A stretch of DNA of 64,000 bases, taken from contig NZ_JAQNDK010000002.1 of assembly GCF_028368935.1 (NCBI RefSeq), forward strand, positions 2,356,001-2,420,000, in the 5' to 3' direction. Numbering within the stretch: the first letter of the stretch is position 1; each line of letters begins with the position of its first letter. Both the position numbers and the translations under genes were made by a program. Under the pieces are notes generated by a model. That model did not search any database, had not been told where the DNA came from, and saw only the letters and a program-made list of their open reading frames with translations. The DNA comes from Sorangium aterium. GTDB taxonomy: Bacteria; Myxococcota_A; Polyangia; Polyangiales; Polyangiaceae. Shown here piece after piece: positions 1 to 64,000 of the stretch.

Positions 1-1374
1 CTCCTGATCCAGGGTGGAGCGGAGGCGGCGCAGCTCGGGGATCGAGACCGCGGGGTTGGTGGCGATGATCCACAGCAGCTTGATCGAGCCCTCCGCCGCG
101 TAGCGGAGGATCTTCATCGCGTGGGTGGGCGCTCCCCAGCTCGGGATCACGAGGGGATCCACGTTCCAGATCCGCGCGAGCTCCTCCATGTGCCGCCGGT
201 TCCGGTGGTTGCGGAAGCCGGGCATCTCGCCGTTGCAGCCCGTCTCGCGGGTGTTCTGCGAGGTCGGCTGCCCGTTCGACTGGATGATGCCGCAGCCGGG
301 CCGCCCGATCATCCCCCGGACGAGGTGGATGTTGTTCACCTGGACGGCGGCGGCGGTGGCCTGGTTCGACTGATAGACCCCCTGGAGGCAGGCGGAGAAG
401 AGGCGCTCTGCGGAGCCGAGGACGCGCGCCGCCTCGCGGATCCGATCGGCCGGCACGCCGCAGATCGACGCCGCGCGCGCGGGCGGGTAGCGGTCGACGA
501 GCGCGGCCAGCGCGTCGAGGCCGATCGTGTATGCGTCGACGAACGCGCGATCGAGCCAGCCGTTCCTGAGGATCTCGTGGAGGATCGCGTTGAGCAGGGC
601 GACGTTGGTTCCGCCCTTGATAGGGAGGTGGACGTCGGCGCGCCGCGCGGGGACGCTGCGGCGCGGGTCGACGACCACGAGCCGCGGCGGGTCGGGGCCA
701 TCGAGCCGATCGAGCATGCGCATCCAGAAGACGGTCTGCGTCTCGGCGACGTTGTAGCCGACGAGGAACAGCGTATCGCAGTGGTCCACGTCGGACATCG
801 AGCCTGGCTGCCCGTCGCACCCGAAGCTCTCGCGCATCGACTGCGCCGCCGTCGCGGTGCAGAGGCGGGTGTTGCCGTCCACGTGCGGCGTGCCCAGGCC
901 GCCGCGGGCGAGGAGCGAGAGCGTGTAGTACTCCTCGAGCAGGAGCTGCCCGGAGCTGTAGAAGCCGAACGCGCCGGCGCCGTGCTTCGCCCGGATCTCC
1001 CTGGAGCGCGCGACGATCGCGCCCATGGCGGTGTCCCAGTCGGCCTCGACGAGCCTCTCGCCGCGGCGGACGAGCGGCCGGGTGAGCCGGTCGCGCGCGC
1101 GGTTCGCCTGCCAGCCGAAGAGGCCTTTGGGCCCGAGGCGACCGTGGTTGGGGTGGTCCGCGCCCCGCCCGCGGACGCCGACCATGCGCCCGTCCTTGAC
1201 CGCGATGTCGAGGGCGCAGCCGTTCGCGCAGAGCACGCAGGCGGAATGCACCCAGCGCTCCACGTCGCCCTCGGCGAGGCCGGGATCGAGGAGCTGATCG
1301 ACCCGTGTCGGCCACGGTTCGTCCCGCCCGTACGGCGTCCGGACGCCCCAGGGATCCGCGATCCGGTCCAGCAT
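1..1374 (-). CDS. Molybdopterin oxidoreductase (formate dehydrogenase/nitrate reductase type), 3' end outside window
   Basis: The reading frame starts at the ATG at 1374 and runs off the left edge, so only the first 458 residues are seen. An N-terminal iron-sulfur segment carries Cys46, Cys49 and Cys53 (CVLCANGC) and is followed by NHGRLGPKGLFGW, where the fourth cluster Cys expected before PKG is Gly81. The molybdenum-ligand region (DGNTRLCTATAAQSM) and the Rossmann-like TLFLVGYNVAETQ segment match DMSO-reductase superfamily large subunits. In this family the protein binds bis-MGD and transfers electrons to or from formate, nitrate or similar substrates. No export signal is visible, so it is probably cytoplasmic. 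The exact substrate cannot be assigned from this half. Confidence 0.88.
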   Translation of the reverse strand, partial: MLDRIADPWGVRTPYGRDEPWPTRVDQLLDPGLAEGDVERWVHSACVLCANGCALDIAVKDGRMVGVRGRGADHPNHGRLGPKGLFGWQANRARDRLTRPLVRRGERLVEADWDTAMGAIVARSREIRAKHGAGAFGFYSSGQLLLEEYYTLSLLARGGLGTPHVDGNTRLCTATAAQSMRESFGCDGQPGSMSDVDHCDTLFLVGYNVAETQTVFWMRMLDRLDGPDPPRLVVVDPRRSVPARRADVHLPIKGGTNVALLNAILHEILRNGWLDRAFVDAYTIGLDALAALVDRYPPARAASICGVPADRIREAARVLGSAERLFSACLQGVYQSNQATAAAVQVNNIHLVRGMIGRPGCGIIQSNGQPTSQNTRETGCNGEMPGFRNHRNRRHMEELARIWNVDPLVIPSWGAPTHAMKILRYAAEGSIKLLWIIATNPAVSIPELRRLRSTLDQE

Positions 1375-1690
1375 GGGTGTTCCGATTACCGCTCGTCGCG
1401 CGCAACAGCGAGTCGGGCGAGTGATGCATTTTGCTACAGAAGCGCCTGCACGCGCGTCATTGGTGTAGTCCGCCGGCCTCGACAACGAACGCTCTCTGCG
1501 GCGGTGCGCCCGAGCGCTGCGGAGGTTCCGCCCCCGCCGGCTGTTCGCGGCGCACGGGCTGCGGCTCGCGATCTCGCGCCCTGGCGCTGCTCAAGCGCGG
1601 AGTCCCGCGCGGCCGGAGCCGTGGCTCGGCGCTTGCACTCACGAGGACCGAGGCCCGAGCCCGAGCGAGCGGTCGTGGAAAGGAGCGACG
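1375..1690. other. Intergenic region without a supported gene
   Basis: These 316 bases separate the divergent molybdopterin oxidoreductase and iron-permease-like genes. The part next to 1375-1440 is slightly less GC-rich and may hold the oxidoreductase promoter, but I see no clear -35/-10 pair. An AAAGGAG Shine-Dalgarno sequence just before 1691 belongs to the next gene. Confidence 0.5.
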
Positions 1691-2089
1691 GTGCACAACA
1701 AGACGTGGTACGCGCGATTCGCGAAGCAGACGTCCTACCTCTGCGGGCGGCCCAAGGTGTTCGTGCTCGCCGTGGCCGTCATCGTCGTCTGGGCGGTCAC
1801 CGGACCCCTCTTCCACTTCAGCGACACGTGGCAGCTCGTGATCAATACGGGGACGACGATCATCACCTTCCTCATGGTGTTCCTGATCCAGAACACGCAG
1901 ACGCGCGACACCGAGGCGATGCAGCTCAAGCTGGACGAGCTGATTCGCGCGACGCACGGCGCCCACAACGCGCTGATGGATCTCGAGGAGCTGGAGGAGG
2001 GCGCGCTCGAGCGGTCTCGCAAACGCTATCAGGCGCTTGCGAGGGCCGCGCGCAAGGCGCCGGACGACACCGACTGCCCCGACGCCTGA
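1691..2089 (+). CDS. Low-affinity iron permease family membrane protein
   Basis: The protein has 132 residues. GTG is the chosen start because AGGAG lies 5 bases upstream. Two hydrophobic helices (about residues 25-40 and 53-66) are followed by the hallmark sequence FLIQNTQTRDTEAMQLKLDE and an acidic/basic coiled tail ending in LERSRKRYQ. This is the usual length and layout of bacterial members of the low-affinity iron permease family (PF04120 type). Their transport role is inferred from yeast relatives and is unproven in bacteria. It stands alone, with 118 bases before the MgtC-like gene. Confidence 0.8.
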   Translation: MHNKTWYARFAKQTSYLCGRPKVFVLAVAVIVVWAVTGPLFHFSDTWQLVINTGTTIITFLMVFLIQNTQTRDTEAMQLKLDELIRATHGAHNALMDLEELEEGALERSRKRYQALARAARKAPDDTDCPDA

Positions 2090-2207
2090 CCCCAGAGACA
2101 GCCCCTGTGGCCCGACCCCGAGCAGACACCAACGGTTCCAGGCACCGTGCCAGGCACGTGGTCGAGGGCCCTTGCGTTCAAGCACTCAGACCTTTACGGC
2201 GTCGGAC

Positions 2208-2678
2208 ATGAGCCCGCTGGATCCGTCCCGGAGCACCTTGTTGAACCTCTTCCTCCGGCTCGGTCTCGCGCTCGCCTCGGGCGCGCTCGTCGGCTGGGAG
2301 CGCCACGCCGCCGGCAAGCCGGCCGGGCTGCGGACGCACATGCTGGTGAGCGTCGGCTCCGCGATCTTCGTCATGGCCGCGCTGGAAGCCTCGGCGGACT
2401 CGGCCAGCCGCGTCGTCCAGGGCATCGCGGCAGGCATCGGATTCCTGGGCGCGGGTGAGATCCTCCGGTTCTCGCAGCACTCCGGCGGCAAACCGAGGGT
2501 GACAGGGCTCACCTCCGCCGCGGCCATCTGGGTCTCCGCTGCGCTCGGCATCAGCGCTGGATACGGGCTGTGGCGGCTCGTCGTGGCCGGGAGCGCAATT
2601 ACCCTGCTCGTCCTCACGGTCGTAAGGCGCGTCGAGCGCCGCATCTCGACAGAGGATGACGAGAACGGGGCCGCGTAG
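2208..2678 (+). CDS. MgtC/SapB family inner-membrane protein
   Basis: A 156-residue membrane protein with the MgtC signature: the N-terminal helix LFLRLGLALASGALVGWER, then GLRTHMLVSVGSAIFV, QGIAAGIGFLGAGEIL and LTSAAAIWVSAALGISAGYG. The ATG at 2208 places the first membrane helix at the N-terminus; longer upstream frames add only Arg/Pro-rich sequence. Short MgtC homologues lack the C-terminal ACT-like domain of Salmonella MgtC, as here. Family members modulate magnesium or acid stress and F-ATPase activity; the role in this organism is unknown. Confidence 0.87.
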   Translation: MSPLDPSRSTLLNLFLRLGLALASGALVGWERHAAGKPAGLRTHMLVSVGSAIFVMAALEASADSASRVVQGIAAGIGFLGAGEILRFSQHSGGKPRVTGLTSAAAIWVSAALGISAGYGLWRLVVAGSAITLLVLTVVRRVERRISTEDDENGAA

Positions 2679-2788
2679 CGGCGCGCGGCGCGGCTCGACG
2701 AGGGCTTCGTCCCTCCTCGACGCTGTTCTGGCGCGGCCGTCGAGGATGTGGGAGATGCGCCTGGCCCGCGGGGTCCGCGACGCATCCG

Positions 2789-3427
2789 ATGAGCATGGCC
2801 CATTACGTCTCGGTCTTCCTCGTGTCGCTGTCGGCGATCTTCTTCGTCGTGGATCCGCTCGGCATCGTGCCGCTGTTCCTGACGATGACCGCGGGCGATC
2901 CGCCGGAGAAGGTGCGAAGCACGGCGCGGCGGGCGTGCGCGGTCGCCGGCGGGCTCATGCTGTTCTTCGCCCTCTTCGGCGGCGTCGTCTTCAGGGTCTT
3001 CGGCATCTCGCTGGCCGCGTTCCGCGTCGCGGGCGGGCTCTTGCTGCTCGTCACGGCGCTGGACATGCTGCGCGCCCGCTCCTCGGCGACGCGCACCACC
3101 CCGTCGGAGGAGCAGGAGGGCATCGCGAAGGAGGACGTGGCGCTGGTGCCCCTGGCCATGCCGCTCCTCGCCGGGCCGGGCGCCCTCGCCACGGTGATGG
3201 TGCTGATGGCGCGCGGGGGCAATGACCCGGTGGCCATGGGGCTGGTGCTCGCGGGCGTGGCCATCACCTTCGTGGCCTCCTACTTCGTGCTGCGCGGCGC
3301 AGGGCTCGTGCAGCGGGCGCTCAAGGCGTCCGGCATGGCCGTGCTCGAGCGCGTCATGGGCCTCATCCTGGCCGCCATCGCCGTGCAGTTCATGGCCGAC
3401 GGCGTGAAGGAGCTCTGGCACGGGTGA
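2789..3427 (+). CDS. MarC family integral membrane protein
   Basis: The 212-residue protein has six predicted membrane helices and the MarC signatures FFVVDPLGIVPLFL near the N-terminus and VPLAMPLLAGPGALATVMVL in the middle (about residues 118-140). It ends with MGLILAAIAVQFMADGVKEL, a typical MarC C-terminus. The function of the family (formerly linked to multiple antibiotic resistance) is not established. It follows the MgtC gene on the same strand after 110 bases and may be co-transcribed. Confidence 0.88.
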   Translation: MSMAHYVSVFLVSLSAIFFVVDPLGIVPLFLTMTAGDPPEKVRSTARRACAVAGGLMLFFALFGGVVFRVFGISLAAFRVAGGLLLLVTALDMLRARSSATRTTPSEEQEGIAKEDVALVPLAMPLLAGPGALATVMVLMARGGNDPVAMGLVLAGVAITFVASYFVLRGAGLVQRALKASGMAVLERVMGLILAAIAVQFMADGVKELWHG

Positions 3428-3555
3428 CGCCCCGTGGAGCTGGACGAGGGGTGTGTCATCGCGGTCGGGTCGGGCAGGTCGGGAGCGAGTGAAGGCGGTC
3501 GTCGTCGAGCTCGCCTGTCGGCTCGACGCGGCGGGGCCCGGCGGATCGGACGTCG

Positions 3556-4461
3556 CTAGGCGGCCGGGCCGCCGCGCGCGCTGGGCTCCCCACGGAAGAC
3601 GTGCGCGTGGGCGAGCGCGAGGTCGCCGAAGGCGCGGGGCGGGCGGCCCGTCACGCGCTGAACGACGTCGGTGACGCGGTCCTCGGCCCCGTCGCGGATG
3701 GCGAGGTCGAGGCTCACGAGAAACGCGGCGTAGAGCGATGGGATACCCGCCCGGACGAGGTACGCGCGGGCGTCCTCCTCGCCGGCGCGGACGTGGCGTA
3801 TCGCGCGGCCGGCGATGCGGGACACGATGGCCGCCACGTCATCATAGCTGAGCGCCTCCGGGCCGGTGATGACGTGAGATGTGTTGTGCGGCGTGTCGTC
3901 GAGGAGCGCGCGCGCGGCGACCTCCGCGATGTCGTCGGCGTCGACGAAGCCGACGCGGCCGCCGCCCGTCGCGGTCGTGAGCTCGCCGCGCCCGGCGATC
4001 GCCGCCGCGTGCGGGTGGCGCGGGTCGATGAAGTTCTGCATGAACCACGACGGTCGGAGGACGGTCCATTCCGGAGCGCGCTCGCGGAGCGCGCGGTGGA
4101 CGAGGCCGAGCCCGGGGCTCCCCTCCGCCACGGCCGACGCGCTGAGCAGGACGAGGCGGCGAGCCCCGCTCGCGAGCGCGCGCTCGACGAAGGGCAGCAT
4201 GAGCGCCGAGGGATCCTCGACCATCGCGGGCGCCATGAGGTACACGCGATCGGCGCCGCGGAGCGCCTCATCGTGCGTCGCGGCGTCGGCCCAGTCGAAG
4301 CGGGCGTGCTCCACGCCGTCGCGAGCGGCGGGCGCCGCGCGGCTCGCGGTGCGGACGCGCACGCCGGCGGCCGCGAGCCGCGAGGCGACGGCTCGCCCGG
4401 TGGTGCCCGTCCCGCCGGTGATCAGGACGAGCGGCCCGTCGCTCCCCGCGCGCGTTCTCAT
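3556..4461 (-). CDS. NmrA-like NAD(P)-binding protein (atypical SDR)
   Basis: A 301-residue protein that begins with the Rossmann dinucleotide motif LVLITGGTGTTGRAVASRL. Further SDR features include DRVYLMAPAMVEDPSALMLP, RLVLLSASAV and the NmrA-like TVLRPSWFMQNF segment, with no canonical YxxxK pair. Such proteins act as redox sensors or NAD(P)H-dependent oxidoreductases. The gene overlaps the upstream SnoaL-like gene by ATGA, so translation is coupled and both are probably read from a promoter near 4913, divergent from the AraC gene. A second NmrA-like/AraC divergent pair is at 51432-53248. Confidence 0.85.
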   Translation of the reverse strand: MRTRAGSDGPLVLITGGTGTTGRAVASRLAAAGVRVRTASRAAPAARDGVEHARFDWADAATHDEALRGADRVYLMAPAMVEDPSALMLPFVERALASGARRLVLLSASAVAEGSPGLGLVHRALRERAPEWTVLRPSWFMQNFIDPRHPHAAAIAGRGELTTATGGGRVGFVDADDIAEVAARALLDDTPHNTSHVITGPEALSYDDVAAIVSRIAGRAIRHVRAGEEDARAYLVRAGIPSLYAAFLVSLDLAIRDGAEDRVTDVVQRVTGRPPRAFGDLALAHAHVFRGEPSARGGPAA

Positions 4462-4913
4462 GACGCTCCCTCGCGATGCGTGTTGAGCTCGTCGCCGAAG
4501 GCCTCGAGGACGGGCGCTGGATTCCAGTACTCGCGGTAGCGCACGACGCGGCCGTTCCTCGTCGCGACGATCATCACATAGTCCTGCTCGTAGCGTTTGC
4601 GCGCGGGCCCGATGGTCGCCGAGCCGTGCACCTCGGCGAGCGCGACGTCGGGATCGGTCGTCGGATACCGCCGCACGTCCCGGAGCTCCAGCCCGTGGAA
4701 GCTCTGGAGGATGCCCTCGAAATGGCGCCGGATGGCCTCCTTGCCCTCGAGGCGCGCCGGCGCGCCGAGCGCCGGCGCGTACGGGAACTCGACGGTTGCG
4801 TCGTCGGCGAAGAGGTCGAGCCAGCCATTCATGTCACGACCGATGAGATCGAGGAGCGCGTCGAGCGCCTGCGCGGCGTCGAGCGGCCGGGGATGCGGGA
4901 GGGGGTGGGTCAT
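4458..4913 (-). CDS. SnoaL-like/nuclear transport factor 2-fold protein
   Basis: A 151-residue protein. The start at 4913 is supported by AAAGGA 6 bases upstream; the longer frame adds 31 Arg-rich residues with no ribosome site. The sequence DLIGRDMNGWLDLFADDAT, FPYAPALGAPARLEGKEAIRR (in two pieces) and VVRYREYWNP is the NTF2/SnoaL fold used by small polyketide cyclases and ketosteroid-isomerase relatives. It is the first gene of a two-gene unit with the NmrA-like protein, so a small-molecule redox/isomerase pathway is plausible. The substrate is unknown. Confidence 0.8.
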   Translation of the reverse strand: MTHPLPHPRPLDAAQALDALLDLIGRDMNGWLDLFADDATVEFPYAPALGAPARLEGKEAIRRHFEGILQSFHGLELRDVRRYPTTDPDVALAEVHGSATIGPARKRYEQDYVMIVATRNGRVVRYREYWNPAPVLEAFGDELNTHREGAS

Positions 4914-5083
4914 GGAGTGTCCTTTCCTTTCGTGTCGACGAGGCCAGCGTAGAGACGCCGCGATTGCCGCGCGTCCGGCTCCACGATCCGCGCGTCCACG
5001 ATCCACGGCCGGCGTCGCTCTCTCGGCGGGTCGCGCGCGCCGGCGTGGCGCGGCCCGCCGCGTGGTGTAGAGTCGATCACGCC

Positions 5084-6022
5084 ATGTCCGCCGCGTTCGA
5101 CGAGCTGGCCCGGAGCGTCGTGCTCCGCGAGGCCGAGGTGAAGCGCTTCGCGCTCGGCGATCGCTGGGGCAAGCGGCAGCCGGCGCAGCGCGCCTCTGCC
5201 CGCGTGTACGCGGCGCTCCGCGGCGGCGGGTGGATCGACGTCGCGCGCCGGCGGCTCGCGCTCGGCGCGGGAGAGCTCGTGTTCCTGCCGCGCGCCGAGG
5301 AGCACGCCATCCGCGATCGGCCGACGACCTCGCTCGCGCACCCGGAGGCCCTCTGTCGCGGGATGCGCGCCGTGGCCGACGACGCCCTGGCCACGGAGGC
5401 CCCGCCGGAGACGCGCCTCGTCGTCGTCGACCTGCACGTCGACGCGGCCGGCGCCCCGTGGGTCGCGCTGCTGCCGCCCGCGGTGCACGTCGCGGGCGCG
5501 GCGCCGGGGCTCGCGCGCTGGCTCAACGACACGCTCGCGCTGCTCGCCGGCCCGCCGGCGCTCTCGGCGGCGCTGCGCCGCTCGGTCGGCGAGGCGTGGG
5601 CGCACGCGCTCTTCGCGAGCGCGCTGCGCGACCCTGCGGCGTCGCTGCCGCGGCGGGACGCGCTCCGGGACGAGCCGATCGCGGCCGCGCTCGCGCGGGT
5701 GCGCGCCTCGCCCGAGCGCGCGTGGGAGCTCGGGGACCTCGCGCGAGCGGCCGGGCTCTCGCGATCCGCGTTCGCGGCGCGCGCGACGGCGCTCCTCGGC
5801 GAGCCGCTCGGCCATCACGTGCGCCGGCTGCGCCTCGAGCGCGCCGCGGTCCTGCTCGGCGAGACGACGCTCCCGGTGAAGCTCGTCGCCGCCCGCGTCG
5901 GCTACGACAGCGAGCCCGCGTTCGCGCGCGCCTTCGCGCGCGCCCACGGCGTGAGCCCCATCGGCTACCGGCAGGCGAGGCGGCGAGACGACCGCGCGCC
6001 CACCGTCAGACGCGCAGGTTGA
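5084..6022 (+). CDS. AraC family transcriptional regulator
   Basis: A 312-residue regulator from the ATG at 5084. The N-terminal half (ARVYAALRGGGWIDVARRRL, LGAGELVFLPRAEEHAI) is a cupin-like ligand-sensing domain. The C-terminal 100 residues carry the double helix-turn-helix, including ARAAGLSRSAFAARATALLG and VGYDSEPAFARAFARAHGVSP. It is divergent from the SnoaL-like/NmrA-like pair, with 170 bases between, and is the obvious candidate for their regulator. A TAGAGT hexamer 10 bases before the ATG could be a -10 box for a very short leader. Confidence 0.9.
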   Translation: MSAAFDELARSVVLREAEVKRFALGDRWGKRQPAQRASARVYAALRGGGWIDVARRRLALGAGELVFLPRAEEHAIRDRPTTSLAHPEALCRGMRAVADDALATEAPPETRLVVVDLHVDAAGAPWVALLPPAVHVAGAAPGLARWLNDTLALLAGPPALSAALRRSVGEAWAHALFASALRDPAASLPRRDALRDEPIAAALARVRASPERAWELGDLARAAGLSRSAFAARATALLGEPLGHHVRRLRLERAAVLLGETTLPVKLVAARVGYDSEPAFARAFARAHGVSPIGYRQARRRDDRAPTVRRAG

Positions 6023-6155
6023 CGCGACGGAGGCGCCGCTGAGCCGCGCAGCCGGTATCATGTCCACCCGGCTCTGAACACCAGCTCCCACGCACCGGCG
6101 CGTGGTGCGCGGCTTTCGGCGCGGCGCGCCCTGCTGATGCCGTATCCTCCTGCGG

Positions 6156-7835
6156 ATGCGGCAAGGCGCGAGGATAGGTGTCCTGCTCGTCGCGATGGCG
6201 GCGTGCGGCGGCGATGGCGATGATGCGGAGTCCACCGCCGGCGCCGGAGGCTCCACGCCTGGCGCCGGCGGTGTCGGGGGCGCCACCTCTGGCGGGAGCG
6301 GCGTCGGGGGCTCCACGCCGGGCGTCCCGGCCTACGGTCGTTTCGGAGAGGCCACGACCACCTTCACGCTGCCGGAGCCGGCGCCCAGGGAGGGCGAGCT
6401 CCCGGAGATCGCCTATCCCGATCTCGCCGGGTCGTTCCCGGAGGTCGACTGGAGCGCGCTCGATCGGCTCTACATCCCGGCTGGTCGCTACCGGAGCGTC
6501 CTGCTCGGCGGCCTGCCCGAGCGGAGCGCGGAGCGCCCGCTCGTGATCACGAACCTCGGCGGACAGGTCAAGGTCGGGGGCGACGCCGCCAACTACGTGT
6601 TCGTGATCAAGGGCGGAAAGGGCTGGATCCTGACCGGCCGCCACGATCCAGTCTCGAAGACCGGCGACGAGGGGTTCCGGGGGCACGCCGAGGGCGCGTT
6701 CGCCCATGGCCAGGGGACGTACGGCATCTTCATCGACGACGCGTTCAGCAAGGAGGGCCTCTCCGGGCTGGCCATCGGCGGAGGAGCCTCGGACTTCGAG
6801 CTGGACACCCTCGAGGTCGCGCGCGCCGAGTTCGCCGGCATCGTCGCCAAGACCGACGACGACGGGCAGGCCACGATGCGCAACGTGAAGATCCACGACC
6901 TCTACGTGCACGACGTCGGCTCGGAGGGGATCTACTTCGGCAGCACCCAGGCGCAGCCGCAGCACGCGTTCGAGCGCCTCGAGGTGTACGATAACCGGTT
7001 CCTCCGCACCGGCACCGAGGCGCTGCAGGTCGGGCAGCTCGGCTCGGACTGCGAGATCCACCACAACGTCATCGGGCCGGGCGCGGTCCGGTGGCGGTCG
7101 GCGTTCGACCATTACCAGGACGGCAACGTGCAGTTCGGCCAGCGCTATGGCAGCTCGAGCTTCCACCACAACGTCGTGATCGGGACGGGCGACCTCTTCG
7201 TCGAGCTGTTCCCGACGCGCGTGGACGGCGATCCGCGCTCGCCTTCGGACACGGTCTCGTTCACGGACAACTACTTCGCCGACACGTCGCTGAGCGGGGT
7301 GTACACACACGCGGTGGACACCGGCGCCACGATACGCTTCGAGCGCAACGTCTTCCTCGGGTTCCACTTCAACTACACTGAGGTGTATCCAGACATGGAC
7401 GAGCCCGTGCAGGTCTTCGCCGTGGGCAGCAACGCGCCGAACCCGCACATCCTGAAGGGCAACCGGGTGGACGGGCCTTATCCGTTCATCATGTGGCTCT
7501 TCGACAGCGTGCAGGCCGAGGACAATCCAACGGTCGCGGTGGAGCGGGTCCGCTTCCGCGACTTCATGGGCGGCGCCCTCGACGAGGACTACCGGCGCCT
7601 GGAGTGGTGGACCGACCGCGCGACGCTCAGCCCGGACGAGCGCGCCGTGACGTACCCCAAGGGCGCGTACGTGCTCCACCGGGGGGCGCTCTACGAGGCG
7701 CTCGCCGAGAGCCAGGGCGAGCAGCCCGACCAGCACCCCGACGTGTGGCGCGCGCTGCCGGCCCCAGCGGACGATGTTCGCCTGAGCGCCGACTCGCCGC
7801 ACCAGGGGCTCGGTGTCCGCTGGCCGCCGCCGTAG
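6156..7835 (+). CDS. Secreted lipoprotein with right-handed beta-helix and C-terminal CBM5/12-like domain
   Basis: A 559-residue protein. The N-terminus is a lipoprotein signal (MRQGARIGVLLVAMAACGG) followed by a Gly/Ser/Ala-rich linker to about residue 55. The centre has repeated short beta-strand units such as NVKIHDLYVHDVGSEGIYFG, ERLEVYDNRFLRTGTEALQ and SSFHHNVVIGTGDL, typical of parallel beta-helix carbohydrate-active proteins. The last 60 residues (YPKGAYVLHRGALYEALAES, then WRALP) resemble a chitin/cellulose-binding CBM5/12 module. A polysaccharide target outside the outer membrane is likely. No catalytic residues can be assigned. Confidence 0.75.
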   Translation: MRQGARIGVLLVAMAACGGDGDDAESTAGAGGSTPGAGGVGGATSGGSGVGGSTPGVPAYGRFGEATTTFTLPEPAPREGELPEIAYPDLAGSFPEVDWSALDRLYIPAGRYRSVLLGGLPERSAERPLVITNLGGQVKVGGDAANYVFVIKGGKGWILTGRHDPVSKTGDEGFRGHAEGAFAHGQGTYGIFIDDAFSKEGLSGLAIGGGASDFELDTLEVARAEFAGIVAKTDDDGQATMRNVKIHDLYVHDVGSEGIYFGSTQAQPQHAFERLEVYDNRFLRTGTEALQVGQLGSDCEIHHNVIGPGAVRWRSAFDHYQDGNVQFGQRYGSSSFHHNVVIGTGDLFVELFPTRVDGDPRSPSDTVSFTDNYFADTSLSGVYTHAVDTGATIRFERNVFLGFHFNYTEVYPDMDEPVQVFAVGSNAPNPHILKGNRVDGPYPFIMWLFDSVQAEDNPTVAVERVRFRDFMGGALDEDYRRLEWWTDRATLSPDERAVTYPKGAYVLHRGALYEALAESQGEQPDQHPDVWRALPAPADDVRLSADSPHQGLGVRWPPP

Positions 7836-7969
7836 CGGGTGTCGGTCGTCCAGGAGGGAGGGGATCGCGCAAGATGACTCCTGATCTCCGAGGAGCGTCG
7901 CTTCGCGCGTGAACTCCTCGAATCGTCGTTCCCTTGTCCCTCTCCTCGCCCGGTGGCGTACTGCTCGCC

Positions 7970-8572
7970 ATGAAGCTCTTCTACGCGCCCACATCCCCCT
8001 TTGCTCGCAAGGTGCGGGTCACCGCCCACGAGCTGCAGCTGGGAGACCGGATCGAGCTCGTGCTGGTCAATCCCTGGTCGGACGCGGCGCTGCGGTCCCT
8101 GAACCCGCTGGCCAAGGTCCCGACGCTGGTCCTGGGGGACGGGCGGGTGCTCTTCGAGTCGGCGCTCCTCTGCGAGTACCTGGACCACCTCGTGGCCGGC
8201 GGGCTGTATCCAGCGCCGGGAGAGGCGCGGTGGAGCGCCTTGCTCCGGCAGGGCATCGCGGACGGCGTCAACGCCGCTGCCGGGCGCCTCTTCGCCGACG
8301 AGCATCGCCCATCCAGCGAGCGATCGAGCAGCGTCATGCAGCGCCAGGCGGCTGCCATCGAGGCCGGCCTCGACCGGCTGGAGCGCGACGCCGGTGCGCT
8401 TTCGGGAGCGCTTGCGGACATCGGCGCGATCTCGGTTGCCTGCGCGCTCGGCTACCTCGACTTCCGCTGGCCGGATCGGGCGTGGCGGGGCGGCCGGAGC
8501 GGCCTCTCGCGCTGGTTCGACGTCGTCGGCCAACGCCCGTCCATGATCGCCACGCAGCACCGCTCGCCGTGA
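7970..8572 (+). CDS. Glutathione S-transferase family protein
   Basis: A 200-residue protein starting with the thioredoxin-fold MKLFYAPTSPFARKVRVTAH, where the Ser/Thr after MKLFYAP is the usual glutathione-activating position. The cis-Pro segment LNPLAKVPTLVLGDG and ESALLCEYLDHL complete the N-terminal GST domain. The C-terminal helical domain ends at SRWFDVVGQRPSM. The ATG at 7970 is chosen because the longer frame adds only 12 residues outside the fold. It stands alone between a lipoprotein and the ArsR fusion gene. Confidence 0.88.
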   Translation: MKLFYAPTSPFARKVRVTAHELQLGDRIELVLVNPWSDAALRSLNPLAKVPTLVLGDGRVLFESALLCEYLDHLVAGGLYPAPGEARWSALLRQGIADGVNAAAGRLFADEHRPSSERSSSVMQRQAAAIEAGLDRLERDAGALSGALADIGAISVACALGYLDFRWPDRAWRGGRSGLSRWFDVVGQRPSMIATQHRSP

Positions 8573-8736
8573 GCTCCTGAAGTAGGAGGGTCCCAGGCGG
8601 CGCTCGCCGCCCCTGCGGGGGTCGACGCTCGTCGCCTCGTCCGCTTCCCGCCCGCGTCCGGCTCGCGCCCGAGCCCGGCTGCGCGCTCGTCCACGGTGAC
8701 GCCCGAACGAGCGGCGGCCACGTCGCGAGCTTCCGG

Positions 8737-8752
8737 TTCGATGACTGTCGAA
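8737..8752. promoter_or_regulatory. Upstream operator copy for the ArsR-type fusion
   Basis: TTCGATGACTGTCGAA is an inverted repeat (TTCGA/TCGAA) lying directly upstream of the -35 box. A second copy sits 52 bases downstream, about five helical turns, over the start codon. The identity continues a few bases further (GTTCGATGAC then YGTCGAAWCAGAT), so the two sites are also 22-bp direct repeats. Confidence 0.6.
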
Positions 8753-8757
8753 ACAGA

Positions 8758-8785
8758 TTGACGGCGCCGCCGCACTGCCTAGATT
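8758..8785 (+). promoter_or_regulatory. Predicted promoter giving a leaderless transcript
   Basis: TTGACG (8758-8763) and TAGATT (8780-8785) are separated by 16 bases. The predicted first base is about 8792, one base before the ATG at 8793, and no Shine-Dalgarno sequence precedes that ATG. The mRNA is therefore probably leaderless. Confidence 0.5.
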
Positions 8786-8788
8786 CAG

Positions 8789-8804
8789 TTCGATGACCGT
8801 CGAA
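8789..8804. promoter_or_regulatory. Downstream operator copy overlapping the start codon
   Basis: TTCGATGACCGTCGAA differs at one position from the copy at 8737-8752. It covers the predicted transcription start and the ATG of the ArsR-type gene, where a bound repressor would block transcription. Autorepression is inferred from position. Confidence 0.6.
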
Positions 8805-9833
8805 TCAGATCCCCCGGCGCGCGGGCTGGACGTCGAGGCGCGCATCGGCGTGCTCAAGGCGCTCGCGGACGCGTCGCGGCTCCAGGTGGTGAACGCCCTG
8901 ATCGAGCGGCCGCACTGCGCCGAGGAGCTGGCCGAGCGGCTGGGGCGCGCGCCGTCCACGGTCTCCTTCCACCTCCGGAAGCTCGACGAGGCCGGGCTCG
9001 TGACGAAGCGCAAGACCCAGTATTACCTGGTCTATGCGCTGCGCGACGATCTGCTCCGCCTCACGCTGAAGGAGCTGGTCTCGCTGCCCTCCGCCGCCGA
9101 CGGCGCTGCGCGGCGGCGCGCGGAGCGGGCCCGGAGCCAGGTGATGCGCGCCTTCTTCCGCGGGGGCGTGCTGGTCCAGATGCCGAAGCAATGGCGCAAG
9201 CGGCGCATCGTGCTCGAGCAGTTTCTGGGCAAGTTCCAGGCGGGCCGGCGCTACCGCGAGCAGGAGGTGAACGAGATCATCAAGGCCCTGTATCCCGACC
9301 ACTGCACGATCCGGCGCATGCTCGTCGACGAGGGATACATGGCGCGCGACGGCCAGCACTACGAGCTGATCGCGGCAGAGGCCAGGACACCCGAGGCGAA
9401 GGACACGACACCCGAGACGGAGAGCAGGACGCCCGGATCAGGGGCGGAGCACGCAGGAGCGAGCACGATGGAAACGCGCAAGGAGATGAAGCGGAAGTAT
9501 CTCGAGACCCCGAAGCAGGCGGGCATCTTCCAGGTCAAGAACACGGTGAACGGCAAGGTGCTGCTCGGCAGCAGCACGAACCTCCATGGGCCGCTCAACA
9601 AGCACCGTTTCATGCTGTCCATAGGCGGGCACCAGAACGAGGCTCTCCAGCGGGACTGGCAGCAGCACGGCGCCGACGCCTTCACGTTCGAGGTGCTCGA
9701 GGTCGTGCAGCAGAAGGACGAGCCCGGGTTCTCCGTGGCGGACGAGCTCACCCTGCTCGAGCAGATCTGGCTGGAGAGGCTCTCGCCCCTCGCGCCGCGA
9801 GGCTACAACACGGATACGCGGCTGCGCGAGTGA
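8793..9833 (+). CDS. ArsR-type HTH, DUF2087 and GIY-YIG-like domain fusion
   Basis: A 346-residue three-part protein. Residues 15-90 are an ArsR winged helix (LADASRLQVVNALIERPHCA, LGRAPSTVSFHLRKLDEAGL). Residues 125-192 match DUF2087 (RRIVLEQFLGKFQAGRRYRE, NEIIKALYPDHCTIRRMLVD). After an acidic linker, residues 242-340 form a GIY-YIG-like domain (GIFQVKNTVNGKVLLGSSTN). There GIY is GIF, YIG is LLG, and the usual catalytic Arg position after the NL motif is not Arg, so nuclease activity is doubtful. No Cys-based metal site typical of ArsR is seen. Twin palindromic operators at its promoter suggest autoregulation. Confidence 0.85.
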   Translation: MTVESDPPARGLDVEARIGVLKALADASRLQVVNALIERPHCAEELAERLGRAPSTVSFHLRKLDEAGLVTKRKTQYYLVYALRDDLLRLTLKELVSLPSAADGAARRRAERARSQVMRAFFRGGVLVQMPKQWRKRRIVLEQFLGKFQAGRRYREQEVNEIIKALYPDHCTIRRMLVDEGYMARDGQHYELIAAEARTPEAKDTTPETESRTPGSGAEHAGASTMETRKEMKRKYLETPKQAGIFQVKNTVNGKVLLGSSTNLHGPLNKHRFMLSIGGHQNEALQRDWQQHGADAFTFEVLEVVQQKDEPGFSVADELTLLEQIWLERLSPLAPRGYNTDTRLRE

Positions 9834-10017
9834 TCCGGCGTCGCCACGCCCTTCTCAGGCGATCACGCTCTGCCGTACCGCGCCGCCGCGCCGCCCCCGG
9901 AGGCCGCTGCGCTCGCCCGCTTCCAGGCCACCGGGGCCGCTCAAGGCCGGCGGCGCCTGCGCCGTGCGCGCGTGTCCCGGTGGCATAAGCCGTGGATCTC
10001 ATCCACCATGGCGCTGC

Positions 10018-13000
10018 ATGCTGCCAGCCGGCATACGGAAGAAATCTTCAGATGTCGTCGCGCCCTCGTCCGATGGCAGCGTCCTGGACGCGAGCGCCGA
10101 GGACTGCCTCGCCGGGGGCGGCGAGATGGGCGCCCTGATGCGCTCGATCGACTGGTCGAAGACGAAGCTCGGCCCCGTCGCGACATGGCCGATAAGCCTC
10201 AAGACCGTGGTCGGCCTCGTGCTCTGCAATCGGTTCCCGATGCTCATGTTGCTCGGGCCGGAGATGCTGCAGATCTACAACAATGCCTATCTGCCTATCC
10301 TGGGCATGAAGCACCCTGCGTCGATGGGCGCTCCGGCGTCCGAGGTGTGGGCCGAGATCTGGGACGTCGTCGGCCCGATGACGCAGAGCGTGCTCGACGG
10401 GGGGCCCGCGACGTGGAGCGAGCACCTCATGCTCCCGGTGATCCGGCGAGGCTTCGTCGAAGAGGCGTACTTCACGTTCTCCTTCAGCCCGATACCCGGC
10501 GTTACCGAGCGGGTCGCCGGCGTCCTCGTCACGGTGAAGGAGACCACGGAGCAGGTCCTCGATGCGCGCCAGCTCCGGATGCTGCGCGATCTCGCGACGC
10601 GCTCCGCCCACGCGAAGTCCGCGGAGGAGGCGTGCCGCACAGCCGTGGAGATCTTCGCGGCGAACGACGCCGATCTGCCGTTCTCGCTGCTCTACCTCCT
10701 GGACGGCGACACGGGCGACGCGCGCCTCGCCGGCGCGAGCGGGCTCGACGACTACGAGGGCGCAGTGAAGCCGGCGCGCGTCCCCCTCCACGAGCGAGGC
10801 GGCGAGGCCTCGGCCTGGCCGCTCGCGGAGGCCGCGCGGGTCGGCGAGATCCTCGTGGGCGATCTCGCGGCCCGCTTCGGCGCCTTGCCGGGCGGCCGCT
10901 GGGGCAGCGCGCCGGAGCAGGCGATCGTCCTGCCCCTCTCGCGGCCGGGCCAACCCCGTCCGTATGGCTTCCTCGTCGGCGGCGTGAGCCCGCGCCGCCT
11001 GCTCGACGAGCCGTACCGCGGGCTGTTCCGGCTGATCACCGATCAGGTGGTGACCGCCATCGCGAACGCGCGCGCGTACGAGGAGGAGCGCAGGCGCGCA
11101 GAGGAGCTCGCCGCGATCGATCGCGCGAAGACGCTGTTCTTCAGCAACGTCAGCCACGAGTTCCGGACGCCGCTGACGCTGATGCTCGGCCCCATGGAGG
11201 ACGCGCTCGCGGCGCCCGGGTGTGCGCTGTCCGGCGAGCACCTGGCGCTCGCCCACCGGAACGCGCTGCGCCTGCTCAAGCTGGTCAACGCGCTGCTCGA
11301 CTTCTCGCGCCTCGAGATGGGCCGCGCGCAGGCGTCCTACGAGCCGACGGACCTCGCCGGCCTCACCGTCGATCTCGCGAGCGCGTTCCGCTCCGCGATC
11401 GAGCGAGCGGGGCTCGCGTTCAAGGTGGACTGCCCGAAGCTCCCGGAGCCCGTCTTCGTCGACAGGGACATGTGGGAGAAGATCGTGCTGAACCTGCTGT
11501 CCAACGCCCTGAAGTTCACGTTCGACGGCGAGATCTTCCTGTCGCTCCGCGCGCGCGGGGACGACGTCGAGCTCGCGGTGCGCGACACGGGCACCGGCAT
11601 CCCCGAGCACGAGCTGCCGCACCTCTTCGATCGCTTCCACCGCGTCCAGGGGGTGCGCACGCGCACGCACGAGGGCTCCGGGATCGGGCTCGCGCTGGTG
11701 CACGAGCTGGTGCGCCTGCACGGCGGCAGCGTCCGGGCGGAGAGCCGCCCGGGCGAGGGGACGGCGTTCACGATCGCGATCCCGCGCGGGTCCGCGCACC
11801 TGCCGGCGGAGCGCGTCCGCGCGGAGAAGACGCTCGCGTCGACGGCGACGGGCGCCGCCCCCTACGTCGAGGAGGCGCTGCGGTGGCAGCTCGCCGAGGC
11901 GCCCGCCCCGGCCGATCACGTCGAGCCCGACCACGCCGCGGCCCCCTTCGACCCGAGCGCGCGCATCCTCCTCGCCGACGACAACGCCGATATGCGCATG
12001 TACGTGCGGCGCATCCTCGATGAGCGGTGGACCGTCGAGGCCGTGTGCGACGGCGCCGCCGCGCTCGAGAGCGCCCGGCGGTCGCCGCCGGATCTCGTCA
12101 TCGCCGACGTGATGATGCCGGTCCTCGACGGCTTCGGCCTGCTCCGGGCGCTGCGCGCCGATCCGGCGACGCGGGGCGTGTCGGTCATCATGCTCTCGGC
12201 GCGCGCGGGCGAGGAGTGCCGCGTCGAGGGGCTCGCGGCCGGCGCCGACGACTACCTCGTGAAGCCGTTCTCGGCGCGCGAGCTCGTCGCTCGCGTCGCG
12301 ACCCACCTCCAGCTCGCGGCGCACCGGCGGGCCGTGGAGTGGGAGCGCGGGAGGATGTACGCGCTGTTCGAGCATGCCCCCGTCGGGATCGCCGTCTACC
12401 GCGGCGCCGACCTCGTCGTCGAGATGGCGAACCCGCACTTCGTGGCCATGGTGGGCCATCGTGACGTGATCGGACGCAAGTTGCAGCAAGCCTTCCCGGA
12501 GATCATCGGCTCGCCGCTCCTCGATGTCTTCCGCCGGGTCTACGCGACGGCCGAGCCGTTCGTCACCTACGACTGCCGGTTCGACCTCGATCGCGGGCGC
12601 GGCGTGCTGGAAGAGTCGTACTGGAGCTTCAACCTGCACCCGATGCGTGACGCGGGCGCCGCCGTCACCCGGATCCTGGTCGTCGCGCTCGACGTCACCG
12701 AGTCCGTGCGGGCGCGAAAGAAGCTCGAGGCGGCGGCGCGGGAGCGCGAGGAGCTGCTGCGCCGCGCGGAGGACGCGCGGCGGGACGCGGAGCGGGCGAA
12801 CCGCGCGAAGGACGAGTTCCTGGCGATGCTCGGCCACGAGCTGCGCAACCCGCTCGCGCCGATCGTCACGGCGCTCCACCTGATGCGCCTCCGCGCCGGA
12901 GGGCACGCCGAGCGCGAGCGGCTCGTCATCGAGCGCCAGATCAAGCACCTGACGGCGCTCGTCGACGACCTGCTCGACGTCTCCCGCATCACGCGGGGCA

Positions 13001-13923
13001 AGGTCGAGCTGAAGAAGCAGCGGATCGAGCTCGCGGAGGTCGTGGCCAAGGCGGTCGAGCAGGCGAGCCCGCTGCTCGAGCAGCGCCGGCACCACCTCAC
13101 CGTGACGGTCCCCTCGAGCGGCCTCGCCGTGGACGGCGACGTCACGCGGCTCGCCCAGGTGGTCTCGAACCTGCTCACGAACGCCGCGAAATACACCGAG
13201 AGCGGCGGCGAGATCGCGGTCCGGGCCGAGCGCACGGGGGGCGAGGTCGTCCTGTCCGTGCGCGACGATGGCATCGGCATCGCCCCCGAGATGCTGGCGA
13301 GCGTCTTCGAGCGCTTCGTGCAGGAGCGCCAGGCGCTCGACCGCTCCCAGGGCGGCCTGGGCCTGGGCCTGGCCATCGTCCACAACCTGATCGCGATGCA
13401 CGGCGGCCGCGTGTGCGCGCACAGCGAGGGCCGCGGGCGCGGAAGCGAGTTCACCCTCCGGCTGCCGGCCGCGGCGCCCGTGCGCTCGTTCGAGGCCGCG
13501 CCGGCGCGCCCGCCGGCCGGGACGCAGGGGAGTCCGGCTCCCGCCGACCGGCGTCGCATCCTGCTCGTGGACGACAACCTCGATGCGGTCGAGCTCCTGG
13601 CCGAGTCGCTGGGCGCGATGGGGCACACGACGCGCGTCGCCGCCGACGGCCCGTCCGCGCTCCGGATCGCGGAAGAGTTCGCGCCCGACGTCGCGCTGCT
13701 CGACATCGGGCTGCCGGTGATGGACGGCTACGAGCTCGCGCGCCGTCTCCGCGAGCAGCCGGCGGGTGAGCGCGTTCGCCTGATCGCGATCACCGGTTAC
13801 GGGCAGGAGGCGGATCTCCGGCGCTCGAAGGGGGTAGGGTTCGAGACGCACCTCGTCAAGCCCATCCAGATCGATCGATTGACGTCGCTCATCGAGGAGC
13901 CTCCGGCCCCCAGGGCCGAGTGA
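10018..13923 (+). CDS. Large hybrid sensor histidine kinase with two kinase cores and two receiver domains
   Basis: About 1301 residues. Order of domains: PAS-like (about 60-190), GAF-like (about 195-350), first HisKA with phospho-His in SHEFRTPL (about 378), first HATPase (NLLSNALKF, about 490), first receiver (ILLADDNADM, Asp in VIADVMMPVLDG, about 698), PAS (about 780-905), second HisKA (GHELRNPLAP, about 938), second HATPase (NLLTNAAKY, about 1051) and C-terminal receiver (ILLVDDNLD, Asp in LLDIGLPVMDG, about 1228). No membrane helix is visible, so it is probably a soluble phosphorelay hub. The start is uncertain: an upstream GTG at 9964 is in frame and neither start has a clear ribosome site. 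No DNA-binding output partner is adjacent. Confidence 0.88.
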   Translation: MLPAGIRKKSSDVVAPSSDGSVLDASAEDCLAGGGEMGALMRSIDWSKTKLGPVATWPISLKTVVGLVLCNRFPMLMLLGPEMLQIYNNAYLPILGMKHPASMGAPASEVWAEIWDVVGPMTQSVLDGGPATWSEHLMLPVIRRGFVEEAYFTFSFSPIPGVTERVAGVLVTVKETTEQVLDARQLRMLRDLATRSAHAKSAEEACRTAVEIFAANDADLPFSLLYLLDGDTGDARLAGASGLDDYEGAVKPARVPLHERGGEASAWPLAEAARVGEILVGDLAARFGALPGGRWGSAPEQAIVLPLSRPGQPRPYGFLVGGVSPRRLLDEPYRGLFRLITDQVVTAIANARAYEEERRRAEELAAIDRAKTLFFSNVSHEFRTPLTLMLGPMEDALAAPGCALSGEHLALAHRNALRLLKLVNALLDFSRLEMGRAQASYEPTDLAGLTVDLASAFRSAIERAGLAFKVDCPKLPEPVFVDRDMWEKIVLNLLSNALKFTFDGEIFLSLRARGDDVELAVRDTGTGIPEHELPHLFDRFHRVQGVRTRTHEGSGIGLALVHELVRLHGGSVRAESRPGEGTAFTIAIPRGSAHLPAERVRAEKTLASTATGAAPYVEEALRWQLAEAPAPADHVEPDHAAAPFDPSARILLADDNADMRMYVRRILDERWTVEAVCDGAAALESARRSPPDLVIADVMMPVLDGFGLLRALRADPATRGVSVIMLSARAGEECRVEGLAAGADDYLVKPFSARELVARVATHLQLAAHRRAVEWERGRMYALFEHAPVGIAVYRGADLVVEMANPHFVAMVGHRDVIGRKLQQAFPEIIGSPLLDVFRRVYATAEPFVTYDCRFDLDRGRGVLEESYWSFNLHPMRDAGAAVTRILVVALDVTESVRARKKLEAAAREREELLRRAEDARRDAERANRAKDEFLAMLGHELRNPLAPIVTALHLMRLRAGGHAERERLVIERQIKHLTALVDDLLDVSRITRGKVELKKQRIELAEVVAKAVEQASPLLEQRRHHLTVTVPSSGLAVDGDVTRLAQVVSNLLTNAAKYTESGGEIAVRAERTGGEVVLSVRDDGIGIAPEMLASVFERFVQERQALDRSQGGLGLGLAIVHNLIAMHGGRVCAHSEGRGRGSEFTLRLPAAAPVRSFEAAPARPPAGTQGSPAPADRRRILLVDDNLDAVELLAESLGAMGHTTRVAADGPSALRIAEEFAPDVALLDIGLPVMDGYELARRLREQPAGERVRLIAITGYGQEADLRRSKGVGFETHLVKPIQIDRLTSLIEEPPAPRAE

Positions 13924-14037
13924 TCCACGTCAGGGATCCTCGACGACGACAGTGCGTGACCGCGCCCGGAACGCTCTAACGCTCTGGCGACGCGCGCCGC
14001 GGCGAGACCGAGGCAGCTTCTGACGGGAGAAGGAACC

Positions 14038-14784
14038 ATGGATACGCGACGCATGCGAATTGCGAGGATGGGTGTTCTGGTCGTAGGATTCGCCGCGACC
14101 GCAGGATGCACGCTGGTTTCGGGAGTAGGAACGCTCGAGTTCGACGGTGAGGCCGCCGGAGGCGCTGGCGGGAGCGGTGACGCCGGTGGCGGCGGCGCCG
14201 GAGCGGGAGGCGGCGAGGCGGGCGGCGCCGGCGGCGCCGGTGGAGGCGGAGGCGAAGCGGGAGGCGGCGAGGCGGGCGGCGCCGGCGGCGGCACGGGCGG
14301 CGGCGCGATGGGCGGCGACATGATGATCCAGGAGTGCGTGCCCGGCGAGGGGGTCGCCGTGGGCGCCCGCGTCTGGGGTGACGCGTGGCTCAACGGGTTC
14401 GTCCTTCATTGCGCCGACTTTCAGAGCGACGGCCACACGGGGGACGGGTACGATGCCGGCTCCGTGACCGGCAGCATGACGGGCTCGCACGTCTCCAAGT
14501 TCTGCGACTACCCCAGGAACGTCGTGGCGTTCAGGTACACGTACGACGCGGAGCACGTGTACCAGGTCCAGTTTGGTTGTTCGACGCCCGAGGTATGGAA
14601 ATCGTCGACGCCCAGCGTCGAACAATGGCTCGATCCCATCGGCGGGACGACGGCCGGTCCGCAAGAGTACGGAGCGCAATGTGAGGAGGGTTCCGCCTAC
14701 AGCTACTTCACGCTCAACGTCAGCGAAGATGGTCAATCCATACGAAGCTTCGAAGGGCCTCGCTACTGCTTGGGAATGCCCTGA
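14038..14784 (+). CDS. Lipoprotein with Gly-rich linker, function unknown
   Basis: A 248-residue protein with AGAAGGA before the ATG. The signal sequence ends in VGFAATAGC (lipobox AGC), followed by about 60 residues made almost entirely of Gly, Ala and Glu (repeats of GGAGGAGGGG type). The C-terminal 150 residues form a compact domain with four Cys and many aromatic residues (HCADFQSDGHTGDGYDAGS, VYQVQFGCSTPEVW). The architecture of lipobox, Gly linker and small extracellular domain is shared with the genes at 6156 and 50562. I do not recognise the C-terminal domain. Confidence 0.7.
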   Translation: MDTRRMRIARMGVLVVGFAATAGCTLVSGVGTLEFDGEAAGGAGGSGDAGGGGAGAGGGEAGGAGGAGGGGGEAGGGEAGGAGGGTGGGAMGGDMMIQECVPGEGVAVGARVWGDAWLNGFVLHCADFQSDGHTGDGYDAGSVTGSMTGSHVSKFCDYPRNVVAFRYTYDAEHVYQVQFGCSTPEVWKSSTPSVEQWLDPIGGTTAGPQEYGAQCEEGSAYSYFTLNVSEDGQSIRSFEGPRYCLGMP

Positions 14785-14922
14785 TCCCTCGCAAGGCCGT
14801 CTCCGGAGGCGCCGCTCCTCGGCGAGGTGATCTCCTCTGCCAGGCGGCAGCGACCGGGACCCCAGCGCCGCGGGAGGCGAGCTTCAGGCCTCCGGGCGCG
14901 GTCGAGCGCCGAGACGGGCTGA

Positions 14923-14952
14923 TCCGTTATAAAAGAAATTTCGTCCGTTATA
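14923..14952 (+). repeat. Direct repeat TCCGTTATA with 21-bp spacing
   Basis: TCCGTTATA occurs at 14923-14931 and at 14944-14952, exactly two helical turns apart. An inverted half-copy AACGGA lies at 14989-14994, shortly before the aldo/keto reductase start. The stretch is AT-rich against its surroundings and is probably a control region for that gene. Confidence 0.45.
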
Positions 14953-15004
14953 GTGGACACTGGCGCTGCCCCGTGGTACTGGGCATCCAACGGACGGTAT
15001 AGCG

Positions 15005-16042
15005 ATGCACTATCGACAGCTGGGTGACAGCGAGCTCCGGGTCTCGGAGCTCTGCCTTGGGACGATGACGTTCGGCGAGCAGAACACGCTCGAGGACGCC
15101 AGAGCGCAGCTCGACTACGCGTTCGACGCGGGCATCAACTTCGTCGACGCGGCCGAGATGTACCCCGTGCCGACCCGCGCCGAGACGCAGGGGCGCACGG
15201 AGAGCTACGTGGGCGAGTGGCTGAGCCAGCGGCCGCGCGACAAGGTGATCGTCGCGACGAAGATCGCGGGGCCGGGCCGCCCGATCCCGTGGGTCCGCGG
15301 CGGCTCGCTCGCGATCAACCGCGCCAACGTCCGGCGCGCGGTCGAGGACAGCCTGCGGCGCCTCAGGACCGATTACATCGATCTCTACCAGATCCACTGG
15401 CCCGATCGGTACGTGCCGCAGTTCGGCGCGAGCGCCTACGATCCGGCGAACGAGCGGTCGAGCACGCCGATCGCCGAGCAGCTCGCGGCGTTCGCGGAGG
15501 TGATCCGCGACGGCAAGGTCCGGTATTTCGGGCTCAGCAACGAGACCGCCTGGGGGGTGGCGCAGTGGAGCCGCGTCGCGGCGCAGCTCGGGCTCCCCAG
15601 GCCGGTGTCGATCCAGAACGCCTACAGCCTCGTCAACCGCACGTTCGACTCCGCGCTCGCGGAGGCCTCGCGCCGCGAGGACGTCCCGCTGCTCGCCTAT
15701 AGCCCGCTCGCGTTCGGCCTGCTCACGGGCAAGCACCTGGGCGGGCCGCCGCCGGGCTCGCGCTTCGCCCGGTTCGAGTCCTTCGGCCAGCGCTACAGGA
15801 AGCCCAACGTGGACGAGGCGGTGCAGGCCTACGTCAAGCTCGCGCGCGCCCACGGCCTGAGCCCGGCGTCGCTCGCGCTCGCCTTCGTGCGCAGCCGCTG
15901 GTTCGTGGCGAGCACCATCCTCGGGGCGACCACGCTCGAGCAGCTCGAGGAGAACGTGAAGAGCGCAGGCGTTGTGCTCGACGCGGCGGTGCTCGGCGAG
16001 ATCGACCAGATCCACGCCCGGTACCCGAACCCGGCGCCCTGA
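15005..16042 (+). CDS. Aldo/keto reductase (Tas-like)
   Basis: A 345-residue TIM-barrel oxidoreductase. It starts MHYRQLGDSELRVSELCLGT and contains the catalytic elements FVDAAEMYPVPT (Asp and Tyr), KVIVATKIAG (Lys) and YIDLYQIHWPDRYVPQFG (His). The NADPH-binding end is present as RSRWFVASTILGATTLEQLE. The 340-350 length and the insert after QIHWPD match the Tas/YajO group of NADP(H)-dependent reductases. Paired TCCGTTATA repeats lie upstream. No pathway partner is adjacent. Confidence 0.9.
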   Translation: MHYRQLGDSELRVSELCLGTMTFGEQNTLEDARAQLDYAFDAGINFVDAAEMYPVPTRAETQGRTESYVGEWLSQRPRDKVIVATKIAGPGRPIPWVRGGSLAINRANVRRAVEDSLRRLRTDYIDLYQIHWPDRYVPQFGASAYDPANERSSTPIAEQLAAFAEVIRDGKVRYFGLSNETAWGVAQWSRVAAQLGLPRPVSIQNAYSLVNRTFDSALAEASRREDVPLLAYSPLAFGLLTGKHLGGPPPGSRFARFESFGQRYRKPNVDEAVQAYVKLARAHGLSPASLALAFVRSRWFVASTILGATTLEQLEENVKSAGVVLDAAVLGEIDQIHARYPNPAP

Positions 16043-16179
16043 CCAGCTGGCCCCGGCGGCCCCCGCTCGCCCGGGGCGGCGCGGTTCGACCTCTCTGTTG
16101 GCGGGAGCGCAGCGCTCTCGGCCGCGCGATGCTGCGGCGCCGGCGGGCAGCCGCCGCGCCGGCACGGAGGGGGGATCAG

Positions 16180-17481
16180 ATGATGACCAAGCTACCCAGG
16201 CGGAGCCTGCTCGCAGGCCTGCTGGCGATGGGCGCCGCGGGCTGCACGGGCTCGGGGGCGATGACGAGCGCGGGCGCTCGCCGGAAGGCGCCGGCCGATC
16301 CGTGGCAGGGCGTCCGGGGCGAGTTCAACCTGTCGCCAGCGTGGATCCACATGACGGGCTTCCTGCTCGCCTCGCACCCGCGGCCCGTCCGCGAGGCGAT
16401 CGAGAGGCTGCGGAGCGAGCTCGACGAGAACCCGGTGGACGCGCTCCACGCGCACGAGGATCTGGCGCCGGTGCGGGAGGCCGCCGCGGCGTACATGGGC
16501 GTCGGGGCCGAGGAGATCGCGCTCACGGACAGCACGACGATGGGGCTCGCGTCGATGTACCTCGGCCTGCCGCTCGAGGCCGGCGACGAGGTGCTCACGA
16601 CGGAGCACGATCACTACTCCACGCACGAGTCGCTCCGGCTCGCCGCGGAGCGGACCGGCGCGGTGGTGCGGAAGATCGCGCTCTATGCGAGGGGCAGCGC
16701 GGCGACGGCGACGGAGATGGCGGGGGCGATCGAAGCGGCGCTCACCCCGGCCACGCGGGTCGTGGCCATCACGTGGGTCCACTCGAGCTCGGGCGTGAAG
16801 ACGCCGGTGCGCGCCATCGCCGAGGTCGTCGCCAGGTCGAACCAGGGCCGGGCGCCGAGGGAGCGCGTCGTCTGCTGCGTGGACGGCGTGCACGGCTTCG
16901 GCGTCGAGGACGCCACGATGGCCGATCTCGGCTGCGACTTCTTCGCCGCGGGCTGTCACAAATGGATGTTCGGGCCGCGGGGCACCGGGGTGCTCTGGGG
17001 CAGGCGGGAGCTCTGGCCGACGCTGCGCCCGAGCATCCCGTCCTTCGGAAAGGCAGCATACGAAGCCTGGCTGCGGCAGCAGCCGCCGCCGCCCACGACC
17101 GCGGACATGATGTCTCCCGGAGGGTTCCACTCCTTCGAGCACCGGTGGGCGCTGCCCGCGGCGTTCGCGTTCCACCGGGGCATCGGCAAGGCCAAGGTCG
17201 CGGCCCGGATCCACGCCTTGAACCGGCAGTGCAAGGAAGGGCTCAAGGGGATGGGCCACGTCACCCTGCACACGCCGCTCGACGACGCCCTCTCCGCGGG
17301 GATCGTGTGCTTCGAGGTGGCGGGCATGACGCCGGAGGCCGTCGTGGCGAGGCTCCGCGAGAGGAAGATCATCGCGTCGACGTCGCCGTACGCGACCTCG
17401 TATGTCCGCGTCGCGCCGAGCCTGCTCAACTCCGAGGCGGACGTCGAGGCGGTGCTGCGCGCGATCCGCGCGCTGGCGTGA
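16180..17481 (+). CDS. Class V aminotransferase-like PLP enzyme with Tat-type lipoprotein signal
   Basis: A 433-residue protein. The ATG at 16180 follows a strong GGAGGGGGG site. The N-terminus (KLPRRSLLAGLLAMGAAGC) combines a twin-arginine RRSLL motif with a lipobox Cys, so the protein is predicted to be folded with its cofactor, exported by Tat and lipidated. The catalytic body matches isopenicillin-N-epimerase/cysteine-desulfurase-like enzymes: DSTTMGLASMYLGLPL, VDGVHGFGVEDATM, and the PLP lysine in AAGCHKWMFGPRGTG. The C-terminal SPYATSYVRVAPSLLNSEAD is typical. An exported PLP enzyme is uncommon; the substrate is unknown. Confidence 0.83.
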   Translation: MMTKLPRRSLLAGLLAMGAAGCTGSGAMTSAGARRKAPADPWQGVRGEFNLSPAWIHMTGFLLASHPRPVREAIERLRSELDENPVDALHAHEDLAPVREAAAAYMGVGAEEIALTDSTTMGLASMYLGLPLEAGDEVLTTEHDHYSTHESLRLAAERTGAVVRKIALYARGSAATATEMAGAIEAALTPATRVVAITWVHSSSGVKTPVRAIAEVVARSNQGRAPRERVVCCVDGVHGFGVEDATMADLGCDFFAAGCHKWMFGPRGTGVLWGRRELWPTLRPSIPSFGKAAYEAWLRQQPPPPTTADMMSPGGFHSFEHRWALPAAFAFHRGIGKAKVAARIHALNRQCKEGLKGMGHVTLHTPLDDALSAGIVCFEVAGMTPEAVVARLRERKIIASTSPYATSYVRVAPSLLNSEADVEAVLRAIRALA

Positions 17482-17535
17482 GGGGCGCGGTCCGGCGAGC
17501 CCTCGCCGGACCTCGGGCGGGCGGGAGGAGAGCGC

Positions 17536-18012
17536 CTATCGGGCGGCCTCCTCGATTCGCGCGATGTCGATCTTCTTCATCTGCATCATCGCCTGCATGA
17601 CCCGCCCCGCCTTGGCCGGGTCCGGGTGCTGGATGAGCCGGATCAAGACGGACGGCACGATCTGCCAGGACACGCCGAACCTGTCCCTGAGCCACCCGCA
17701 CTGGCTCTCGGCGCCGCCGTCGGCCGTGAGCTTGCTCCAGAGCTCGTCGACCTCCTCCTGCGTCTCGCAGGTGACGACGAGCGAGAACGTCTCGTTGAAC
17801 TTCTGGTTGGCGCCGTTCAGGGCCATGAGCCGCTGGCCGTTCAGCTCGAACTCGGCCATCACGAGCGAGCCCTTGGGCCCCGGACCCGCGTCTCCCGAGC
17901 GGAGCTCCGAGAGGATCCGTGAGCCCTTGAAGATGGACAGGTAGTACTTCACCGCCTCCTCGGCGTTGTTGCTGAACCAGAGGCACGTCTTGATCTTCTG
18001 CGTGGTGGTCAT
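17536..18012 (-). CDS. VOC family protein (PhnB-like)
   Basis: A 158-residue protein with AGGAG before the ATG at 18012. The sequence KIKTCLWFSNNAEEAVKYYL, MAEFELNGQRLMALNG and GWLRDRFGVSWQIVPSVL is the PhnB-like branch of the vicinal oxygen chelate fold (the old label 3-demethylubiquinone-9 3-methyltransferase is misleading). The C-terminal VMQAMMQMKKIDIARIEEA is standard for these proteins. It probably binds a metal and a small ligand. It is a monocistronic gene convergent with the aminotransferase gene. Confidence 0.88.
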   Translation of the reverse strand: MTTTQKIKTCLWFSNNAEEAVKYYLSIFKGSRILSELRSGDAGPGPKGSLVMAEFELNGQRLMALNGANQKFNETFSLVVTCETQEEVDELWSKLTADGGAESQCGWLRDRFGVSWQIVPSVLIRLIQHPDPAKAGRVMQAMMQMKKIDIARIEEAAR

Positions 18013-18301
18013 GATCGGGGCTCCTGGCCGGGGTCGGGCCCGGCGGTGAGGTGAGGACGGCGGGGTCACCGCGACCGCGCTCTGCCTGGATGTCGGAGCA
18101 CGTTGCGCCGGCTCGACATGGAGCCGACGATTTTTTTTTCGGTCCACCGGGGCGGCCGGGCTCCAGGGTCGCCGGGGCGGCCGAGGGGGGCGGGGCGGCA
18201 GGCCGCCGTGATGCGTCCGCCGCCGCTGCGGGGCGGCGGCGGGCGAGGATGAGCTCGCGGGCGGGGTGGAACGTCGTGGCGATCCGTGAGAGAGCACCCG
18301 C

Positions 18302-18748
18302 ATGAGACACATCCTCGATGGGTCGATGGGGGTCATCCTGGCCGCGGGGCTCTGCGGCGCCGGGTGCAGGGCGTCCGCGCATGAGCCTGCCGGCACGAAC
18401 GCGCCTCCTGGCGGGAACGCGCCGCCCGGCGCGAACGCGCCGCCCGGCACGAACGCATCTCCCGGCACGAACATCCCTCCGACGGAAGAGCCCGCCACGC
18501 CGCCGGCAGCCGCCCCGATGGGCGAGCGGATCGTCGTGGGCAGCGATCCGTGCAAGAGCGACGCAGACTGTGTGCCCGTGTGCGCGTGCCACGCGGCCGC
18601 GTGCATCGCGAAGGCCACCGCGCCGACGTGTGATCGAGGCCTGATGTGCACGCAGGAGTGCCGGCCCGGAACGATGGATTGCGGCGGAGGCTGCCTCTGC
18701 CAGGGCGGCCGGTGCGCGGCCCGCCTGATCAACGTGCCCCCGCCCTGA
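18302..18748 (+). CDS. Small Cys-rich lipoprotein with NAPPG repeats
   Basis: A 148-residue protein. The signal sequence ends at AAGLCGAGC (lipobox). A linker of five six-residue units (GTNAPP, GGNAPP, GANAPP, GTNASP, GTNIPP) leads to a Cys-rich C-terminal domain with about ten Cys (SDPCKSDADCVPVCACHAAA, CTQECRPGTMDC), probably held by disulfides. Such domains are common in myxobacterial surface lipoproteins. The function is unknown. Confidence 0.65.
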   Translation: MRHILDGSMGVILAAGLCGAGCRASAHEPAGTNAPPGGNAPPGANAPPGTNASPGTNIPPTEEPATPPAAAPMGERIVVGSDPCKSDADCVPVCACHAAACIAKATAPTCDRGLMCTQECRPGTMDCGGGCLCQGGRCAARLINVPPP

Positions 18749-18870
18749 GCCCCTTTGTGTGCGCCGGCCTGCGGATGCGCGCGTAAAAGCTCTTGGAGAC
18801 CGGTGAAGGCCCACCAGGCATGGGCCTTCACCGAGCTTCGCGCCGCGTTCTCCTACCTCCAAACATGAAC

Positions 18871-19086
<216 letters not shown>

Positions 19087-19110
19087 GTGACCGGGCGCCC
19101 GGCTCAGTCC

Positions 19111-19440
19111 TCAGTATTTGTAAACAGCGGCGAAGATCGAGCGACGCATGATCTCGTTCGTCGTCGTCTCGCGCACCCACGCGGCGATCCCGGTCCCGTT
19201 CGGGCCGAAGCCCACCGTCGGCTCCCAGTGCTCGGCGGCGTTGTCGTCCTCCAGCGGGTGGGCCTCCGTCCATCCCTGCGCGGGCGACAGCTCGCTGGCA
19301 AAGATCGACCGGAGCGCGGCGGCTTTCTGGGTCCACACGGCGAGCCCCCGCCCGGCCCCATCCACGGCGATCTCGGGGCCGCTCACGCTGTCTTCGTCGG
19401 CCGAGAGCTTGTCGGCTGGCTGGAACGTCGTCCCCGCTCC
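19111..19440 (-). pseudogene. C-terminal remnant of a repeat-type extracellular protein
   Basis: An open frame of 110 residues begins right after an in-frame TGA, without a convincing start, and contains FQPADKLSADEDSV, GPEIAVDGAGRGLAVWTQ and GWTEAHPLEDDNA followed by GPNGTGIAAWVRETT. The two copies of the pattern G-x-G-x-(A/L)-A-V/A-W suggest beta-propeller-like blades as found in large secreted proteins. It looks like the end of a longer gene whose front has been lost. A GTG at 19386 could still allow expression of 91 residues. Confidence 0.5.
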
Positions 19441-19568
19441 TCACGCGCTCGATCCTCGATCGTCGATGTCCCTAACGACATCGAGGGACACGGGGCCTCG
19501 GAACATCGTGACTTGCCGGAGCTGCACCGGCCGAACGGCACGCGAGGCGGCGCAGGGCGGTCAGCGCG

Positions 19569-20153
19569 TCAGAAGTCTCCCTCCTTCACGTAAGGGTAGC
19601 TCCACAGCGTCACCTGCAGCAGGCAGGATTTGACCCACGCCGCGTGCATCCTCTCGACCTCCTCGGCGGAGTGGCCCTTCCTGGCGAGGAACGGCTTCAG
19701 GGTGAACGTCACAGGGAAGATGAGCGCGAAGAGGTTGCGAAACGGCACCAGGTCGGTCGACGGCGCCCCGTCCGTCTTGTTCTTCTTGATGCGGTGATGG
19801 CGGAGGCCGATCTCGTGCTGGTAGTCGAGCCACCTCTGGTCGTACTCAGCGCGCGCCGTGTCGAGGATCCACTGGCCGAAGCGCTTTCGGACCCCGCCGA
19901 GGTAGTCGCCGAGCGGCTTGCCGTCGGCCTTGCCGGTGAAGGACGCGAGGAGGTGCGGGTTCGCGCCGACGAAGCCGTACCAGACATCGAGGATCTGCTC
20001 GACCTGATCCTTCACGATGTCGTGCGAGAGGCGGAGGTACTTCACGTCCTCTTCGCCGAAGAGGGCGCTCTTCTTCATGTCCTCGAAGTCGGCTGGCAGA
20101 ACCGGGGACTTCGCGACGGCGCTTGTTCCATACGTATATCCATGGACGGTCAT
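19569..20153 (-). CDS. Protoglobin (single-domain haem protein)
   Basis: A 194-residue protein with AAGGAG before the ATG. It is collinear with archaeal protoglobins over its full length: LSHDIVKDQVEQILDVWYGF, FGQWILDTARAEYDQRWLDY, the haem-ligand region HEIGLRHHRIKKNKTDG, FALIFPVTFTLKPFLARKGH and the end TLWSYPYVKEGDF. Protoglobins bind O2, CO and NO; no signalling domain is attached, unlike globin-coupled sensors. It is downstream of the MarR gene on the same strand, separated by 332 bases that contain a hairpin element, and may belong to its regulon. Confidence 0.9.
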   Translation of the reverse strand: MTVHGYTYGTSAVAKSPVLPADFEDMKKSALFGEEDVKYLRLSHDIVKDQVEQILDVWYGFVGANPHLLASFTGKADGKPLGDYLGGVRKRFGQWILDTARAEYDQRWLDYQHEIGLRHHRIKKNKTDGAPSTDLVPFRNLFALIFPVTFTLKPFLARKGHSAEEVERMHAAWVKSCLLQVTLWSYPYVKEGDF

Positions 20154-20305
20154 GATCGTTCACTCCTTCTGCGGGCAATACCCCGCGCTCACCCCGAGCG
20201 ACGCGCTCGGGGCGTTGAAACGGTCGTCGCGACGGCGACTGGCCGGTAACAGGCCTCGAAGAGGCTATCGTATGTAGAGCGGCGCTCTGGAGCACCGCTC
20301 ACGTT

Positions 20306-20410
20306 GATCAGCCGAGAAATGAACCGCCAAGGCACCAAGGCGCCAAGAGATCGAGAAAATCACAATGATCTTGGCGTCTTCTGGCGTCTCGGCGGCTTTT
20401 TCTGCTGATC
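20306..20410. repeat. 105-bp imperfect inverted repeat (hairpin element)
   Basis: The outer arms begin GATCAGC at 20306 and end GCTGATC at 20410. Inner arms AACCGCCAAGGCACCAAGG and the facing CTTGGCGTC/CTGGCGTC/CGGCGGC blocks pair across a short AT-rich loop near 20355-20367. CGCCAAG-type palindromes of this kind occur as dispersed repeats in many genomes. Here the element occupies the space between the MarR and protoglobin genes. Confidence 0.75.
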
Positions 20411-20485
20411 CGGAGCAACCTCCCGCAGCGATGCCACCCGCCTGCCTGGCGGCTGCGCCCGCATCCCGCGAGGAGGAGCACCGCT

Positions 20486-21145
20486 CTACTCGGGCTGGAC
20501 GAAGCGCCTCCACGCGTCTTCGCGCTGCGCCTCTTCAGCCTGCTCGTGTTCGCCGCAGTCGATCCTCAGGTGTCGGCCCGCCATCGGCGCGTCGACGAAA
20601 GCACAGTGGTGGGGCAGCGCCCCTTCATGCGCGTTCGGCCGGAAGTACTTGCAGGTGACGCACATGCGGCTCACCGGGATATGCCCGCTGAGCTGCAAGG
20701 AACGGATGATCTTCACGACCCCAGCCAGGAAGGCCTCTTGCTCCAGCGTCGAGAGCGCGCCCACCGCGGACACGATGGCGTCGGGCAGCGTCGTCACTTT
20801 CTGCGCGAGCGCGCGCCCCTGCGGCGTGAGCTCGATCAGGCTCGCCCGCGGGTGGCGCGGGTCCGGGCGCTTGACGACAGCTCCCTTGTCCACGAGCGCT
20901 CGGACCGATTCGCTGATGGTCGCCAGGGTGACGCCCAGGCGCTGCGAGAGCTCGCTCCCGCTGAGCGGCCCCTCCAGCGAGAGCGTCGCGAGGATCTGCC
21001 CCTGCGTCGGCGACAGGCCCTCGTGGTTCGCCTGCTCCCACGCCTGCAGCTTCATCGCGAGCCCCAGCTTCCGAAGCCCTACCGCGATGCGCCGATCGAT
21101 CGGCTCGGAGTTCTCCTCGAAGAAGAGCGGGAGCGAGCGACCCAT
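20486..21145 (-). CDS. MarR family regulator with C-terminal four-Cys domain
   Basis: About 219 residues. The winged helix is clear (LSPTQGQILATLSLEGPLSG, LGVTLATISESVRALVDKGA, PDPRHPRASLIELTPQG). The last 55 residues hold four Cys and several His (RMCVTCKYFRPNAHEGALPH, HCAFVDAP, LRIDCGEHE), a likely Zn or Fe-S site not present in ordinary MarR proteins. A perfect TTGACA -35 and a TTAAAT -10 upstream place the transcript start near 21146, so the ATG at 21145 is preferred over the in-frame ATG at 21154. The perfect palindrome between those boxes is presumably its own operator. Confidence 0.88.
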   Translation of the reverse strand: MGRSLPLFFEENSEPIDRRIAVGLRKLGLAMKLQAWEQANHEGLSPTQGQILATLSLEGPLSGSELSQRLGVTLATISESVRALVDKGAVVKRPDPRHPRASLIELTPQGRALAQKVTTLPDAIVSAVGALSTLEQEAFLAGVVKIIRSLQLSGHIPVSRMCVTCKYFRPNAHEGALPHHCAFVDAPMAGRHLRIDCGEHEQAEEAQREDAWRRFVQPE

Positions 21146-21152
21146 GACCCTC

Positions 21153-21180
21153 ATTTAACTTAGGAGTCCTAAGTTGTCAA
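21153..21180 (-). promoter_or_regulatory. Predicted promoter of the MarR gene
   Basis: On the minus strand TTGACA (21180-21175) and TTAAAT (21158-21153) are 16 bases apart. The predicted start of transcription is about 21146, next to the ATG at 21145. The spacer is filled by the MarR-type palindrome. Confidence 0.55.
21157..21175. promoter_or_regulatory. Perfect 19-bp palindromic operator, MarR type
   Basis: AACTTAGGAGTCCTAAGTT is an exact inverted repeat (two 9-base arms around one G). Its position between the -35 and -10 of the MarR gene is classical for autorepression. It also lies upstream of the divergent CHAT operon, so it could influence both directions. Confidence 0.8.
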
Positions 21181-21333
21181 GGGTGGCCCGCGGTGAGCCG
21201 CGCCGGGTCGCCGAGGACCGGGCGAACGCTCGTCCAGCACGAGGTCGAAGGCCACGGCCCCCGAACTGGACCCATCGGCTCGCACGGCCGCGCGACGTCC
21301 CCCTGTGGACCCGATCGACCGCTGGAAGCGGGC

Positions 21334-22491
21334 ATGGAGGAGCGCGCGCTCCTGCGGCAGCCTGCCGAGGTCATCCGGCGTGATCGTCGGAGATCGGAGG
21401 CGGCGCGCGGCACGCCGCCCGACGTGCGCTCATCCAACGAGCTCATGGCAGGACCGGAGCCAGCGAAGCCGTTCAGGGGAGCCATCCGGACCTCGGTGTC
21501 GACATCGACGGACGGGCTGGTCGCAGGACAGGAGTTCTCCCTCTTCGTCACGGTGCAGAACCCGTTCGAGGCGCCGCTCTCGCTGTGCCGCGTGAGCACG
21601 AGCCTGCCCGCCGAGCTCATCGATGTCGACCGGCAGTGGACAGAGCAGCGGATCGAGAGGCTCGAGGACCGACTCGCCGTGATCGAGGGCGCCGCGCGGG
21701 CGCTCGCGCCGGGCGGCGACTCCCTGGGCTCGCGGCTGCGCCGCGCCGTCCGGCGGCTGCTGCGGCGCCGCCCGCCCGGGCGCGGCGAGGCGCCGAGGGC
21801 GCCCGCGATCGCGCGCGATCTCCGCGGAGCAGGCGGCGAGGCCGCGCTCGCGGCGCTCCACCCGCCGCTCCGGCACAGCGCGGGCCTCCGGGGCCGGGGA
21901 CCCACGGCGGGCGCGTGGAGCGAGGACGGCGAGGAGGGGAGCACCTCGCCCGAGGGGCTCCTCGGCGACGACGCAGGCGCGGTCCGGGACGCCATCCTGT
22001 CGTCGGGGGCCCCGGATCCTCCCACGGTGCTCCAGGCCGGGAACTCGACGGCGCGGAGCTTCACCGTGCGATCGCGGCGCACGCTGTGGTTCCGCACCGC
22101 GTCGTACCGGTTGCTCATCGAGGTCGAGTACGAGATCGACGGCGCGAGCAACGTCGACACCATCGAGCACGTCCTCAAGGTGAGCTCGTCGCTGGCGAGC
22201 ATGATCTGCGGCGCCGTGCTCGGGGGCGTCGGGGGCTGGTTCGCCGCGCGGGGCGGCGCCGCGCCGCTCGACGTGGAGACCGGCTTCAGCCTCGCCGTGT
22301 CGCTCGTCCTGGTCGTGATGGCGGTCGTCCTGCTCGCGCGCAAGAGGGACGTGCAGCCCATCGTCGCGATCGAGGATTTCTGGGGCGGTGTCGCCGTCGG
22401 GTTCTTGATCGCCTATTCAGGACCGAGGCTCTTCGCGGGGCTCTTCGGTCTGCCCGCGCCGGCGCAGCCCGCGTCGAGCGCCCTCATCTGA
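21334..22491 (+). CDS. Membrane-anchored protein, first gene of the CHAT protease operon
   Basis: About 385 residues from the ATG at 21334. An internal ATG at 21445 is an alternative start and neither has a strong ribosome site. The N-terminal part (VSTSTDGLVAGQEFSLFVTV, QNPFEAPLSL, SLPAELIDVD) looks like an Ig-type beta domain. A basic Arg/Ala/Gly-rich disordered stretch follows, then a second beta segment (SRRTLWFRTASYRLLIEVEY). Three hydrophobic helices close the protein at about residues 287-305, 318-336 and 352-373. I do not recognise a family. Its position at the head of the operon suggests it anchors or senses for the downstream proteases at the inner membrane. Confidence 0.72.
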   Translation: MEERALLRQPAEVIRRDRRRSEAARGTPPDVRSSNELMAGPEPAKPFRGAIRTSVSTSTDGLVAGQEFSLFVTVQNPFEAPLSLCRVSTSLPAELIDVDRQWTEQRIERLEDRLAVIEGAARALAPGGDSLGSRLRRAVRRLLRRRPPGRGEAPRAPAIARDLRGAGGEAALAALHPPLRHSAGLRGRGPTAGAWSEDGEEGSTSPEGLLGDDAGAVRDAILSSGAPDPPTVLQAGNSTARSFTVRSRRTLWFRTASYRLLIEVEYEIDGASNVDTIEHVLKVSSSLASMICGAVLGGVGGWFAARGGAAPLDVETGFSLAVSLVLVVMAVVLLARKRDVQPIVAIEDFWGGVAVGFLIAYSGPRLFAGLFGLPAPAQPASSALI

Positions 22492-22596
22492 CAGCGATGC
22501 TGCCGAGCTCGCGCGACGCCGGGAGAGTCGGGAGAACGGAAGCGCAGGCTTTACATCCCGCCCTGCGCCGTTAAGCACGCATGGAGAGGAGGGGCC

Positions 22597-23976
22597 GTGT
22601 CCACTCTGCGTGCCAGGGCGACCGCCGAGCTCCAGTGTCGGATCGACGTGCTCCCGCGCGACGTCGCGCGGTTCGAGGCGGCCGCCGCGGCGAACACGCG
22701 AGGTTTCGGGATCCACAAGAGCCAGGTGCTGGCGCTGAAGATCCTCATGAACGAGCTGATCCAGCGCCAGAGAGGCATCCTGGAGCGGCTCGGAGCGGAC
22801 CTGTCCGACGCCGACTTCGCGGATGGCTTCGGCAAGCTCCTCGTCGAGATCGCGGGCGCGCACGGGGTGTGGAACATCTTTTCTCAGACGCTCGCGCAGC
22901 GGGAGCAGCCGGCGCTCGCCCCCCCGCTCGACGCGGCCGACCTCGTGGCCGCCGAGTGTTACCAGGCGTGCATGAACACGGCGCGCAACTGGGGCCTCGT
23001 CCCCCGCGAGGGGATGCGCGAGCCGCCGCTGGTCTGCCTGGAGGCGCACTACGGGCCGGTCGCCGTGAGCCGCCAGAACCCGCTCCGCGCCCTCCGCAGC
23101 TCGCTCCGGAGCTACCGCGACCTCCGGCTGCCGATACCGATCGTGCTCCTGCCGGCCGATCAGACCGAGTGCGCCTGGCTCCTTGTCATGCTCTGCCACG
23201 AGGTCGGCCACAACGTCGATCAGGATCTGGCGCTCTCGAGCGAGCTGACCAGGGCGCTGCTCCTCGGCACCGACGGGGAGATCCCGTCCGACCGGCAGGA
23301 GATCTGGTTCGGCTGGACCCGGGAGATCCTCGCCGACGCGATCGGTGTCCTCCTCGGCAACGCCGGCTTCGCGCTGGCGCTCGCGTCGCTGCAACTCGTG
23401 CTCGCGCCCGGGAGCCAGCAAGGCGAGCTTGACCGGCGCGATCCTCACCCGCACCCGATGATCCGCGTCCCGCTGCTCGCCGCGCTGCTGCGGCGGCTCG
23501 GGGTCGCGGCGCTCGCCGGCGCGGCCGACCAGATAGAGCAGGACTGGCGGGCGCTGCCCGCGCCGGCCTGGGTCGCGCCGTTCCTCGGCGACCTCGGCGC
23601 GATCGCGGGCACGTTCCTGGAGAGGAAGCTGGACGCGCTCGGCGGTCGCGCGCTCAGGGAGCTCCACCCGGACGTCGCGGCCGACGTGAAGCGGGCAGAC
23701 GCGCTCGCGCGCTTTCTCAGGAGCGGTGAGCTCCGCCCGGCGCCGGACAAACCCTCATATTTCCCCTACCGCCTCGTGCCGGTCGCGGCGCAGCTCGTGG
23801 TCGCCTCGGCGCCGTCTCCGGTCGAGCTCGGCGCCGTCCAGCGGCGATCAATGGAGTTCTTCGCGGCGATCCCGCGGCCGCCGATGCTGGCGGGCGCGGC
23901 GTCGCTGTCCCCGCAGCGCGCCGCGTCCTATGCGCGGATCGCGCGGTCGGTCGACTTCGCTGGAGATGGCGGATGA
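22597..23976 (+). CDS. Zincin-like HEVGH metalloprotease-type protein
   Basis: A 459-residue protein with GTG start 4 bases after GGAGGGG. The only family motif I see is LLVMLCHEVGHNVDQD (His201, Glu202, His205). It is followed about 40 residues later by WTREILADAIGVLLG, where Glu243 or Asp247 is placed to be the third zinc ligand, as in gluzincins. There is no signal peptide, so it should act in the cytoplasm. The rest is alpha-helical and unrecognised. Its stop codon overlaps the next gene (ATGA), so it is translationally coupled to the degenerate CHAT protein. Confidence 0.75.
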   Translation: MSTLRARATAELQCRIDVLPRDVARFEAAAAANTRGFGIHKSQVLALKILMNELIQRQRGILERLGADLSDADFADGFGKLLVEIAGAHGVWNIFSQTLAQREQPALAPPLDAADLVAAECYQACMNTARNWGLVPREGMREPPLVCLEAHYGPVAVSRQNPLRALRSSLRSYRDLRLPIPIVLLPADQTECAWLLVMLCHEVGHNVDQDLALSSELTRALLLGTDGEIPSDRQEIWFGWTREILADAIGVLLGNAGFALALASLQLVLAPGSQQGELDRRDPHPHPMIRVPLLAALLRRLGVAALAGAADQIEQDWRALPAPAWVAPFLGDLGAIAGTFLERKLDALGGRALRELHPDVAADVKRADALARFLRSGELRPAPDKPSYFPYRLVPVAAQLVVASAPSPVELGAVQRRSMEFFAAIPRPPMLAGAASLSPQRAASYARIARSVDFAGDGG

Positions 23977-25361
23977 CCACGAGGCCGAGCGCGCAGCTCT
24001 CTCGAACTCCAGAGATCCTCGTCCGCATCGCCCCGGTCCGCCCCGCGGAGCCGGTCACGCCGCGCGCGACCGGCCGCCGCGTGTGCCGGCGCTATCACGC
24101 GTGGATCTACACGAAGCTCGATATCTCCTCTCTGCTGCTCGGGGACCCCGGCGCGGTCGAGCCGGGCGGCGCGTCGCCGCTGCCCGAGATGGCGGGGCTG
24201 CCGCTCATCGGCCATGAAGAGATCTCCGTCACCTGGCTCAGCTACGCCGAGTATCTGAGCATGTTTTACGAGGGCGAGGAGGCCCTGCTCGAGCTGCGGC
24301 GCCGCCTCATCGGGTCGATCTCCCGCGGGCTCCGGGCGATCCTGCGGCTCCGGCCGCACGCGCCCCGGCGGCTGCGCATCTGGTGGTCGACCGAAACGCC
24401 CGAGCTCGACGAGCTTCCCTGGGAGATCCTCCTCCACGGCGAGCACCGCCCGCCGCGCCTCTCGATCGTGCGGGGGATCCCGGGGCGGGTCGTGCCGCCG
24501 CTCTCCCTGCGGGAGGGACAGCCGCTGCGCGTCGCCGTGGTCGACCCGACCGGCGGCGCGCCCGCCTCGCTCTCCGAGGCGCTGGAGGGCCTGGGCTCCG
24601 GCATCGAGGTCGCCTGGATCGAGGAGGACGACGCGCGCAAAGCGCTCTCCGCGGCGATCCAGGCGGGATTCGAGGTGATCCACGTGGTGGCCGACGGCAT
24701 GGTGCCGCTCGGCCTGGAGGGCCTCCTCGAGTTCTCGGGGGACGAGGACGACACGCTCTCCTCCCTGGAGCTCACTGCCATGCTGCGCGGGTCGAGCGCC
24801 ACGATCCTCTCGCTCACCCCGCCGGAGACTCCCCGCGTGGGCCACGGCGGCATGCCCGCCGTGTACCACGCGTTCGCGCACTTCGGCCATCAAAGCGGCG
24901 ATGGCCCCACGATCGCCGCCCAGCTCGGCCCCATGCATCCACGCGTGTACCGCGAGTTCTGGCGCGCGTTCTACGAGCGGCTCGCGGCGTCGCTCGACGT
25001 GGAGGACGCGATGATGGCGGCGTCGCAGCGCCCCCTCCTGACGCCCGTCGTTCTGTTCCTCCGGCACCGCTTCGGCCGGCAGTTCACCCGGCAGGGCGAC
25101 GACGCGCGGCGCTCTCCCACGTGGCCGACGCTCGGCGCGGGGCAGACCCCGGAGGGCGACGTGCCGCTCACGCCGGCGCAGGTGACCGCCGATCTCTCGT
25201 GCTCCCGCGACCTGCTCGACGCGGCGAAGACGCTGGAGGCCCGCTACGCGGCGCTCGGGCTCGAGTTCCCGGGCAAGGGCCTCATCGAGCGCGAGGGCCA
25301 GCGGCAGGCCGCCCTCGATGAGGCGCTCGATCAATCCCTGTCCGAGGACACGGAGCCATGA
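23973..25361 (+). CDS. Degenerate CHAT-domain protein (predicted inactive)
   Basis: A 462-residue protein. The CHAT fold is recognisable from ELDELPWEILLHGEH (residues 144-158), LRVAVVDPTGG and GFEVIHVVADGMV. The catalytic His expected before the Gly of that last motif is Asp241, and the Cys expected in the LSxC motif is Thr282 (ATILSLTPPETP). Both dyad residues are therefore missing. The N-terminal 130 residues are unrecognised. It overlaps both neighbours by ATGA. By analogy with paired active/inactive proteases, it may be a regulatory or scaffolding subunit for the intact CHAT protein that follows; this is inference. Confidence 0.78.
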   Translation: MTTRPSAQLSRTPEILVRIAPVRPAEPVTPRATGRRVCRRYHAWIYTKLDISSLLLGDPGAVEPGGASPLPEMAGLPLIGHEEISVTWLSYAEYLSMFYEGEEALLELRRRLIGSISRGLRAILRLRPHAPRRLRIWWSTETPELDELPWEILLHGEHRPPRLSIVRGIPGRVVPPLSLREGQPLRVAVVDPTGGAPASLSEALEGLGSGIEVAWIEEDDARKALSAAIQAGFEVIHVVADGMVPLGLEGLLEFSGDEDDTLSSLELTAMLRGSSATILSLTPPETPRVGHGGMPAVYHAFAHFGHQSGDGPTIAAQLGPMHPRVYREFWRAFYERLAASLDVEDAMMAASQRPLLTPVVLFLRHRFGRQFTRQGDDARRSPTWPTLGAGQTPEGDVPLTPAQVTADLSCSRDLLDAAKTLEARYAALGLEFPGKGLIEREGQRQAALDEALDQSLSEDTEP

Positions 25362-27082
25362 GAAACCCCGAGTTCGTTGTCGACATCGAGCCTGGCGGGG
25401 GCTCGCGCCTGCGGCTGTGCGTCCACGCCAGCCACCTCGCGCCCATCGATGACGAGCTCGAACGACCCTTTCCGAGCTTCCCGCCCGCGGAGCTCGACGA
25501 GCTGCGGAGCGGCTACGGGTCGGAGCAGATGACCGAGTCCCTGGCCGAGCAGGTCACCGGCTGGCTGCTCCAGAACGATCTCCGCGGCCACCTGGGCACC
25601 GCGGTGAACGCGGCGACTCAGCCCTTCCGGATCGTCTTCCGGCCGCACCCGGCGGTGCTTCCGTACCTGCACGACGTCCCCTTCGAGCTGCTCAAGCTCG
25701 ACGCCGACCGGCTCGCGCTGCACCCCTTGGTACGGGGGATCGTCCACTCGTACAAGCGCCACCGCGGGGTGGCCGCGCCGCCGGCGCTGCGCTGGAGCTG
25801 GCCTTTCCGCGTGCTCTTCGTCCGCACGAACCCGAAGGACCTCGGCGGGGACGTGCCGCCCGTGCTGCCCATCCGCGATCGCGTCGTCGCGATCGCGCGC
25901 GGGTGCGGGCTCGCCGACGTCGTGGAGGTCGCGGTGCTGAGCAGCGAGGCGGGCGCAGGCGGGCCCGTCACCTACGATGCCTTCCGCGCCGAGCTGCGCA
26001 ACGTGCGCTACGATCTCCTCGTTTACCTGGGGCACGGCGACCTCCAGGAGGTCGGGTTCGAGGGGTTGCCCCCGATCGGCGTCCTCCTGTTCGAGCTCGA
26101 CGGCAGCGACTTCGCCAACCCGATCCGCGCCGATCAGCTCCGGAGCGAGCTCCTGAACCGGCCCGTGCCGGTCGTGGTGCTCGCGGGCTGCATGACCGCG
26201 GCGGGCGAGGTGCTGCGCGAGCGGCTGCCGCAGTGGATGCGCGGCAACCAGAACGTGGCGCACTCGCTGATCCACGGCGAGTCCGGCGTCCAGTGCGCGA
26301 TCGGGATGCGTCACCGGCTGGAGGCGGCGGACGCCGAGCGCTTCCTCCAGGCGTTCGTCCTCAGCCTGCTCAAGCAGTGCCCGGGCGACGTCGAACGGGC
26401 CGTGCGGGCGGGACGCGAGGAGATGTTCGCGCAGAAGCCGTACCCGCCCAGCTGGTCGGCGCCCGTCCTCTTCCGCGCGGCGAACGTGGAGCCGCTGTTC
26501 GACTTCCTGTGCACCGCGCCGACCGCGTTCGACCCGCTCGACGAGCACGACCAGGCGCTGCGGGAGAAGTTCTGGAAGAAGCGGAGCGAGCTGCCGGCCG
26601 CGCTGCCCCCGGAGACCCGACATTTCTCGAGCTTACTGCTCGATACGGTGGAATCAACGTTCCTCGACCGCAGGCGGCAGGGGGGGGCCACCCTGGTGTG
26701 GCCCGCGCGGAACGAGGCGAAGCCCGGCGATACCGTGAAGGTGTCTGTCCAGCTCATGGAGTCGGTCTCCGTGTCGCGCCTGGAAGGACGGCTGTCCTTC
26801 GCCGAGGCGATCACGGTGCGGGCAGCCCGGCCGGCGTCGGGGCTCAAGGCTGCGGGGCTGCGCGCGTTCTTCGCCCTGGATCAACCGGGCGAGGTGCGGT
26901 TCGTCGCGTCCGCCCCTTCCGGAGAGCCGGTGACGCTCGGCGCTGGTCCGCTGTTCGAGGTCGACCTGACGCTGCCCGGCGCGTTCCCCGCCGTGTACGA
27001 GTTGCGGGTTGACGCGCTCGCATCCGAACCGAGGTTGTTCATGTGCGGCTGGAACAATGCGATCGTTGTGCCGCTGCCATGA
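25358..27082 (+). CDS. CHAT-domain cysteine protease with C-terminal Ig/cohesin-like domain
   Basis: A 574-residue protein. The caspase-like CHAT domain has both catalytic residues: His226 in YDLLVYLGHGDLQ and Cys278 in VVVLAGCMTAAGE. Other CHAT features are the upstream LHDVPFELLKLD (family LPWELL position) and the exposed-loop segment VAHSLIHGESGVQCAIGMRH with RFLQAFVLSLL. Residues from about 430 onward form an all-beta domain (KPGDTVKVSVQLMESVSVSR, LEGRLSFAEAITV) similar to cohesin/Ig modules. CHAT proteases are clan CD enzymes that usually cut a specific partner after activation. The next two genes are the natural substrate candidates. Confidence 0.88.
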   Translation: MRNPEFVVDIEPGGGSRLRLCVHASHLAPIDDELERPFPSFPPAELDELRSGYGSEQMTESLAEQVTGWLLQNDLRGHLGTAVNAATQPFRIVFRPHPAVLPYLHDVPFELLKLDADRLALHPLVRGIVHSYKRHRGVAAPPALRWSWPFRVLFVRTNPKDLGGDVPPVLPIRDRVVAIARGCGLADVVEVAVLSSEAGAGGPVTYDAFRAELRNVRYDLLVYLGHGDLQEVGFEGLPPIGVLLFELDGSDFANPIRADQLRSELLNRPVPVVVLAGCMTAAGEVLRERLPQWMRGNQNVAHSLIHGESGVQCAIGMRHRLEAADAERFLQAFVLSLLKQCPGDVERAVRAGREEMFAQKPYPPSWSAPVLFRAANVEPLFDFLCTAPTAFDPLDEHDQALREKFWKKRSELPAALPPETRHFSSLLLDTVESTFLDRRRQGGATLVWPARNEAKPGDTVKVSVQLMESVSVSRLEGRLSFAEAITVRAARPASGLKAAGLRAFFALDQPGEVRFVASAPSGEPVTLGAGPLFEVDLTLPGAFPAVYELRVDALASEPRLFMCGWNNAIVVPLP

Positions 27083-27100
27083 GGCCGCGCCGGGGTCGAT

Positions 27101-27490
27101 ATGAAAGCGATCAAGCCGGAGGAGCCGACGCAACCCTCGTTGCTGGAGGCTCACCCCGAGCTGCGGGCGCTCCTTGACCGGTCCGAGCTCTTCCGCCGTA
27201 CCGAGGAGCGCTATCGCATCGAGATCGAAGGTCAAACGCTCTACCTCGTGCGGGGGGACACGCTCGGCTCGCGCGAGGAGCTGCTCATCGACGCGCTCGT
27301 CCGCGGCTCCGCGCCCGAGAGCGCCGACCCGCTCAGCCGCGCGCTCTTCCTTGAGCTGCCCGGACACCTTCAGGAGGTGATCCGCGGTCTCACGCGATCG
27401 GAACCACAACCGTCACCCAAGAGCCCGGGTGCTCCGGGCCAAGGAGAATCGCCATGGCCATCACCGATCCGGCCATCGCGCAGAAGGTAG
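27101..27490 (+). CDS. Small protein sharing a motif with the downstream metalloprotease
   Basis: A 129-residue soluble protein, 18 bases after the CHAT gene and overlapping the next gene by 37 bases. Residues 36-66 (ERYRIEIEGQTLYLVRGDTL, then GSREELLIDAL) align with residues 20-47 of the metalloprotease (TFELDGKLMYVAEGDLLLEE). The shared pattern is a hydrophobic-acidic-Gly turn, then Tyr, Gly-Asp and a Glu-rich helix. The C-terminus is Pro/Ser/Arg-rich. No known family is recognised. A role as inhibitor, adaptor or cleaved substrate is suggested only by the shared motif and location. Confidence 0.7.
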   Translation: MKAIKPEEPTQPSLLEAHPELRALLDRSELFRRTEERYRIEIEGQTLYLVRGDTLGSREELLIDALVRGSAPESADPLSRALFLELPGHLQEVIRGLTRSEPQPSPKSPGAPGQGESPWPSPIRPSRRR

Positions 27491-28254
27491 GGGAGCTCAA
27501 GACGAGGCTCCCCACGTTCGAGCTCGATGGGAAGCTGATGTATGTCGCGGAGGGCGACCTCCTGCTGGAAGAGGAGCAGCTCGCCGACTACGTGCCTCAC
27601 GCCGCCAACGTGGAGCCGCCCAACCTGGACGCCGGCCCCGGAGGGGAGGGGCTGGTCGGCATCCTGCAGGACGGCAGGCCGCTGCGCTGGCGTCCGGGGT
27701 TCGTGATCACGTACTGCGTGCTCAGGGCGACCTTCCGGGACGAGCGCCAGTACGCGACGGTGCGCGCCAACATGCTGACGGCCACGCGCGACTGGGAGGA
27801 GACCTGCGGCGTGTCGTTCCGCCACGTGGCCGAGCTCGACGGGAGCACGAGCCGCCCCGCGGAGGTCGTGTTCCCGGTGCGGCTCAACCTCTCCGGCGGG
27901 GCTTTCATCGCCGCGTCCTTCTTCCCGAACGACCCGGTCGGGAGAAGGCAGCTCCTGATCAATCCCTCCTATTTCTCGCCCTCGCTCGGGTTCAACCCCG
28001 TCGGCGTGCTCCGGCACGAGCTGGGTCACGTCCTCGGCTTCCGGCATGAGCACATCCGGAGCGGCGCTCCGCCCGCCTGCCCCCGGGAGGACATGTCGCA
28101 GACCATCGACCTCACGGCCTACGATCCCAGGTCGGTGATGCACTATTTCTGCGGCGGCGTGGGGAACCCCGAGCTCGAGATCACCGAGGTCGACGTGCAG
28201 GGGTCGCAGCGGGTATACGGCATGCCGCTCTCCAGCTTCCGCCTGGTGGCTTGA
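27454..28254 (+). CDS. Astacin-like metzincin metalloprotease
   Basis: A 266-residue protein with AAGGAG before the ATG. The extended zinc motif LRHELGHVLGFRHEHIR gives His188, Glu189, His192 and His198 followed by Glu199, as in astacins. The Met-turn is PRSVMHYF (Met229, Tyr231). There is no signal peptide. The first 50 residues carry the motif shared with the upstream small protein and may be a propeptide or docking segment. The catalytic core starts near FVITYCVLRATFRDERQY. A cytoplasmic astacin-like enzyme would need to be held inactive, which fits control by the preceding CHAT protease; this is inference. Confidence 0.87.
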   Translation: MAITDPAIAQKVGELKTRLPTFELDGKLMYVAEGDLLLEEEQLADYVPHAANVEPPNLDAGPGGEGLVGILQDGRPLRWRPGFVITYCVLRATFRDERQYATVRANMLTATRDWEETCGVSFRHVAELDGSTSRPAEVVFPVRLNLSGGAFIAASFFPNDPVGRRQLLINPSYFSPSLGFNPVGVLRHELGHVLGFRHEHIRSGAPPACPREDMSQTIDLTAYDPRSVMHYFCGGVGNPELEITEVDVQGSQRVYGMPLSSFRLVA

Positions 28255-28519
28255 AGGCCGGGGCGCGCACCGGCGTGGCGCCGGCATCGCCTCTGAGCTC
28301 CTGAGCGGCGCCGGCCTCGTCCGGTGAGGTGCCCTCTCCAGCGCGGCTGCCTGCGCCGCGTCGACCCCACGCGACCGCAACCGAACGCGCCCCGGTCCCG
28401 GCTCGCCGACTCAAGCCTCCAGGCCGCGATGCTCTCGATGGCTCAGGCTCGATCGCGCGGGGCGACCCGACCCAGGTTGGGCATCACCGATCGGCTGAGT
28501 CGCTGGGACGGACAGCCGG

Positions 28520-34264
<5,745 letters not shown>

Positions 34265-34409
34265 GGTCCCTCCGGTCGCGGCCGCCTCGCGTGGCAGTTG
34301 CGGGCGAAACGTCCTCATCCGGATCGATGTCGCCGGCGCAGCGAGTCCGGCGGTCGAGCTTGCCCCGCGCCGCGGAGAGAGCTCGATGAGGTGGCCGGCC
34401 CGGCTCTGG

Positions 34410-34478
34410 GGCAGCCAGCCGCGCTGCCCTATCGCTTCTTCTTCGGGCAGCCAACCTCGCTGCCCATCGCTTCTTCTA
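34410..34478. repeat. Two-copy 33-bp direct repeat
   Basis: GGCAGCCAGCCGCGCTGCCC followed by TATCGCTTCTTCTT is repeated as GGCAGCCAACCTCGCTGCCC followed by ATCGCTTCTTCT. It lies upstream of the copy 1 kinase start and is read antisense to it. Confidence 0.7.
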
Positions 34479-34987
34479 TAGAGTCGTCTCCGCCCCTCGT
34501 CCGGCACAAGCGTGTACCCAGCGCACCTCGCGGCGCGCGTGCCGCCAGCCGCCCTGCCGGACGAGCATGGCATCAAGCCAGCTGGCGAAGGGAGCGAATG
34601 CAGAGGGCGCTCTGGAGCAGAGGGCGCCTGGGACAGAACGCGCGCGGCGCAGCGCAGCGGGCGCTCCGGCCTGGCCTTGTGGCGTCAGCCGCTGCAGGAC
34701 TGGGCCGCTCGGCGTGCCCTGCCCGGTCCCGCTTCGCTCTTGCCTCGTGCGCTGCCGGCCTCGCCTCGCCGCCGTGCGTGCGACGACGGGGCTCTTCTTC
34801 GTCGCCGGCCTGACCCTCGGCGCGCAGGGCCGCGCCGAGGCCCCGAGGCTCGATCGAGGCGGTCGCCGGCGCCGGAGGGCAGGGGGCGAACCCGGACGTG
34901 CTGGGCTCCGGCGGAGACGACGGGGAGTCGCCGGGATTTCCGCCGTGAGGGCGTAGGGCGGCGCGAGAGGGGAGGCGGAACGGGGAT

Positions 34988-35228
34988 GTCGCGATGGGGT
35001 GGGGCGGCCTCGCGAGGGGGTGCGGGTGGGTCGGGACCGAAACGGGAGGCCTCGGAGGGGGAGGCGGGGTGGTCGCGACGTGGCGGAGCGGCCTCGCGAG
35101 GGGGGCGGGTCGGTCTGAAACCGAAACGGGCGGCCTCGGAGGGGGCGCGAGGAGGTCGCGACGTGGCAGCGTGGCATGGCGAGGGGGGCGGCGGATCCGA
35201 GACCGGAATGGATGGCCACCGAAGGGCG
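34988..35228. repeat. Purine-rich 83-bp tandem repeat, about three copies
   Basis: Copies start at the word GTCGCGA at 34988, 35072 and 35155 (units of 84 and 83 bases, third partial and diverged). Shared internal words are CGGCCTCGCGAGGGGG, ACCGAAACGGG and GGCCTCGGAGGGGG. The plus strand is strongly G-rich with several runs of five or six G. Confidence 0.8.
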
Positions 35229-35236
35229 GAAACAGC

Positions 35237-40903
<5,667 letters not shown>

Positions 40904-41045
40904 AGCCCCTCCGGTCGCTGCCGCCTCGCGCGGTGGTTTCGGGCGAGCGGTCACGCACCGTCAGATCGACGCGTCACGTGGCGCGCGGAGCCGGACGCCC
41001 ACGGCGGCCCGGCGCCGCGCCGAGGGGCGGGGGCGCGGTGCCCGC

Positions 41046-42146
41046 CTACTCGAGCCTGAATCGGAAGATGGCTGGCTGGGCCGTGCCTACCTGCGACGCC
41101 TCCACGTAGTTGGCCGGCGAGTGATCGCCCCACGAGAACGGCACCGGCACCCATCGGATGATGGGCAGCTGCTCCTTCACCCAGGCGAAGATGCCGACCG
41201 CCGCGCTCACGAGGAACGTGCGCGTCTGGCCGGCGATCTTGCCCTCGTACGTCCACCCCTGCCCCGTCGAGCGGTACGCCCTCCCGAAGTGCACGAAGTA
41301 CCCCGTCGAGAGCGGCGGCAGGCGCGGCACGATGTCGTTGGCATAGACGAATCGAAACAGCCTGTCCCCGAAGAGCTCTTCGGCCCTGGCAGCGAAGCCC
41401 GCGTCGCCGATCATCGGCTGCCCGAACGTGTAGACCCCGCGGAGCCGCTGCCGGATCTCCCCGTACTTGCTGTCCGTGAACAGGCGCGCGGCGATGAGGG
41501 CCGCCATCGCTGCGCCCAGGCTGTGACCGGTGATGAAGAGCGCCTCCAGCTTGCCCTGGGCCTCGGGCGCATGCCCGGCAGCAGGCGTCGACGCGGCGCT
41601 GGGGCGCGGGGATACCTCGGTGCCCGGAAGGACATCACGGATGTACTCGCCGCGGAGCGCCGCGCCGAGGTGCTTGTCGATGATCGACCACATCACATCG
41701 ACGTTGCGGGCGAAGCCGCCGTGGACGTGCCCGAGCGAGCAATATCGCTGCGACACGACGCTCGCGTCCGTGAGCCAGTTGAAGAGGTTCCCCGGCTCGG
41801 TCCCCTTGACGCACAGGATGAGAAGCCGCCTGCACCTGCTCTGGATGAAGCAGACGTCGCTCGCCACGAAGAGCGCATCGTTCCGCACGCTGATCCTCGC
41901 GAGGTCCCAGTCGCCGTAAACCGACATCGCCTTCTCCAGCGTGTCCAGATCCGAGTACATCCACGCCGATGCCAGGGACAGGACGAGCGTCGCCTCGGCG
42001 TCGGGCTCGCGCACCGCCGGATTCACCCGCAACATCCGCTGGATCGTGCCTTGTTCGGCGGATGGTTCGGCCTCGGCATCCGATCCGGGGGCCGCTGACG
42101 GCCCCGCTATCTCCAGACACGGCGTGGCAACGATGGAATCGGTCAT
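41046..42146 (-). CDS. Class 3 (fungal-type) lipase
   Basis: A 366-residue protein. GGGAGGG before the ATG at 42146 selects this start. The alpha/beta-hydrolase nucleophile is in LFITGHSLGAAMAALIAARL. The acid is the Asp of VYANDIVPRLPPLS, and the His is likely in WGDHSPANYVE near the C-terminus. The oxyanion region RRLLILCVKGTEPGNLFNWL and HGGFARNVDVMW are typical of lipase class 3. There is no signal peptide, so it may act inside the cell, which is unusual for a lipase and compatible with an effector role. It ends 142 bases before the copy 2 kinase gene on the same strand. Confidence 0.88.
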   Translation of the reverse strand: MTDSIVATPCLEIAGPSAAPGSDAEAEPSAEQGTIQRMLRVNPAVREPDAEATLVLSLASAWMYSDLDTLEKAMSVYGDWDLARISVRNDALFVASDVCFIQSRCRRLLILCVKGTEPGNLFNWLTDASVVSQRYCSLGHVHGGFARNVDVMWSIIDKHLGAALRGEYIRDVLPGTEVSPRPSAASTPAAGHAPEAQGKLEALFITGHSLGAAMAALIAARLFTDSKYGEIRQRLRGVYTFGQPMIGDAGFAARAEELFGDRLFRFVYANDIVPRLPPLSTGYFVHFGRAYRSTGQGWTYEGKIAGQTRTFLVSAAVGIFAWVKEQLPIIRWVPVPFSWGDHSPANYVEASQVGTAQPAIFRFRLE

Positions 42147-42499
42147 GAGCCCTCCCGTCATCAAGAAGCTGCCTGGCTTTCCAGGACGCCGCTTCGTGCG
42201 AGTCGGACAGGCAATCACCCTGCCACGGATCCTGTGTGCGCGCTCGACGAGCCTACCGCCGGCAGGTCCTCGATGCCAACCCGGGCGCCTGCGCCTGCGC
42301 GCGTCAAGCGACCAGGGCGAACGGGGCGGCATGGACGAAGTCGCTTCGCGACCATGTCGAACGGAGCCGCTTCGCCGCGGCGGGCAACAGCCCCGCCGCG
42401 CTCTCTCCCCGGCCGGGCCGACCCATGCCGCTCAAGGCCTCGCAGGGTGTCTCGACGCGCCCAGCCTCGAGAGCAGCCTCAGGCTGCTCTTTCGCTGCA
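42147..42499. other. Intergenic region without a supported gene
   Basis: These 353 bases lie between the lipase start and the end of the helix-hairpin-helix gene. The frames present are shadows without domains or ribosome sites. The lipase promoter should be here, but no clear boxes stand out. Confidence 0.45.
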
Positions 42500-42739
42500 T
42501 CACCGAGGCGGTGTACGGGGCGTCGGCGTGCTCGCTTGCGTCACGTAAAAGCCCGCGTCCTTCAGGCTCTCTATCATCATGGTGCTGATGCCGGTCACCT
42601 GTTGGATTTGCTCCCAGCTGCTGAACCCCCCGAGCTCCTCGCGCTTCTGAACGATGATCTGCGCGCCTTCCTCGCTCACCTGGCTCACCCGTTGAAACTC
42701 ATCCGTGCCCGCCTTGTTGATGTCGGTCGTGTCAGCCAT
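42500..42739 (-). CDS. Small helix-hairpin-helix protein (ComEA-like)
   Basis: A 79-residue protein with GGAGG 6 bases before the ATG. It begins DTTDINKAGTDEFQRVSQVS and continues EEGAQIIVQKREELGGFSSW, EQIQQVTGIS and MIESLKDAGFY. This is the tandem HhH pattern of ComEA-type DNA-binding domains (INxAxxxEL, GxxxAxxIxxxRxxxGxF). There is no signal or membrane segment, so it is probably a cytoplasmic DNA- or protein-binding module. Confidence 0.82.
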   Translation of the reverse strand: MADTTDINKAGTDEFQRVSQVSEEGAQIIVQKREELGGFSSWEQIQQVTGISTMMIESLKDAGFYVTQASTPTPRTPPR

Positions 42740-43076
42740 TCGCGCCTCCGGGCAAGCTCTGTGACTGCGGTCCTTTGGCCCTTGCCCGCCCAGAGCCTGG
42801 TGCAGCGTGCTTGCGATGGGGAGGGGCCCCGCGGCGTCGAACAGCAGGACCTGACCGGGCAGCCGCTCGGCGCGGGGGCTGCAAGCGCCGGCGGCGACTC
42901 CAGGCGAGCGGCGCGTCGACCATCGGCTCGAGCTTGCTCGCACCTTCGAGGCCGGCGACAGGCCGACCGGTCGACCGATCGCCTCGTGAGCGCCACGAAG
43001 TTCGCGGTCCCGTGCCGGATGTGCTCTCGACTTGGACACAGCTCCCTGACACCGGGCAGCTTTGCCCAGGTCGAGA
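42740..43076. other. Intergenic region without a supported gene
   Basis: Between the helix-hairpin-helix gene and the phosphotransferase. Open frames continue through it on the minus strand, but the residues (Arg/Pro/Ser-rich) give no domain and no ribosome site. Confidence 0.4.
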
Positions 43077-44285
43077 CTAGCAGGATCGAGAGCGCACCAT
43101 CGCTGCTGTCCGCGCGAGCCACGCTGCGGGATCTCTCGCGTGGTAGGGGTGCTCCGACGGCTCGATGTCGTCGAGGAACTTGCGGTAGATGGTCGCCTGG
43201 CGGGCCGCAGCGACGGGCGCGAGCAGCTCGGCGGCGCGCTCGGGGTCGGAGCCCGGGATCGCGGCGCGCCACGCGCGGCTCCAGGAGCTCCGGAGCGGCT
43301 CGACGGCGCCGGGCGGGGCCCCGTCGAGGAACGCTGGCTGATCGAGCAGCGGATGCCCGACGCCGCTGTCGCCCCAGTCCAGCAGGACGGCCGACGTCGC
43401 GTCGCCGCGGGCGTTGCCCACGTGGAAGTCGCCGTGAACCAGCGTATCGGGCAGCCCGGCCTCGGCGAGGCGAGCGAAGCGCTCGGGCAGGCCATCGACG
43501 AAGCTGTCGAGGGTCGCCCGATCGCCGGCGGACAGCTCGGGCGTCCGACCCACCACGTCCGCGATGAGCCGGCTCAGGGCCGGCGCGCGCCAGTCCGGCA
43601 GCCCCAGCGAAAGGAGCTCGTCGACCTTCCGGCTCGCGTCGCGCTGCAGCCCGACGAGCAGCGAGACCAACCTCTCCCGGACGGGCAGCTCGGCCTCGTA
43701 GAGATCCTCCCCCGGGATCTCGAGCATCAGGATCCGCCGGCCGTCGTGGCCGAGGAGGGCCGGCACGGGTCCGCCCGAGAGACGCGCGATCACGGCCCCC
43801 TCGTGCCCGAGGAAGGGAGGGACGTGCTTCAGCCAGACCGTCTGGTCGCCGGCACGGAGCCGCCACAGGCTCGACAGGTTCCACGACCGCACCTGCTCGG
43901 CGGGCGCCGTCCGCGCGAGGCCCCGATCGCGCAGGACGGCGTCCGCCCACGCGAGGTCGCCTGCAGGCCCGCCCGGCCGCGCCCATGGCTGCCGGAGCGG
44001 GTGGTCGTCGAGCGCCCCGCGCCACGGCTCGAGGCCGGGCGGCGGCGCGTCGATCTCCGCCTCCGCGAGGTAGGTGACCGCCCCGCCGTGGGGGGCCGGG
44101 AGCTCGGCGGCGAGCATCCGGAGGACCGTCACCTGGAGGCCGAAGCGCTCGCGGGCACCCTGGACGACCGCTTGCGCGTCCTGCCACCACGGCGTCGCGA
44201 CAGGATAGGGCGGCAGCGCTCCAAGGAGCTCACCCCTCGCCGTGACGAGGACGAGCCGAACGACGCGCGGGGGGTGGGGCAGCAT
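43077..44285 (-). CDS. APH-type phosphotransferase with N-terminal accessory domain
   Basis: A 402-residue protein. The kinase-like fold has the catalytic loop in DTLVHGDFHVGNARGD and the metal-binding Asp in SAVLLDWGDSGVGHPLLDQP. The first 110 residues (PPRVVRLVLVTARGELLGAL, TPWWQDAQAVVQGARERFGL, PHGGAVTYLAEA) form a NUDIX-like alpha/beta domain often attached to this subgroup. The family includes aminoglycoside and small-molecule kinases; resistance cannot be inferred. It lies 105 bases downstream of the RNA ligase gene on the same strand. Confidence 0.85.
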   Translation of the reverse strand: MLPHPPRVVRLVLVTARGELLGALPPYPVATPWWQDAQAVVQGARERFGLQVTVLRMLAAELPAPHGGAVTYLAEAEIDAPPPGLEPWRGALDDHPLRQPWARPGGPAGDLAWADAVLRDRGLARTAPAEQVRSWNLSSLWRLRAGDQTVWLKHVPPFLGHEGAVIARLSGGPVPALLGHDGRRILMLEIPGEDLYEAELPVRERLVSLLVGLQRDASRKVDELLSLGLPDWRAPALSRLIADVVGRTPELSAGDRATLDSFVDGLPERFARLAEAGLPDTLVHGDFHVGNARGDATSAVLLDWGDSGVGHPLLDQPAFLDGAPPGAVEPLRSSWSRAWRAAIPGSDPERAAELLAPVAAARQATIYRKFLDDIEPSEHPYHARDPAAWLARTAAMVRSRSC

Positions 44286-44390
44286 CGAGCGATGATAGCG
44301 AACCCGTGGCGTCGCTCGCGCGCGAGCGCTCGGCCCCGCAGCGAACGGCCGGCGTCGCTCGCGCGCGAGCGCAGCGCTCGGCCTCGCGGC

Positions 44391-45314
44391 TCAGAGCCGC
44401 TCCGCCGCGACGGCGGCCCTGACGGCGCGCTCCAGCGCCTCGCCGTCCTCGGGCGAGAGGGCGCGCATCGCGCCGGGGAACGCCGCCTCGAGGTCCACGA
44501 GCACGTCGAGGGCCGCCTCTTCGTCGACGGCGGCCCGGTCGTGGCGCCCCACCTTCGACGCGGCGGACGAGAGGCGCGGGCCGTTCACGAGCCGCTCCCC
44601 CCAGCGGATCAGCGTGGCGAGGTCGACCTGGCGCTCCGGGTCCCACGGCGCGCTCTCGTCGAAGCGATCCTCGCGCATCTCGGCGATCTTGCGCTTCAAG
44701 GCCATGTAGGCCGCGGCCGGCATGCGGACGTCGGGCTTGGCCACCAGCCCCTCCGCGAGGTTCTCCGGGCCGAGGGGCGGCAGCCCCAGGGCGGACGCGA
44801 CGCGCGACGGGAAGCGCTCGGGCACGGCGGCGATCTCCGCCTTGCGCCCCCGGGCGAGCAGCGGGGGCATCATGAACCCCGCCGCGGCGGCGACCGGGGC
44901 CGCCTCGCTCCAGGCCAGGAAGGCGTCCTCGCCGGCATCGACCGCGCGCAGCTCGAAGGGCGCCCACCGCAGGTCGGGCGCGTACCAGACCCCGGTCTGC
45001 ACGGGGCTCACGCCGCCCGAGGGCACGTCCGGATGCGGGTAGCCGCCGCCGAAGAGCTCGCCGTAGAGGACGAGCCGCGCCGCGCCGACCGTGGCGTACG
45101 CCGCGCGGGCGGCGTCCCGGAGCGACGCGCGGAGCAGCTGCCAGCCGAAGAAGGGGTCCTCGTCCCGGAGCCACTCCTTGCGCTTGCCGAAATGGACGCC
45201 GGCCGCGTCCACGCCGATCACGAGCTGCGCGCCGTGGATCTTCTCGAGCGCGACCCAGGTCGGGGCGTCGCTCGCGCCGAGGCACGGCATCTTCGGGAAG
45301 GGAAGGAACTCCAT
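44391..45314 (-). CDS. RNA ligase family protein (Rnl2-like)
   Basis: A 307-residue protein from the ATG at 45314; the longer frame only adds low-complexity residues encoded by a 22-bp duplication. Nucleotidyltransferase motifs are in order: I (VALEKIHGAQL, Lys adenylation site), then HFGKRKEWLRDEDP, III (LVLYGELFGGGYPHP), IV (NLAEGLVAKPDVR) and V (YMALKRKIAEM). This matches ATP-dependent RNA ligases that seal nicked or cleaved RNA. The C-terminal helical part is short. The location at the head of a minus-strand block with STAND/kinase genes is reminiscent of RNA repair modules, but no nuclease gene is adjacent. Confidence 0.85.
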   Translation of the reverse strand: MEFLPFPKMPCLGASDAPTWVALEKIHGAQLVIGVDAAGVHFGKRKEWLRDEDPFFGWQLLRASLRDAARAAYATVGAARLVLYGELFGGGYPHPDVPSGGVSPVQTGVWYAPDLRWAPFELRAVDAGEDAFLAWSEAAPVAAAAGFMMPPLLARGRKAEIAAVPERFPSRVASALGLPPLGPENLAEGLVAKPDVRMPAAAYMALKRKIAEMREDRFDESAPWDPERQVDLATLIRWGERLVNGPRLSSAASKVGRHDRAAVDEEAALDVLVDLEAAFPGAMRALSPEDGEALERAVRAAVAAERL

Positions 45315-45651
45315 TTCCGGCGACGATAGCGCCGACGGCGCGGCTTCCAGCGACGATAGCGCCGACGGCGCAGCCGCTCCTCGGACGCCGGGGTACCGGT
45401 CAAATTTTGACAGGGGACGGGGAGGCAGGGAGAAAAAACCTAGCAAATCTCCCCGCCTCACCGTCTCCCTGTGATCTTTCTCGGGCAAAATCGATCCCCA
45501 CCGGCGCCGGGGATGGTGCGTCGCGTCGTCCACCGCAGAGGAGCACGCCAATCCCCGCTCCGCCCGTGCTGCGATCCGCTGGCGCGGCCAGCGCGCGAGG
45601 CGCTTGACTTCCGGGAAAGCGTAGGAGTTCCTTAGCCATCAGGGGGTCACC
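45315..45651. other. Divergent intergenic region with duplication and hairpin
   Basis: No supported gene. A 22-bp direct repeat (GCGACGATAGCGCCGACGGC core) occurs at about 45320 and 45350, and a 61-bp hairpin lies at 45411-45471. Promoters of the RNA ligase and of the hybrid kinase should both be here. Confidence 0.5.
45411..45471. repeat. Hairpin repeat element, family member 1
   Basis: Arms at 45411-45433 (CAGGGGACGGGGAGGCAGGG then AGA) and 45448-45471 pair with two mismatches and one bulge around a 14-base A-rich loop. A related half-element lies at 50294-50326. It is likely a REP-like dispersed sequence. Confidence 0.7.
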
Positions 45652-47562
45652 ATGTCCGCTGAACCCAGCCGGGCGCCGCCTGCGCCTTGCTTTCGCCTCC
45701 TGCTGATCGAGGACAGCGCCATCGCTGCCTCGGTCGTGCAAAGCCACCTCGACGCCGTGCCGTGGCAGCGCGCCGAGCTCGCGCACGCGGAGACGCTCGC
45801 CGCCGGGCTCGCGCGCGTGAACGAGGGGTGGGATGTCGTCCTCCTCGACCTGTCCTTGCCCGATGGGGAAGGCATCGAGGTGGTCGAGCGGGTGCGGGCG
45901 GTCGACCCCCATGTGCCCATCGTGGTGCTGACGGGCCATGACGACGTCCGCCTCGCGGAGCGCGCGCTCGGCGCCTCGGTGCAGGATTACCTCGTGAAGC
46001 GGGGCCTCGACGCGGATTCATTGTGGCGAGCCATCCGCTATGCGGTCAGCCGTCAGCAGCTCCTGACGCAGCTCGCGCGGGCGATGGCGGAGGCCCGGGA
46101 GAACGAGGCCAACCTGCACCAGCTCATCGCCCGGAGCGCCGATGGGGTGATCGTGCTGGATCCCTCCGGGACGGTGCTCTTCGCGAACCCCGCTGCAGAG
46201 TCGCTGCTGGGCGACGGGCGCCCCGTCGCCGGGCGGGGCTGTCCGGCGGCGCTCTGCGCCGGCGAGACGAGCCTGGAGATCGGAGGGCAGCAGGTCGCCA
46301 TCGACGTTCGCTGGGTCGACGTGGACTGGCAGGGGCGCCCCTCGCGCATGGCGCTCCTGCGCGACGTGACCGGGCGGCGCCGGGCCGAGGAGCTGAGGTC
46401 ACGGCTCGAGCGCAGCGAGCGGCTCGCCGCGGTCGGCCAGCTGGCGGCGGGCGTGGCCCACGAGATCAACAATCCTCTCGCGTACGTGGTGGCCAACCTC
46501 GAGCTGCTCGCCCGCGAGGTGCGGCGGCTGGCCGACAGGGGCGTCGCCGCCGAGCACCTCGCCCAGCCGCTCGCGGACGCCCGCCACGGCGCGGCGCGTG
46601 TGATGGACATCGTCGGGGATCTCAGGGTGTTCGCGCGCGCGGAGGCGAACGAGGCGATCGGGCCGACCGACGTCAACGCGGTGATCGAGAGCGCGCTCAA
46701 CATCGTGCATTCCCAGATGAAGCACCGCGCGCGGGTCGTGCGCGAGCTCGCCCCGGTGGCTCCCGTGAGCGGCGCGGAGGGGCGCCTGACGCAGGTGTTC
46801 GTCAACCTGCTCATCAACGCGGCGCAGTCGATCGGGGAGGGGCGGGTCGCCGACAACGTCGTCGAGGTGCGGACCCGCGATCAGGGCCGGGAGGTCGTCG
46901 CGGAGATCGTGGACTCTGGCTGCGGCGTGCCCGAAGAGCACATGCACAGGCTGTTCGAGCCGTTCTTCACCACGAAGCGCGCGGGGGAGGGGACGGGGCT
47001 CGGACTCGCGATCTGCCGCAACATCGTCGAGTCGTGCGGCGGCACGATCGGCGTCAGCAGCAAGGCCGGCGTCGGCACCTGCGTCCGCGTCCGGCTGCCC
47101 GCCTGGGCGAGCGCCGAGCGCACCCCTCGTCGCGCGCCGCCTGCGCCCGCGCGGGATGACGAGCCGACGCGGCGCGCCCGGATCCTGATCGTGGACGACG
47201 AGCCCCTCCTCCTGCGCGCGCTGCGTGGGCTCCTCGAGGCGTCGCACGAGGTCGTCTGCGTGCGCTCGGGCCGAGAGGCCCAGAGGACGCTCCGGCTGGA
47301 CTCGGCCTTCGATGTCGTGCTCTGCGACATCGTGATGCAGGAGGGCACGGGGATAGAGCTCCACGAGTGGATCGAGGCGGAGCTGCCGGCGCTCGTCGAC
47401 CGGGTGCTGTTCATGACCGGAGGGGGCACGAGCGAGGTGAGCAGGCGGTTCCTCTCGGCCCGCGCGGGACGTGTGCTGCCGAAGCCGATCAACCCGGCGG
47501 AGCTGCTCCGGCGGATCGAGGCGCTGCTGCAGGCGAGAGCGGCAGAGCCCGAGAGGATGTAG
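45652..47562 (+). CDS. Hybrid histidine kinase with N- and C-terminal receiver domains
   Basis: A 636-residue protein. It starts with a receiver (LLLIEDSAIAASVVQSHLDA, phospho-Asp in DVVLLDLSLPDGEGIE, LTGHDDV, DYLVKRG), then a coiled linker, a PAS domain (about 150-250: ARSADGVIVLDPSGTVLFAN), HisKA (LAAGVAHEINNPLAYV, about 265), HATPase (VNLLINAAQS, GCGVPEEHMHRLF, GTGLGLAICRNIV) and a second receiver (ARILIVDDEPLLLRAL, VVLCDIVMQEG). The HEINNP His box belongs to the NtrB-like subclass. It is a soluble phosphorelay intermediate with no adjacent partner. Confidence 0.9.
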   Translation: MSAEPSRAPPAPCFRLLLIEDSAIAASVVQSHLDAVPWQRAELAHAETLAAGLARVNEGWDVVLLDLSLPDGEGIEVVERVRAVDPHVPIVVLTGHDDVRLAERALGASVQDYLVKRGLDADSLWRAIRYAVSRQQLLTQLARAMAEARENEANLHQLIARSADGVIVLDPSGTVLFANPAAESLLGDGRPVAGRGCPAALCAGETSLEIGGQQVAIDVRWVDVDWQGRPSRMALLRDVTGRRRAEELRSRLERSERLAAVGQLAAGVAHEINNPLAYVVANLELLAREVRRLADRGVAAEHLAQPLADARHGAARVMDIVGDLRVFARAEANEAIGPTDVNAVIESALNIVHSQMKHRARVVRELAPVAPVSGAEGRLTQVFVNLLINAAQSIGEGRVADNVVEVRTRDQGREVVAEIVDSGCGVPEEHMHRLFEPFFTTKRAGEGTGLGLAICRNIVESCGGTIGVSSKAGVGTCVRVRLPAWASAERTPRRAPPAPARDDEPTRRARILIVDDEPLLLRALRGLLEASHEVVCVRSGREAQRTLRLDSAFDVVLCDIVMQEGTGIELHEWIEAELPALVDRVLFMTGGGTSEVSRRFLSARAGRVLPKPINPAELLRRIEALLQARAAEPERM

Positions 47563-47674
47563 CGACGAGCCCGGGGGCGGGAAGGTGGGAATCGGGGCCG
47601 GCCGGGAAGGGGGGAGTCGGACCCCGCCCCCCGGCGCGCTGTTGGCCGCGCGCCGCGCGCCGCGCGGCGCGGGC

Positions 47675-48247
47675 TCATGTCCCGCCGCAGGCCTCGTACT
47701 CCGCCTTGCACGCGTCCGCGCCCGCCTGCTGCACGCACGCCCTGCAGTCCGCCGCGATGCCCCGGCCGGCGCACTCCGTCTCGCACTCCTCGGCGCACAC
47801 GCCCGTCGCGCAGACGCAGGCGATGAGCGCGTCCGTCTCGGCATCTTGCAGGGGATCCGTGTTTGGATCGCAGCCTTGCACGCACGCGCAGCAGATGCCG
47901 TCGCCAGGGCAGCAGCCGTCGCTGCGCCCGAGGGGACAGCGGCAGGCGCCGCCGCCTTGCTCCATGCACGGCCCGTAGCCGCTGCCGTCGGCGAGGCACG
48001 TGGCGACACCCGGCGCGCTGATGGCGTGACAGGTGCAGGACATGGTCTCGCCAGGAACGCAGGTCGCGCCCGTGGCCGAGCTGGAGGTCGTCGAGCTTTC
48101 GCTGGTCGAGCTGGAGGCCGTCGAGCTTTCGCTGGTCGAGCTGGCGGTCGACCCGCCGCTCCCGGTCGGGTCGGGGTCGGTCGTCGTGGAGCCGCACGCG
48201 GTCGTGAGCGCAGCCGTGAACAAGCAGAGGAAAAGGATGTTTCGCAT
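47675..48247 (-). CDS. Cys-rich lipoprotein with Ser/Thr linker
   Basis: A 190-residue protein. The signal MRNILFLCLFTAALTTACGS ends in a lipobox Cys. A Ser/Thr/Glu linker with the repeat SSTASSSTSESST follows. The C-terminal 130 residues hold about 20 Cys (CVPGETMSCTCHAISAPGVA, CCPGDGICCACVQGCD, CATGVCAEECETECAGRG), presumably disulfide-bonded at the cell surface. Function unknown; this layout is common among myxobacterial lipoproteins. Confidence 0.75.
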   Translation of the reverse strand: MRNILFLCLFTAALTTACGSTTTDPDPTGSGGSTASSTSESSTASSSTSESSTTSSSATGATCVPGETMSCTCHAISAPGVATCLADGSGYGPCMEQGGGACRCPLGRSDGCCPGDGICCACVQGCDPNTDPLQDAETDALIACVCATGVCAEECETECAGRGIAADCRACVQQAGADACKAEYEACGGT

Positions 48248-48648
48248 CGGCGCCCCCTATAGCGCGCCGCCCTCGCGGCCGTCGAGGGCCATCACGGCGC
48301 GCTCCCGTCCCGCGCCCTCCCCCGCACCGAGCCGCTCGCCGCGGCATCTCGTCATGAAGTCTGGTTCGTCAATGCCCTTTACATTACTTCACGAGCGCGT
48401 CATGACGCGGAGCGGCCGGCGGGCGTGTCCTCAGCGCTGGAGTCCGTGGATCCCGGCGAACGAGCGCGTGCTCGGGCGCCCGGGTGGTCGCGGGCGGCGC
48501 CGCGTGAGAGAGCGTGCTTGCCTGACGAGCAGGATGCCCTATGTTCGCGCCTGCTCGCGTCCCCGCCGGGGGGTGCGTCGGCGCCGCGCCGCGTGCGCCG
48601 TGCGGGGAACGCGCTGCCTGAACCGTGCGATAGCAAGGAGATGAGAAG
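48248..48648. other. Divergent intergenic region with a 14-bp palindrome
   Basis: No supported gene in 401 bases. A perfect palindrome CGCGTCATGACGCG is at 48396-48409, next to the only AT-rich stretch (48366-48392, TTTACATTACTTCACG). This could be an operator/promoter for the DUF1993 gene or the divergent lipoprotein. Confidence 0.45.
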
Positions 48649-49155
48649 ATGACGATCTCGATGTATCAAGCCTCGGTCCCGGTGCTCGTCAGGATGCTCG
48701 GCAACCTCTCGGCGATCCTCACCAAGGCCGCCGCGTATGCCGAGGCGAAGAAGATCGAGCCTCGCGTCCTGCTCGACGCGCGCCTCGCCCCGGACATGCT
48801 CTCGCTCACGCGCCAGGTGCAGATCGCCACCGACTCGGCCAAGGGCTGTGGAGCGCGGCTGGCGGCCGTGGACCTGCCGAAGTACGAGGACAACGAGGCC
48901 AGCTTCGACGAGCTACAGGCCCGCATCGCCAAGACTGTCGCGTTCCTGAAAAGCCTCCGGCCCGAGCAGATCGACGGCTCCGAGGACCGCGATGTCTCCA
49001 TCCCGGCGCGCGACCAGACGCTGCAGTTCAAGGGCCTTGTTTACCTGCTGAACTTCGTGCTGCCCAACTTCTATTTCCACGTGACGACCGCCTACGCGAT
49101 CTTGCGCCACAACGGCCTCGACATCGGCAAGATGGACTTCCTGGGCGCCCGCTAA
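48649..49155 (+). CDS. DUF1993 family protein
   Basis: A 168-residue protein with AAGGAG before the ATG. It matches DUF1993 over its full length: SMYQASVPVLVRMLGNLSAI, LAPDMLSLTRQVQIATDSAK, ASFDELQARIAKTVAFLKSL and PNFYFHVTTAYAILRHNGLD followed by IGKMDFLG. The fold is a DinB-like four-helix bundle. The biochemical role is unknown. A 127-bp palindrome begins 13 bases after its stop codon. Confidence 0.88.
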   Translation: MTISMYQASVPVLVRMLGNLSAILTKAAAYAEAKKIEPRVLLDARLAPDMLSLTRQVQIATDSAKGCGARLAAVDLPKYEDNEASFDELQARIAKTVAFLKSLRPEQIDGSEDRDVSIPARDQTLQFKGLVYLLNFVLPNFYFHVTTAYAILRHNGLDIGKMDFLGAR

Positions 49156-49168
49156 TCCGAGCGGCGCC

Positions 49169-49295
49169 CGAGCGGCGGGCACCCGCTGCGGATACGGGCC
49201 CACCTCGACGTTTTCGGTGCTCAGCGCACTGGAGTGCGCTTCCGCGCCGAAAACGCCGATCTGGGCCCGTCTCCTGTGCGGGTGACCGCCGCTCG
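49169..49295. repeat. 127-bp near-perfect palindrome between convergent genes
   Basis: Nested stems share one centre (49231-49232): 49169-49186/49278-49295 (17 of 18 pairs), 49194-49202/49262-49270 (9 of 9), 49209-49217/49247-49255 (9 of 9) and 49223-49230/49233-49240 (8 of 8). The internal loops are nearly symmetric (7/7, 6/6 and 5/6). There is no U-run, so it is not an ordinary intrinsic terminator, although it could stop transcription from both sides. Confidence 0.85.
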
Positions 49296-49388
49296 TCGTC
49301 GCTTCGGGGGGGTGGATTCAGAAGAGACGAAGATTTCTTTTGTTGCGGGCATGCCCTGACGCCGTGGCTGTCGGGGGGCTGACGCCTG

Positions 49389-49907
49389 CTACCGCGTGCG
49401 CCTTCGATCATGCTGATGCGCTGGAAGCGGGCCGAGCCGCGTCGTGTCGACGAGGAGCGAGACGACGAGCGAGAAGAAGCGGCGGCGCGTCTCGAAGCTC
49501 GGGCTCAGGTCGGGGAGGAGGGCGCCTATCCGCCCTGCGCCGGCGTCGTGGAGGACGCGCTTGGCCATGTCGAGGGGCTCGATGTGGGCGGGGTAGAGGT
49601 CGTCCCCGGAGAGCTTTCTGATGAGGCCCACGTACTCGCCCACGAGCGGCGCGACGTCCGCCCGCGCGAGGGCGAGCGCGTCCACCGGGAGGGAGCTCGC
49701 GGTGAAGACGAAGTGGAGGTCCCTGTCGTCGCAACCGGCGACGAGGGTGCAGGGCTCGCGCGAGGGCCAGGGCGGCTCGCCGGAGACGATATCGGCCGTG
49801 ATCGTGCGCCACTCCTGCCTGCGGAGCGGCGACGCGCTCGACCAGAGGCGCTCTTCGATTCGGATGGCATGGACGGGCATAGGGGCTGAGCTCATTGTAG
49901 CGCTCAC
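49389..49907 (-). CDS. UPF0262-like protein
   Basis: A 172-residue protein. The core LVGEYVGLIRKLSGDDLYPA, HIEPLDMAKRVLHDAGAGRI and PSFETRRRFFSLVVSLLVD lines up with UPF0262 proteins (IEAIDMGRRGLHNEG, DFDTARRLFTLICVL). The N-terminal half is more diverged. The function of the family is unknown. The start is uncertain: in-frame starts at 49907, 49895 and 49880 all lack a clear ribosome site. It is convergent with the DUF1993 gene. Confidence 0.68.
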   Translation of the reverse strand: MSATMSSAPMPVHAIRIEERLWSSASPLRRQEWRTITADIVSGEPPWPSREPCTLVAGCDDRDLHFVFTASSLPVDALALARADVAPLVGEYVGLIRKLSGDDLYPAHIEPLDMAKRVLHDAGAGRIGALLPDLSPSFETRRRFFSLVVSLLVDTTRLGPLPAHQHDRRRTR

Positions 49908-50561
49908 GCGTCACGATTGTAACGGCCCACGGTTGGCTACCGAGAAGTCGACAAAACTACATAATATACGCATTATCCACATTTGGCCCGGTGCGCGATC
50001 GCCGTCGAGACCCTCGAACGCCCTGGATAGAATTCCGTAGCAATCTCTGCTTCGTCATCCCCAACCACCGACGCGCAGCCGCTCGCTTCAACAGCTTGTT
50101 GGGCGGCGACGTCACGGAAGCACGCGCTTTGTGCACAGGTCGAGCGCTTCGGGGAGCGACGACAAGGTCTGTTCGAGAGAATGACTCCGGGCGATGCACT
50201 CAAACGTCTCGTCGTGGAAGGCACCAGCCGACCGCATCGACGCCGCCCGAAGCAGTCACCGCCGAGCCTGATGGGTCGAACGGCTGATTCCCATCTCTCG
50301 CCTCCCCGTCTCCCCGTGAATCTTTCCTTCGTTCTCTCCGCCCGACGAGTCAACGGCTGGTCAACCAAGGCCGCCGGAGCCCATCTGTCGATTCAGGCGC
50401 TCTGGGCGACCTCATGCACAGAAGGTCTCACGGAGCGGCGCTGCGCCGCAAGGCCGGCGTGTCGTCCAGCGCCGCAGGGCAGGTTCATCCAACGCCGGCA
50501 GCCTTTCCGGGGTGCCGTGGGCGCGGTGGACCGCGCCTACGCGGTGGTGGTAGGAGGAGAT
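49908..50561. other. 654-bp intergenic region with AT-rich island and a repeat
   Basis: No supported gene. Bases 49953-49985 (around CATAATATACGCATTATCC) are strikingly AT-rich for this genome and are the best promoter candidate for the divergent neighbours. A half-copy of the hairpin repeat is at 50294-50326. GTTGGGC/CCCCAAC arms at 50059-50104 are discussed under rejected items. Confidence 0.5.
50294..50326. repeat. Half-element related to the hairpin at 45411-45471
   Basis: The right half of the earlier element (45448-45480) recurs here with about 28 of 33 bases matching, including CCGTCTCCC and the trailing TCTTTC. It has no pairing arm. This shows the sequence belongs to a dispersed family. 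Confidence 0.6.
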
Positions 50562-51383
50562 ATGGCGACGAGGCGTGCAGCATGGATGTGCGCGGCGTGG
50601 ATGCTCACAGCCGGTGGATGCACCACGCTCGTGGGGCTGGACGATAGCTACCACCTGGAAGGAGCGGGTGGCGAGGCCGGCGCGGGCGCTGGCGGCGAGG
50701 CCGGCGCGGGCGGCGACGCGGGCACGGGCGGGGGCGAGGTCGACGTCCCCACGGACGTCGAGCTGATCGACGACATGGAAGACGGCGACAGCGCCATCGA
50801 TGAGGCCGGTGGCAGGGTCGGCTACTGGTACAGCTTCAATGACGGGACGGGCACGCAGACTCCCCCGGTCTACTCGGAAGAGAATCCCGTCGGGTTCATC
50901 CCGGAGACGCTCGCGGAGCCGCGCGGCGAGAGCACGATGGCGATGCACACGTTCGGATCCGGCTTCACCGAGTGGGGCGCGGGGTTCGGCTTCGCGCTGA
51001 ACGGCCCCGACGGGGGCCGGCTCGCCTACGACGCGTCGGCGTACAGCGGCATCGTGTTCTGGGCCAAGCTCGGCGACGCGGGCGCGGCGACGACGATGAA
51101 GGTCAACATCACGGACAAGACCTCGGACCCCGCGGGCGGGATCTGCGATGAATCGGGAGAGGACGTGGCCAATCCGTGCTTCGACGACTGGTCAACCACC
51201 ACGCACCTCGGCGCGGAGTGGGCCCCGGTCGTTATCCCCTTCGAGGAGTTCGCGCGCGGTGGTGAAGGCGCCGAGCCAACCGCCGAGCCCATCGACCTCA
51301 CAGGGCTCTTCGCGATCGAGTTTGGGTTCACCCAAGGGGAAGATTTCGACGTCTATATCGACGACGTCGGCTTCTACCCATGA
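50562..51383 (+). CDS. Lipoprotein with Gly-rich linker and carbohydrate-binding-like beta domain
   Basis: A 273-residue protein with AGGAGGAG before the ATG. The signal ends at AAWMLTAGGC (lipobox). A GGEAGAGAGGEAGAGGDAG linker follows. The C-terminal 200 residues (VELIDDMEDGDSAIDEAGGR, GYWYSFNDGTGTQTP, SAYSGIVFWAKLGDAGAATT, DFDVYIDDVGFYP) have the pattern of CBM11/galactose-binding-like beta-sandwiches, which open with a DDME motif and end with an IDDVxF strand. A polysaccharide-binding surface lipoprotein is likely. Confidence 0.75.
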   Translation: MATRRAAWMCAAWMLTAGGCTTLVGLDDSYHLEGAGGEAGAGAGGEAGAGGDAGTGGGEVDVPTDVELIDDMEDGDSAIDEAGGRVGYWYSFNDGTGTQTPPVYSEENPVGFIPETLAEPRGESTMAMHTFGSGFTEWGAGFGFALNGPDGGRLAYDASAYSGIVFWAKLGDAGAATTMKVNITDKTSDPAGGICDESGEDVANPCFDDWSTTTHLGAEWAPVVIPFEEFARGGEGAEPTAEPIDLTGLFAIEFGFTQGEDFDVYIDDVGFYP

Positions 51384-51431
51384 TCGCGTGATGTGGGCCT
51401 CTCGGCGGCGTGCCCCTGCGATCGCGGGCGC

Positions 51432-52283
51432 TCAGCGAAATGCGTCGAGGTGATCCCGGACCCACGCCGCGAAGGGCCGCGGCGGGCGGCCGAGGACCGC
51501 GGCGACGTCGTCCGTCGGCGCCGACGCGCGCCCGTCGCGCAGGAACGTGAGGCCCTGCAGGACCGCCGCGACGAACGCTTCCGGGGCGCCGGCCGCCCGC
51601 ATCTTCGCCGTCGCATGCTCGACGGTGACGTCCTCGGCGGCGATCGGGCGCCCGAGCGCCTCGGCGAGGATCGCGATCTGCTCGTGCGCGTCGAGGCCGG
51701 CGGGCCCGGTGAGCGTATACGCCCGCCCGTCGTGATCGTTCGACGTGAGCGCCCGGGCGGCGACGGCCGCGACGTCGCGCGGGTCGACGATCGCGTGCTT
51801 CCCTGTGCCGGTCGAGATCTCGATCGAGGCCCCGGCGCGCACGTTGGCGGCCCACGCGAGCACGTTCGAGTGGAATCCCGCCGGCCGGAGCAGCGTGAAG
51901 CGGCGCCGCGTCGCGATCACCGCTTCTTCTCCGGCCCGATGCCAGCTGGACGCGATGAGGTCCTCTTGCTCGGCGCCGTAAGCCGAGAGCTTGACGATCT
52001 GCTCGACCCGCGAGCGCACCACCGCCGCGGCCATCGCGCGGTCGTGATCGGCCACCGTCGGCCCCGGCGCCGTGAGCAAGAAGACGCGGTCGGCGCCTTC
52101 GAGCGAGCGCGCGAGCGACGGCGCATCCGTGAAGTCTCCGCAGGCCACCTCGACGTCGCTCCCCCAGAGCGCACGCGCGCGGGCGGGATCGCGGGTGAGC
52201 ACCCGCACGTCGGCCCGGGCGGCGAGCAGCTGTGGGATCAGGGCGCGACCGATGGTGCCTGTCGCACCAGCAACAAGGATCAT
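51432..52283 (-). CDS. NmrA-like NAD(P)-binding protein, second copy
   Basis: A 283-residue protein; the ATG at 52283 has GGAGGT 4 bases upstream. It starts MILVAGATGTIGRALIPQLL (Rossmann GxxGxxG) and continues ADRVFLLTAPGPTVADHDRA, QIVKLSAYGAEQEDLIASSW and FTLLRPAGFHSNVLAWAANV. The C-terminal PTDDVAAVLGRPPRPFAAWV matches the end of the other NmrA-like protein at 3556 (RVTGRPPRAFGDLA), so the two are paralogues. It is divergent from an AraC gene, as in the first copy. Confidence 0.87.
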   Translation of the reverse strand: MILVAGATGTIGRALIPQLLAARADVRVLTRDPARARALWGSDVEVACGDFTDAPSLARSLEGADRVFLLTAPGPTVADHDRAMAAAVVRSRVEQIVKLSAYGAEQEDLIASSWHRAGEEAVIATRRRFTLLRPAGFHSNVLAWAANVRAGASIEISTGTGKHAIVDPRDVAAVAARALTSNDHDGRAYTLTGPAGLDAHEQIAILAEALGRPIAAEDVTVEHATAKMRAAGAPEAFVAAVLQGLTFLRDGRASAPTDDVAAVLGRPPRPFAAWVRDHLDAFR

Positions 52284-52414
52284 GAACACCTCCGTTTCGA
52301 GAGCGAAGCCTGCTGTCCCGGCGAGGCCGCCTCTTGGAGATTCCGGCACGAAGGTCGAGCGCTTCGGCGCGCGACGGCCGAGGCGGCCGAGGCCGGGCGC
52401 GCTACACTGCCGCC

Positions 52415-53248
52415 GTGCTTGCGCCGTTGCTCCCGCCCTCCCGCCCGGAGCGCCGCGACCTCTCGCCGGGCGCGCCGCTCCGTTCCTGGGTCTCCGACGT
52501 CCACGTGATGAGCGCCGTCCCCTCGCCGCCAGCGGGGTGGACGCGGCTGCCGAGCGGGACCACGTCGCTCGTCGCGTGCTGGACCGGCGGCGAGCCGGTC
52601 GTGGCCGCCGTCGGGCCGCTCCAGCGCGCCACGTTCAAGCCCTCGGGCGCGGTGCCTCTCTATGCTCGCCTCTCGTTCCACCCCGGGGGCGCCCGGCCCG
52701 CGCTCGGCGTCGCCGCCCACGAGCTCGTCGATCGCGTCGTCCCTCTCGACGACCTCTGGGGCGCACGCGCGCGCGAGCTTCGGCAAGCGCTCGCGCGCGC
52801 CGGCGGGGACCCGGCCGCGGCGGTGCGCCTGCTCGAGGACGCCCTCTGCCGCGCGGTCGACGCGAGCGTCGACGCCCCGGCGCGCCGGGCGCTCCTGCGC
52901 CGCGCCGTCGATGCCCTCGACGCGTCCGCGCAGGCACCCGACCCGGAGGCCTCCATCCCCGCGCTCGCGCGGCGCCTCCGCGTCGCCGAGCGGACGCTGC
53001 GCGCGCTCTTCCACGAGGAGATCGGCATCTCGCCGAAGCGCTACGCCCGCATCGCGCGTATCCGTCGCGCCGCCGAGCGCCTCGCCACGACGAGCCTCGC
53101 GCGGCTCGCCCTCGAGACCGGCTTCTACGACCAGGCCCACCTCACGGCCGAGTTCCGGTCGCTGCTCGGGGTGACGCCGCGGGCCTACCTCGCCGGCGCG
53201 CGTCCGTCCGCGAGGCCCGGGTGCGGCGGCGCGACGGCGCGCGGGTGA
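52415..53248 (+). CDS. AraC family transcriptional regulator, second copy
   Basis: About 277 residues from the GTG at 52415; an ATG at 52334 is an alternative. The N-terminal part (LAPLLPPSRPERRDLSPGAP, AVGPLQRATFKPSGAVPLYA, LSFHPGGARPALGVAAHELV) is the AraC-associated domain of the DUF6597 type. The C-terminal HTH pair is EASIPALARRLRVAERTLRA, LFHEEIGISPKRYARIARI and LETGFYDQAHLTAEFRSLLG. TACACT 9 bases before the GTG could be a -10 box. It is the probable regulator of the divergent NmrA-like gene. The sensing domain differs from that of the 5084 regulator. Confidence 0.87.
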   Translation: MLAPLLPPSRPERRDLSPGAPLRSWVSDVHVMSAVPSPPAGWTRLPSGTTSLVACWTGGEPVVAAVGPLQRATFKPSGAVPLYARLSFHPGGARPALGVAAHELVDRVVPLDDLWGARARELRQALARAGGDPAAAVRLLEDALCRAVDASVDAPARRALLRRAVDALDASAQAPDPEASIPALARRLRVAERTLRALFHEEIGISPKRYARIARIRRAAERLATTSLARLALETGFYDQAHLTAEFRSLLGVTPRAYLAGARPSARPGCGGATARG

Positions 53249-53317
53249 CCTCGGCGCCGGCGGGCGCGTTTCTTTTCCGCAGGCGCGGCGTATCCCGGGG
53301 CCGCGCGCCCCACGGGA

Positions 53318-53782
53318 TCATTCGAGGAGGTTGTCCCGCACCGGCATCCCCTTGCGGTGTTCTTCCCTGTCCACGTGCGGTGCGCGGGGCTTCACACCGG
53401 CGTCAGGCTTGCCGCTCGGGACCATCATCGCCCCGCCGGCGCCGGCGTCCGCGGGGGCGCCGGCGTCGCGGACCAGGATGGCCTGGCCAGCCTCCCCGTC
53501 CGCTGGCGCCGTGGCATCCATCTCCTCGCCGGCGTCGGATGCGCCCCCGCTCACGGAGCCGCTGGTCGGGGCGGGCGCGCTCTGGCCGCTGCTCCCGCCG
53601 GCCGCGCCCCGCCGGTCAGGGCCGGTCCGCGCGTCGGGGCCGCTCGGCGACGCGCCCGGGTCGCTCGCGCCGCCCTTGCACGCAAGGAACGCCCCGGCGA
53701 CCATGGCGATCGCGATCGACGCGCCCGCCTTGAGCCGCCTCTTCAGCCGCCGCAGCCCCACCTTCTTCGGATCAGCGAACAT
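53318..53782 (-). CDS. Small lipoprotein-like protein coupled to the radical SAM gene
   Basis: A 154-residue protein that overlaps the end of the radical SAM gene by 11 bases, so the two are co-translated. A basic N-terminus (KKVGLRRLKRRLKAG) leads into the hydrophobic segment ASIAIAMVAGAFLACKG with a lipobox-like Cys. The middle is a Gly/Ala/Ser/Asp-rich linker. The end (APHVDREEHRKGMPVRDNLLE) is compact and charged. I do not recognise it. The tight coupling makes it a candidate partner or substrate of the radical SAM enzyme. Confidence 0.68.
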   Translation of the reverse strand: MFADPKKVGLRRLKRRLKAGASIAIAMVAGAFLACKGGASDPGASPSGPDARTGPDRRGAAGGSSGQSAPAPTSGSVSGGASDAGEEMDATAPADGEAGQAILVRDAGAPADAGAGGAMMVPSGKPDAGVKPRAPHVDREEHRKGMPVRDNLLE

Positions 53783-55361
53783 CCGGCGCCTCCGCGCTCT
53801 CCGCCTCGAGCCGCGGGCGGCGTCTCAGCTGAATGGTCCTCGTGTCCCCGCAGGCGGCCTGCGCCGGCGGCGCAACGACGGGCAACGCTTCGGGGGCCGG
53901 GGCGGGATACCGGTTCTCGTCGGCGCCGCGGTACACCCCGAAGATCGATAACGCGCTGTGGACGAGCTCGGCGAGCTCGAGCCGGCGCGGCATCACGTCC
54001 GTCATGTGGCAGACGAGGTACCAGGCGCGGAACATCGCATAGAAGAAATCGTTGGGCGGGAGCTTGATGAGCCGCCTCACGAGCGGCAGCAGCGCAGGAA
54101 TGGCGGCCGTGACCGCGAACACCTTGTGCAGGTTCTCGATCTGCCGCTTCTCCTCGTCGGACGAGAAGCGCAGCACCGACTCGGTGTAGTAGCTGTCGTC
54201 GATGAGGTCGAAGTCCCCGCTGAAATGGCCGTGCTCGACCGCGTACGCAGCGATGCCCGTCCCCGGGTAGGGCGTGCACAACGTGGCGGCGGCGTAGTCC
54301 ACGTCGAGCTCGATGTTGAGCTCCAGCGTCGCCAGATCGTCGTCGAGCGTCCCGCCCGGGATGCCGAGGATGTTGTCGGCGAAGACCACGATCCCCGCGC
54401 GCTTGAGGAGGCGGATCCCGTGGACGAGCCGGTCCATCCGGATCTGGCGCCGCAGGACGCCGTTCGCGAGCTCGGGGTTCGCTGTCTCGATGCCGACGTT
54501 GACGGTGTAACAGCCAGACCAGGCGAGGAGATCCACCATCTCCTCGGTCATCATGTCGGCGCGCAGGTGGCAGTAATAAGGCAGCTTCACCTCGCGACGG
54601 TAGAGCTCTCCGAACTGCCTCAGCCACTCGGCGTCGTACACGAAGATGCTCTCGCGAAAGCCGACGAACTGGAGCGGACCTTCCTTCATCACGTGGACGA
54701 GCTCGGCCACGACGTTCTCGGGGCTCCGGACGCGCACCTTCTTCCAGCTCGAGCCGTAGTGCTCGACCAGCGACGGGTTGAAGCAGTAGCTGCAGGGGAA
54801 GGGGCACCCCCGGTTGGTGGTGAACGACTTGAGGGGGCGCCGCCGCAGGCTGTCGTCGTACTCGTAGAGCAGATGCCGCGGAGGGAAGGGGATCGCGTCG
54901 AGGTCGCGGCGCAGCCCGCGCGCTGGATTCCTGTAGATCTTCCCCTCCGATTTGACCCAGAGGTCCCGGATACCGCGGTGATCGTCGCCTCGCGCCAGCG
55001 CGTCGCACAGCTCGACGGCGGCGTCCTCGCCCTCGCCCTGGCACACCACGTCGAGCCCCGGCGTCTGGATCACCTCCGGATAGTAGGTCGCGTGCGGCCC
55101 GCCCATCAGCGACACCACCTTCGGGTAATGCTGCTTGATGTGGTGATTGAGGCCGAGATAATAGCGATGGAGCCCGGTCGTCGCCCCGAAGGCGATGACG
55201 TCCGGCCCGTACCGCCGCACCTCGGCGAGGACGTCGTTGCCGCGCGTGCCGATGAACTTGCACTCGTGGCCCGCTTGCTCGAGACAGCCCGCCACGTACA
55301 GGGCGCCGAGCGGCTCGGCCCCCTCTATCTCCTTGACGATGAAGAGAACCTTGACCCCCAT
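53772..55361 (-). CDS. B12-binding domain radical SAM protein
   Basis: A 529-residue protein; the ATG at 55361 has GGAGGT 8 bases upstream. An N-terminal cobalamin-binding-like Rossmann domain (VKVLFIVKEIEGAEPLGALY, YGPDVIAFGATTGLHRYYLG, VVSLMGGPHATYYPE) lacks the DxHxxG base-off motif. The radical SAM cluster motif is TTNRGCPFPCSYCFNPSL (three Cys). The TIM-barrel part includes SGCYTVNVGIETANPELANG and FADNILGIPGGTLDDDLATL, as in BchE/HpnP-type enzymes. Family members perform methylations or cyclisations on lipids, cofactors or peptides. The substrate is unknown; the coupled small lipoprotein gene is the only contextual clue. Confidence 0.9.
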   Translation of the reverse strand: MGVKVLFIVKEIEGAEPLGALYVAGCLEQAGHECKFIGTRGNDVLAEVRRYGPDVIAFGATTGLHRYYLGLNHHIKQHYPKVVSLMGGPHATYYPEVIQTPGLDVVCQGEGEDAAVELCDALARGDDHRGIRDLWVKSEGKIYRNPARGLRRDLDAIPFPPRHLLYEYDDSLRRRPLKSFTTNRGCPFPCSYCFNPSLVEHYGSSWKKVRVRSPENVVAELVHVMKEGPLQFVGFRESIFVYDAEWLRQFGELYRREVKLPYYCHLRADMMTEEMVDLLAWSGCYTVNVGIETANPELANGVLRRQIRMDRLVHGIRLLKRAGIVVFADNILGIPGGTLDDDLATLELNIELDVDYAAATLCTPYPGTGIAAYAVEHGHFSGDFDLIDDSYYTESVLRFSSDEEKRQIENLHKVFAVTAAIPALLPLVRRLIKLPPNDFFYAMFRAWYLVCHMTDVMPRRLELAELVHSALSIFGVYRGADENRYPAPAPEALPVVAPPAQAACGDTRTIQLRRRPRLEAESAEAPDVR

Positions 55362-55792
55362 CGGCTGCACCTCCGCGAGCGTCTGTCGATTCGAACGGCG
55401 CCTGGCGCGGCGATGGTGCCACGACCTCACGACGGAAGGAAGGCGCCTTCTCCTCCAGCGCGATCCCGACGTCTCGACGTCCAGGCATCGAAATCGTTGG
55501 TGGTTGAAGTATCTGCTCTCAGCAGTGATGTGCAGCGAGACGCCGCGCGCTGATACCGTCGGGATTCAAAAAACGCGACGGCGGTAGATAAAATGGGTGG
55601 GTTGGTGGGTCGTTGGGGCACAAAAATGTTCGCGATCGACCTCTGCCGTGAGCCGGACGGGACAGGTTCTGGTACATCATATCAAATCGGCGCTGTTGAG
55701 TCGCAGCGTCGGGAACCCGTGCAGGTGCCAATCCATGTGGTCGGCGCTCGCACCAACTCGTGCCTTTCTTCGGGCGCGGCGTGGAGAACACG
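55362..55792. other. Divergent intergenic region
   Basis: No supported gene in 431 bases. Less GC-rich stretches at 55495-55600 (TAGATAAAATGG) and 55670-55690 (CATCATATCAAATC) are candidate promoter areas for the radical SAM and DUF1592 genes. A 67-codon frame starting at 55593 has no ribosome site or recognisable features. Confidence 0.45.
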
Positions 55793-57538
55793 GTGAACCC
55801 CGAGCAACACACGCATCGCTGGCCTCTCGAGCTTTTCGGCTCACACCTCAGGTACGCTGCGCCGCTCCTGCTCGCGTTCGTCGCGGCTTGCAACGGCCAG
55901 ATCGGCGGGCCCGGCCAGTCCACGGGCGCTGGCACAGGCCCCGGCGGGGACGAGCCTGGGATCGTCGAACCCCCGGAAGACGTGCTGGATTCGGCGTTCT
56001 GCCAGACGCCGAGGCCCGGTACCGCGCCGCTCCGCCGTCTCAGCAATTACGAGTACGCCAACACGGTGAAGGATCTCTTCTCCGGCGTCCCGGGCGTGGC
56101 CTCCACCGTCGACAAGGTGGTCGCCACGTTCCCGAACGAGTCCGAGTCGCTCGGCTTCCGCAACAACGCGAGCTTCTTGACCGTCGGCTCGCTCGTCGCG
56201 CAGAAGTTCCTCGACGCCGCGGAGCAGGTCGCCGCTGTCGCGGCCCACGCTTCGGGCCTTGTCGACTGCGATCCGGAGGAGCTCGGTGAGCTCGAGTGCG
56301 CGCGCGACTTCATCCGCGCCTTCGGCGCCAAGGCGTACCGGCGGCCGCTCACGGAGGCCGAGGTCCAGAGTTACGAGGAGCGCTTCACCGCAGGATCGGA
56401 CGGGTACACCTTCGAAGACGGCATCGAGTGGGTCGTCTTCAGCATGCTGCAGTCGCCGAACGTGCTCTATCGCGTCGAGCTTGGCCAGGCGAGCACGGGT
56501 GACGTCACCGAGCCCACGCCGTACGAGATGGCCTCGCGGCTCTCGTACCTTGTCTGGCAGTCGCATCCGGACGAGGAGCTCACGCGGGAGGCGGAGGCGG
56601 ACGAGCTCGGCACGCCAGAGCAGCTCGAAGCCCAGGTGCGGCGCATGCTGGCCGATCCCAAGGCCGAGCGCTTGCTCGAGTACTTCGACCAGTGGCTCGA
56701 CACCGACATCCTGAGCAGCATGAACCGCGATCCGGCGGTGTATCCGGACCTCTCGCGCGACCTGCCCGCCTTGCTGCGAGCGGAGACGCGCACGTTCGTG
56801 AAGGACCTGTTCGCGAGCCCGAGCGGCTCGCTCGGCGACCTCTTCGCCGGCGACTACAGCTTCGTGAACGGCCCGCTCGCGCAGCACTACGGCGTGAGCG
56901 GGGTGAGCGGCGACGATTTCGTCAGGGTCGACATGCCTGGCCGCTCGGGCGTGCTGACCCAGGGCATGATGCTCACGCGCGACAAGGCGACCCGCACCTC
57001 CATCGTCCGCCGCGGCCTCAAGGTGCGCACCGATCTCCTGTGCCAGATCGTGCCTGCGCCGCCCAACAACGTGAAGCTCGATCTCGAGGGCCTGGGAGAG
57101 GGGCTCTCGCAGCGCGAGCGCCTCGAGCTCCACCGCACCGAGCCGAGCTGCGCGGGGTGCCACTCGCTGATGGATCCCATCGGCGTTGTGTTCGAGTCGT
57201 TCGACGCCGTGGGCCGCCCCCGCACCACGGACGAGGCCGGCAGGCCGATCGACACCTCGAGCGCCATCTCGAGCACGCGCGACGTCAACGGCCCTGTGGC
57301 GAACGCCGCCGAGCTGGGACAGCGCCTCGCGCAGAGCGAGGAGGCGCGCGCCTGCTATGTGCTGCAAAACTTCCGCTTCTTCTACGGCCGCGACAAGACC
57401 GACGCCGATCGCTGCTCGATGGCGTCGCTCTCGCTCGCGTTCAAGGACAGCGGCTACAGCCTGTCCGAGCTCGTGGTCGCGCTCACGCAGACCGACGCCT
57501 TCCGCTACCGCCCCGTCATCGTCCCGGAGAAACAATGA
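55793..57538 (+). CDS. DUF1592/DUF1588/DUF1585-type secreted protein
   Basis: About 581 residues from the GTG at 55793. A lipoprotein signal (YAAPLLLAFVAACNG) is followed by the planctomycete/myxobacterial cytochrome-associated domain series: LRRLSNYEYANTVKDLFSG (DUF1587-like), ARDFIRAFGAKAYRRPLTEA (DUF1595), SPNVLYRVELGQA, PYEMASRLSYLVWQSHPDEE (DUF1592), TQGMMLTRDKATRTSIVRRG (DUF1588), the CAGCHSLMDPIG haem-type motif and VLQNFRFFYGRDKTDADRC (DUF1585). The CxxCH motif suggests covalent haem c. Its stop overlaps the DUF1552 start (ATGA). The pair is a conserved module, probably an extracellular redox complex of unknown substrate. Confidence 0.9.
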   Translation: MNPEQHTHRWPLELFGSHLRYAAPLLLAFVAACNGQIGGPGQSTGAGTGPGGDEPGIVEPPEDVLDSAFCQTPRPGTAPLRRLSNYEYANTVKDLFSGVPGVASTVDKVVATFPNESESLGFRNNASFLTVGSLVAQKFLDAAEQVAAVAAHASGLVDCDPEELGELECARDFIRAFGAKAYRRPLTEAEVQSYEERFTAGSDGYTFEDGIEWVVFSMLQSPNVLYRVELGQASTGDVTEPTPYEMASRLSYLVWQSHPDEELTREAEADELGTPEQLEAQVRRMLADPKAERLLEYFDQWLDTDILSSMNRDPAVYPDLSRDLPALLRAETRTFVKDLFASPSGSLGDLFAGDYSFVNGPLAQHYGVSGVSGDDFVRVDMPGRSGVLTQGMMLTRDKATRTSIVRRGLKVRTDLLCQIVPAPPNNVKLDLEGLGEGLSQRERLELHRTEPSCAGCHSLMDPIGVVFESFDAVGRPRTTDEAGRPIDTSSAISSTRDVNGPVANAAELGQRLAQSEEARACYVLQNFRFFYGRDKTDADRCSMASLSLAFKDSGYSLSELVVALTQTDAFRYRPVIVPEKQ

Positions 57539-58899
57539 AACCTCTGAGCCGCCGTACCTTCCTGCGTGGCGCATCCGGAGTTGCGCTCGCGCTCCCGTTC
57601 CTCGATGCGATGCGTTCGAGCCGCGCGCGAGCCCAGACGACGCCGTCCCCGCGCCGTATCATGTTCGTGTTCCAGGCGAACGGCGACGAGACGGAGAGGC
57701 GCTTCGACGCCCGCGGCGAGACGAGCTTTCAGCTCGGCGAGTTCCTCGCCCCGCTCGAGCCTTACCGCGAGGATCTCCTCTTTCTCAACAACCTGCACAA
57801 GCACTTCTACGATCTGCCGGAGTCCGAGCGGGCCGACAACCACCAGCAGGGCGGCAGCTCGCTCGCTCCGTGGAAGTCCGGCACCGGATCGTTCCCCATC
57901 GGGGGCACCGAGAGCACGATCGGTTACGTGGAGGGGCCGAGCGCCGACTACGCGATCGGCGGTCGCGTGCTGGAAGCCAACGAGAGCATCGCTCACCGGC
58001 ACCTCGTGTACCGCGTCGGGGACAAGTGGAACGACATCTGGAACACGCACTCCCACGCGGGGCCCGCGGGCGAGCAGAACCCGATCCCGCCGGAGACCGA
58101 CCCGTACGAGGCTTACGCCCGGATCTTCGCCTCCATGCCCGACGACGGGGGCGCGCAGCAAGAGGTGCTGAGGCGCCTGGCGAAGAAGCAGTCGGCCATC
58201 GATCTGGTGCGCGAAGAGGGGAACTCCCTGCTCACCCGGGTCGGCGCCGAGGACCGCGTCAAGATCCAGCAGCACCTCGACGCGATGCGCGACGTCGAGC
58301 GCGCGCTCCAGGCCGGCAACGGCGCGGCCGCGTGCGTGAAGACCCCGCTCGGCGAGCGGCTCAACCCGTACGCCGACGAGAACCACGCGATCATGGGCGA
58401 GCTGTTCTTCAAGATCAGCGCCCTCGCGTTCGCCTGCGATCTGACGCGCGTGGTGCATTTCAACTGGAGCGGCAACACCAGCAACCGCGTCTACTCGAAC
58501 CTGGGCCTCAGCGACGGGCACCACGACATCTCGCACAACAGCGATGACGACTCGTTCGCCAAGGTGCGCAAGATCCACAGGCACCTCTGGGAGCAGAACA
58601 CGAAGCTCTACGAGATCTTGAAGAACACGAGCGACGGCGACGGCACGCTCTGGGATCATACGCTCGTCGTGCACTGGAACGAGCTCGGGCAGGGCGACAG
58701 CCACAGCATCGAGGACAGCCTGGTCGTGTTCGCCGGCAAGGCTCACGACTACTTCCGGCGCGGGCGGCTGGTGGATTTCCGCGGCGATCGCTCCTTCGCC
58801 GACATGCTCGTGAGCTGCTTCCACTACATGGGCTTCGAAGACGTCAAGAGCTTCGGCGAGGGCGTCTTGAACACCGGGGGCGCCCTGCCGCTCACGTGA
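57535..58899 (+). CDS. DUF1552 secreted protein (Tat substrate)
   Basis: A 454-residue protein. The N-terminus MKPLSRRTFLRGASGVALAL is a Tat signal. Conserved DUF1552 stretches are RIMFVFQANGDETERR, DLLFLNNLHKHFYD, NHQQGGSSLAPWKSG, CDLTRVVHFNWSGNTSNRVY and LSDGHHDISHNSDDDSFAKV, with the end FHYMGFEDVKSFGEGVLNTG. The DUF is related to sulfatase/alkaline-phosphatase-like DUF1501 proteins. It is coupled to the preceding DUF1592 gene by a 4-base overlap. Confidence 0.9.
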   Translation: MKPLSRRTFLRGASGVALALPFLDAMRSSRARAQTTPSPRRIMFVFQANGDETERRFDARGETSFQLGEFLAPLEPYREDLLFLNNLHKHFYDLPESERADNHQQGGSSLAPWKSGTGSFPIGGTESTIGYVEGPSADYAIGGRVLEANESIAHRHLVYRVGDKWNDIWNTHSHAGPAGEQNPIPPETDPYEAYARIFASMPDDGGAQQEVLRRLAKKQSAIDLVREEGNSLLTRVGAEDRVKIQQHLDAMRDVERALQAGNGAAACVKTPLGERLNPYADENHAIMGELFFKISALAFACDLTRVVHFNWSGNTSNRVYSNLGLSDGHHDISHNSDDDSFAKVRKIHRHLWEQNTKLYEILKNTSDGDGTLWDHTLVVHWNELGQGDSHSIEDSLVVFAGKAHDYFRRGRLVDFRGDRSFADMLVSCFHYMGFEDVKSFGEGVLNTGGALPLT

Positions 58900-59017
58900 G
58901 CAGGCGCCGCCTCCCGCCGGCGGCGCGGAACGCAGCGCATGCGGCGCCCCGCCTGCGGGCGCGCTCCGTAGGCTTTTCCAGGTGAGCGCTCCTCCCGCGG
59001 GTGCTTCACTGGGCGGC

Positions 59018-59512
59018 ATGTCGATCATCCAGCCTTGTTTCGATCGGTCGGTCGTCGTCCGTGGCGCCGACGCTGAGATCGTCGGCTCTCCCGCCGCGCG
59101 GATCCAGCTCCTCGCGGACAGCAGCGCGACGGGCGGAGCCCTCTCCACCGTGCGCGTGACGCTCGCGAAGGACGCGGACGGCGCGCGGCCCCATCGCCAC
59201 GACGGCTCGGCCGAGATGTTCTACGTGCTCGACGGCGCCGTGCAGGTCCTCTCGGGGAGCGACGTCGTGACGGCCGAGAAGGGCGATCTCCTCGTGGTCC
59301 CTCCGCGCGTCGCCCACGCGTTCGCCGCCGCGCGCGGCAAGGGCGCGGAGCTCCTGGTCGTCATCACCCCAGGGGTCGAGCGCTTCGACTACTTCCGCAA
59401 GCTGACGCGCATCGCCCGCGGCGAGGAGCCGCCCGAGACCTTGCGCGACGTGCAGGAGCTCTACGATACGTACTTCCTGAGCAGCCCCGAATGGGAGGCG
59501 GCGCGCCGGTGA
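59018..59512 (+). CDS. Cupin domain protein
   Basis: A 164-residue protein starting MSIIQPCFDRSVVVRGADAE. The conserved cupin motifs are RPHRHDGSAEMFYVLDGAVQ (HxH...E) and GDLLVVPPRVAHAFAAARGK, so a metal site with three His and one Glu is present. The C-terminal 45 residues (RFDYFRKLTRIARGEEPPET, LRDVQELYDTYFL) are typical of quercetinase-like single-cupin proteins. An in-frame GTG at 58982 is a less likely start. The following VOC gene is on the same strand after 72 bases. Confidence 0.85.
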   Translation: MSIIQPCFDRSVVVRGADAEIVGSPAARIQLLADSSATGGALSTVRVTLAKDADGARPHRHDGSAEMFYVLDGAVQVLSGSDVVTAEKGDLLVVPPRVAHAFAAARGKGAELLVVITPGVERFDYFRKLTRIARGEEPPETLRDVQELYDTYFLSSPEWEAARR

Positions 59513-59584
59513 ACGCGCTTCGAGGTCGCGCGCGGTGGGGCGCCGCTCGCGGACCGCGTCGCGTCGATGTATCCTGGATGGAGC

Positions 59585-59959
59585 ATGCCCTTCACCTTCC
59601 TGTGCATCGATCACGTGCAGCTGGCCATGCCGCCCGGGCAGGAGCCGCGCGCCGTGGCGTTCTACCGGGACGTGCTCGGGATGGAGCAGGTCCCCAAGCC
59701 CGAGCCGCTCGCGTCCCGCGGCGGCGCCTGGTTCCGCGCGGCCGGCGTGACGGTGCACCTCGGCGTCGAGCGCGACTTCCAGCCGGCGCGCAAGGCGCAC
59801 CCCGGCTTCGCCGTGAGGGGCATCGACGAGATCGCCGCCGCGCTCCTGGCCGCGGGCCACGCCGTCCGCTGGAGCGACGAGCTGCCCGGCGTGCGGCGGT
59901 TCCACACCGACGATCCGTTCGGGAACCGCATCGAGATCATCGACGCTGACGCGGGCTGA
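59585..59959 (+). CDS. VOC family (glyoxalase-like) protein
   Basis: A 124-residue protein. FLCIDHVQLAMPPGQEPRAV with AFYRDVLGM is the first half of the VOC fold. WFRAAGVTVHLGVERDF, GFAVRGIDEIAAALLAAGHA and DDPFGNRIEIID complete it. The metal ligands (His in IDHVQL, His in VHLGV, Glu in IEIID) are present. Single-module proteins of this size are often annotated as glyoxalase or dioxygenase; the substrate is unknown. Confidence 0.88.
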   Translation: MPFTFLCIDHVQLAMPPGQEPRAVAFYRDVLGMEQVPKPEPLASRGGAWFRAAGVTVHLGVERDFQPARKAHPGFAVRGIDEIAAALLAAGHAVRWSDELPGVRRFHTDDPFGNRIEIIDADAG

Positions 59960-60131
59960 GCAGTACTCCACGTCGCCACCAGCGCATCGACCTACGCCGC
60001 GACCTGCTCCCGCGCGCCCAGCGCCTGACCCCTGAATCACGTCGTTCGCCTTAACACGACTTAACGGTCGGTGGCCTCGGCTCGCGCTATTCAGGGCCGC
60101 GGGGGAAAACATCGCTCTCAGGAGAATCCTT

Positions 60132-61154
60132 ATGATCGAGAAGAACACTCTGTCGATGCATGCCAATTCTCTCCGTCCGTCACGCGCTGTCCTGCCGCGG
60201 ATTGGCGCGGCGCTGTTGCTCCTCGGAGCCCTCGGCGCCGCCGCATGCACCGCCGGTGCCGGCGCGGACGACGAGGAGAGCCTCGGCGTGGCGAGCCAGC
60301 GCGGAACTTACGATCTGACGAGCAGCTACACGGGCACCGTCGGTGACACCCGTGGCTGGCTCATCGAGTGGCAGGTCCCTCAGCTCCTCAACGCGTCCAC
60401 GGCCTGGACCGCGGTTGGCCAGTGGTACTACAATCTAGAGTCTGGCATCTACCACAGCCCGGACGGGTGGTTCGTCTACTACTTCGGAGATGACAACGGC
60501 GTCACGGGGAATCATTCGAGCTGCAACACCCAGTGGGGCTCGGGTGGCACCTGCGGCGGCTCGCTCGGCAACCTGCAGCCCGGGCAGCAGGTCGTCTTCA
60601 AGTACGAGTGGTGCACGCCCGAGCGCGTCGCGAGCGTGACCGGCGCCCAGCTCTGCCTCTATGTCGACATGAAGAACGGCGCCGGCTGGCAGTTCCTCGC
60701 CCAGGACGCGCGCACCACCGTCGAGATGTATGCGCACGACATCGAGCATTTCGCCGACGTGGGCCCGCAGTATCCCCAGCCGCAGGTCTCCTGCCAGGCG
60801 CCCATCAAGATGCTTCGCCAGCAGGTGAAGACGACGGCGGGCGCCTGGCAGAACATGTCGGGCGCGAGCACCTGGTCGTTCCACGACGCCGCTCCTTACG
60901 TCTACCAGAACAAGAACCTCAGCGCGTCGCCGTCGACCTGGGAGGCCTGCACGTCGACCGTGCCCACGAGCAACTGCAGCGGCGTGCCCGCGTGGGCGTC
61001 GGCGCAGGTGTATACGCCCTCCACGCAGGTCACCAACGGCGGCCACCTCTGGTCGGCGACCCAGCAGATCTGGTGGTCGCACCCGGATTGCCCGCCCAGC
61101 AACCCGACGTCTTGGTGCCCGGCCGAGTGGGCCGACCTCGGGCCCTGTAACTGA
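60132..61154 (+). CDS. Secreted lipoprotein with C-terminal CBM5/12-like domain
   Basis: A 340-residue protein. A lipoprotein-type signal (ALLLLGALGAAACTAG) is followed by a beta-rich N-terminal domain (YDLTSSYTGTVGDTRGWLIE, WQVPQLLNASTAWTAVGQWY, DGWFVYYFGDDNGVTGNHSS) and a middle region with paired Cys (YEWCTPERV, LCLYVDMKNGAGWQ). The last 55 residues (GVPAWASAQVYTPSTQVTNG, GHLWSATQQIWWSHPDCPP) are a CBM5/12-type chitin/cellulose-binding module with the AWAxxxVY start. It is probably a polysaccharide-binding surface protein. The N-terminal domain is unrecognised. Confidence 0.75.
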   Translation: MIEKNTLSMHANSLRPSRAVLPRIGAALLLLGALGAAACTAGAGADDEESLGVASQRGTYDLTSSYTGTVGDTRGWLIEWQVPQLLNASTAWTAVGQWYYNLESGIYHSPDGWFVYYFGDDNGVTGNHSSCNTQWGSGGTCGGSLGNLQPGQQVVFKYEWCTPERVASVTGAQLCLYVDMKNGAGWQFLAQDARTTVEMYAHDIEHFADVGPQYPQPQVSCQAPIKMLRQQVKTTAGAWQNMSGASTWSFHDAAPYVYQNKNLSASPSTWEACTSTVPTSNCSGVPAWASAQVYTPSTQVTNGGHLWSATQQIWWSHPDCPPSNPTSWCPAEWADLGPCN

Positions 61155-61160
61155 TCGCGG

Positions 61161-61184
61161 AGCCCGCGCCCCACGAGGCGGGCT
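61161..61184 (+). terminator. Possible terminator hairpin
   Basis: AGCCCGC (61161-61167) pairs with GCGGGCT (61178-61184) around a 10-base loop directly after the stop of the CBM-bearing gene. There is no U-run, which is usual in very GC-rich genomes, so the call is weak. Confidence 0.3.
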
Positions 61185-61223
61185 GGAGGCAACCCTCCTT
61201 TCGGCGTAGGATGCGCAGGGCAG

Positions 61224-62081
61224 ATGCGCATCCTCCTCGTGGGGCTCTTGCTCCTCGTGCTGGCGACCGGGCTCGCCATCCTTCACCGCCGGCGGAAGCG
61301 GCGCTCACGCGCGCGCCCGCGCGGCGATAGCACCGTGGTCATGTACACGGCGAGCTTCGAAGCCGTCCGGCGCGGGCAGCGGGTCTTGCTCCCGGAGCAT
61401 GTCGTGCTCGCTGCGCTCTGCGATCGCCGGGTGGCAATGCTGGTCGCATCGGCCGGCGCGAGCGCCGCGTCCCTGCGGCGCGAGCTGACTCAACACCTCG
61501 CGGGGCCGCGCGAGGCACCCACGGACCTCGCCACGCTCGAGTTATCGCCGGCCGCGAATGCCATCGTGGATCGCGCCTGGTCGAGGTCGGTGTCGTGGCG
61601 GGGCCCGTCGCCGATCGATCTGGTGGTCGTGGCGCAGTCGGCGGGGGAGCGCTGCTTCGCCGCCGCGCTGCTCACGAGGGCGTGTCCCGACCTCGACCAG
61701 GCGAGCCGGGAGCCGCCCCGTGCCCCGGAGCGCAGCAACCATGCAGGCGAGCTGGTCGAGATCGTGCTCTGGAACGACGACGTGACCAGGATGGAAGCCG
61801 TGGAGCGCTTGCTCGTCGACTGCTTCGGAATGGACGAGGTCGAGGCGACGCACTTCATGCTGACCGTGCACCTCGCGGGCTCCGCCGCAGCGGGCCCGTA
61901 TCCGCCGGACGTCGCCGCCGGGCTCCTGGCGCGCGCGACGCAGGTCGCACGCGAGCGCGGCATGCCGATCCGGATCACGCTCGGCCCGGCGGCAGAGGAG
62001 ATGGGCTTCACCTGGGCGACCGAGCCCGCCCGGGCGGAGGAGGCGCGCGGCGGCGAGCTGCGCGCGCCGCAATCCTCCTGA
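61224..62081 (+). CDS. Membrane-anchored Clp_N-ClpS fusion protein
   Basis: A 285-residue protein. It begins with one membrane helix (RILLVGLLLLVLATGLAIL) and a basic stretch (HRRRKRRSRARPR). Residues 40-155 resemble a Clp_N domain (two helical repeats: HVVLAALCDRRVAMLVASAG and SPIDLVVVAQSAGERCFAAA). Residues 176-254 are a ClpS domain: LVEIVLWNDDVTRMEAVERL, FGMDEVEATHFMLTVHLAGS, PPDVAAGLLARATQVARERG. The N-degron pocket residues NDD, Thr, Met and the His of VHLAG are kept. ClpS normally delivers N-end-rule substrates to ClpA; here it would be tethered at the inner membrane. The protein has no AAA domain. Confidence 0.82.
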   Translation: MRILLVGLLLLVLATGLAILHRRRKRRSRARPRGDSTVVMYTASFEAVRRGQRVLLPEHVVLAALCDRRVAMLVASAGASAASLRRELTQHLAGPREAPTDLATLELSPAANAIVDRAWSRSVSWRGPSPIDLVVVAQSAGERCFAAALLTRACPDLDQASREPPRAPERSNHAGELVEIVLWNDDVTRMEAVERLLVDCFGMDEVEATHFMLTVHLAGSAAAGPYPPDVAAGLLARATQVARERGMPIRITLGPAAEEMGFTWATEPARAEEARGGELRAPQSS

Positions 62082-62217
62082 GACGACGGCCGGCGCCGCC
62101 AGAGCCCGATCCAGCACGACGGCCCCGCGGTGAGCTCGATGAGCTCGTCGTTCAGCCGGCAGTTCGGGGCGGCTCATGGTGTTGTCGCGGGAGGCGGCGT
62201 GCGCCGGGTTGCCTGCG

Positions 62218-63264
62218 TCAGGGCGTCAGGGCGAAGCAGTAGATGCCGCCGTAGCCGCCGCCGCCGCCGACGGTGTTCGAGCCCTGCTGGGGGCCTCCTA
62301 TGTCCACGATGGTGACCCCCGGCGCGCACCCCGGTGCATTGTGAGACGTTATCCAGTGGGACCCGCTCCCGCCCCCGCCCGGGCCGCCGCCGCCGCCCCG
62401 CGGCCACGAGTGTCCAAGCTGCGGTCCACCCTCGGCCCTGTCTCCCGTCTTCGCCGTCCAGTCCTTGCACGTCGCCGTGGCGCCCTGGAGCTGCCCCTGG
62501 GCGTTGGAGCCCGTCAGGGTGTCGTGGTTGTCGACCGCGGGTTGGTTCGGATCGGGCTGGTGGTTGGGGACGCCGTCCTCGTTCGGCAGATCGTTCATGA
62601 TCGCCGCGTCGGCCCCGCTGGGACGCGTGTTGAGCAGCTCCTCCTTTTCGTTCGCGACCAGCCGGCCCAGCCGGTCGTACCAGGGCCCCTCGCCGATCCG
62701 GTCGATTGCGTTGACCTGATTCCCGTCCTCGCCTGCCGTGGCGCTCAGGAACGCGCGCCACGTCTTGCCCCCTGCGCCCGGGAGGCTCTTCTCGGCGATC
62801 GTCGCGCAGATCTTGTCCGCGCCGCGGAGACCGGCGCCCGGCCCCGTCTCCCCGAAGCGGAGGTCGCCCCCGAAGCCATCCTGGGAGCCCGACAGCTCCC
62901 GCATGGCGGCGAGGCTGGTCACGAAGAAGCTGAATCTCTCGGTCGTCCCGCCGCTCGCGGTGGATGAGGTGGTATCGCCGCTCGAGGTGGACGAGGTGGT
63001 ATCGCCGCTCGCGGTGGATGAGGTGGTGTCGCCGCTCGAGGTGGACGAGGTGGTGTCGCCGCCGGAGGTGGATGAGGTGGTGCCGCCGCCGGAGGTGGAC
63101 GAGGTGGTGCCGCCGCCGGAGGTGGATGAGGTGGTGCCGCCGCCGGAGGTGGTCGAGCCGTCGCTCGAGGTGTCCGCATCCGAGCCTGAACCGGAGCAGC
63201 CGACCACGTGCGAGAAGAGCGCGAGGGTCAGAGGCAGCAGCAAGTGGCGATAAGTGCGTGTCAT
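62218..63264 (-). CDS. Lipoprotein with nine-residue Ser/Thr/Gly repeats and C-terminal lectin-like domain
   Basis: A 348-residue protein with GGAG before the ATG. The signal ends LALFSHVVGC (lipobox). A linker of about seven copies of TTSSTSGGG/TTSSTSSGD follows (residues about 38-105). The C-terminal 230 residues (RFSFFVTSLAAMRELSGSQD, GLRGADKICATIAEKSLPGA, KTWRAFLSATAGEDGNQVNA, GIYCFALTP) look like the DUF1554/C-type-lectin-like domain common in myxobacterial surface proteins. A Gly-rich insert lies near residue 290. Probably surface-exposed; ligand unknown. Confidence 0.75.
   Translation of the reverse strand: MTRTYRHLLLPLTLALFSHVVGCSGSGSDADTSSDGSTTSGGGTTSSTSGGGTTSSTSGGGTTSSTSGGDTTSSTSSGDTTSSTASGDTTSSTSSGDTTSSTASGGTTERFSFFVTSLAAMRELSGSQDGFGGDLRFGETGPGAGLRGADKICATIAEKSLPGAGGKTWRAFLSATAGEDGNQVNAIDRIGEGPWYDRLGRLVANEKEELLNTRPSGADAAIMNDLPNEDGVPNHQPDPNQPAVDNHDTLTGSNAQGQLQGATATCKDWTAKTGDRAEGGPQLGHSWPRGGGGGPGGGGSGSHWITSHNAPGCAPGVTIVDIGGPQQGSNTVGGGGGYGGIYCFALTP
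62949..63150 (-). repeat. 27-bp tandem repeat within the lipoprotein linker
   Basis: About 7.5 copies of a 27-base unit (GGTGGATGAGGTGGT core on the plus strand) encode the Ser/Thr/Gly linker. Units alternate between two versions with GCTCGCGGT and GCTCGAGGT or GCCGGAGGT, which suggests duplication in pairs. Confidence 0.85.
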
Positions 63265-63925
63265 GGTCTCCGTTTCCTTTCTCGTGTTAAGCAGGAGGGC
63301 AGCCGCGCCGCGGGGCGGCGAGGCTCACTGGCATGGGAGGGCGCGCGGCAGGTCCTGCCCTCGGGGCGCTGCGAGCTGTCGCAGGAGGTGAGCCCCGCGA
63401 TCACCACCGGTCGTTCGAGCGGGGCCGAGATGACCCGATCGACCCGGCCGTGCGCGATCGCCATGGAGCCCACCGCCTTGCGCCCTCCGAGCCCGACGTG
63501 TCGTTGCTGCCAGCCGCACCCCCGAGGTCGAGCAGGCGAGAGACATGGGGATCACGGTCCAGCCGAGGGCGCCGGTGCCCCATCCGCCTGGCGGTGGGAA
63601 TTTCTCAATTCGGCAAACTTTTTGCAACACCCAGATGACTATGTGTCAGCGCCGCGGGATGGGAGGTCAATCTTTTTCGCGGGCTCTTGGATGGGATGTT
63701 CCGCCCAGAAGGTCGCGCTCTGTTGCGCGTGACGCCTTCTCCGCCACGAGCTCGCTCGCCGTCGGTCGGGCAGCATGGAGCTCCGAACGGACCCCGCGCG
63801 CGGCGCGTGCTCCCGCCCTCCAGAGCCGCTTTCCGTCATGCAACGCGGTCGTCCCGATTCGCGCCATCTGGTAAATTTGGAGTCGAGATCGATTCTTGGC
63901 CCCCTTTTGAACTTACGGAGGTTCC
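63265..63925. other. 661-bp intergenic region without a supported gene
   Basis: Frames here lack ribosome sites and domains. A minus-strand frame at 63261-63473 (AIAHGRVDRVISAPLERPVV) reads protein-like over about 40 residues but ends in Arg/Pro-rich sequence, so it could be a gene fragment. AT-rich stretches at 63600-63640 and 63868-63916 may hold the promoter for the gene at 63926. Confidence 0.45.
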
Positions 63926-64000
63926 ATGTCTTTGGGTTCCCGCGCATTCCCGCCCACGCTTGCCGCCCTCGGTGTCGCCGCCCTCGTCTCGCTGCCCGGC
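63926..64000 (+). CDS. Start of an exported protein, cut by the window edge
   Basis: ATG at 63926 with GGAGG 5 bases upstream. The 25 visible codons give MSLGSRAFPPTLAALGVAAL and VSLPG, a signal-peptide-like hydrophobic N-terminus. Nothing more can be said without the downstream sequence. Confidence 0.55.
   Translation, partial: MSLGSRAFPPTLAALGVAALVSLPG

What the first reader, a model, noticed from the sequence alone, without database searches (positions are those of the whole stretch)
21334..28254. Six-gene operon combining active and inactive CHAT proteases with two different metalloproteases
Overlapping or closely spaced plus-strand genes encode a membrane-anchored protein, an HEVGH zincin, a CHAT homologue with both catalytic residues lost (Asp241, Thr282), an intact CHAT protease (His226, Cys278), a 129-residue protein and a cytoplasmic astacin-like enzyme. 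ATGA overlaps join the HEVGH, inactive CHAT and active CHAT genes. CHAT proteases in known bacterial systems cut a partner encoded next door. Here the partner could be the small protein or the N-terminus of the metzincin, giving a three-protease cascade. I know of no described system with this composition.
Basis: partly seen in the sequence, partly recalled or inferred. Interest (0 to 1): 0.9.

Follow-up and report, generated by a model that had tools for sequence, protein, structure and literature searches.

The report
Conserved bacterial four-protease switch operon
A soil bacterium of the genus Sorangium carries a compact, conserved gene cluster that packs four protease-like proteins (one of them with its active site lost) and a stand-alone copy of a protease 'safety catch', which looks like a built-in protein-cutting relay inside the cell resembling those used in cell suicide and immunity.

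Summary
Genes g1-g6 are where stated, with the stated residues. The cluster g2-g6 (gluzincin, dead CHAT, live CHAT, small protein, metzincin) recurs in five Polyangiaceae genomes. The CHAT and metzincin orthologues occur in exactly the same five of 108 family genomes. Catalytic residues are invariant, and so are the replaced ones (Asp for His, Ser/Thr for Cys). g1 is not conserved beyond one relative. New findings: (1) the metzincin N-terminus is the prodomain, with a [V/A]xGD motif, of its secreted relatives, kept without a signal peptide. (2) The 129-aa protein is a free-standing copy of that prodomain element, and in one strain it is fused in frame to the metzincin. (3) The gluzincin-CHAT pair recurs in a Chloroflexota genome with an EAD7 adaptor and a cytosolic trypsin-like zymogen in place of the metzincin; distant gluzincin homologues neighbour S8, TIR/SLOG, patatin or phosphoesterase genes. 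Best reading: an intracellular proteolytic switch. A dead/live CHAT pair plus gluzincin release a latent executioner metzincin, with g5 as extra latch or decoy. Cleavage, trigger and function (defence, suicide) are untested. It works like CHAT cascades (Craspase, SAVED-CHAT/PCaspase) but is not a member of those systems.

The parts
21334..22491 (+). g1: protein with a soluble N-terminal part and about three hydrophobic segments near residues 287-362 (true start may be downstream, e.g. 21445); accessory, not conserved core
   Evidence: no family; hydropathy; found only in So0008-312
22597..23976 (+). g2: 459-aa soluble gluzincin-like metallopeptidase (GTG start), CHEVGHxxD ... ExxAD ... HPxxR
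   Evidence: invariant H201,E202,H205,E243,D247 also in Chloroflexota; no Pfam/NCBIfam family; model pTM 0.82, weak match to Zmp1 Z 6.0
23197..23211 (+). g2 HEVGH zinc-binding motif
   Evidence: invariant
23973..25361 (+). g3: CHAT-fold pseudoprotease; Asp241 in place of His, Thr282 (Ser in two orthologues) in place of Cys; ATGA overlap with g2
24693..24695 (+). g3 Asp241 (HxxADG), invariant
24816..24818 (+). g3 Thr282 at the Cys position
25358..27082 (+). g4: CHAT protease (residues about 62-372) with C-terminal cohesin-like (Ig-type) domain; ATGA overlap with g3
   Evidence: (cohesin match weak, E 0.03-0.12)
26033..26035 (+). g4 catalytic His226 (YLGHG)
   Evidence: invariant incl. Chloroflexota
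26189..26191 (+). g4 catalytic Cys278
27101..27490 (+). g5: 129-aa free-standing prodomain-like protein; overlaps g6 by 37 nt
27242..27259 (+). g5 YLVRGD motif (residues 48-53; V50, R51, G52, D53 invariant in four orthologues)
27454..28254 (+). g6: signal-peptide-less astacin/MMP-like metzincin with N-terminal prodomain
27541..27558 (+). g6 prodomain motif YVAEGD (residues 30-35; Y30, A32, E33, G34, D35 invariant)
28015..28053 (+). g6 HELGHVLGFRHEH zinc-binding motif
28132..28146 (+). g6 SVMHY Met-turn (astacin type)

Best explanation
The cluster encodes an intracellular proteolytic switch. Shown from sequence: a conserved co-directional unit of a gluzincin (g2), a pseudo-CHAT (g3), an active CHAT protease (g4), a free-standing prodomain-like protein (g5) and a latent-looking metzincin (g6). 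Inferred: g3 and g4, made from overlapping genes, form a regulatory/catalytic CHAT pair, as the fused pseudo-caspase/caspase domains of Csx29 do. On an unknown signal the pair, helped or gated by the gluzincin g2, cuts the prodomain of g6 and/or removes g5. That withdraws an aspartate-switch-like latch from the zinc and frees the metzincin to cut cellular proteins as the executioner. g5 adds a second latch or a decoy that raises the threshold. The executioner slot is exchangeable: a trypsin-like zymogen sits there in Chloroflexota. The most likely role is cell suicide or defence.
For: Synteny and co-occurrence: g4 orthologues in 5 of 145 relatives and g6 orthologues (>=56% identity) in exactly the same 5; all within one cluster. 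The close g4 CHAT type (E < 1e-100) was found in no genome without g2, in 400 Chloroflexota and 379 Myxococcota searched. Catalytic residues of g2, g4 and g6 and the substituted g3 residues are conserved. Latency: seven signal-peptide-bearing relatives of g6 carry Y/F-[ILV]-V-x-[GW]-D 143-150 residues before HExxH; g6 keeps it at about 150 without a signal peptide. Animal astacins use an FXGDI Asp as zinc-blocking switch (PMC9848320). g5 aligns to that prodomain (score 32.2; best of 200 column shuffles 15.8), is found only in this operon, and is fused in frame to g6 in So0008-312. Exchangeable zymogen: the Anaerolineae locus has CHAT-EAD7, g2 (37% identity) and a signal-peptide-less IVGG trypsin. 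Precedent: Csx29 has pseudo-CHAT plus CHAT and makes a single cut in a co-encoded protein (PMC10028731).
Against: No cleavage, binding or phenotype was or could be tested. The strict FXGDI motif is not met (AEGDL), and the one characterised bacterial astacin zymogen uses a Cys switch instead. The g6 model was too poor (pLDDT 51) to see whether Asp35 reaches the zinc. So ce26 lacks g5, so g5 is dispensable. Homology of g5 to the prodomain covers only about 22 residues. No PADLOC defence model hits any of the six proteins, and no sensor or nucleotide-binding domain was found in the Sorangium cluster. The Chloroflexota case is one MAG contig of 5.3 kb, cut inside the trypsin gene.
Confidence: 0.47

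Rival explanations
1. The gluzincin g2, not the CHAT pair, is the core initiator; CHAT and the metzincin are both downstream, exchangeable effectors recruited by g2.
For: g2-family proteins have the widest range and change partners: patatin in G736, S8 plus CHAT-AAA in G080, fused metallophosphoesterase beside TIR/SLOG/S8 in L061 and beside FGE-sulfatase in L057.
Against: Several of these homologues are distant (26-35% over part of the protein) and may have another role. In the close set g2 never occurs without CHAT except in G736. In Minicystis g2 sits at the far end of the cluster.
Confidence: 0.2
2. g5 is a precursor of a signalling or toxic peptide, and the peptidases mature it; the metzincin is one of the processing enzymes rather than an executioner.
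For: Zincin plus small precursor gene pairs exist in conflict systems (FxSxx-COOH peptide processing, PMC7159879). g5 is small and adjacent.
Against: Four g5 orthologues are conserved in their middle, not in a C-terminal peptide. g5 is homologous to the g6 prodomain, is fused to g6 in one strain and is absent in So ce26.
Confidence: 0.12
3. The metzincin is exported by a non-classical route and used outside (predation or nutrition); the CHAT and gluzincin genes serve its maturation.
For: Most relatives of g6 in these predatory bacteria are secreted lipoprotein-like enzymes.
Against: g6 has no signal peptide in any of five orthologues. CHAT proteases act in the cytoplasm in all characterised cases known to me. 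The Chloroflexota trypsin likewise lacks a signal peptide.
Confidence: 0.1
4. The cluster is a set of unrelated housekeeping peptidases brought together by chance or common expression, without a relay.
For: Only that no interaction has been measured.
Against: Identical five-genome distribution of g4 and g6 (1 in about 1e8 by random draw, phylogeny ignored), ATGA coupling, conserved pseudo-active site, recurrence of the g2-CHAT pair in another phylum.
Confidence: 0.05

Closest known systems
Craspase / type III-E TPR-CHAT (Csx29), PMC10028731
   Same: Pseudo-CHAT plus active CHAT unit with His/Cys dyad; specific cut of a co-encoded protein
   Different: Here the two CHATs are separate overlapping genes; no TPR or gRAMP was found in g1-g6, and no Cas gene was sought further; the candidate substrate is a zymogen metalloprotease rather than an anti-sigma factor
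Type III-B SAVED-CHAT / PCaspase cascade of Haliangium ochraceum (Steens et al. 2024, known to me and cited in PMC11417357; paper not held)
   Same: CHAT protease thought to start a relay that activates a second protease; also a myxobacterium
   Different: No SAVED domain in g1-g6; the second protease is a metzincin, with an added gluzincin and a free prodomain
System 3 of Kaur et al. 2020, multiple peptidases coupled to NucA (PMC7159879)
   Same: Multi-peptidase operon predicted to be a proteolytic cascade in bacteria with multicellular habit; EAD adaptors in some members
   Different: Trypsin/subtilisin plus NucA core there; CHAT, pseudo-CHAT, gluzincin and metzincin here, no nuclease
Astacin / MMP metzincin zymogens with aspartate or cysteine switch (PMC9848320)
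   Same: HExxHxxGxxHExxR, SxMHY Met-turn, xGD motif in the prodomain
   Different: Signal peptide lost, cytoplasmic; strict FXGDI absent; extra free-standing prodomain-like gene

Membership tests
CHAT peptidases (PF12770), g4 | Pfam CHAT match above curated cut-off | tested here: met
   48.0 bits vs 24
CHAT peptidases (PF12770), g4 | His/Cys catalytic dyad | tested here: met
   His226 and Cys278 invariant in six orthologues incl. Chloroflexota
CHAT peptidases (PF12770), g3 | Pfam CHAT match above curated cut-off | tested here: met
   27.1 bits vs 24; 28.8 for the fragment
CHAT peptidases (PF12770), g3 | His/Cys catalytic dyad | tested here: not met
   Asp and Thr/Ser at these positions in all five orthologues
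Astacins (M12A), g6 | HEXXHXXGXXHE and SxMHY Met-turn | tested here: met
   HELGHVLGFRHEHIR, SVMHY invariant; astacin model 25.5 vs cut-off 22.5; best solved relatives tolloid/BMP1, E 2.2e-5
Astacins (M12A), g6 | EXXRXDRD continuation after the zinc motif | tested here: not met
   HEHIR[ST]GAPP follows instead; M10 scores better than astacin, so M10/M12A placement is open
Astacins (M12A), g6 | FXGDI aspartate-switch prodomain | tested here: inconclusive
   AEGDL/VxGD variant at a conserved distance; Asp-zinc contact not testable because the model was poor
Astacins (M12A), g6 | Signal peptide for secretion | tested here: not met
   Hydrophilic N-terminus; no such segment in g6, unlike relatives
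Gluzincins (M48/M13-like), g2 | HEXXH plus downstream ExxxD | tested here: met
   HEVGH...ExxAD invariant
Gluzincins (M48/M13-like), g2 | Match to a curated M48/M13 model or clear fold match | tested here: inconclusive
   No Pfam/NCBIfam/PDB sequence hit; VIA Z 6.0 to Zmp1, 5.1 to ZMPSTE24, below the stated reliable range
SAVED-CHAT type III CRISPR cascade | SAVED sensor domain in the CHAT protein | tested here: not met
   No such Pfam match in g1-g6 at E<=1
Craspase | TPR-CHAT bound to gRAMP/Cas7-11 | tested here: not met
   No TPR or Cas domain in g1-g6
Kaur et al. System 3 | NucA-type nuclease plus trypsin-like peptidase core | tested here: not met
   Neither domain in the cluster
EAD-linked conflict systems | EAD adaptor on a component | tested here: not met
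   No EAD in Sorangium g1-g6; EAD7 present on the Chloroflexota CHAT (38.1 vs 32 bits) and on 13 other proteins of that genome

The most novel reading that the evidence does not exclude
A previously undescribed class of bacterial intracellular protease relay built on a gluzincin family that no curated library names, paired with a CHAT/pseudo-CHAT unit. Its executioner is a cytoplasmic zymogen (metzincin or trypsin) held by a prodomain latch that is also supplied as a separate protein in trans. This would be a bacterial counterpart of caspase and zymogen cascades.
Probability: 0.38. Interest if true: 0.82.

Novelty: new variant of a known kind. Interest (0 to 1): 0.64.

Why it matters
If the relay is real it adds a metalloprotease zymogen executioner and a trans-acting prodomain to the parts list of bacterial protease cascades. 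It links CHAT proteases to an uncatalogued gluzincin family that turns up beside TIR, SLOG, STAND, patatin, subtilisin and phosphoesterase genes, a mix typical of immunity and cell-death systems. It can be tested directly with five small genes in a laboratory host.

Tried and rejected
(a) g1 as a core member: rejected, found only in one close relative. (b) Known defence system: no PADLOC model hits. (c) AlphaFold model of g6 to check Asp35-zinc: failed, pLDDT 51 with four sequences; not searched. (d) PDB relatives of g2 by sequence: none; Foldseek: no E<=0.001; VIA-align Z 6.0 Zmp1, suggestive only. (e) PDB relatives of g3/g4 by sequence: none. (f) A second dead CHAT in G080 (L059 C-terminus of the STAND-TPR protein) looked likely by eye but Pfam does not confirm it, so it is not used. 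(g) Free-standing g5 homologues elsewhere: none credible in 108 family genomes. (h) dN/dS (NG86) is below 1 for all genes tested (0.36-0.62), but strong GC bias makes the values rough. (i) Supporting full text of Steens et al. 2024 is not held.

Full report
What is there. The window lies in a 13.5-Mb Sorangium genome (G000; same genus as S. cellulosum So ce26). Flanking genes are on the other strand: a MarR-like regulator (20486-21154) and a very long Ser/Thr kinase-WD40 gene (28520-34576).

Conservation. The g4 CHAT has orthologues in 5 of 145 relatives; g6 orthologues (56-83% identity) occur in exactly the same five of 108 family genomes, all other g6 hits being 46% or less over the catalytic domain, apart from short fragments. 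In all five they sit in one cluster: So0008-312 has g1-g6 (L006/L052); So ce26 has g2, g3, g4, g6 (L007/L053); G060 has g2-g6 plus a calcineurin-like phosphoesterase 'g7' (L008); Minicystis rosea has g3, g4, g5, g6, g7, g2 (L009/L054). The g3/g4 ATGA overlap is present in all five. A close relative, G004, has the same MarR gene at 95% identity but its alignment to the window stops at 21207, just before g1, and other genes follow: the cluster sits at a variable place and is patchily distributed.

Active and dead sites. g2 CHEVGHxxD plus ExxAD, g4 YLGHG/GC, g6 HELGHVLGFRHEH plus SVMHY are invariant. In g3 the His is Asp and the Cys is Thr or Ser in every orthologue. Conservation of a dead site over 43-81% identity argues for a selected regulatory role. 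In Csx29 a pseudo-caspase CHAT1 precedes the active CHAT2 (PMC10028731); here the order pseudo-then-active is the same but the genes are split and overlap.

The prodomain link. Seven secreted relatives of g6 carry a Y/F-[ILV]-V-x-[GW]-D motif 143-150 residues before HExxH, and g6 keeps the same element without a signal peptide. Animal astacins block the zinc with the Asp of an FXGDI prodomain motif (PMC9848320); the motif here is a variant of it, so an aspartate switch is a reasoned inference, not a demonstration. g5 alone against g6 gives a weak match (E 0.0008). Against the joint prodomain profile it gives E 1.4e-5, score 32.2, while 200 column-shuffled profiles reach at most 15.8 and 43 windows of the other operon proteins at most 16.0. 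g5 was not found outside these operons. In So0008-312 g5 and g6 form one open reading frame of 392 codons (a draft contig, so a sequencing indel cannot be excluded).

The pair in another phylum. An Anaerolineae MAG contig (L055) encodes a g4-type CHAT (40% identity over the CHAT part, dyad intact) ending in an EAD7 adaptor (38.1 bits, cut-off 32), divergently beside a g2 orthologue (37%), closely followed by a trypsin-like protease with an IVGG start and no signal peptide, cut by the contig end. Fourteen proteins of that genome carry EAD7 above cut-off. In 400 Chloroflexota and 379 Myxococcota genomes no close g4 CHAT occurs without g2.

Distant g2 relatives. G736 (Chloroflexota) has g2 followed by a patatin phospholipase. 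G080 has a subtilase, a CHAT-AAA protein, a STAND-like NTPase and a g2-like zincin in a row. L061 has a phosphoesterase-zincin fusion, TIR-SLOG protein and subtilase; L057 a phosphoesterase-zincin fusion beside an FGE-sulfatase gene; L060 a phosphoesterase-zincin region. This mix is typical of conflict systems (PMC7159879, PMC8195603), which is the main reason for preferring a suicide or defence role. It is indirect.

g2 itself. No library names it. Its model is fair (pTM 0.82) and its two best metallopeptidase matches are gluzincins, Zmp1 (Z 6.0) and ZMPSTE24 (Z 5.1), within the range where chance matches occur.

How it probably works. Shown: composition, conservation, latency-type motif, shared prodomain element, exchange of the effector for another zymogen-type protease in one case. 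Inferred: CHAT pair activated by an unknown signal, cut of g6 prodomain and/or g5, executioner release, g5 as a threshold. Unknown: trigger, order of g2 and g4, targets.

Compared with the known. It works like CHAT-initiated cascades (Craspase; SAVED-CHAT/PCaspase) and like the predicted multi-peptidase System 3 (PMC7159879), but fails their defining features (no SAVED, TPR-gRAMP or NucA). I found no paper with this composition, in a library that lacks most subscription journals. It is filed as a new variant of a known kind.

Noticed in passing
L061:6791-13797 (G195), L057:3-3308, L060: Metallophosphoesterase fused to (or continuous with) a g2-like zincin, next to TIR-SLOG and subtilase genes (L061) or an FGE-sulfatase gene (L057): a possible separate conflict system.
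   Followed up: partly
L059:1-9986 (G080): Operon-like row of subtilase, CHAT-AAA protein, STAND-like NTPase with TPR-like part and peptidoglycan-binding domain, and g2-like zincin in the same family of bacteria.
   Followed up: partly
L074:8860-11730 (G736): g2 orthologue directly followed by a patatin-like phospholipase, in a Chloroflexota genome.
   Followed up: partly
G475 (Anaerolineae MAG), many contigs: Fourteen EAD7-bearing proteins above cut-off, suggesting an adaptor network that includes the CHAT of L055.
   Followed up: partly
L006:5155-6330: g5 and g6 are one in-frame ORF in So0008-312; a natural fusion or a one-base assembly error.
   Followed up: partly
L007:10351-14457 and L006:6389-7279: Ser/Thr kinase (in So ce26 with cyclase, AAA and TPR parts) directly downstream of g6 on the same strand in two Sorangium strains; a regulator may belong to the cluster there.
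   Followed up: partly
window 28520-34576 (-): 2018-aa Ser/Thr kinase with long WD40-like repeat array; close DNA relatives in many copies in other Sorangium genomes.
   Followed up: no
window 18828-19076 (-): Low-complexity GTG-rich stretch that reads as poly-Val or SWSWSLTW repeats.
   Followed up: no
window 21207 versus G004:C1 about 3636657: Synteny with G004 (93-95% DNA identity) ends just before g1; the cluster is absent there.
   Followed up: yes

Follow-up and report, generated by a model that had tools for sequence, protein, structure and literature searches.

A CHAT protein lacking the catalytic dyad is encoded beside an intact CHAT protease in a metallopeptidase operon of Sorangium aterium

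The window analysed here, 64,000 nucleotides from the soil myxobacterium Sorangium aterium (assembly GCF_028368935.1, contig NZ_JAQNDK010000002.1, positions 2,356,001 to 2,420,000), carries on its plus strand a five-gene operon (22597-28254) that includes a dead and a live CHAT gene. The operon opens with a gene (22597..23976, plus strand, GTG start) for an M48-like gluzincin metallopeptidase of 459 residues, P0003, which has HEVGH at residues 201-205 and Glu243-x3-Asp247. Its end overlaps, by ATGA, the start of the gene for a pseudo-CHAT protein of 462 residues, P0001 (23973..25361, plus strand), which keeps LPWE (148-151) and His237 and has Asp241 for the catalytic His and Pro284 for the Cys. 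A second ATGA (25358..25361, plus strand) joins the stop of the pseudo-CHAT gene to the start of the gene for an intact CHAT protease of 574 residues, P0002 (25358..27082, plus strand), with His226 in GHGD and Cys278 in AGC and, at its C-terminus, a cohesin-like domain (26684-27079, plus strand, residues about 443-574). Two plus-strand genes complete the operon, one for a small protein of 129 residues (27101..27490) that resembles the N-terminal segment of the protein encoded after it, and one for that protein, a matrixin-type (metzincin) metallopeptidase of 266 residues (27454..28254) with the motif HELGHVLGFRH and the Met-turn SVMHY.

The matrixin has all of the HExxHxxGxxH motif, the Met-turn and a profile match to Peptidase_M10 (30.7 bits against a Pfam cut-off of 24). 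It shares a G-x-Y-x3-GD-x-L pattern with the small protein, and in Sorangium cellulosum So0008-312 (G179, locus L060) the two are fused in a single open reading frame; no small protein was found in the G177 operon. The small protein is perhaps a free-standing propeptide-like domain. Located 5' of the operon, at 21193-22491, is a gene for a protein with hydrophobic C-terminal segments that is kept in L060 and had no match upstream in loci L019 or L058; its membership of the operon is uncertain.

P0001 belongs to the CHAT family (PF12770; 27.1 bits, Pfam cut-off 24) and keeps the ELPWEIL motif at residues 147-153; its orthologue in G098 gave no Pfam CHAT match. The dead and live proteins could not be usefully aligned with each other by BLASTP or HMM-HMM comparison, and their columns were matched by means of a multi-CHAT alignment of 25 rows, live and dead domains together, in which three rows were spurious antisense translations from the genome's own CHAT loci and were ignored. 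In this alignment Asp241 occupies the catalytic His column and Pro284 the Cys column, with Thr282 two residues before the latter. The preliminary description had proposed two coupled CHAT reading frames here, the upstream one bearing ELPWEIL, with Asp in place of His and Thr in place of Cys. Coupling, family and motif are borne out, as is the substitution of Asp for His; the Thr assignment is replaced by Pro284, and the loss of the His-Cys dyad of active CHAT proteases stands in 5/5 orthologues. The dead reading also survived a search for an intact His and Cys elsewhere in the protein, since H237 and H365 are the only invariant His residues among the five orthologues and no Cys is invariant. 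H237 is a strand residue that many live CHATs also have, and it precedes the lost catalytic His by four positions. There are nine CHAT matches in the 13.5-Mb genome, and P0001 is the sole one without a dyad; P0002 and the remaining seven have the His of a GHG motif and a Cys after the next strand.

The AlphaFold model of P0001, built from five sequences, is weak (pLDDT 52, pTM 0.50). Its first Foldseek match is the SAVED-CHAT structure 8tl0 (E 5e-4, prob 1.0, TM 0.23, at a model pLDDT of 52), and Craspase TPR-CHAT (7zoq, E 4.5e-3) is also among the top matches. The order of β-strands and α-helices is compatible with a caspase-type fold, core strand and helix order are alike in the weak P0001 and P0002 models, and two helices (401-458) form the C-terminus of P0001. 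A PDB sequence search returned no relative. When 22 CHAT domains were placed in a tree, live and dead copies did not behave as close paralogues, and the tree is compatible with a single origin of the dead members as well as with several. Its long branches and absence of grouping led us to reject the idea that the dead CHAT arose by recent duplication of the live one.

P0002 matches the CHAT family at 48.0 bits (PF12770, cut-off 24), and His226 and Cys278 are kept in 5/5 orthologues (49-84% identity to P0002), so that the intact dyad and C-terminal β-domain previously ascribed to the downstream protein are both upheld. On this basis P0002 is predicted to be an active CHAT protease. Its AlphaFold model (five sequences) is weak overall (pLDDT 59, pTM 0.36); the C-terminal domain was modelled confidently, scoring between 84 and 91 in the majority of ten-residue blocks, and it matches cohesins (Foldseek E 3e-10, target TM 0.74). 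A search of the genome for dockerins found none, and classical cohesin-dockerin pairing is thus unlikely for P0002. We note that this CHAT protease bears a cohesin-like domain although its genome lacks detectable dockerins.

Orthologous operons are present in four further genomes (G179, G177, G098 and G166), making five with the window; G179 and G177 belong to the same genus as the window. When species genomes were scanned with a DNA pattern, one further locus was recovered, that of S. cellulosum So0008-312. Among the P0001 orthologues, which are 43-81% identical to P0001, Asp241 and Pro284 are kept in 5/5, the ATGA overlap between dead and live genes is kept in 5/5 operons, and the reading frames are intact in all five genomes. 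G098 and G166 additionally have a calcineurin-type phosphoesterase gene downstream. No pseudo-CHAT match was found in three other genomes of the genus that were searched (G176, G178 and G143), and the operon therefore appears to be accessory.

The pairing of a dead with a live CHAT, conserved in these operons, recurs at two more distant loci. In G300 (L063) a live CHAT-NTPase is followed by a 1768-residue dead CHAT protein and then by an HExxH peptidase, with four-base overlaps; the 1768-residue protein ends in a CHAT-like domain that has LPWE and no dyad. G107 (L078, L020) has the same gene order and four-base overlaps, with a subtilase gene upstream. Both dead CHATs share a polypeptide with an NTPase and a helical region, and their catalytic columns hold Ala and Pro in G107 and Thr and Leu in G300. 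They were recognised by gene position, LPWE motif and alignment rather than by a Pfam CHAT match, and their putative assignment is less certain than that of P0001. A profile of the NTPase-fused dead CHAT recovered its own member and no further copy across 377 genomes of the phylum. With these two included, dead and live CHAT genes overlap by four bases in 7/7 loci, the overlap being GTGA in G107 and G300.

Besides the CHAT pair, the wider module contains an M48-like HExxH metallopeptidase and a matrixin and, in some cases, a calcineurin-type phosphoesterase. Among relatives of P0003 the HExGH and ExxxD columns are invariant, corresponding to the HExxH motif and third ligand of M48-like gluzincins. 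P0003 itself matched no Pfam family, the M48 profile included, and its orthologue P0009 reached 12.5 bits (E 0.13) against the M48 cut-off of 20.3. HExxH relatives were found beside caspase, CHAT or TIR-SLOG genes. In three loci (L086; L087, 7289-11068; L088, 6824-9961) the M48-like HExxH peptidase is fused to a calcineurin-type phosphoesterase, an architecture that is apparently undescribed; near these fusions lie TIR-SLOG genes (L087 and L088), a CHAT gene (L087) and a subtilase gene (L088). In L062 (6644-11782) a caspase C14 gene is divergent to a pair encoding an HExxH peptidase and a matrixin; the locus thus has the two metallopeptidase types of the window, and a true caspase where the window has the CHAT pair. 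Conflict-like contexts are not the only ones in which the HExxH family occurs. One relative from another context, in L022 (5083-7917), adjoins an SPFH-like gene and has no protease alongside.

TIR, SLOG, caspase, STAND and phosphoesterase domains are part of the vocabulary of bacterial conflict systems (PMC7159879, PMC8195603). Since HExxH relatives lie beside caspase, CHAT or TIR-SLOG genes, the neighbouring genes, on which this reading is based, suggest that the operon is a conflict (defence or cell-death) system. No PADLOC model matched, and plasmid and phage searches found no relatives on such elements.

On the reading that we favour, held with about as much confidence as doubt, the pseudo-CHAT is a regulatory pseudoprotease subunit of the live CHAT within a multi-protease conflict module, much as c-FLIP is of caspase-8. 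A heterodimer of the two is plausible from gene arrangement, as their genes are neighbours, overlapping by four bases, in 7/7 loci and stay together in G166, where the HExxH gene has moved. Dead and live CHAT would be made in near-equal amounts and would form a heterodimer, or a mixed oligomer, within which the dead member could provide allosteric contacts that set or gate the activity and substrate choice of the live one, as in c-FLIP-L/caspase-8. Upon a trigger, the live CHAT might then start a cascade of proteolysis in which the HExxH gluzincin and the matrixin take part; the cohesin-like domain of P0002 might recruit a substrate or partner. The complete proposal, of an obligate dead/live CHAT heterodimer steering a gluzincin and matrixin cascade in a conflict module, as a bacterial counterpart of c-FLIP/caspase-8, is offered tentatively and seems to us more doubtful than probable.

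Pairings of inactive with active caspase-fold proteins are known, and the pair described here is a variation on one found in bacterial conflict systems. Of the precedents that have been tested, the nearest is the inactive caspase-8 homologue c-FLIP-L, which is encoded beside caspase-8 and forms with it a catalytically productive heterodimer of altered specificity (PMC11121540); there, as by prediction in the window, an inactive caspase-fold protein that has lost its catalytic residues and kept its fold lies beside an active sister, whereas c-FLIP-L depends on animal death-domain recruitment and the window holds a bacterial CHAT operon with a putative heterodimer. Bacterial examples are the VMAP ternary conflict systems, in which inactive caspase domains are paired with active ones (Kaur et al. 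2020, PMC7159879) and dominant-negative or peptide-binding roles have been suggested for the inactive domains (PMC7159879). Like these VMAP/MoxR-vWA systems of multicellular-type bacteria, the window appears to pair catalytically inactive and active caspase-fold domains; unlike them, it has dead and live CHAT in separate coupled genes together with two metallopeptidases, and a Pfam scan found no MoxR, vWA or VMAP domain in the operon proteins. Craspase TPR-CHAT (Csx29) and SAVED-CHAT of type III CRISPR, the best structural matches of the weak pseudo-CHAT model, exemplify live CHATs gated by a partner or by assembly. In the window, by contrast, the regulator appears to be another CHAT that lacks the dyad, and the Pfam scan found CHAT and no TPR or SAVED domain in P0001 or P0002. 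The NTPase-fused live and dead CHATs of G107 and G300, followed by an HExxH peptidase, resemble the STAND/TPR-CHAT proteins of multicellular bacteria, from which the window pair differs in having no NTPase or TPR and in the cohesin-like domain of its live member.

Gene arrangement also makes the HExxH peptidase a serious alternative partner. In 6/7 loci the pseudo-CHAT gene adjoins the HExxH gene: the two abut in L058 and overlap in the window, L019, L060, G107 and G300, and in the last two of these loci the genes run live CHAT, dead CHAT, HExxH, with four-base overlaps. The HExxH family is, moreover, the element common to the caspase, CHAT and TIR contexts. P0001 could then be an adaptor or inhibitor, either presenting substrates to the gluzincin or holding it inactive, with the live CHAT releasing the gluzincin by cleaving the pseudo-CHAT. 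We consider this fairly unlikely, because in G166 (L059) the CHAT pair is still coupled although the HExxH gene is found behind the phosphoesterase, and because some HExxH relatives have no CHAT found nearby. The rate at which P0001 evolves bears on two further possibilities. Between the window and L060, the pseudo-CHAT has a dN/dS of 0.55 and the live CHAT one of 0.36; for the pseudo-CHAT the ratio reaches about 1 in some distant pairs. These values come from a simple Nei-Gojobori procedure and are biased by high GC. Faster evolution than the live partner might be expected of a decoy or substrate that retains the fold and whose engagement by an invader's protease inhibitor or by the live CHAT triggers the system, and Kaur et al. 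suggest that enzyme domains without activity act as decoys or dominant negatives in bacterial conflict systems (PMC7159879). The pattern of conservation, however, is unlike that of a fast-changing decoy surface: the two 15-residue windows of P0001 that rank highest lie in the last CHAT strand (360-374, VLFLRHRFGRQFTRQ) and in the former His loop (240-254, ADGMVPLGLEGLLEF), where the Asp is fixed. As strict coupling to the live CHAT also suggests stoichiometry, a decoy is in our view distinctly improbable.

The elevated dN/dS, together with the loss of both catalytic residues, could also mark a functionless, decaying duplicate. We disfavour this strongly and regard it as extremely unlikely, since the open frame, the fixed substitutions and the ATGA overlap have been kept in five genomes at 43-81% identity, which argues against chance or decay, and about 25% of pseudo-CHAT positions are invariant, with clear hotspots. 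P0001 is thus a constrained, faster-evolving protein. Catalysis by re-assigned residues such as Asp241 and Thr/Ser282 is very unlikely. All five orthologues share Asp241 and have Thr or Ser at position 282, but the dead CHATs of G107 and G300 have no conserved hydroxyl residue there (Asp-Val-Pro and Glu-Ala-Leu), no Cys of the pseudo-CHAT is invariant, and its former Cys loop (275-290) is conserved at the average level, whereas in the live partner a Cys-containing window ranks top.

Pseudoprotease control of caspases is mainly known from animals, and a role of the pseudo-CHAT as regulatory subunit of the live CHAT, if confirmed, would extend this principle to bacteria. It would also offer a compact operon, amenable to genetics, for studying the gating of a live caspase-fold protein by a dead one. 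The finding further draws attention to a metallopeptidase family, as yet unclassified, that turns up repeatedly with caspase, CHAT, TIR and phosphoesterase domains. A literature search, in which subscription papers were thinly covered, found neither a dead/live CHAT pairing nor this HExxH family described.

Elsewhere in the window, a minus-strand tandem of two very large open reading frames lies at 28520-34576 and 35237-40954. The former encodes a Ser/Thr kinase, an nSTAND1 NTPase and many WD40 repeats, as identified with Pfam, and the latter opens with a similar kinase-like sequence. On the plus strand, a low-complexity open reading frame at 18945-19151 consists of repeated VNDHDHDH units.

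Follow-up and report, generated by a model that had tools for sequence, protein, structure and literature searches.

A dispersed palindromic element at the stop codons of genes in Sorangium and other Polyangiaceae

In the 64,000-nucleotide stretch of Sorangium aterium DNA analysed here (the window), a long palindrome lies between two convergent reading frames, a DUF1993 gene on its left and an open reading frame (ORF) with a weak match to UPF0262 on its right. A preliminary description made from the letters of the window had drawn attention to a palindrome at 49169–49295; the natural unit is 49170–49294, 125 bp, a length common to most of its copies. This copy starts 14 nt past the TAA of the DUF1993 gene, which is atypical, since most copies overlap the stop codon; the end of the convergent ORF lies about 97 nt beyond its right edge. 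The features of the locus are as follows.

48649–49155, plus strand: upstream gene, DUF1993 (PF09351, E 1.6e-64), with its stop codon TAA at 49153–49155
49170–49294, plus strand: palindromic element of 125 bp, its orientation defined by asymmetric internal loops
49170–49229, plus strand: left arm, with an outer stem (49170–49186) holding one mismatch, then conserved inner helices
49217–49247, plus strand: conserved apical module, GTGCTC-R-R-CGYAC / loop / GTRCGYYTSCGCGC, common to several genera as judged by alignment and base pairing
49230–49233, plus strand: apical tetraloop
49234–49294, plus strand: right arm
49389–49907, minus strand: convergent downstream ORF, weak UPF0262 match (E 5.8e-6)

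The palindrome itself was confirmed. Across 49169–49295, 44 of 63 positions are complementary in an ungapped comparison, as against a mean of 18.6 (standard deviation 4.1) over all centres in the window, and the predicted fold of -111 kcal/mol compares with -67.2 ± 4.3 in dinucleotide shuffles (z -10.2; 0 of 200 shuffles as good). The opposite strand gives a z of -11.6. Elsewhere in the window, complementarity of this degree is reached only in a tract of simple tandem repeats at about 18.93–18.96 kb. The outer stem, first taken as 18 bp, is present but is split by one mismatch into 10 and 7 pairs, and the partial complementarity suspected in the internal loops of 6–7 bases takes the form of 3-bp helices within them. 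Rfam covariance models gave no match at gathering score over the whole window, and a permissive scan of 49100–49400 returned only miRNA and IRES matches far below threshold. Other repeats were also observed in the window. At 18869–19083, a GTGGTC-type tandem repeat flips to its own inverse complement at about 18.94 kb and forms a second long palindrome, and two arrays of a 126-bp unit, of about 13 copies each, occupy 28705–30401 and 35432–37114; this unit resembles coding repeats of the WD40 type.

The element is dispersed in its own genome and in those of its congeners. Model R1, a covariance model derived from 60 copies, places it at 54 sites of the S. aterium genome, BLAST finds at least 40 places of at least 91% identity each (40 of 234 first-look candidates were scored), and a pattern of 8 + 8 nt taken from the arms finds 50, with none for the reversed control. 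A core pattern is present in all six Sorangium genomes and in none of 33 others, and a scan of named genomes gave only Sorangium records among the at least 80 matches listed. A chance palindrome or local recombination product in single copy, which the preliminary description had also considered, is refuted by the 54 places and by relatives in 34 of 108 genomes of the family, and its probability is practically nil. The copy set used below comprises 165 unique Sorangium copies in 166 rows, one row being a duplicate (L060/L033), with at least 114 copies from other strains collected by the core pattern; rows were kept only if they covered at least element positions 8–118, by which 25 of 191 hits were dropped. 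Genes around the copies were called by a custom codon score, with the window as training set, and not by a gene finder.

The Sorangium palindrome starts with GAGCGRCGGTCACCCGC and ends with the complement of this start. About a quarter of the copies (39 of 166 rows, recognised by motif) keep a right-hand tail, whose length is exactly 38 nt in 22 cases and whose end CCGCTCTA is the left end inverted, so that full-length copies run TA-GAGCGG ... CCGCTC-TA. The terminal inverted repeats are thus formed by TAGAGCGG..TCACCCGC at the left and its complement at the end of the tail. With a size of 125 bp, or about 163 bp with the tail, the element is short and non-coding and reaches a high copy number.

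The position of the element relative to genes is highly regular. The left edge straddles a stop codon in 131 of the 166 rows, either as TA-G (83 rows) or as T-GA (48 rows), the hyphen marking the edge; where an upstream frame was called (131 rows), TAG stands at exactly -2 in 59 and TGA at -1 in 36. The right edge has no comparable stop-codon peak. Only two of the 166 copies lie inside called genes. In 152 rows genes were called both to the left and to the right of the element; 145 of these have the upstream gene on the element's strand, and the flanking genes converge in 106 (70%), as compared with 91 of 635 background neighbours (14%). In convergent pairs the strand count is uninformative on orientation, and the evidence there is the anchoring of the left and not the right foot; in co-directional pairs, 39 elements lie in sense and 6 are reversed. 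A specific function of the upstream genes was rejected as the common factor, since their proteins are unrelated, forming 121 clusters among 146 proteins. The convergent setting fits the bidirectional terminator that the preliminary description had offered as one option. A canonical intrinsic terminator, which the preliminary description had also thought the palindrome unlike, was rejected for want of a T-tract: at least four T in 8 nt follow the hairpin in just 7 of 166 rows, with a mean of 1.46 T as compared with 1.11 at +60.

The same preliminary description had named a MITE-like mobile element among its options, and mobility is apparent from the comparison of filled and empty orthologous sites. 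Gene ends were compared between S. aterium and up to five congeners for the window site and 12 further sites of the own genome. Among 53 orthologous places, 5 are filled and 3 carry remnants; the others are empty (L197 cannot be judged, as it ends 42 nt past the gene), which indicates that the element moves and that no gene clearly needs it. At the window gene the element is missing from four of five relatives, and strain So ceGT47 carries at the stop codon what resembles the remnant of half an element. Protein length does not depend on the presence of the element at 10 of the 12 own-genome sites, the window site excluded; at L031 and L021 an in-frame TAG from the element shortens the own protein. 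The stop triplet can differ between strains, as at L029, where it is TGA in the four empty relatives and TAG in both filled genomes. At L056, TAA replaces TGA in the So ceGT47 copy with a matching change in the opposite arm, by which the stop-codon base covaries with the right arm. A TA duplication is clean at one site (L058 compared with L205). Apparent remnants (L221, L216, L188 and L052), with internal deletions or as half hairpins, were also seen at stop codons, and a route of element loss could be readable there.

Candidates for the mobilising function were sought in the genomes themselves. A Y1 (HUH)/RAYT transposase (PF01797) was rejected, as none was found in the four genomes searched; the controls were positive in 5 of 14. 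A search of the own genome for the end pattern, which was not exhaustive, recovered only hairpin copies, lone ends (L050–L054) that have no partner end nearby, and an IS4-family element inserted into the apex. The 1.59-kb structures with paired ends, tried as an autonomous parent, were rejected because they consist of this IS4-family insertion sequence (NF033590), inserted at the exact apex of two other own-genome copies (L048, 1284–2872; L049, 1316–2904). It is identical in both, while the hairpin arms differ, and is flanked by the 8-bp duplications ACTCCAGT and ACGTGAGT. This apex-nested element may be specialised for the hairpin as a target.

Covariation, for which a check in relatives had been suggested, is strong. 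In 60 aligned copies, 15 of 52 pairs are changed on both sides, and the double-change cells number 105, as against 26.8 in shuffles, none of 500 of which reaches 105. The fold is conserved with compensatory changes, as in structured RNA elements. With the 12 of 166 rows that are not exactly 125 nt left out, the inner loops are near-invariant and the feet vary, positions 41–53 and 75–85 being conserved by construction in the other-strain copies collected with the core pattern. At the five orthologous filled sites, identity is 0.90–0.98 in the core, 0.77–0.91 at third codon positions and 0.67–1.0 in the feet; in the next 120 nt downstream, which are mostly unalignable, it is mostly about 0.45–0.6, with four pairs at 0.78–0.83. 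Judged from these alignments, this pattern is that of purifying selection or gene conversion and not of neutral decay. Part of the covariation could come from arm-to-arm correction, which does happen, since in three of the 60 aligned copies (L122, L156 and L060) an inner loop is now perfectly complementary to the opposite arm. Such quasi-palindrome correction is what would be expected of an element acting at the DNA level, as a cruciform or a REP-like protein-binding site, in which covariation would reflect template switching and not selection on RNA. The fold is equally good on both strands and the IS4-family element sits in the apex of two copies, which also suit this explanation. However, in most copies the outer stem varies and the internal loops keep identical mismatches, and the sense placement next to genes speaks for RNA, so that the DNA-level explanation appears quite improbable.

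Hairpins of the same kind extend beyond Sorangium. Among 144 genomes of the order searched with model R1, whose E-values like those of R2 below are rough because of a short calibration, 7 have matches, and five of the 7 represent other Polyangiaceae genera. These other-genus hairpins (L244–L282) share the apical module GTGCTC-RR-CGYAC / GTRCGYYTSCGCGC; their feet are unrelated in sequence and are still paired, and 25 of 33 cross-genus consensus pairs show double changes. With a cross-genus model (R2), diverged relatives were detected in 22 of 48 Polyangiaceae genera and in 34 of 108 genomes. A sample of 317 genomes from the class gave R2 hits at 1e-5 in 24, of which 23 belong to Polyangiaceae; searches over more than 40 genomes ran under stricter filters, and their negatives are weak. 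Sorangium is placed in Polyangiaceae by NCBI taxonomy, and the family labels of the genome sets come from the search tool. The only hits outside the family at E 1e-5 (G307, C423:1265–1388 and C99:3016–3136) are in a 60%-complete genome, where transfer, misbinning and true spread cannot be told apart. Anchoring to stop codons is found in these relatives to differing degrees. In G135 the hairpin starts with a stop codon in most copies, and an ORF of at least 100 codons ends at -4..+3 for 20 of 21 left feet, as compared with 5 of 21 right feet. The offset is looser in G139 and G144 (4 of 15 fall at -4..+3 and the majority lie within 12 nt), and anchoring is weaker still in G013 and G148. In four genera that did not contribute to model R2, as G148 and G013 did, 19 of 20 left feet again have a stop at -4..+3, as compared with 2 of 20 in the mirror control at the right foot (G116, G006, G180 and G134). 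The search hits were reduced to one best row per locus before this count, which kept 30 of 36 rows, the remainder being opposite-strand or second hits, and 3 of the 69 cross-genus rows repeat others (L294/L270, L301/L281 and L307/L278). The family-wide spread, like the anchoring and the fixed orientation, was beyond the view of a reading confined to one stretch of DNA.

The main rival to any functional reading is a purely selfish MITE that targets TA, for which the anchoring would need no function. TA is rare in GC-rich DNA, at 0.85% of positions in the window (the background chance of finding it before a random position), and is concentrated in stop codons; insertions within genes would be lost, and the first G of the element would turn TA into TAG. 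The rarity of TA, the inverted TA-bounded ends of full-length copies with their tail, often of exactly 38 nt, the one clean TA duplication and the high turnover all speak for such an element, and it explains well the enrichment of TAG, which makes up 79 of 136 stops at elements and 178 of 815 elsewhere. It leaves unexplained the orientation bias in co-directional pairs, the feet with TGA or TAA in other genera, and the conservation of the core above synonymous sites. It also does not account for the T-GA class: in such copies, L042 and L018 for example, TGA is present in all compared relatives, which is a misfit with a simple TA target. A wholly selfish origin of the pattern is for these reasons regarded as unlikely.

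On balance, the evidence leans towards a MITE-like or REPIN-like mobile palindrome of Polyangiaceae that is placed in sense at gene ends and kept as a 3'-end structure, either a terminator or a protector of mRNA. Its turnover and the TA duplication point to a mobile element. That the transcribed hairpin matters is argued by its covariation and constrained core, by its sense orientation and by its location where transcripts end. Insertion probably duplicates TA, going by the one clean case, and a putative mobilising enzyme would recognise the conserved apical and inner region. The first bases of the element would restore or supply the stop codon (TA-G), so that insertion at gene ends would do little harm. 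The stop codon of the upstream gene falls in or beside the base of this hairpin, which has about 60 bp and would form the 3' end of the mRNA. Several observations count against this reading: most orthologous sites lack the element, the T-GA copies do not fit a simple TA target, the window copy lies 14 nt past its stop codon, and the search for a mobilising enzyme in four genomes gave no Y1/RAYT transposase. A further consideration against a 3'-end role is that a hairpin this near the stop codon should, as an ordinary terminator, be repressed by the ribosome; in E. coli, according to PMC4824070, the terminator hairpin tR2 undergoes such repression. This repression of an ordinary terminator, together with the missing T-tract, favours a structure whose closure follows the departure of the ribosome. 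We thus favour a hairpin that would close upon release of the ribosome at the stop codon and would end or protect the mRNA by blocking read-through, 3'-to-5' decay or both. Between convergent genes, one hairpin would serve both transcripts.

Small palindromic mobile repeats are a kind of element already known, and several of them resemble the one described here. The TA-type MITEs Correia/NEMIS, RUP and ERIC, compared here by their published features (PMC2267715 and PMC2229807), are likewise under 200 bp, with inverted ends, terminal TA in full-length copies and many intergenic copies; ERIC is also a single long stem-loop of about 127 bp. Unlike these three, the Sorangium element is GC-rich, has a fixed sense orientation and carries a stop codon at its foot; it is also restricted to Polyangiaceae apart from one incomplete genome, and no parent transposon was found for it. 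YPAL/RU-2 of Yersinia may also be associated with stop codons. Like the present element it is palindromic and intergenic and of similar length, and it is thought, in the portion of PMC2229807 devoted to it, to be co-expressed with upstream genes and to affect the stability of the upstream transcript; it differs in having no TA termini and in duplications of 3–26 bp (same portion of PMC2229807). REP/REPIN sequences with RAYT are also high-copy extragenic palindromes that persist for long and are targets of insertion sequences, but they measure 20–40 nt and not 125, and the Y1 transposase is absent from the four genomes searched. Intrinsic terminators share the position of a hairpin after a gene, often between convergent genes, but differ from an element that has no T-tract, has arms of about 60 bp and starts in the stop codon. 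Integron attC sites are imperfect palindromes that follow an ORF and are oriented relative to the gene. The conserved apex and variable feet seen here are the reverse of attC, and the copies are dispersed and not arrayed. No description of this element family, or of any repeat with a stop codon in its stem, was found in the open-access literature, and the element does not appear in the passages of the So0157-2 genome paper (PMC3696898) that concern repeats, palindromes and terminators. A further reading is put forward tentatively, as possible and no more: that this is a new class of element, a family-wide mobile 3'-end RNA hairpin homing to stop codons, in which the stop codon in the stem and its matching complement would couple translation termination to closure of the 3' end, and which would be maintained by a putative enzyme, of the host or of a mobile element, that reads the apical module.

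In GC-rich bacteria with few T-tract terminators, how transcripts end and are protected is poorly known, and how small palindromes choose harmless sites is unsolved for most MITEs. This one family brings both questions together, with filled and empty sites in sequenced strains, a fixed orientation and a stop codon in the stem, and its apical motif could serve as bait for a binding protein.
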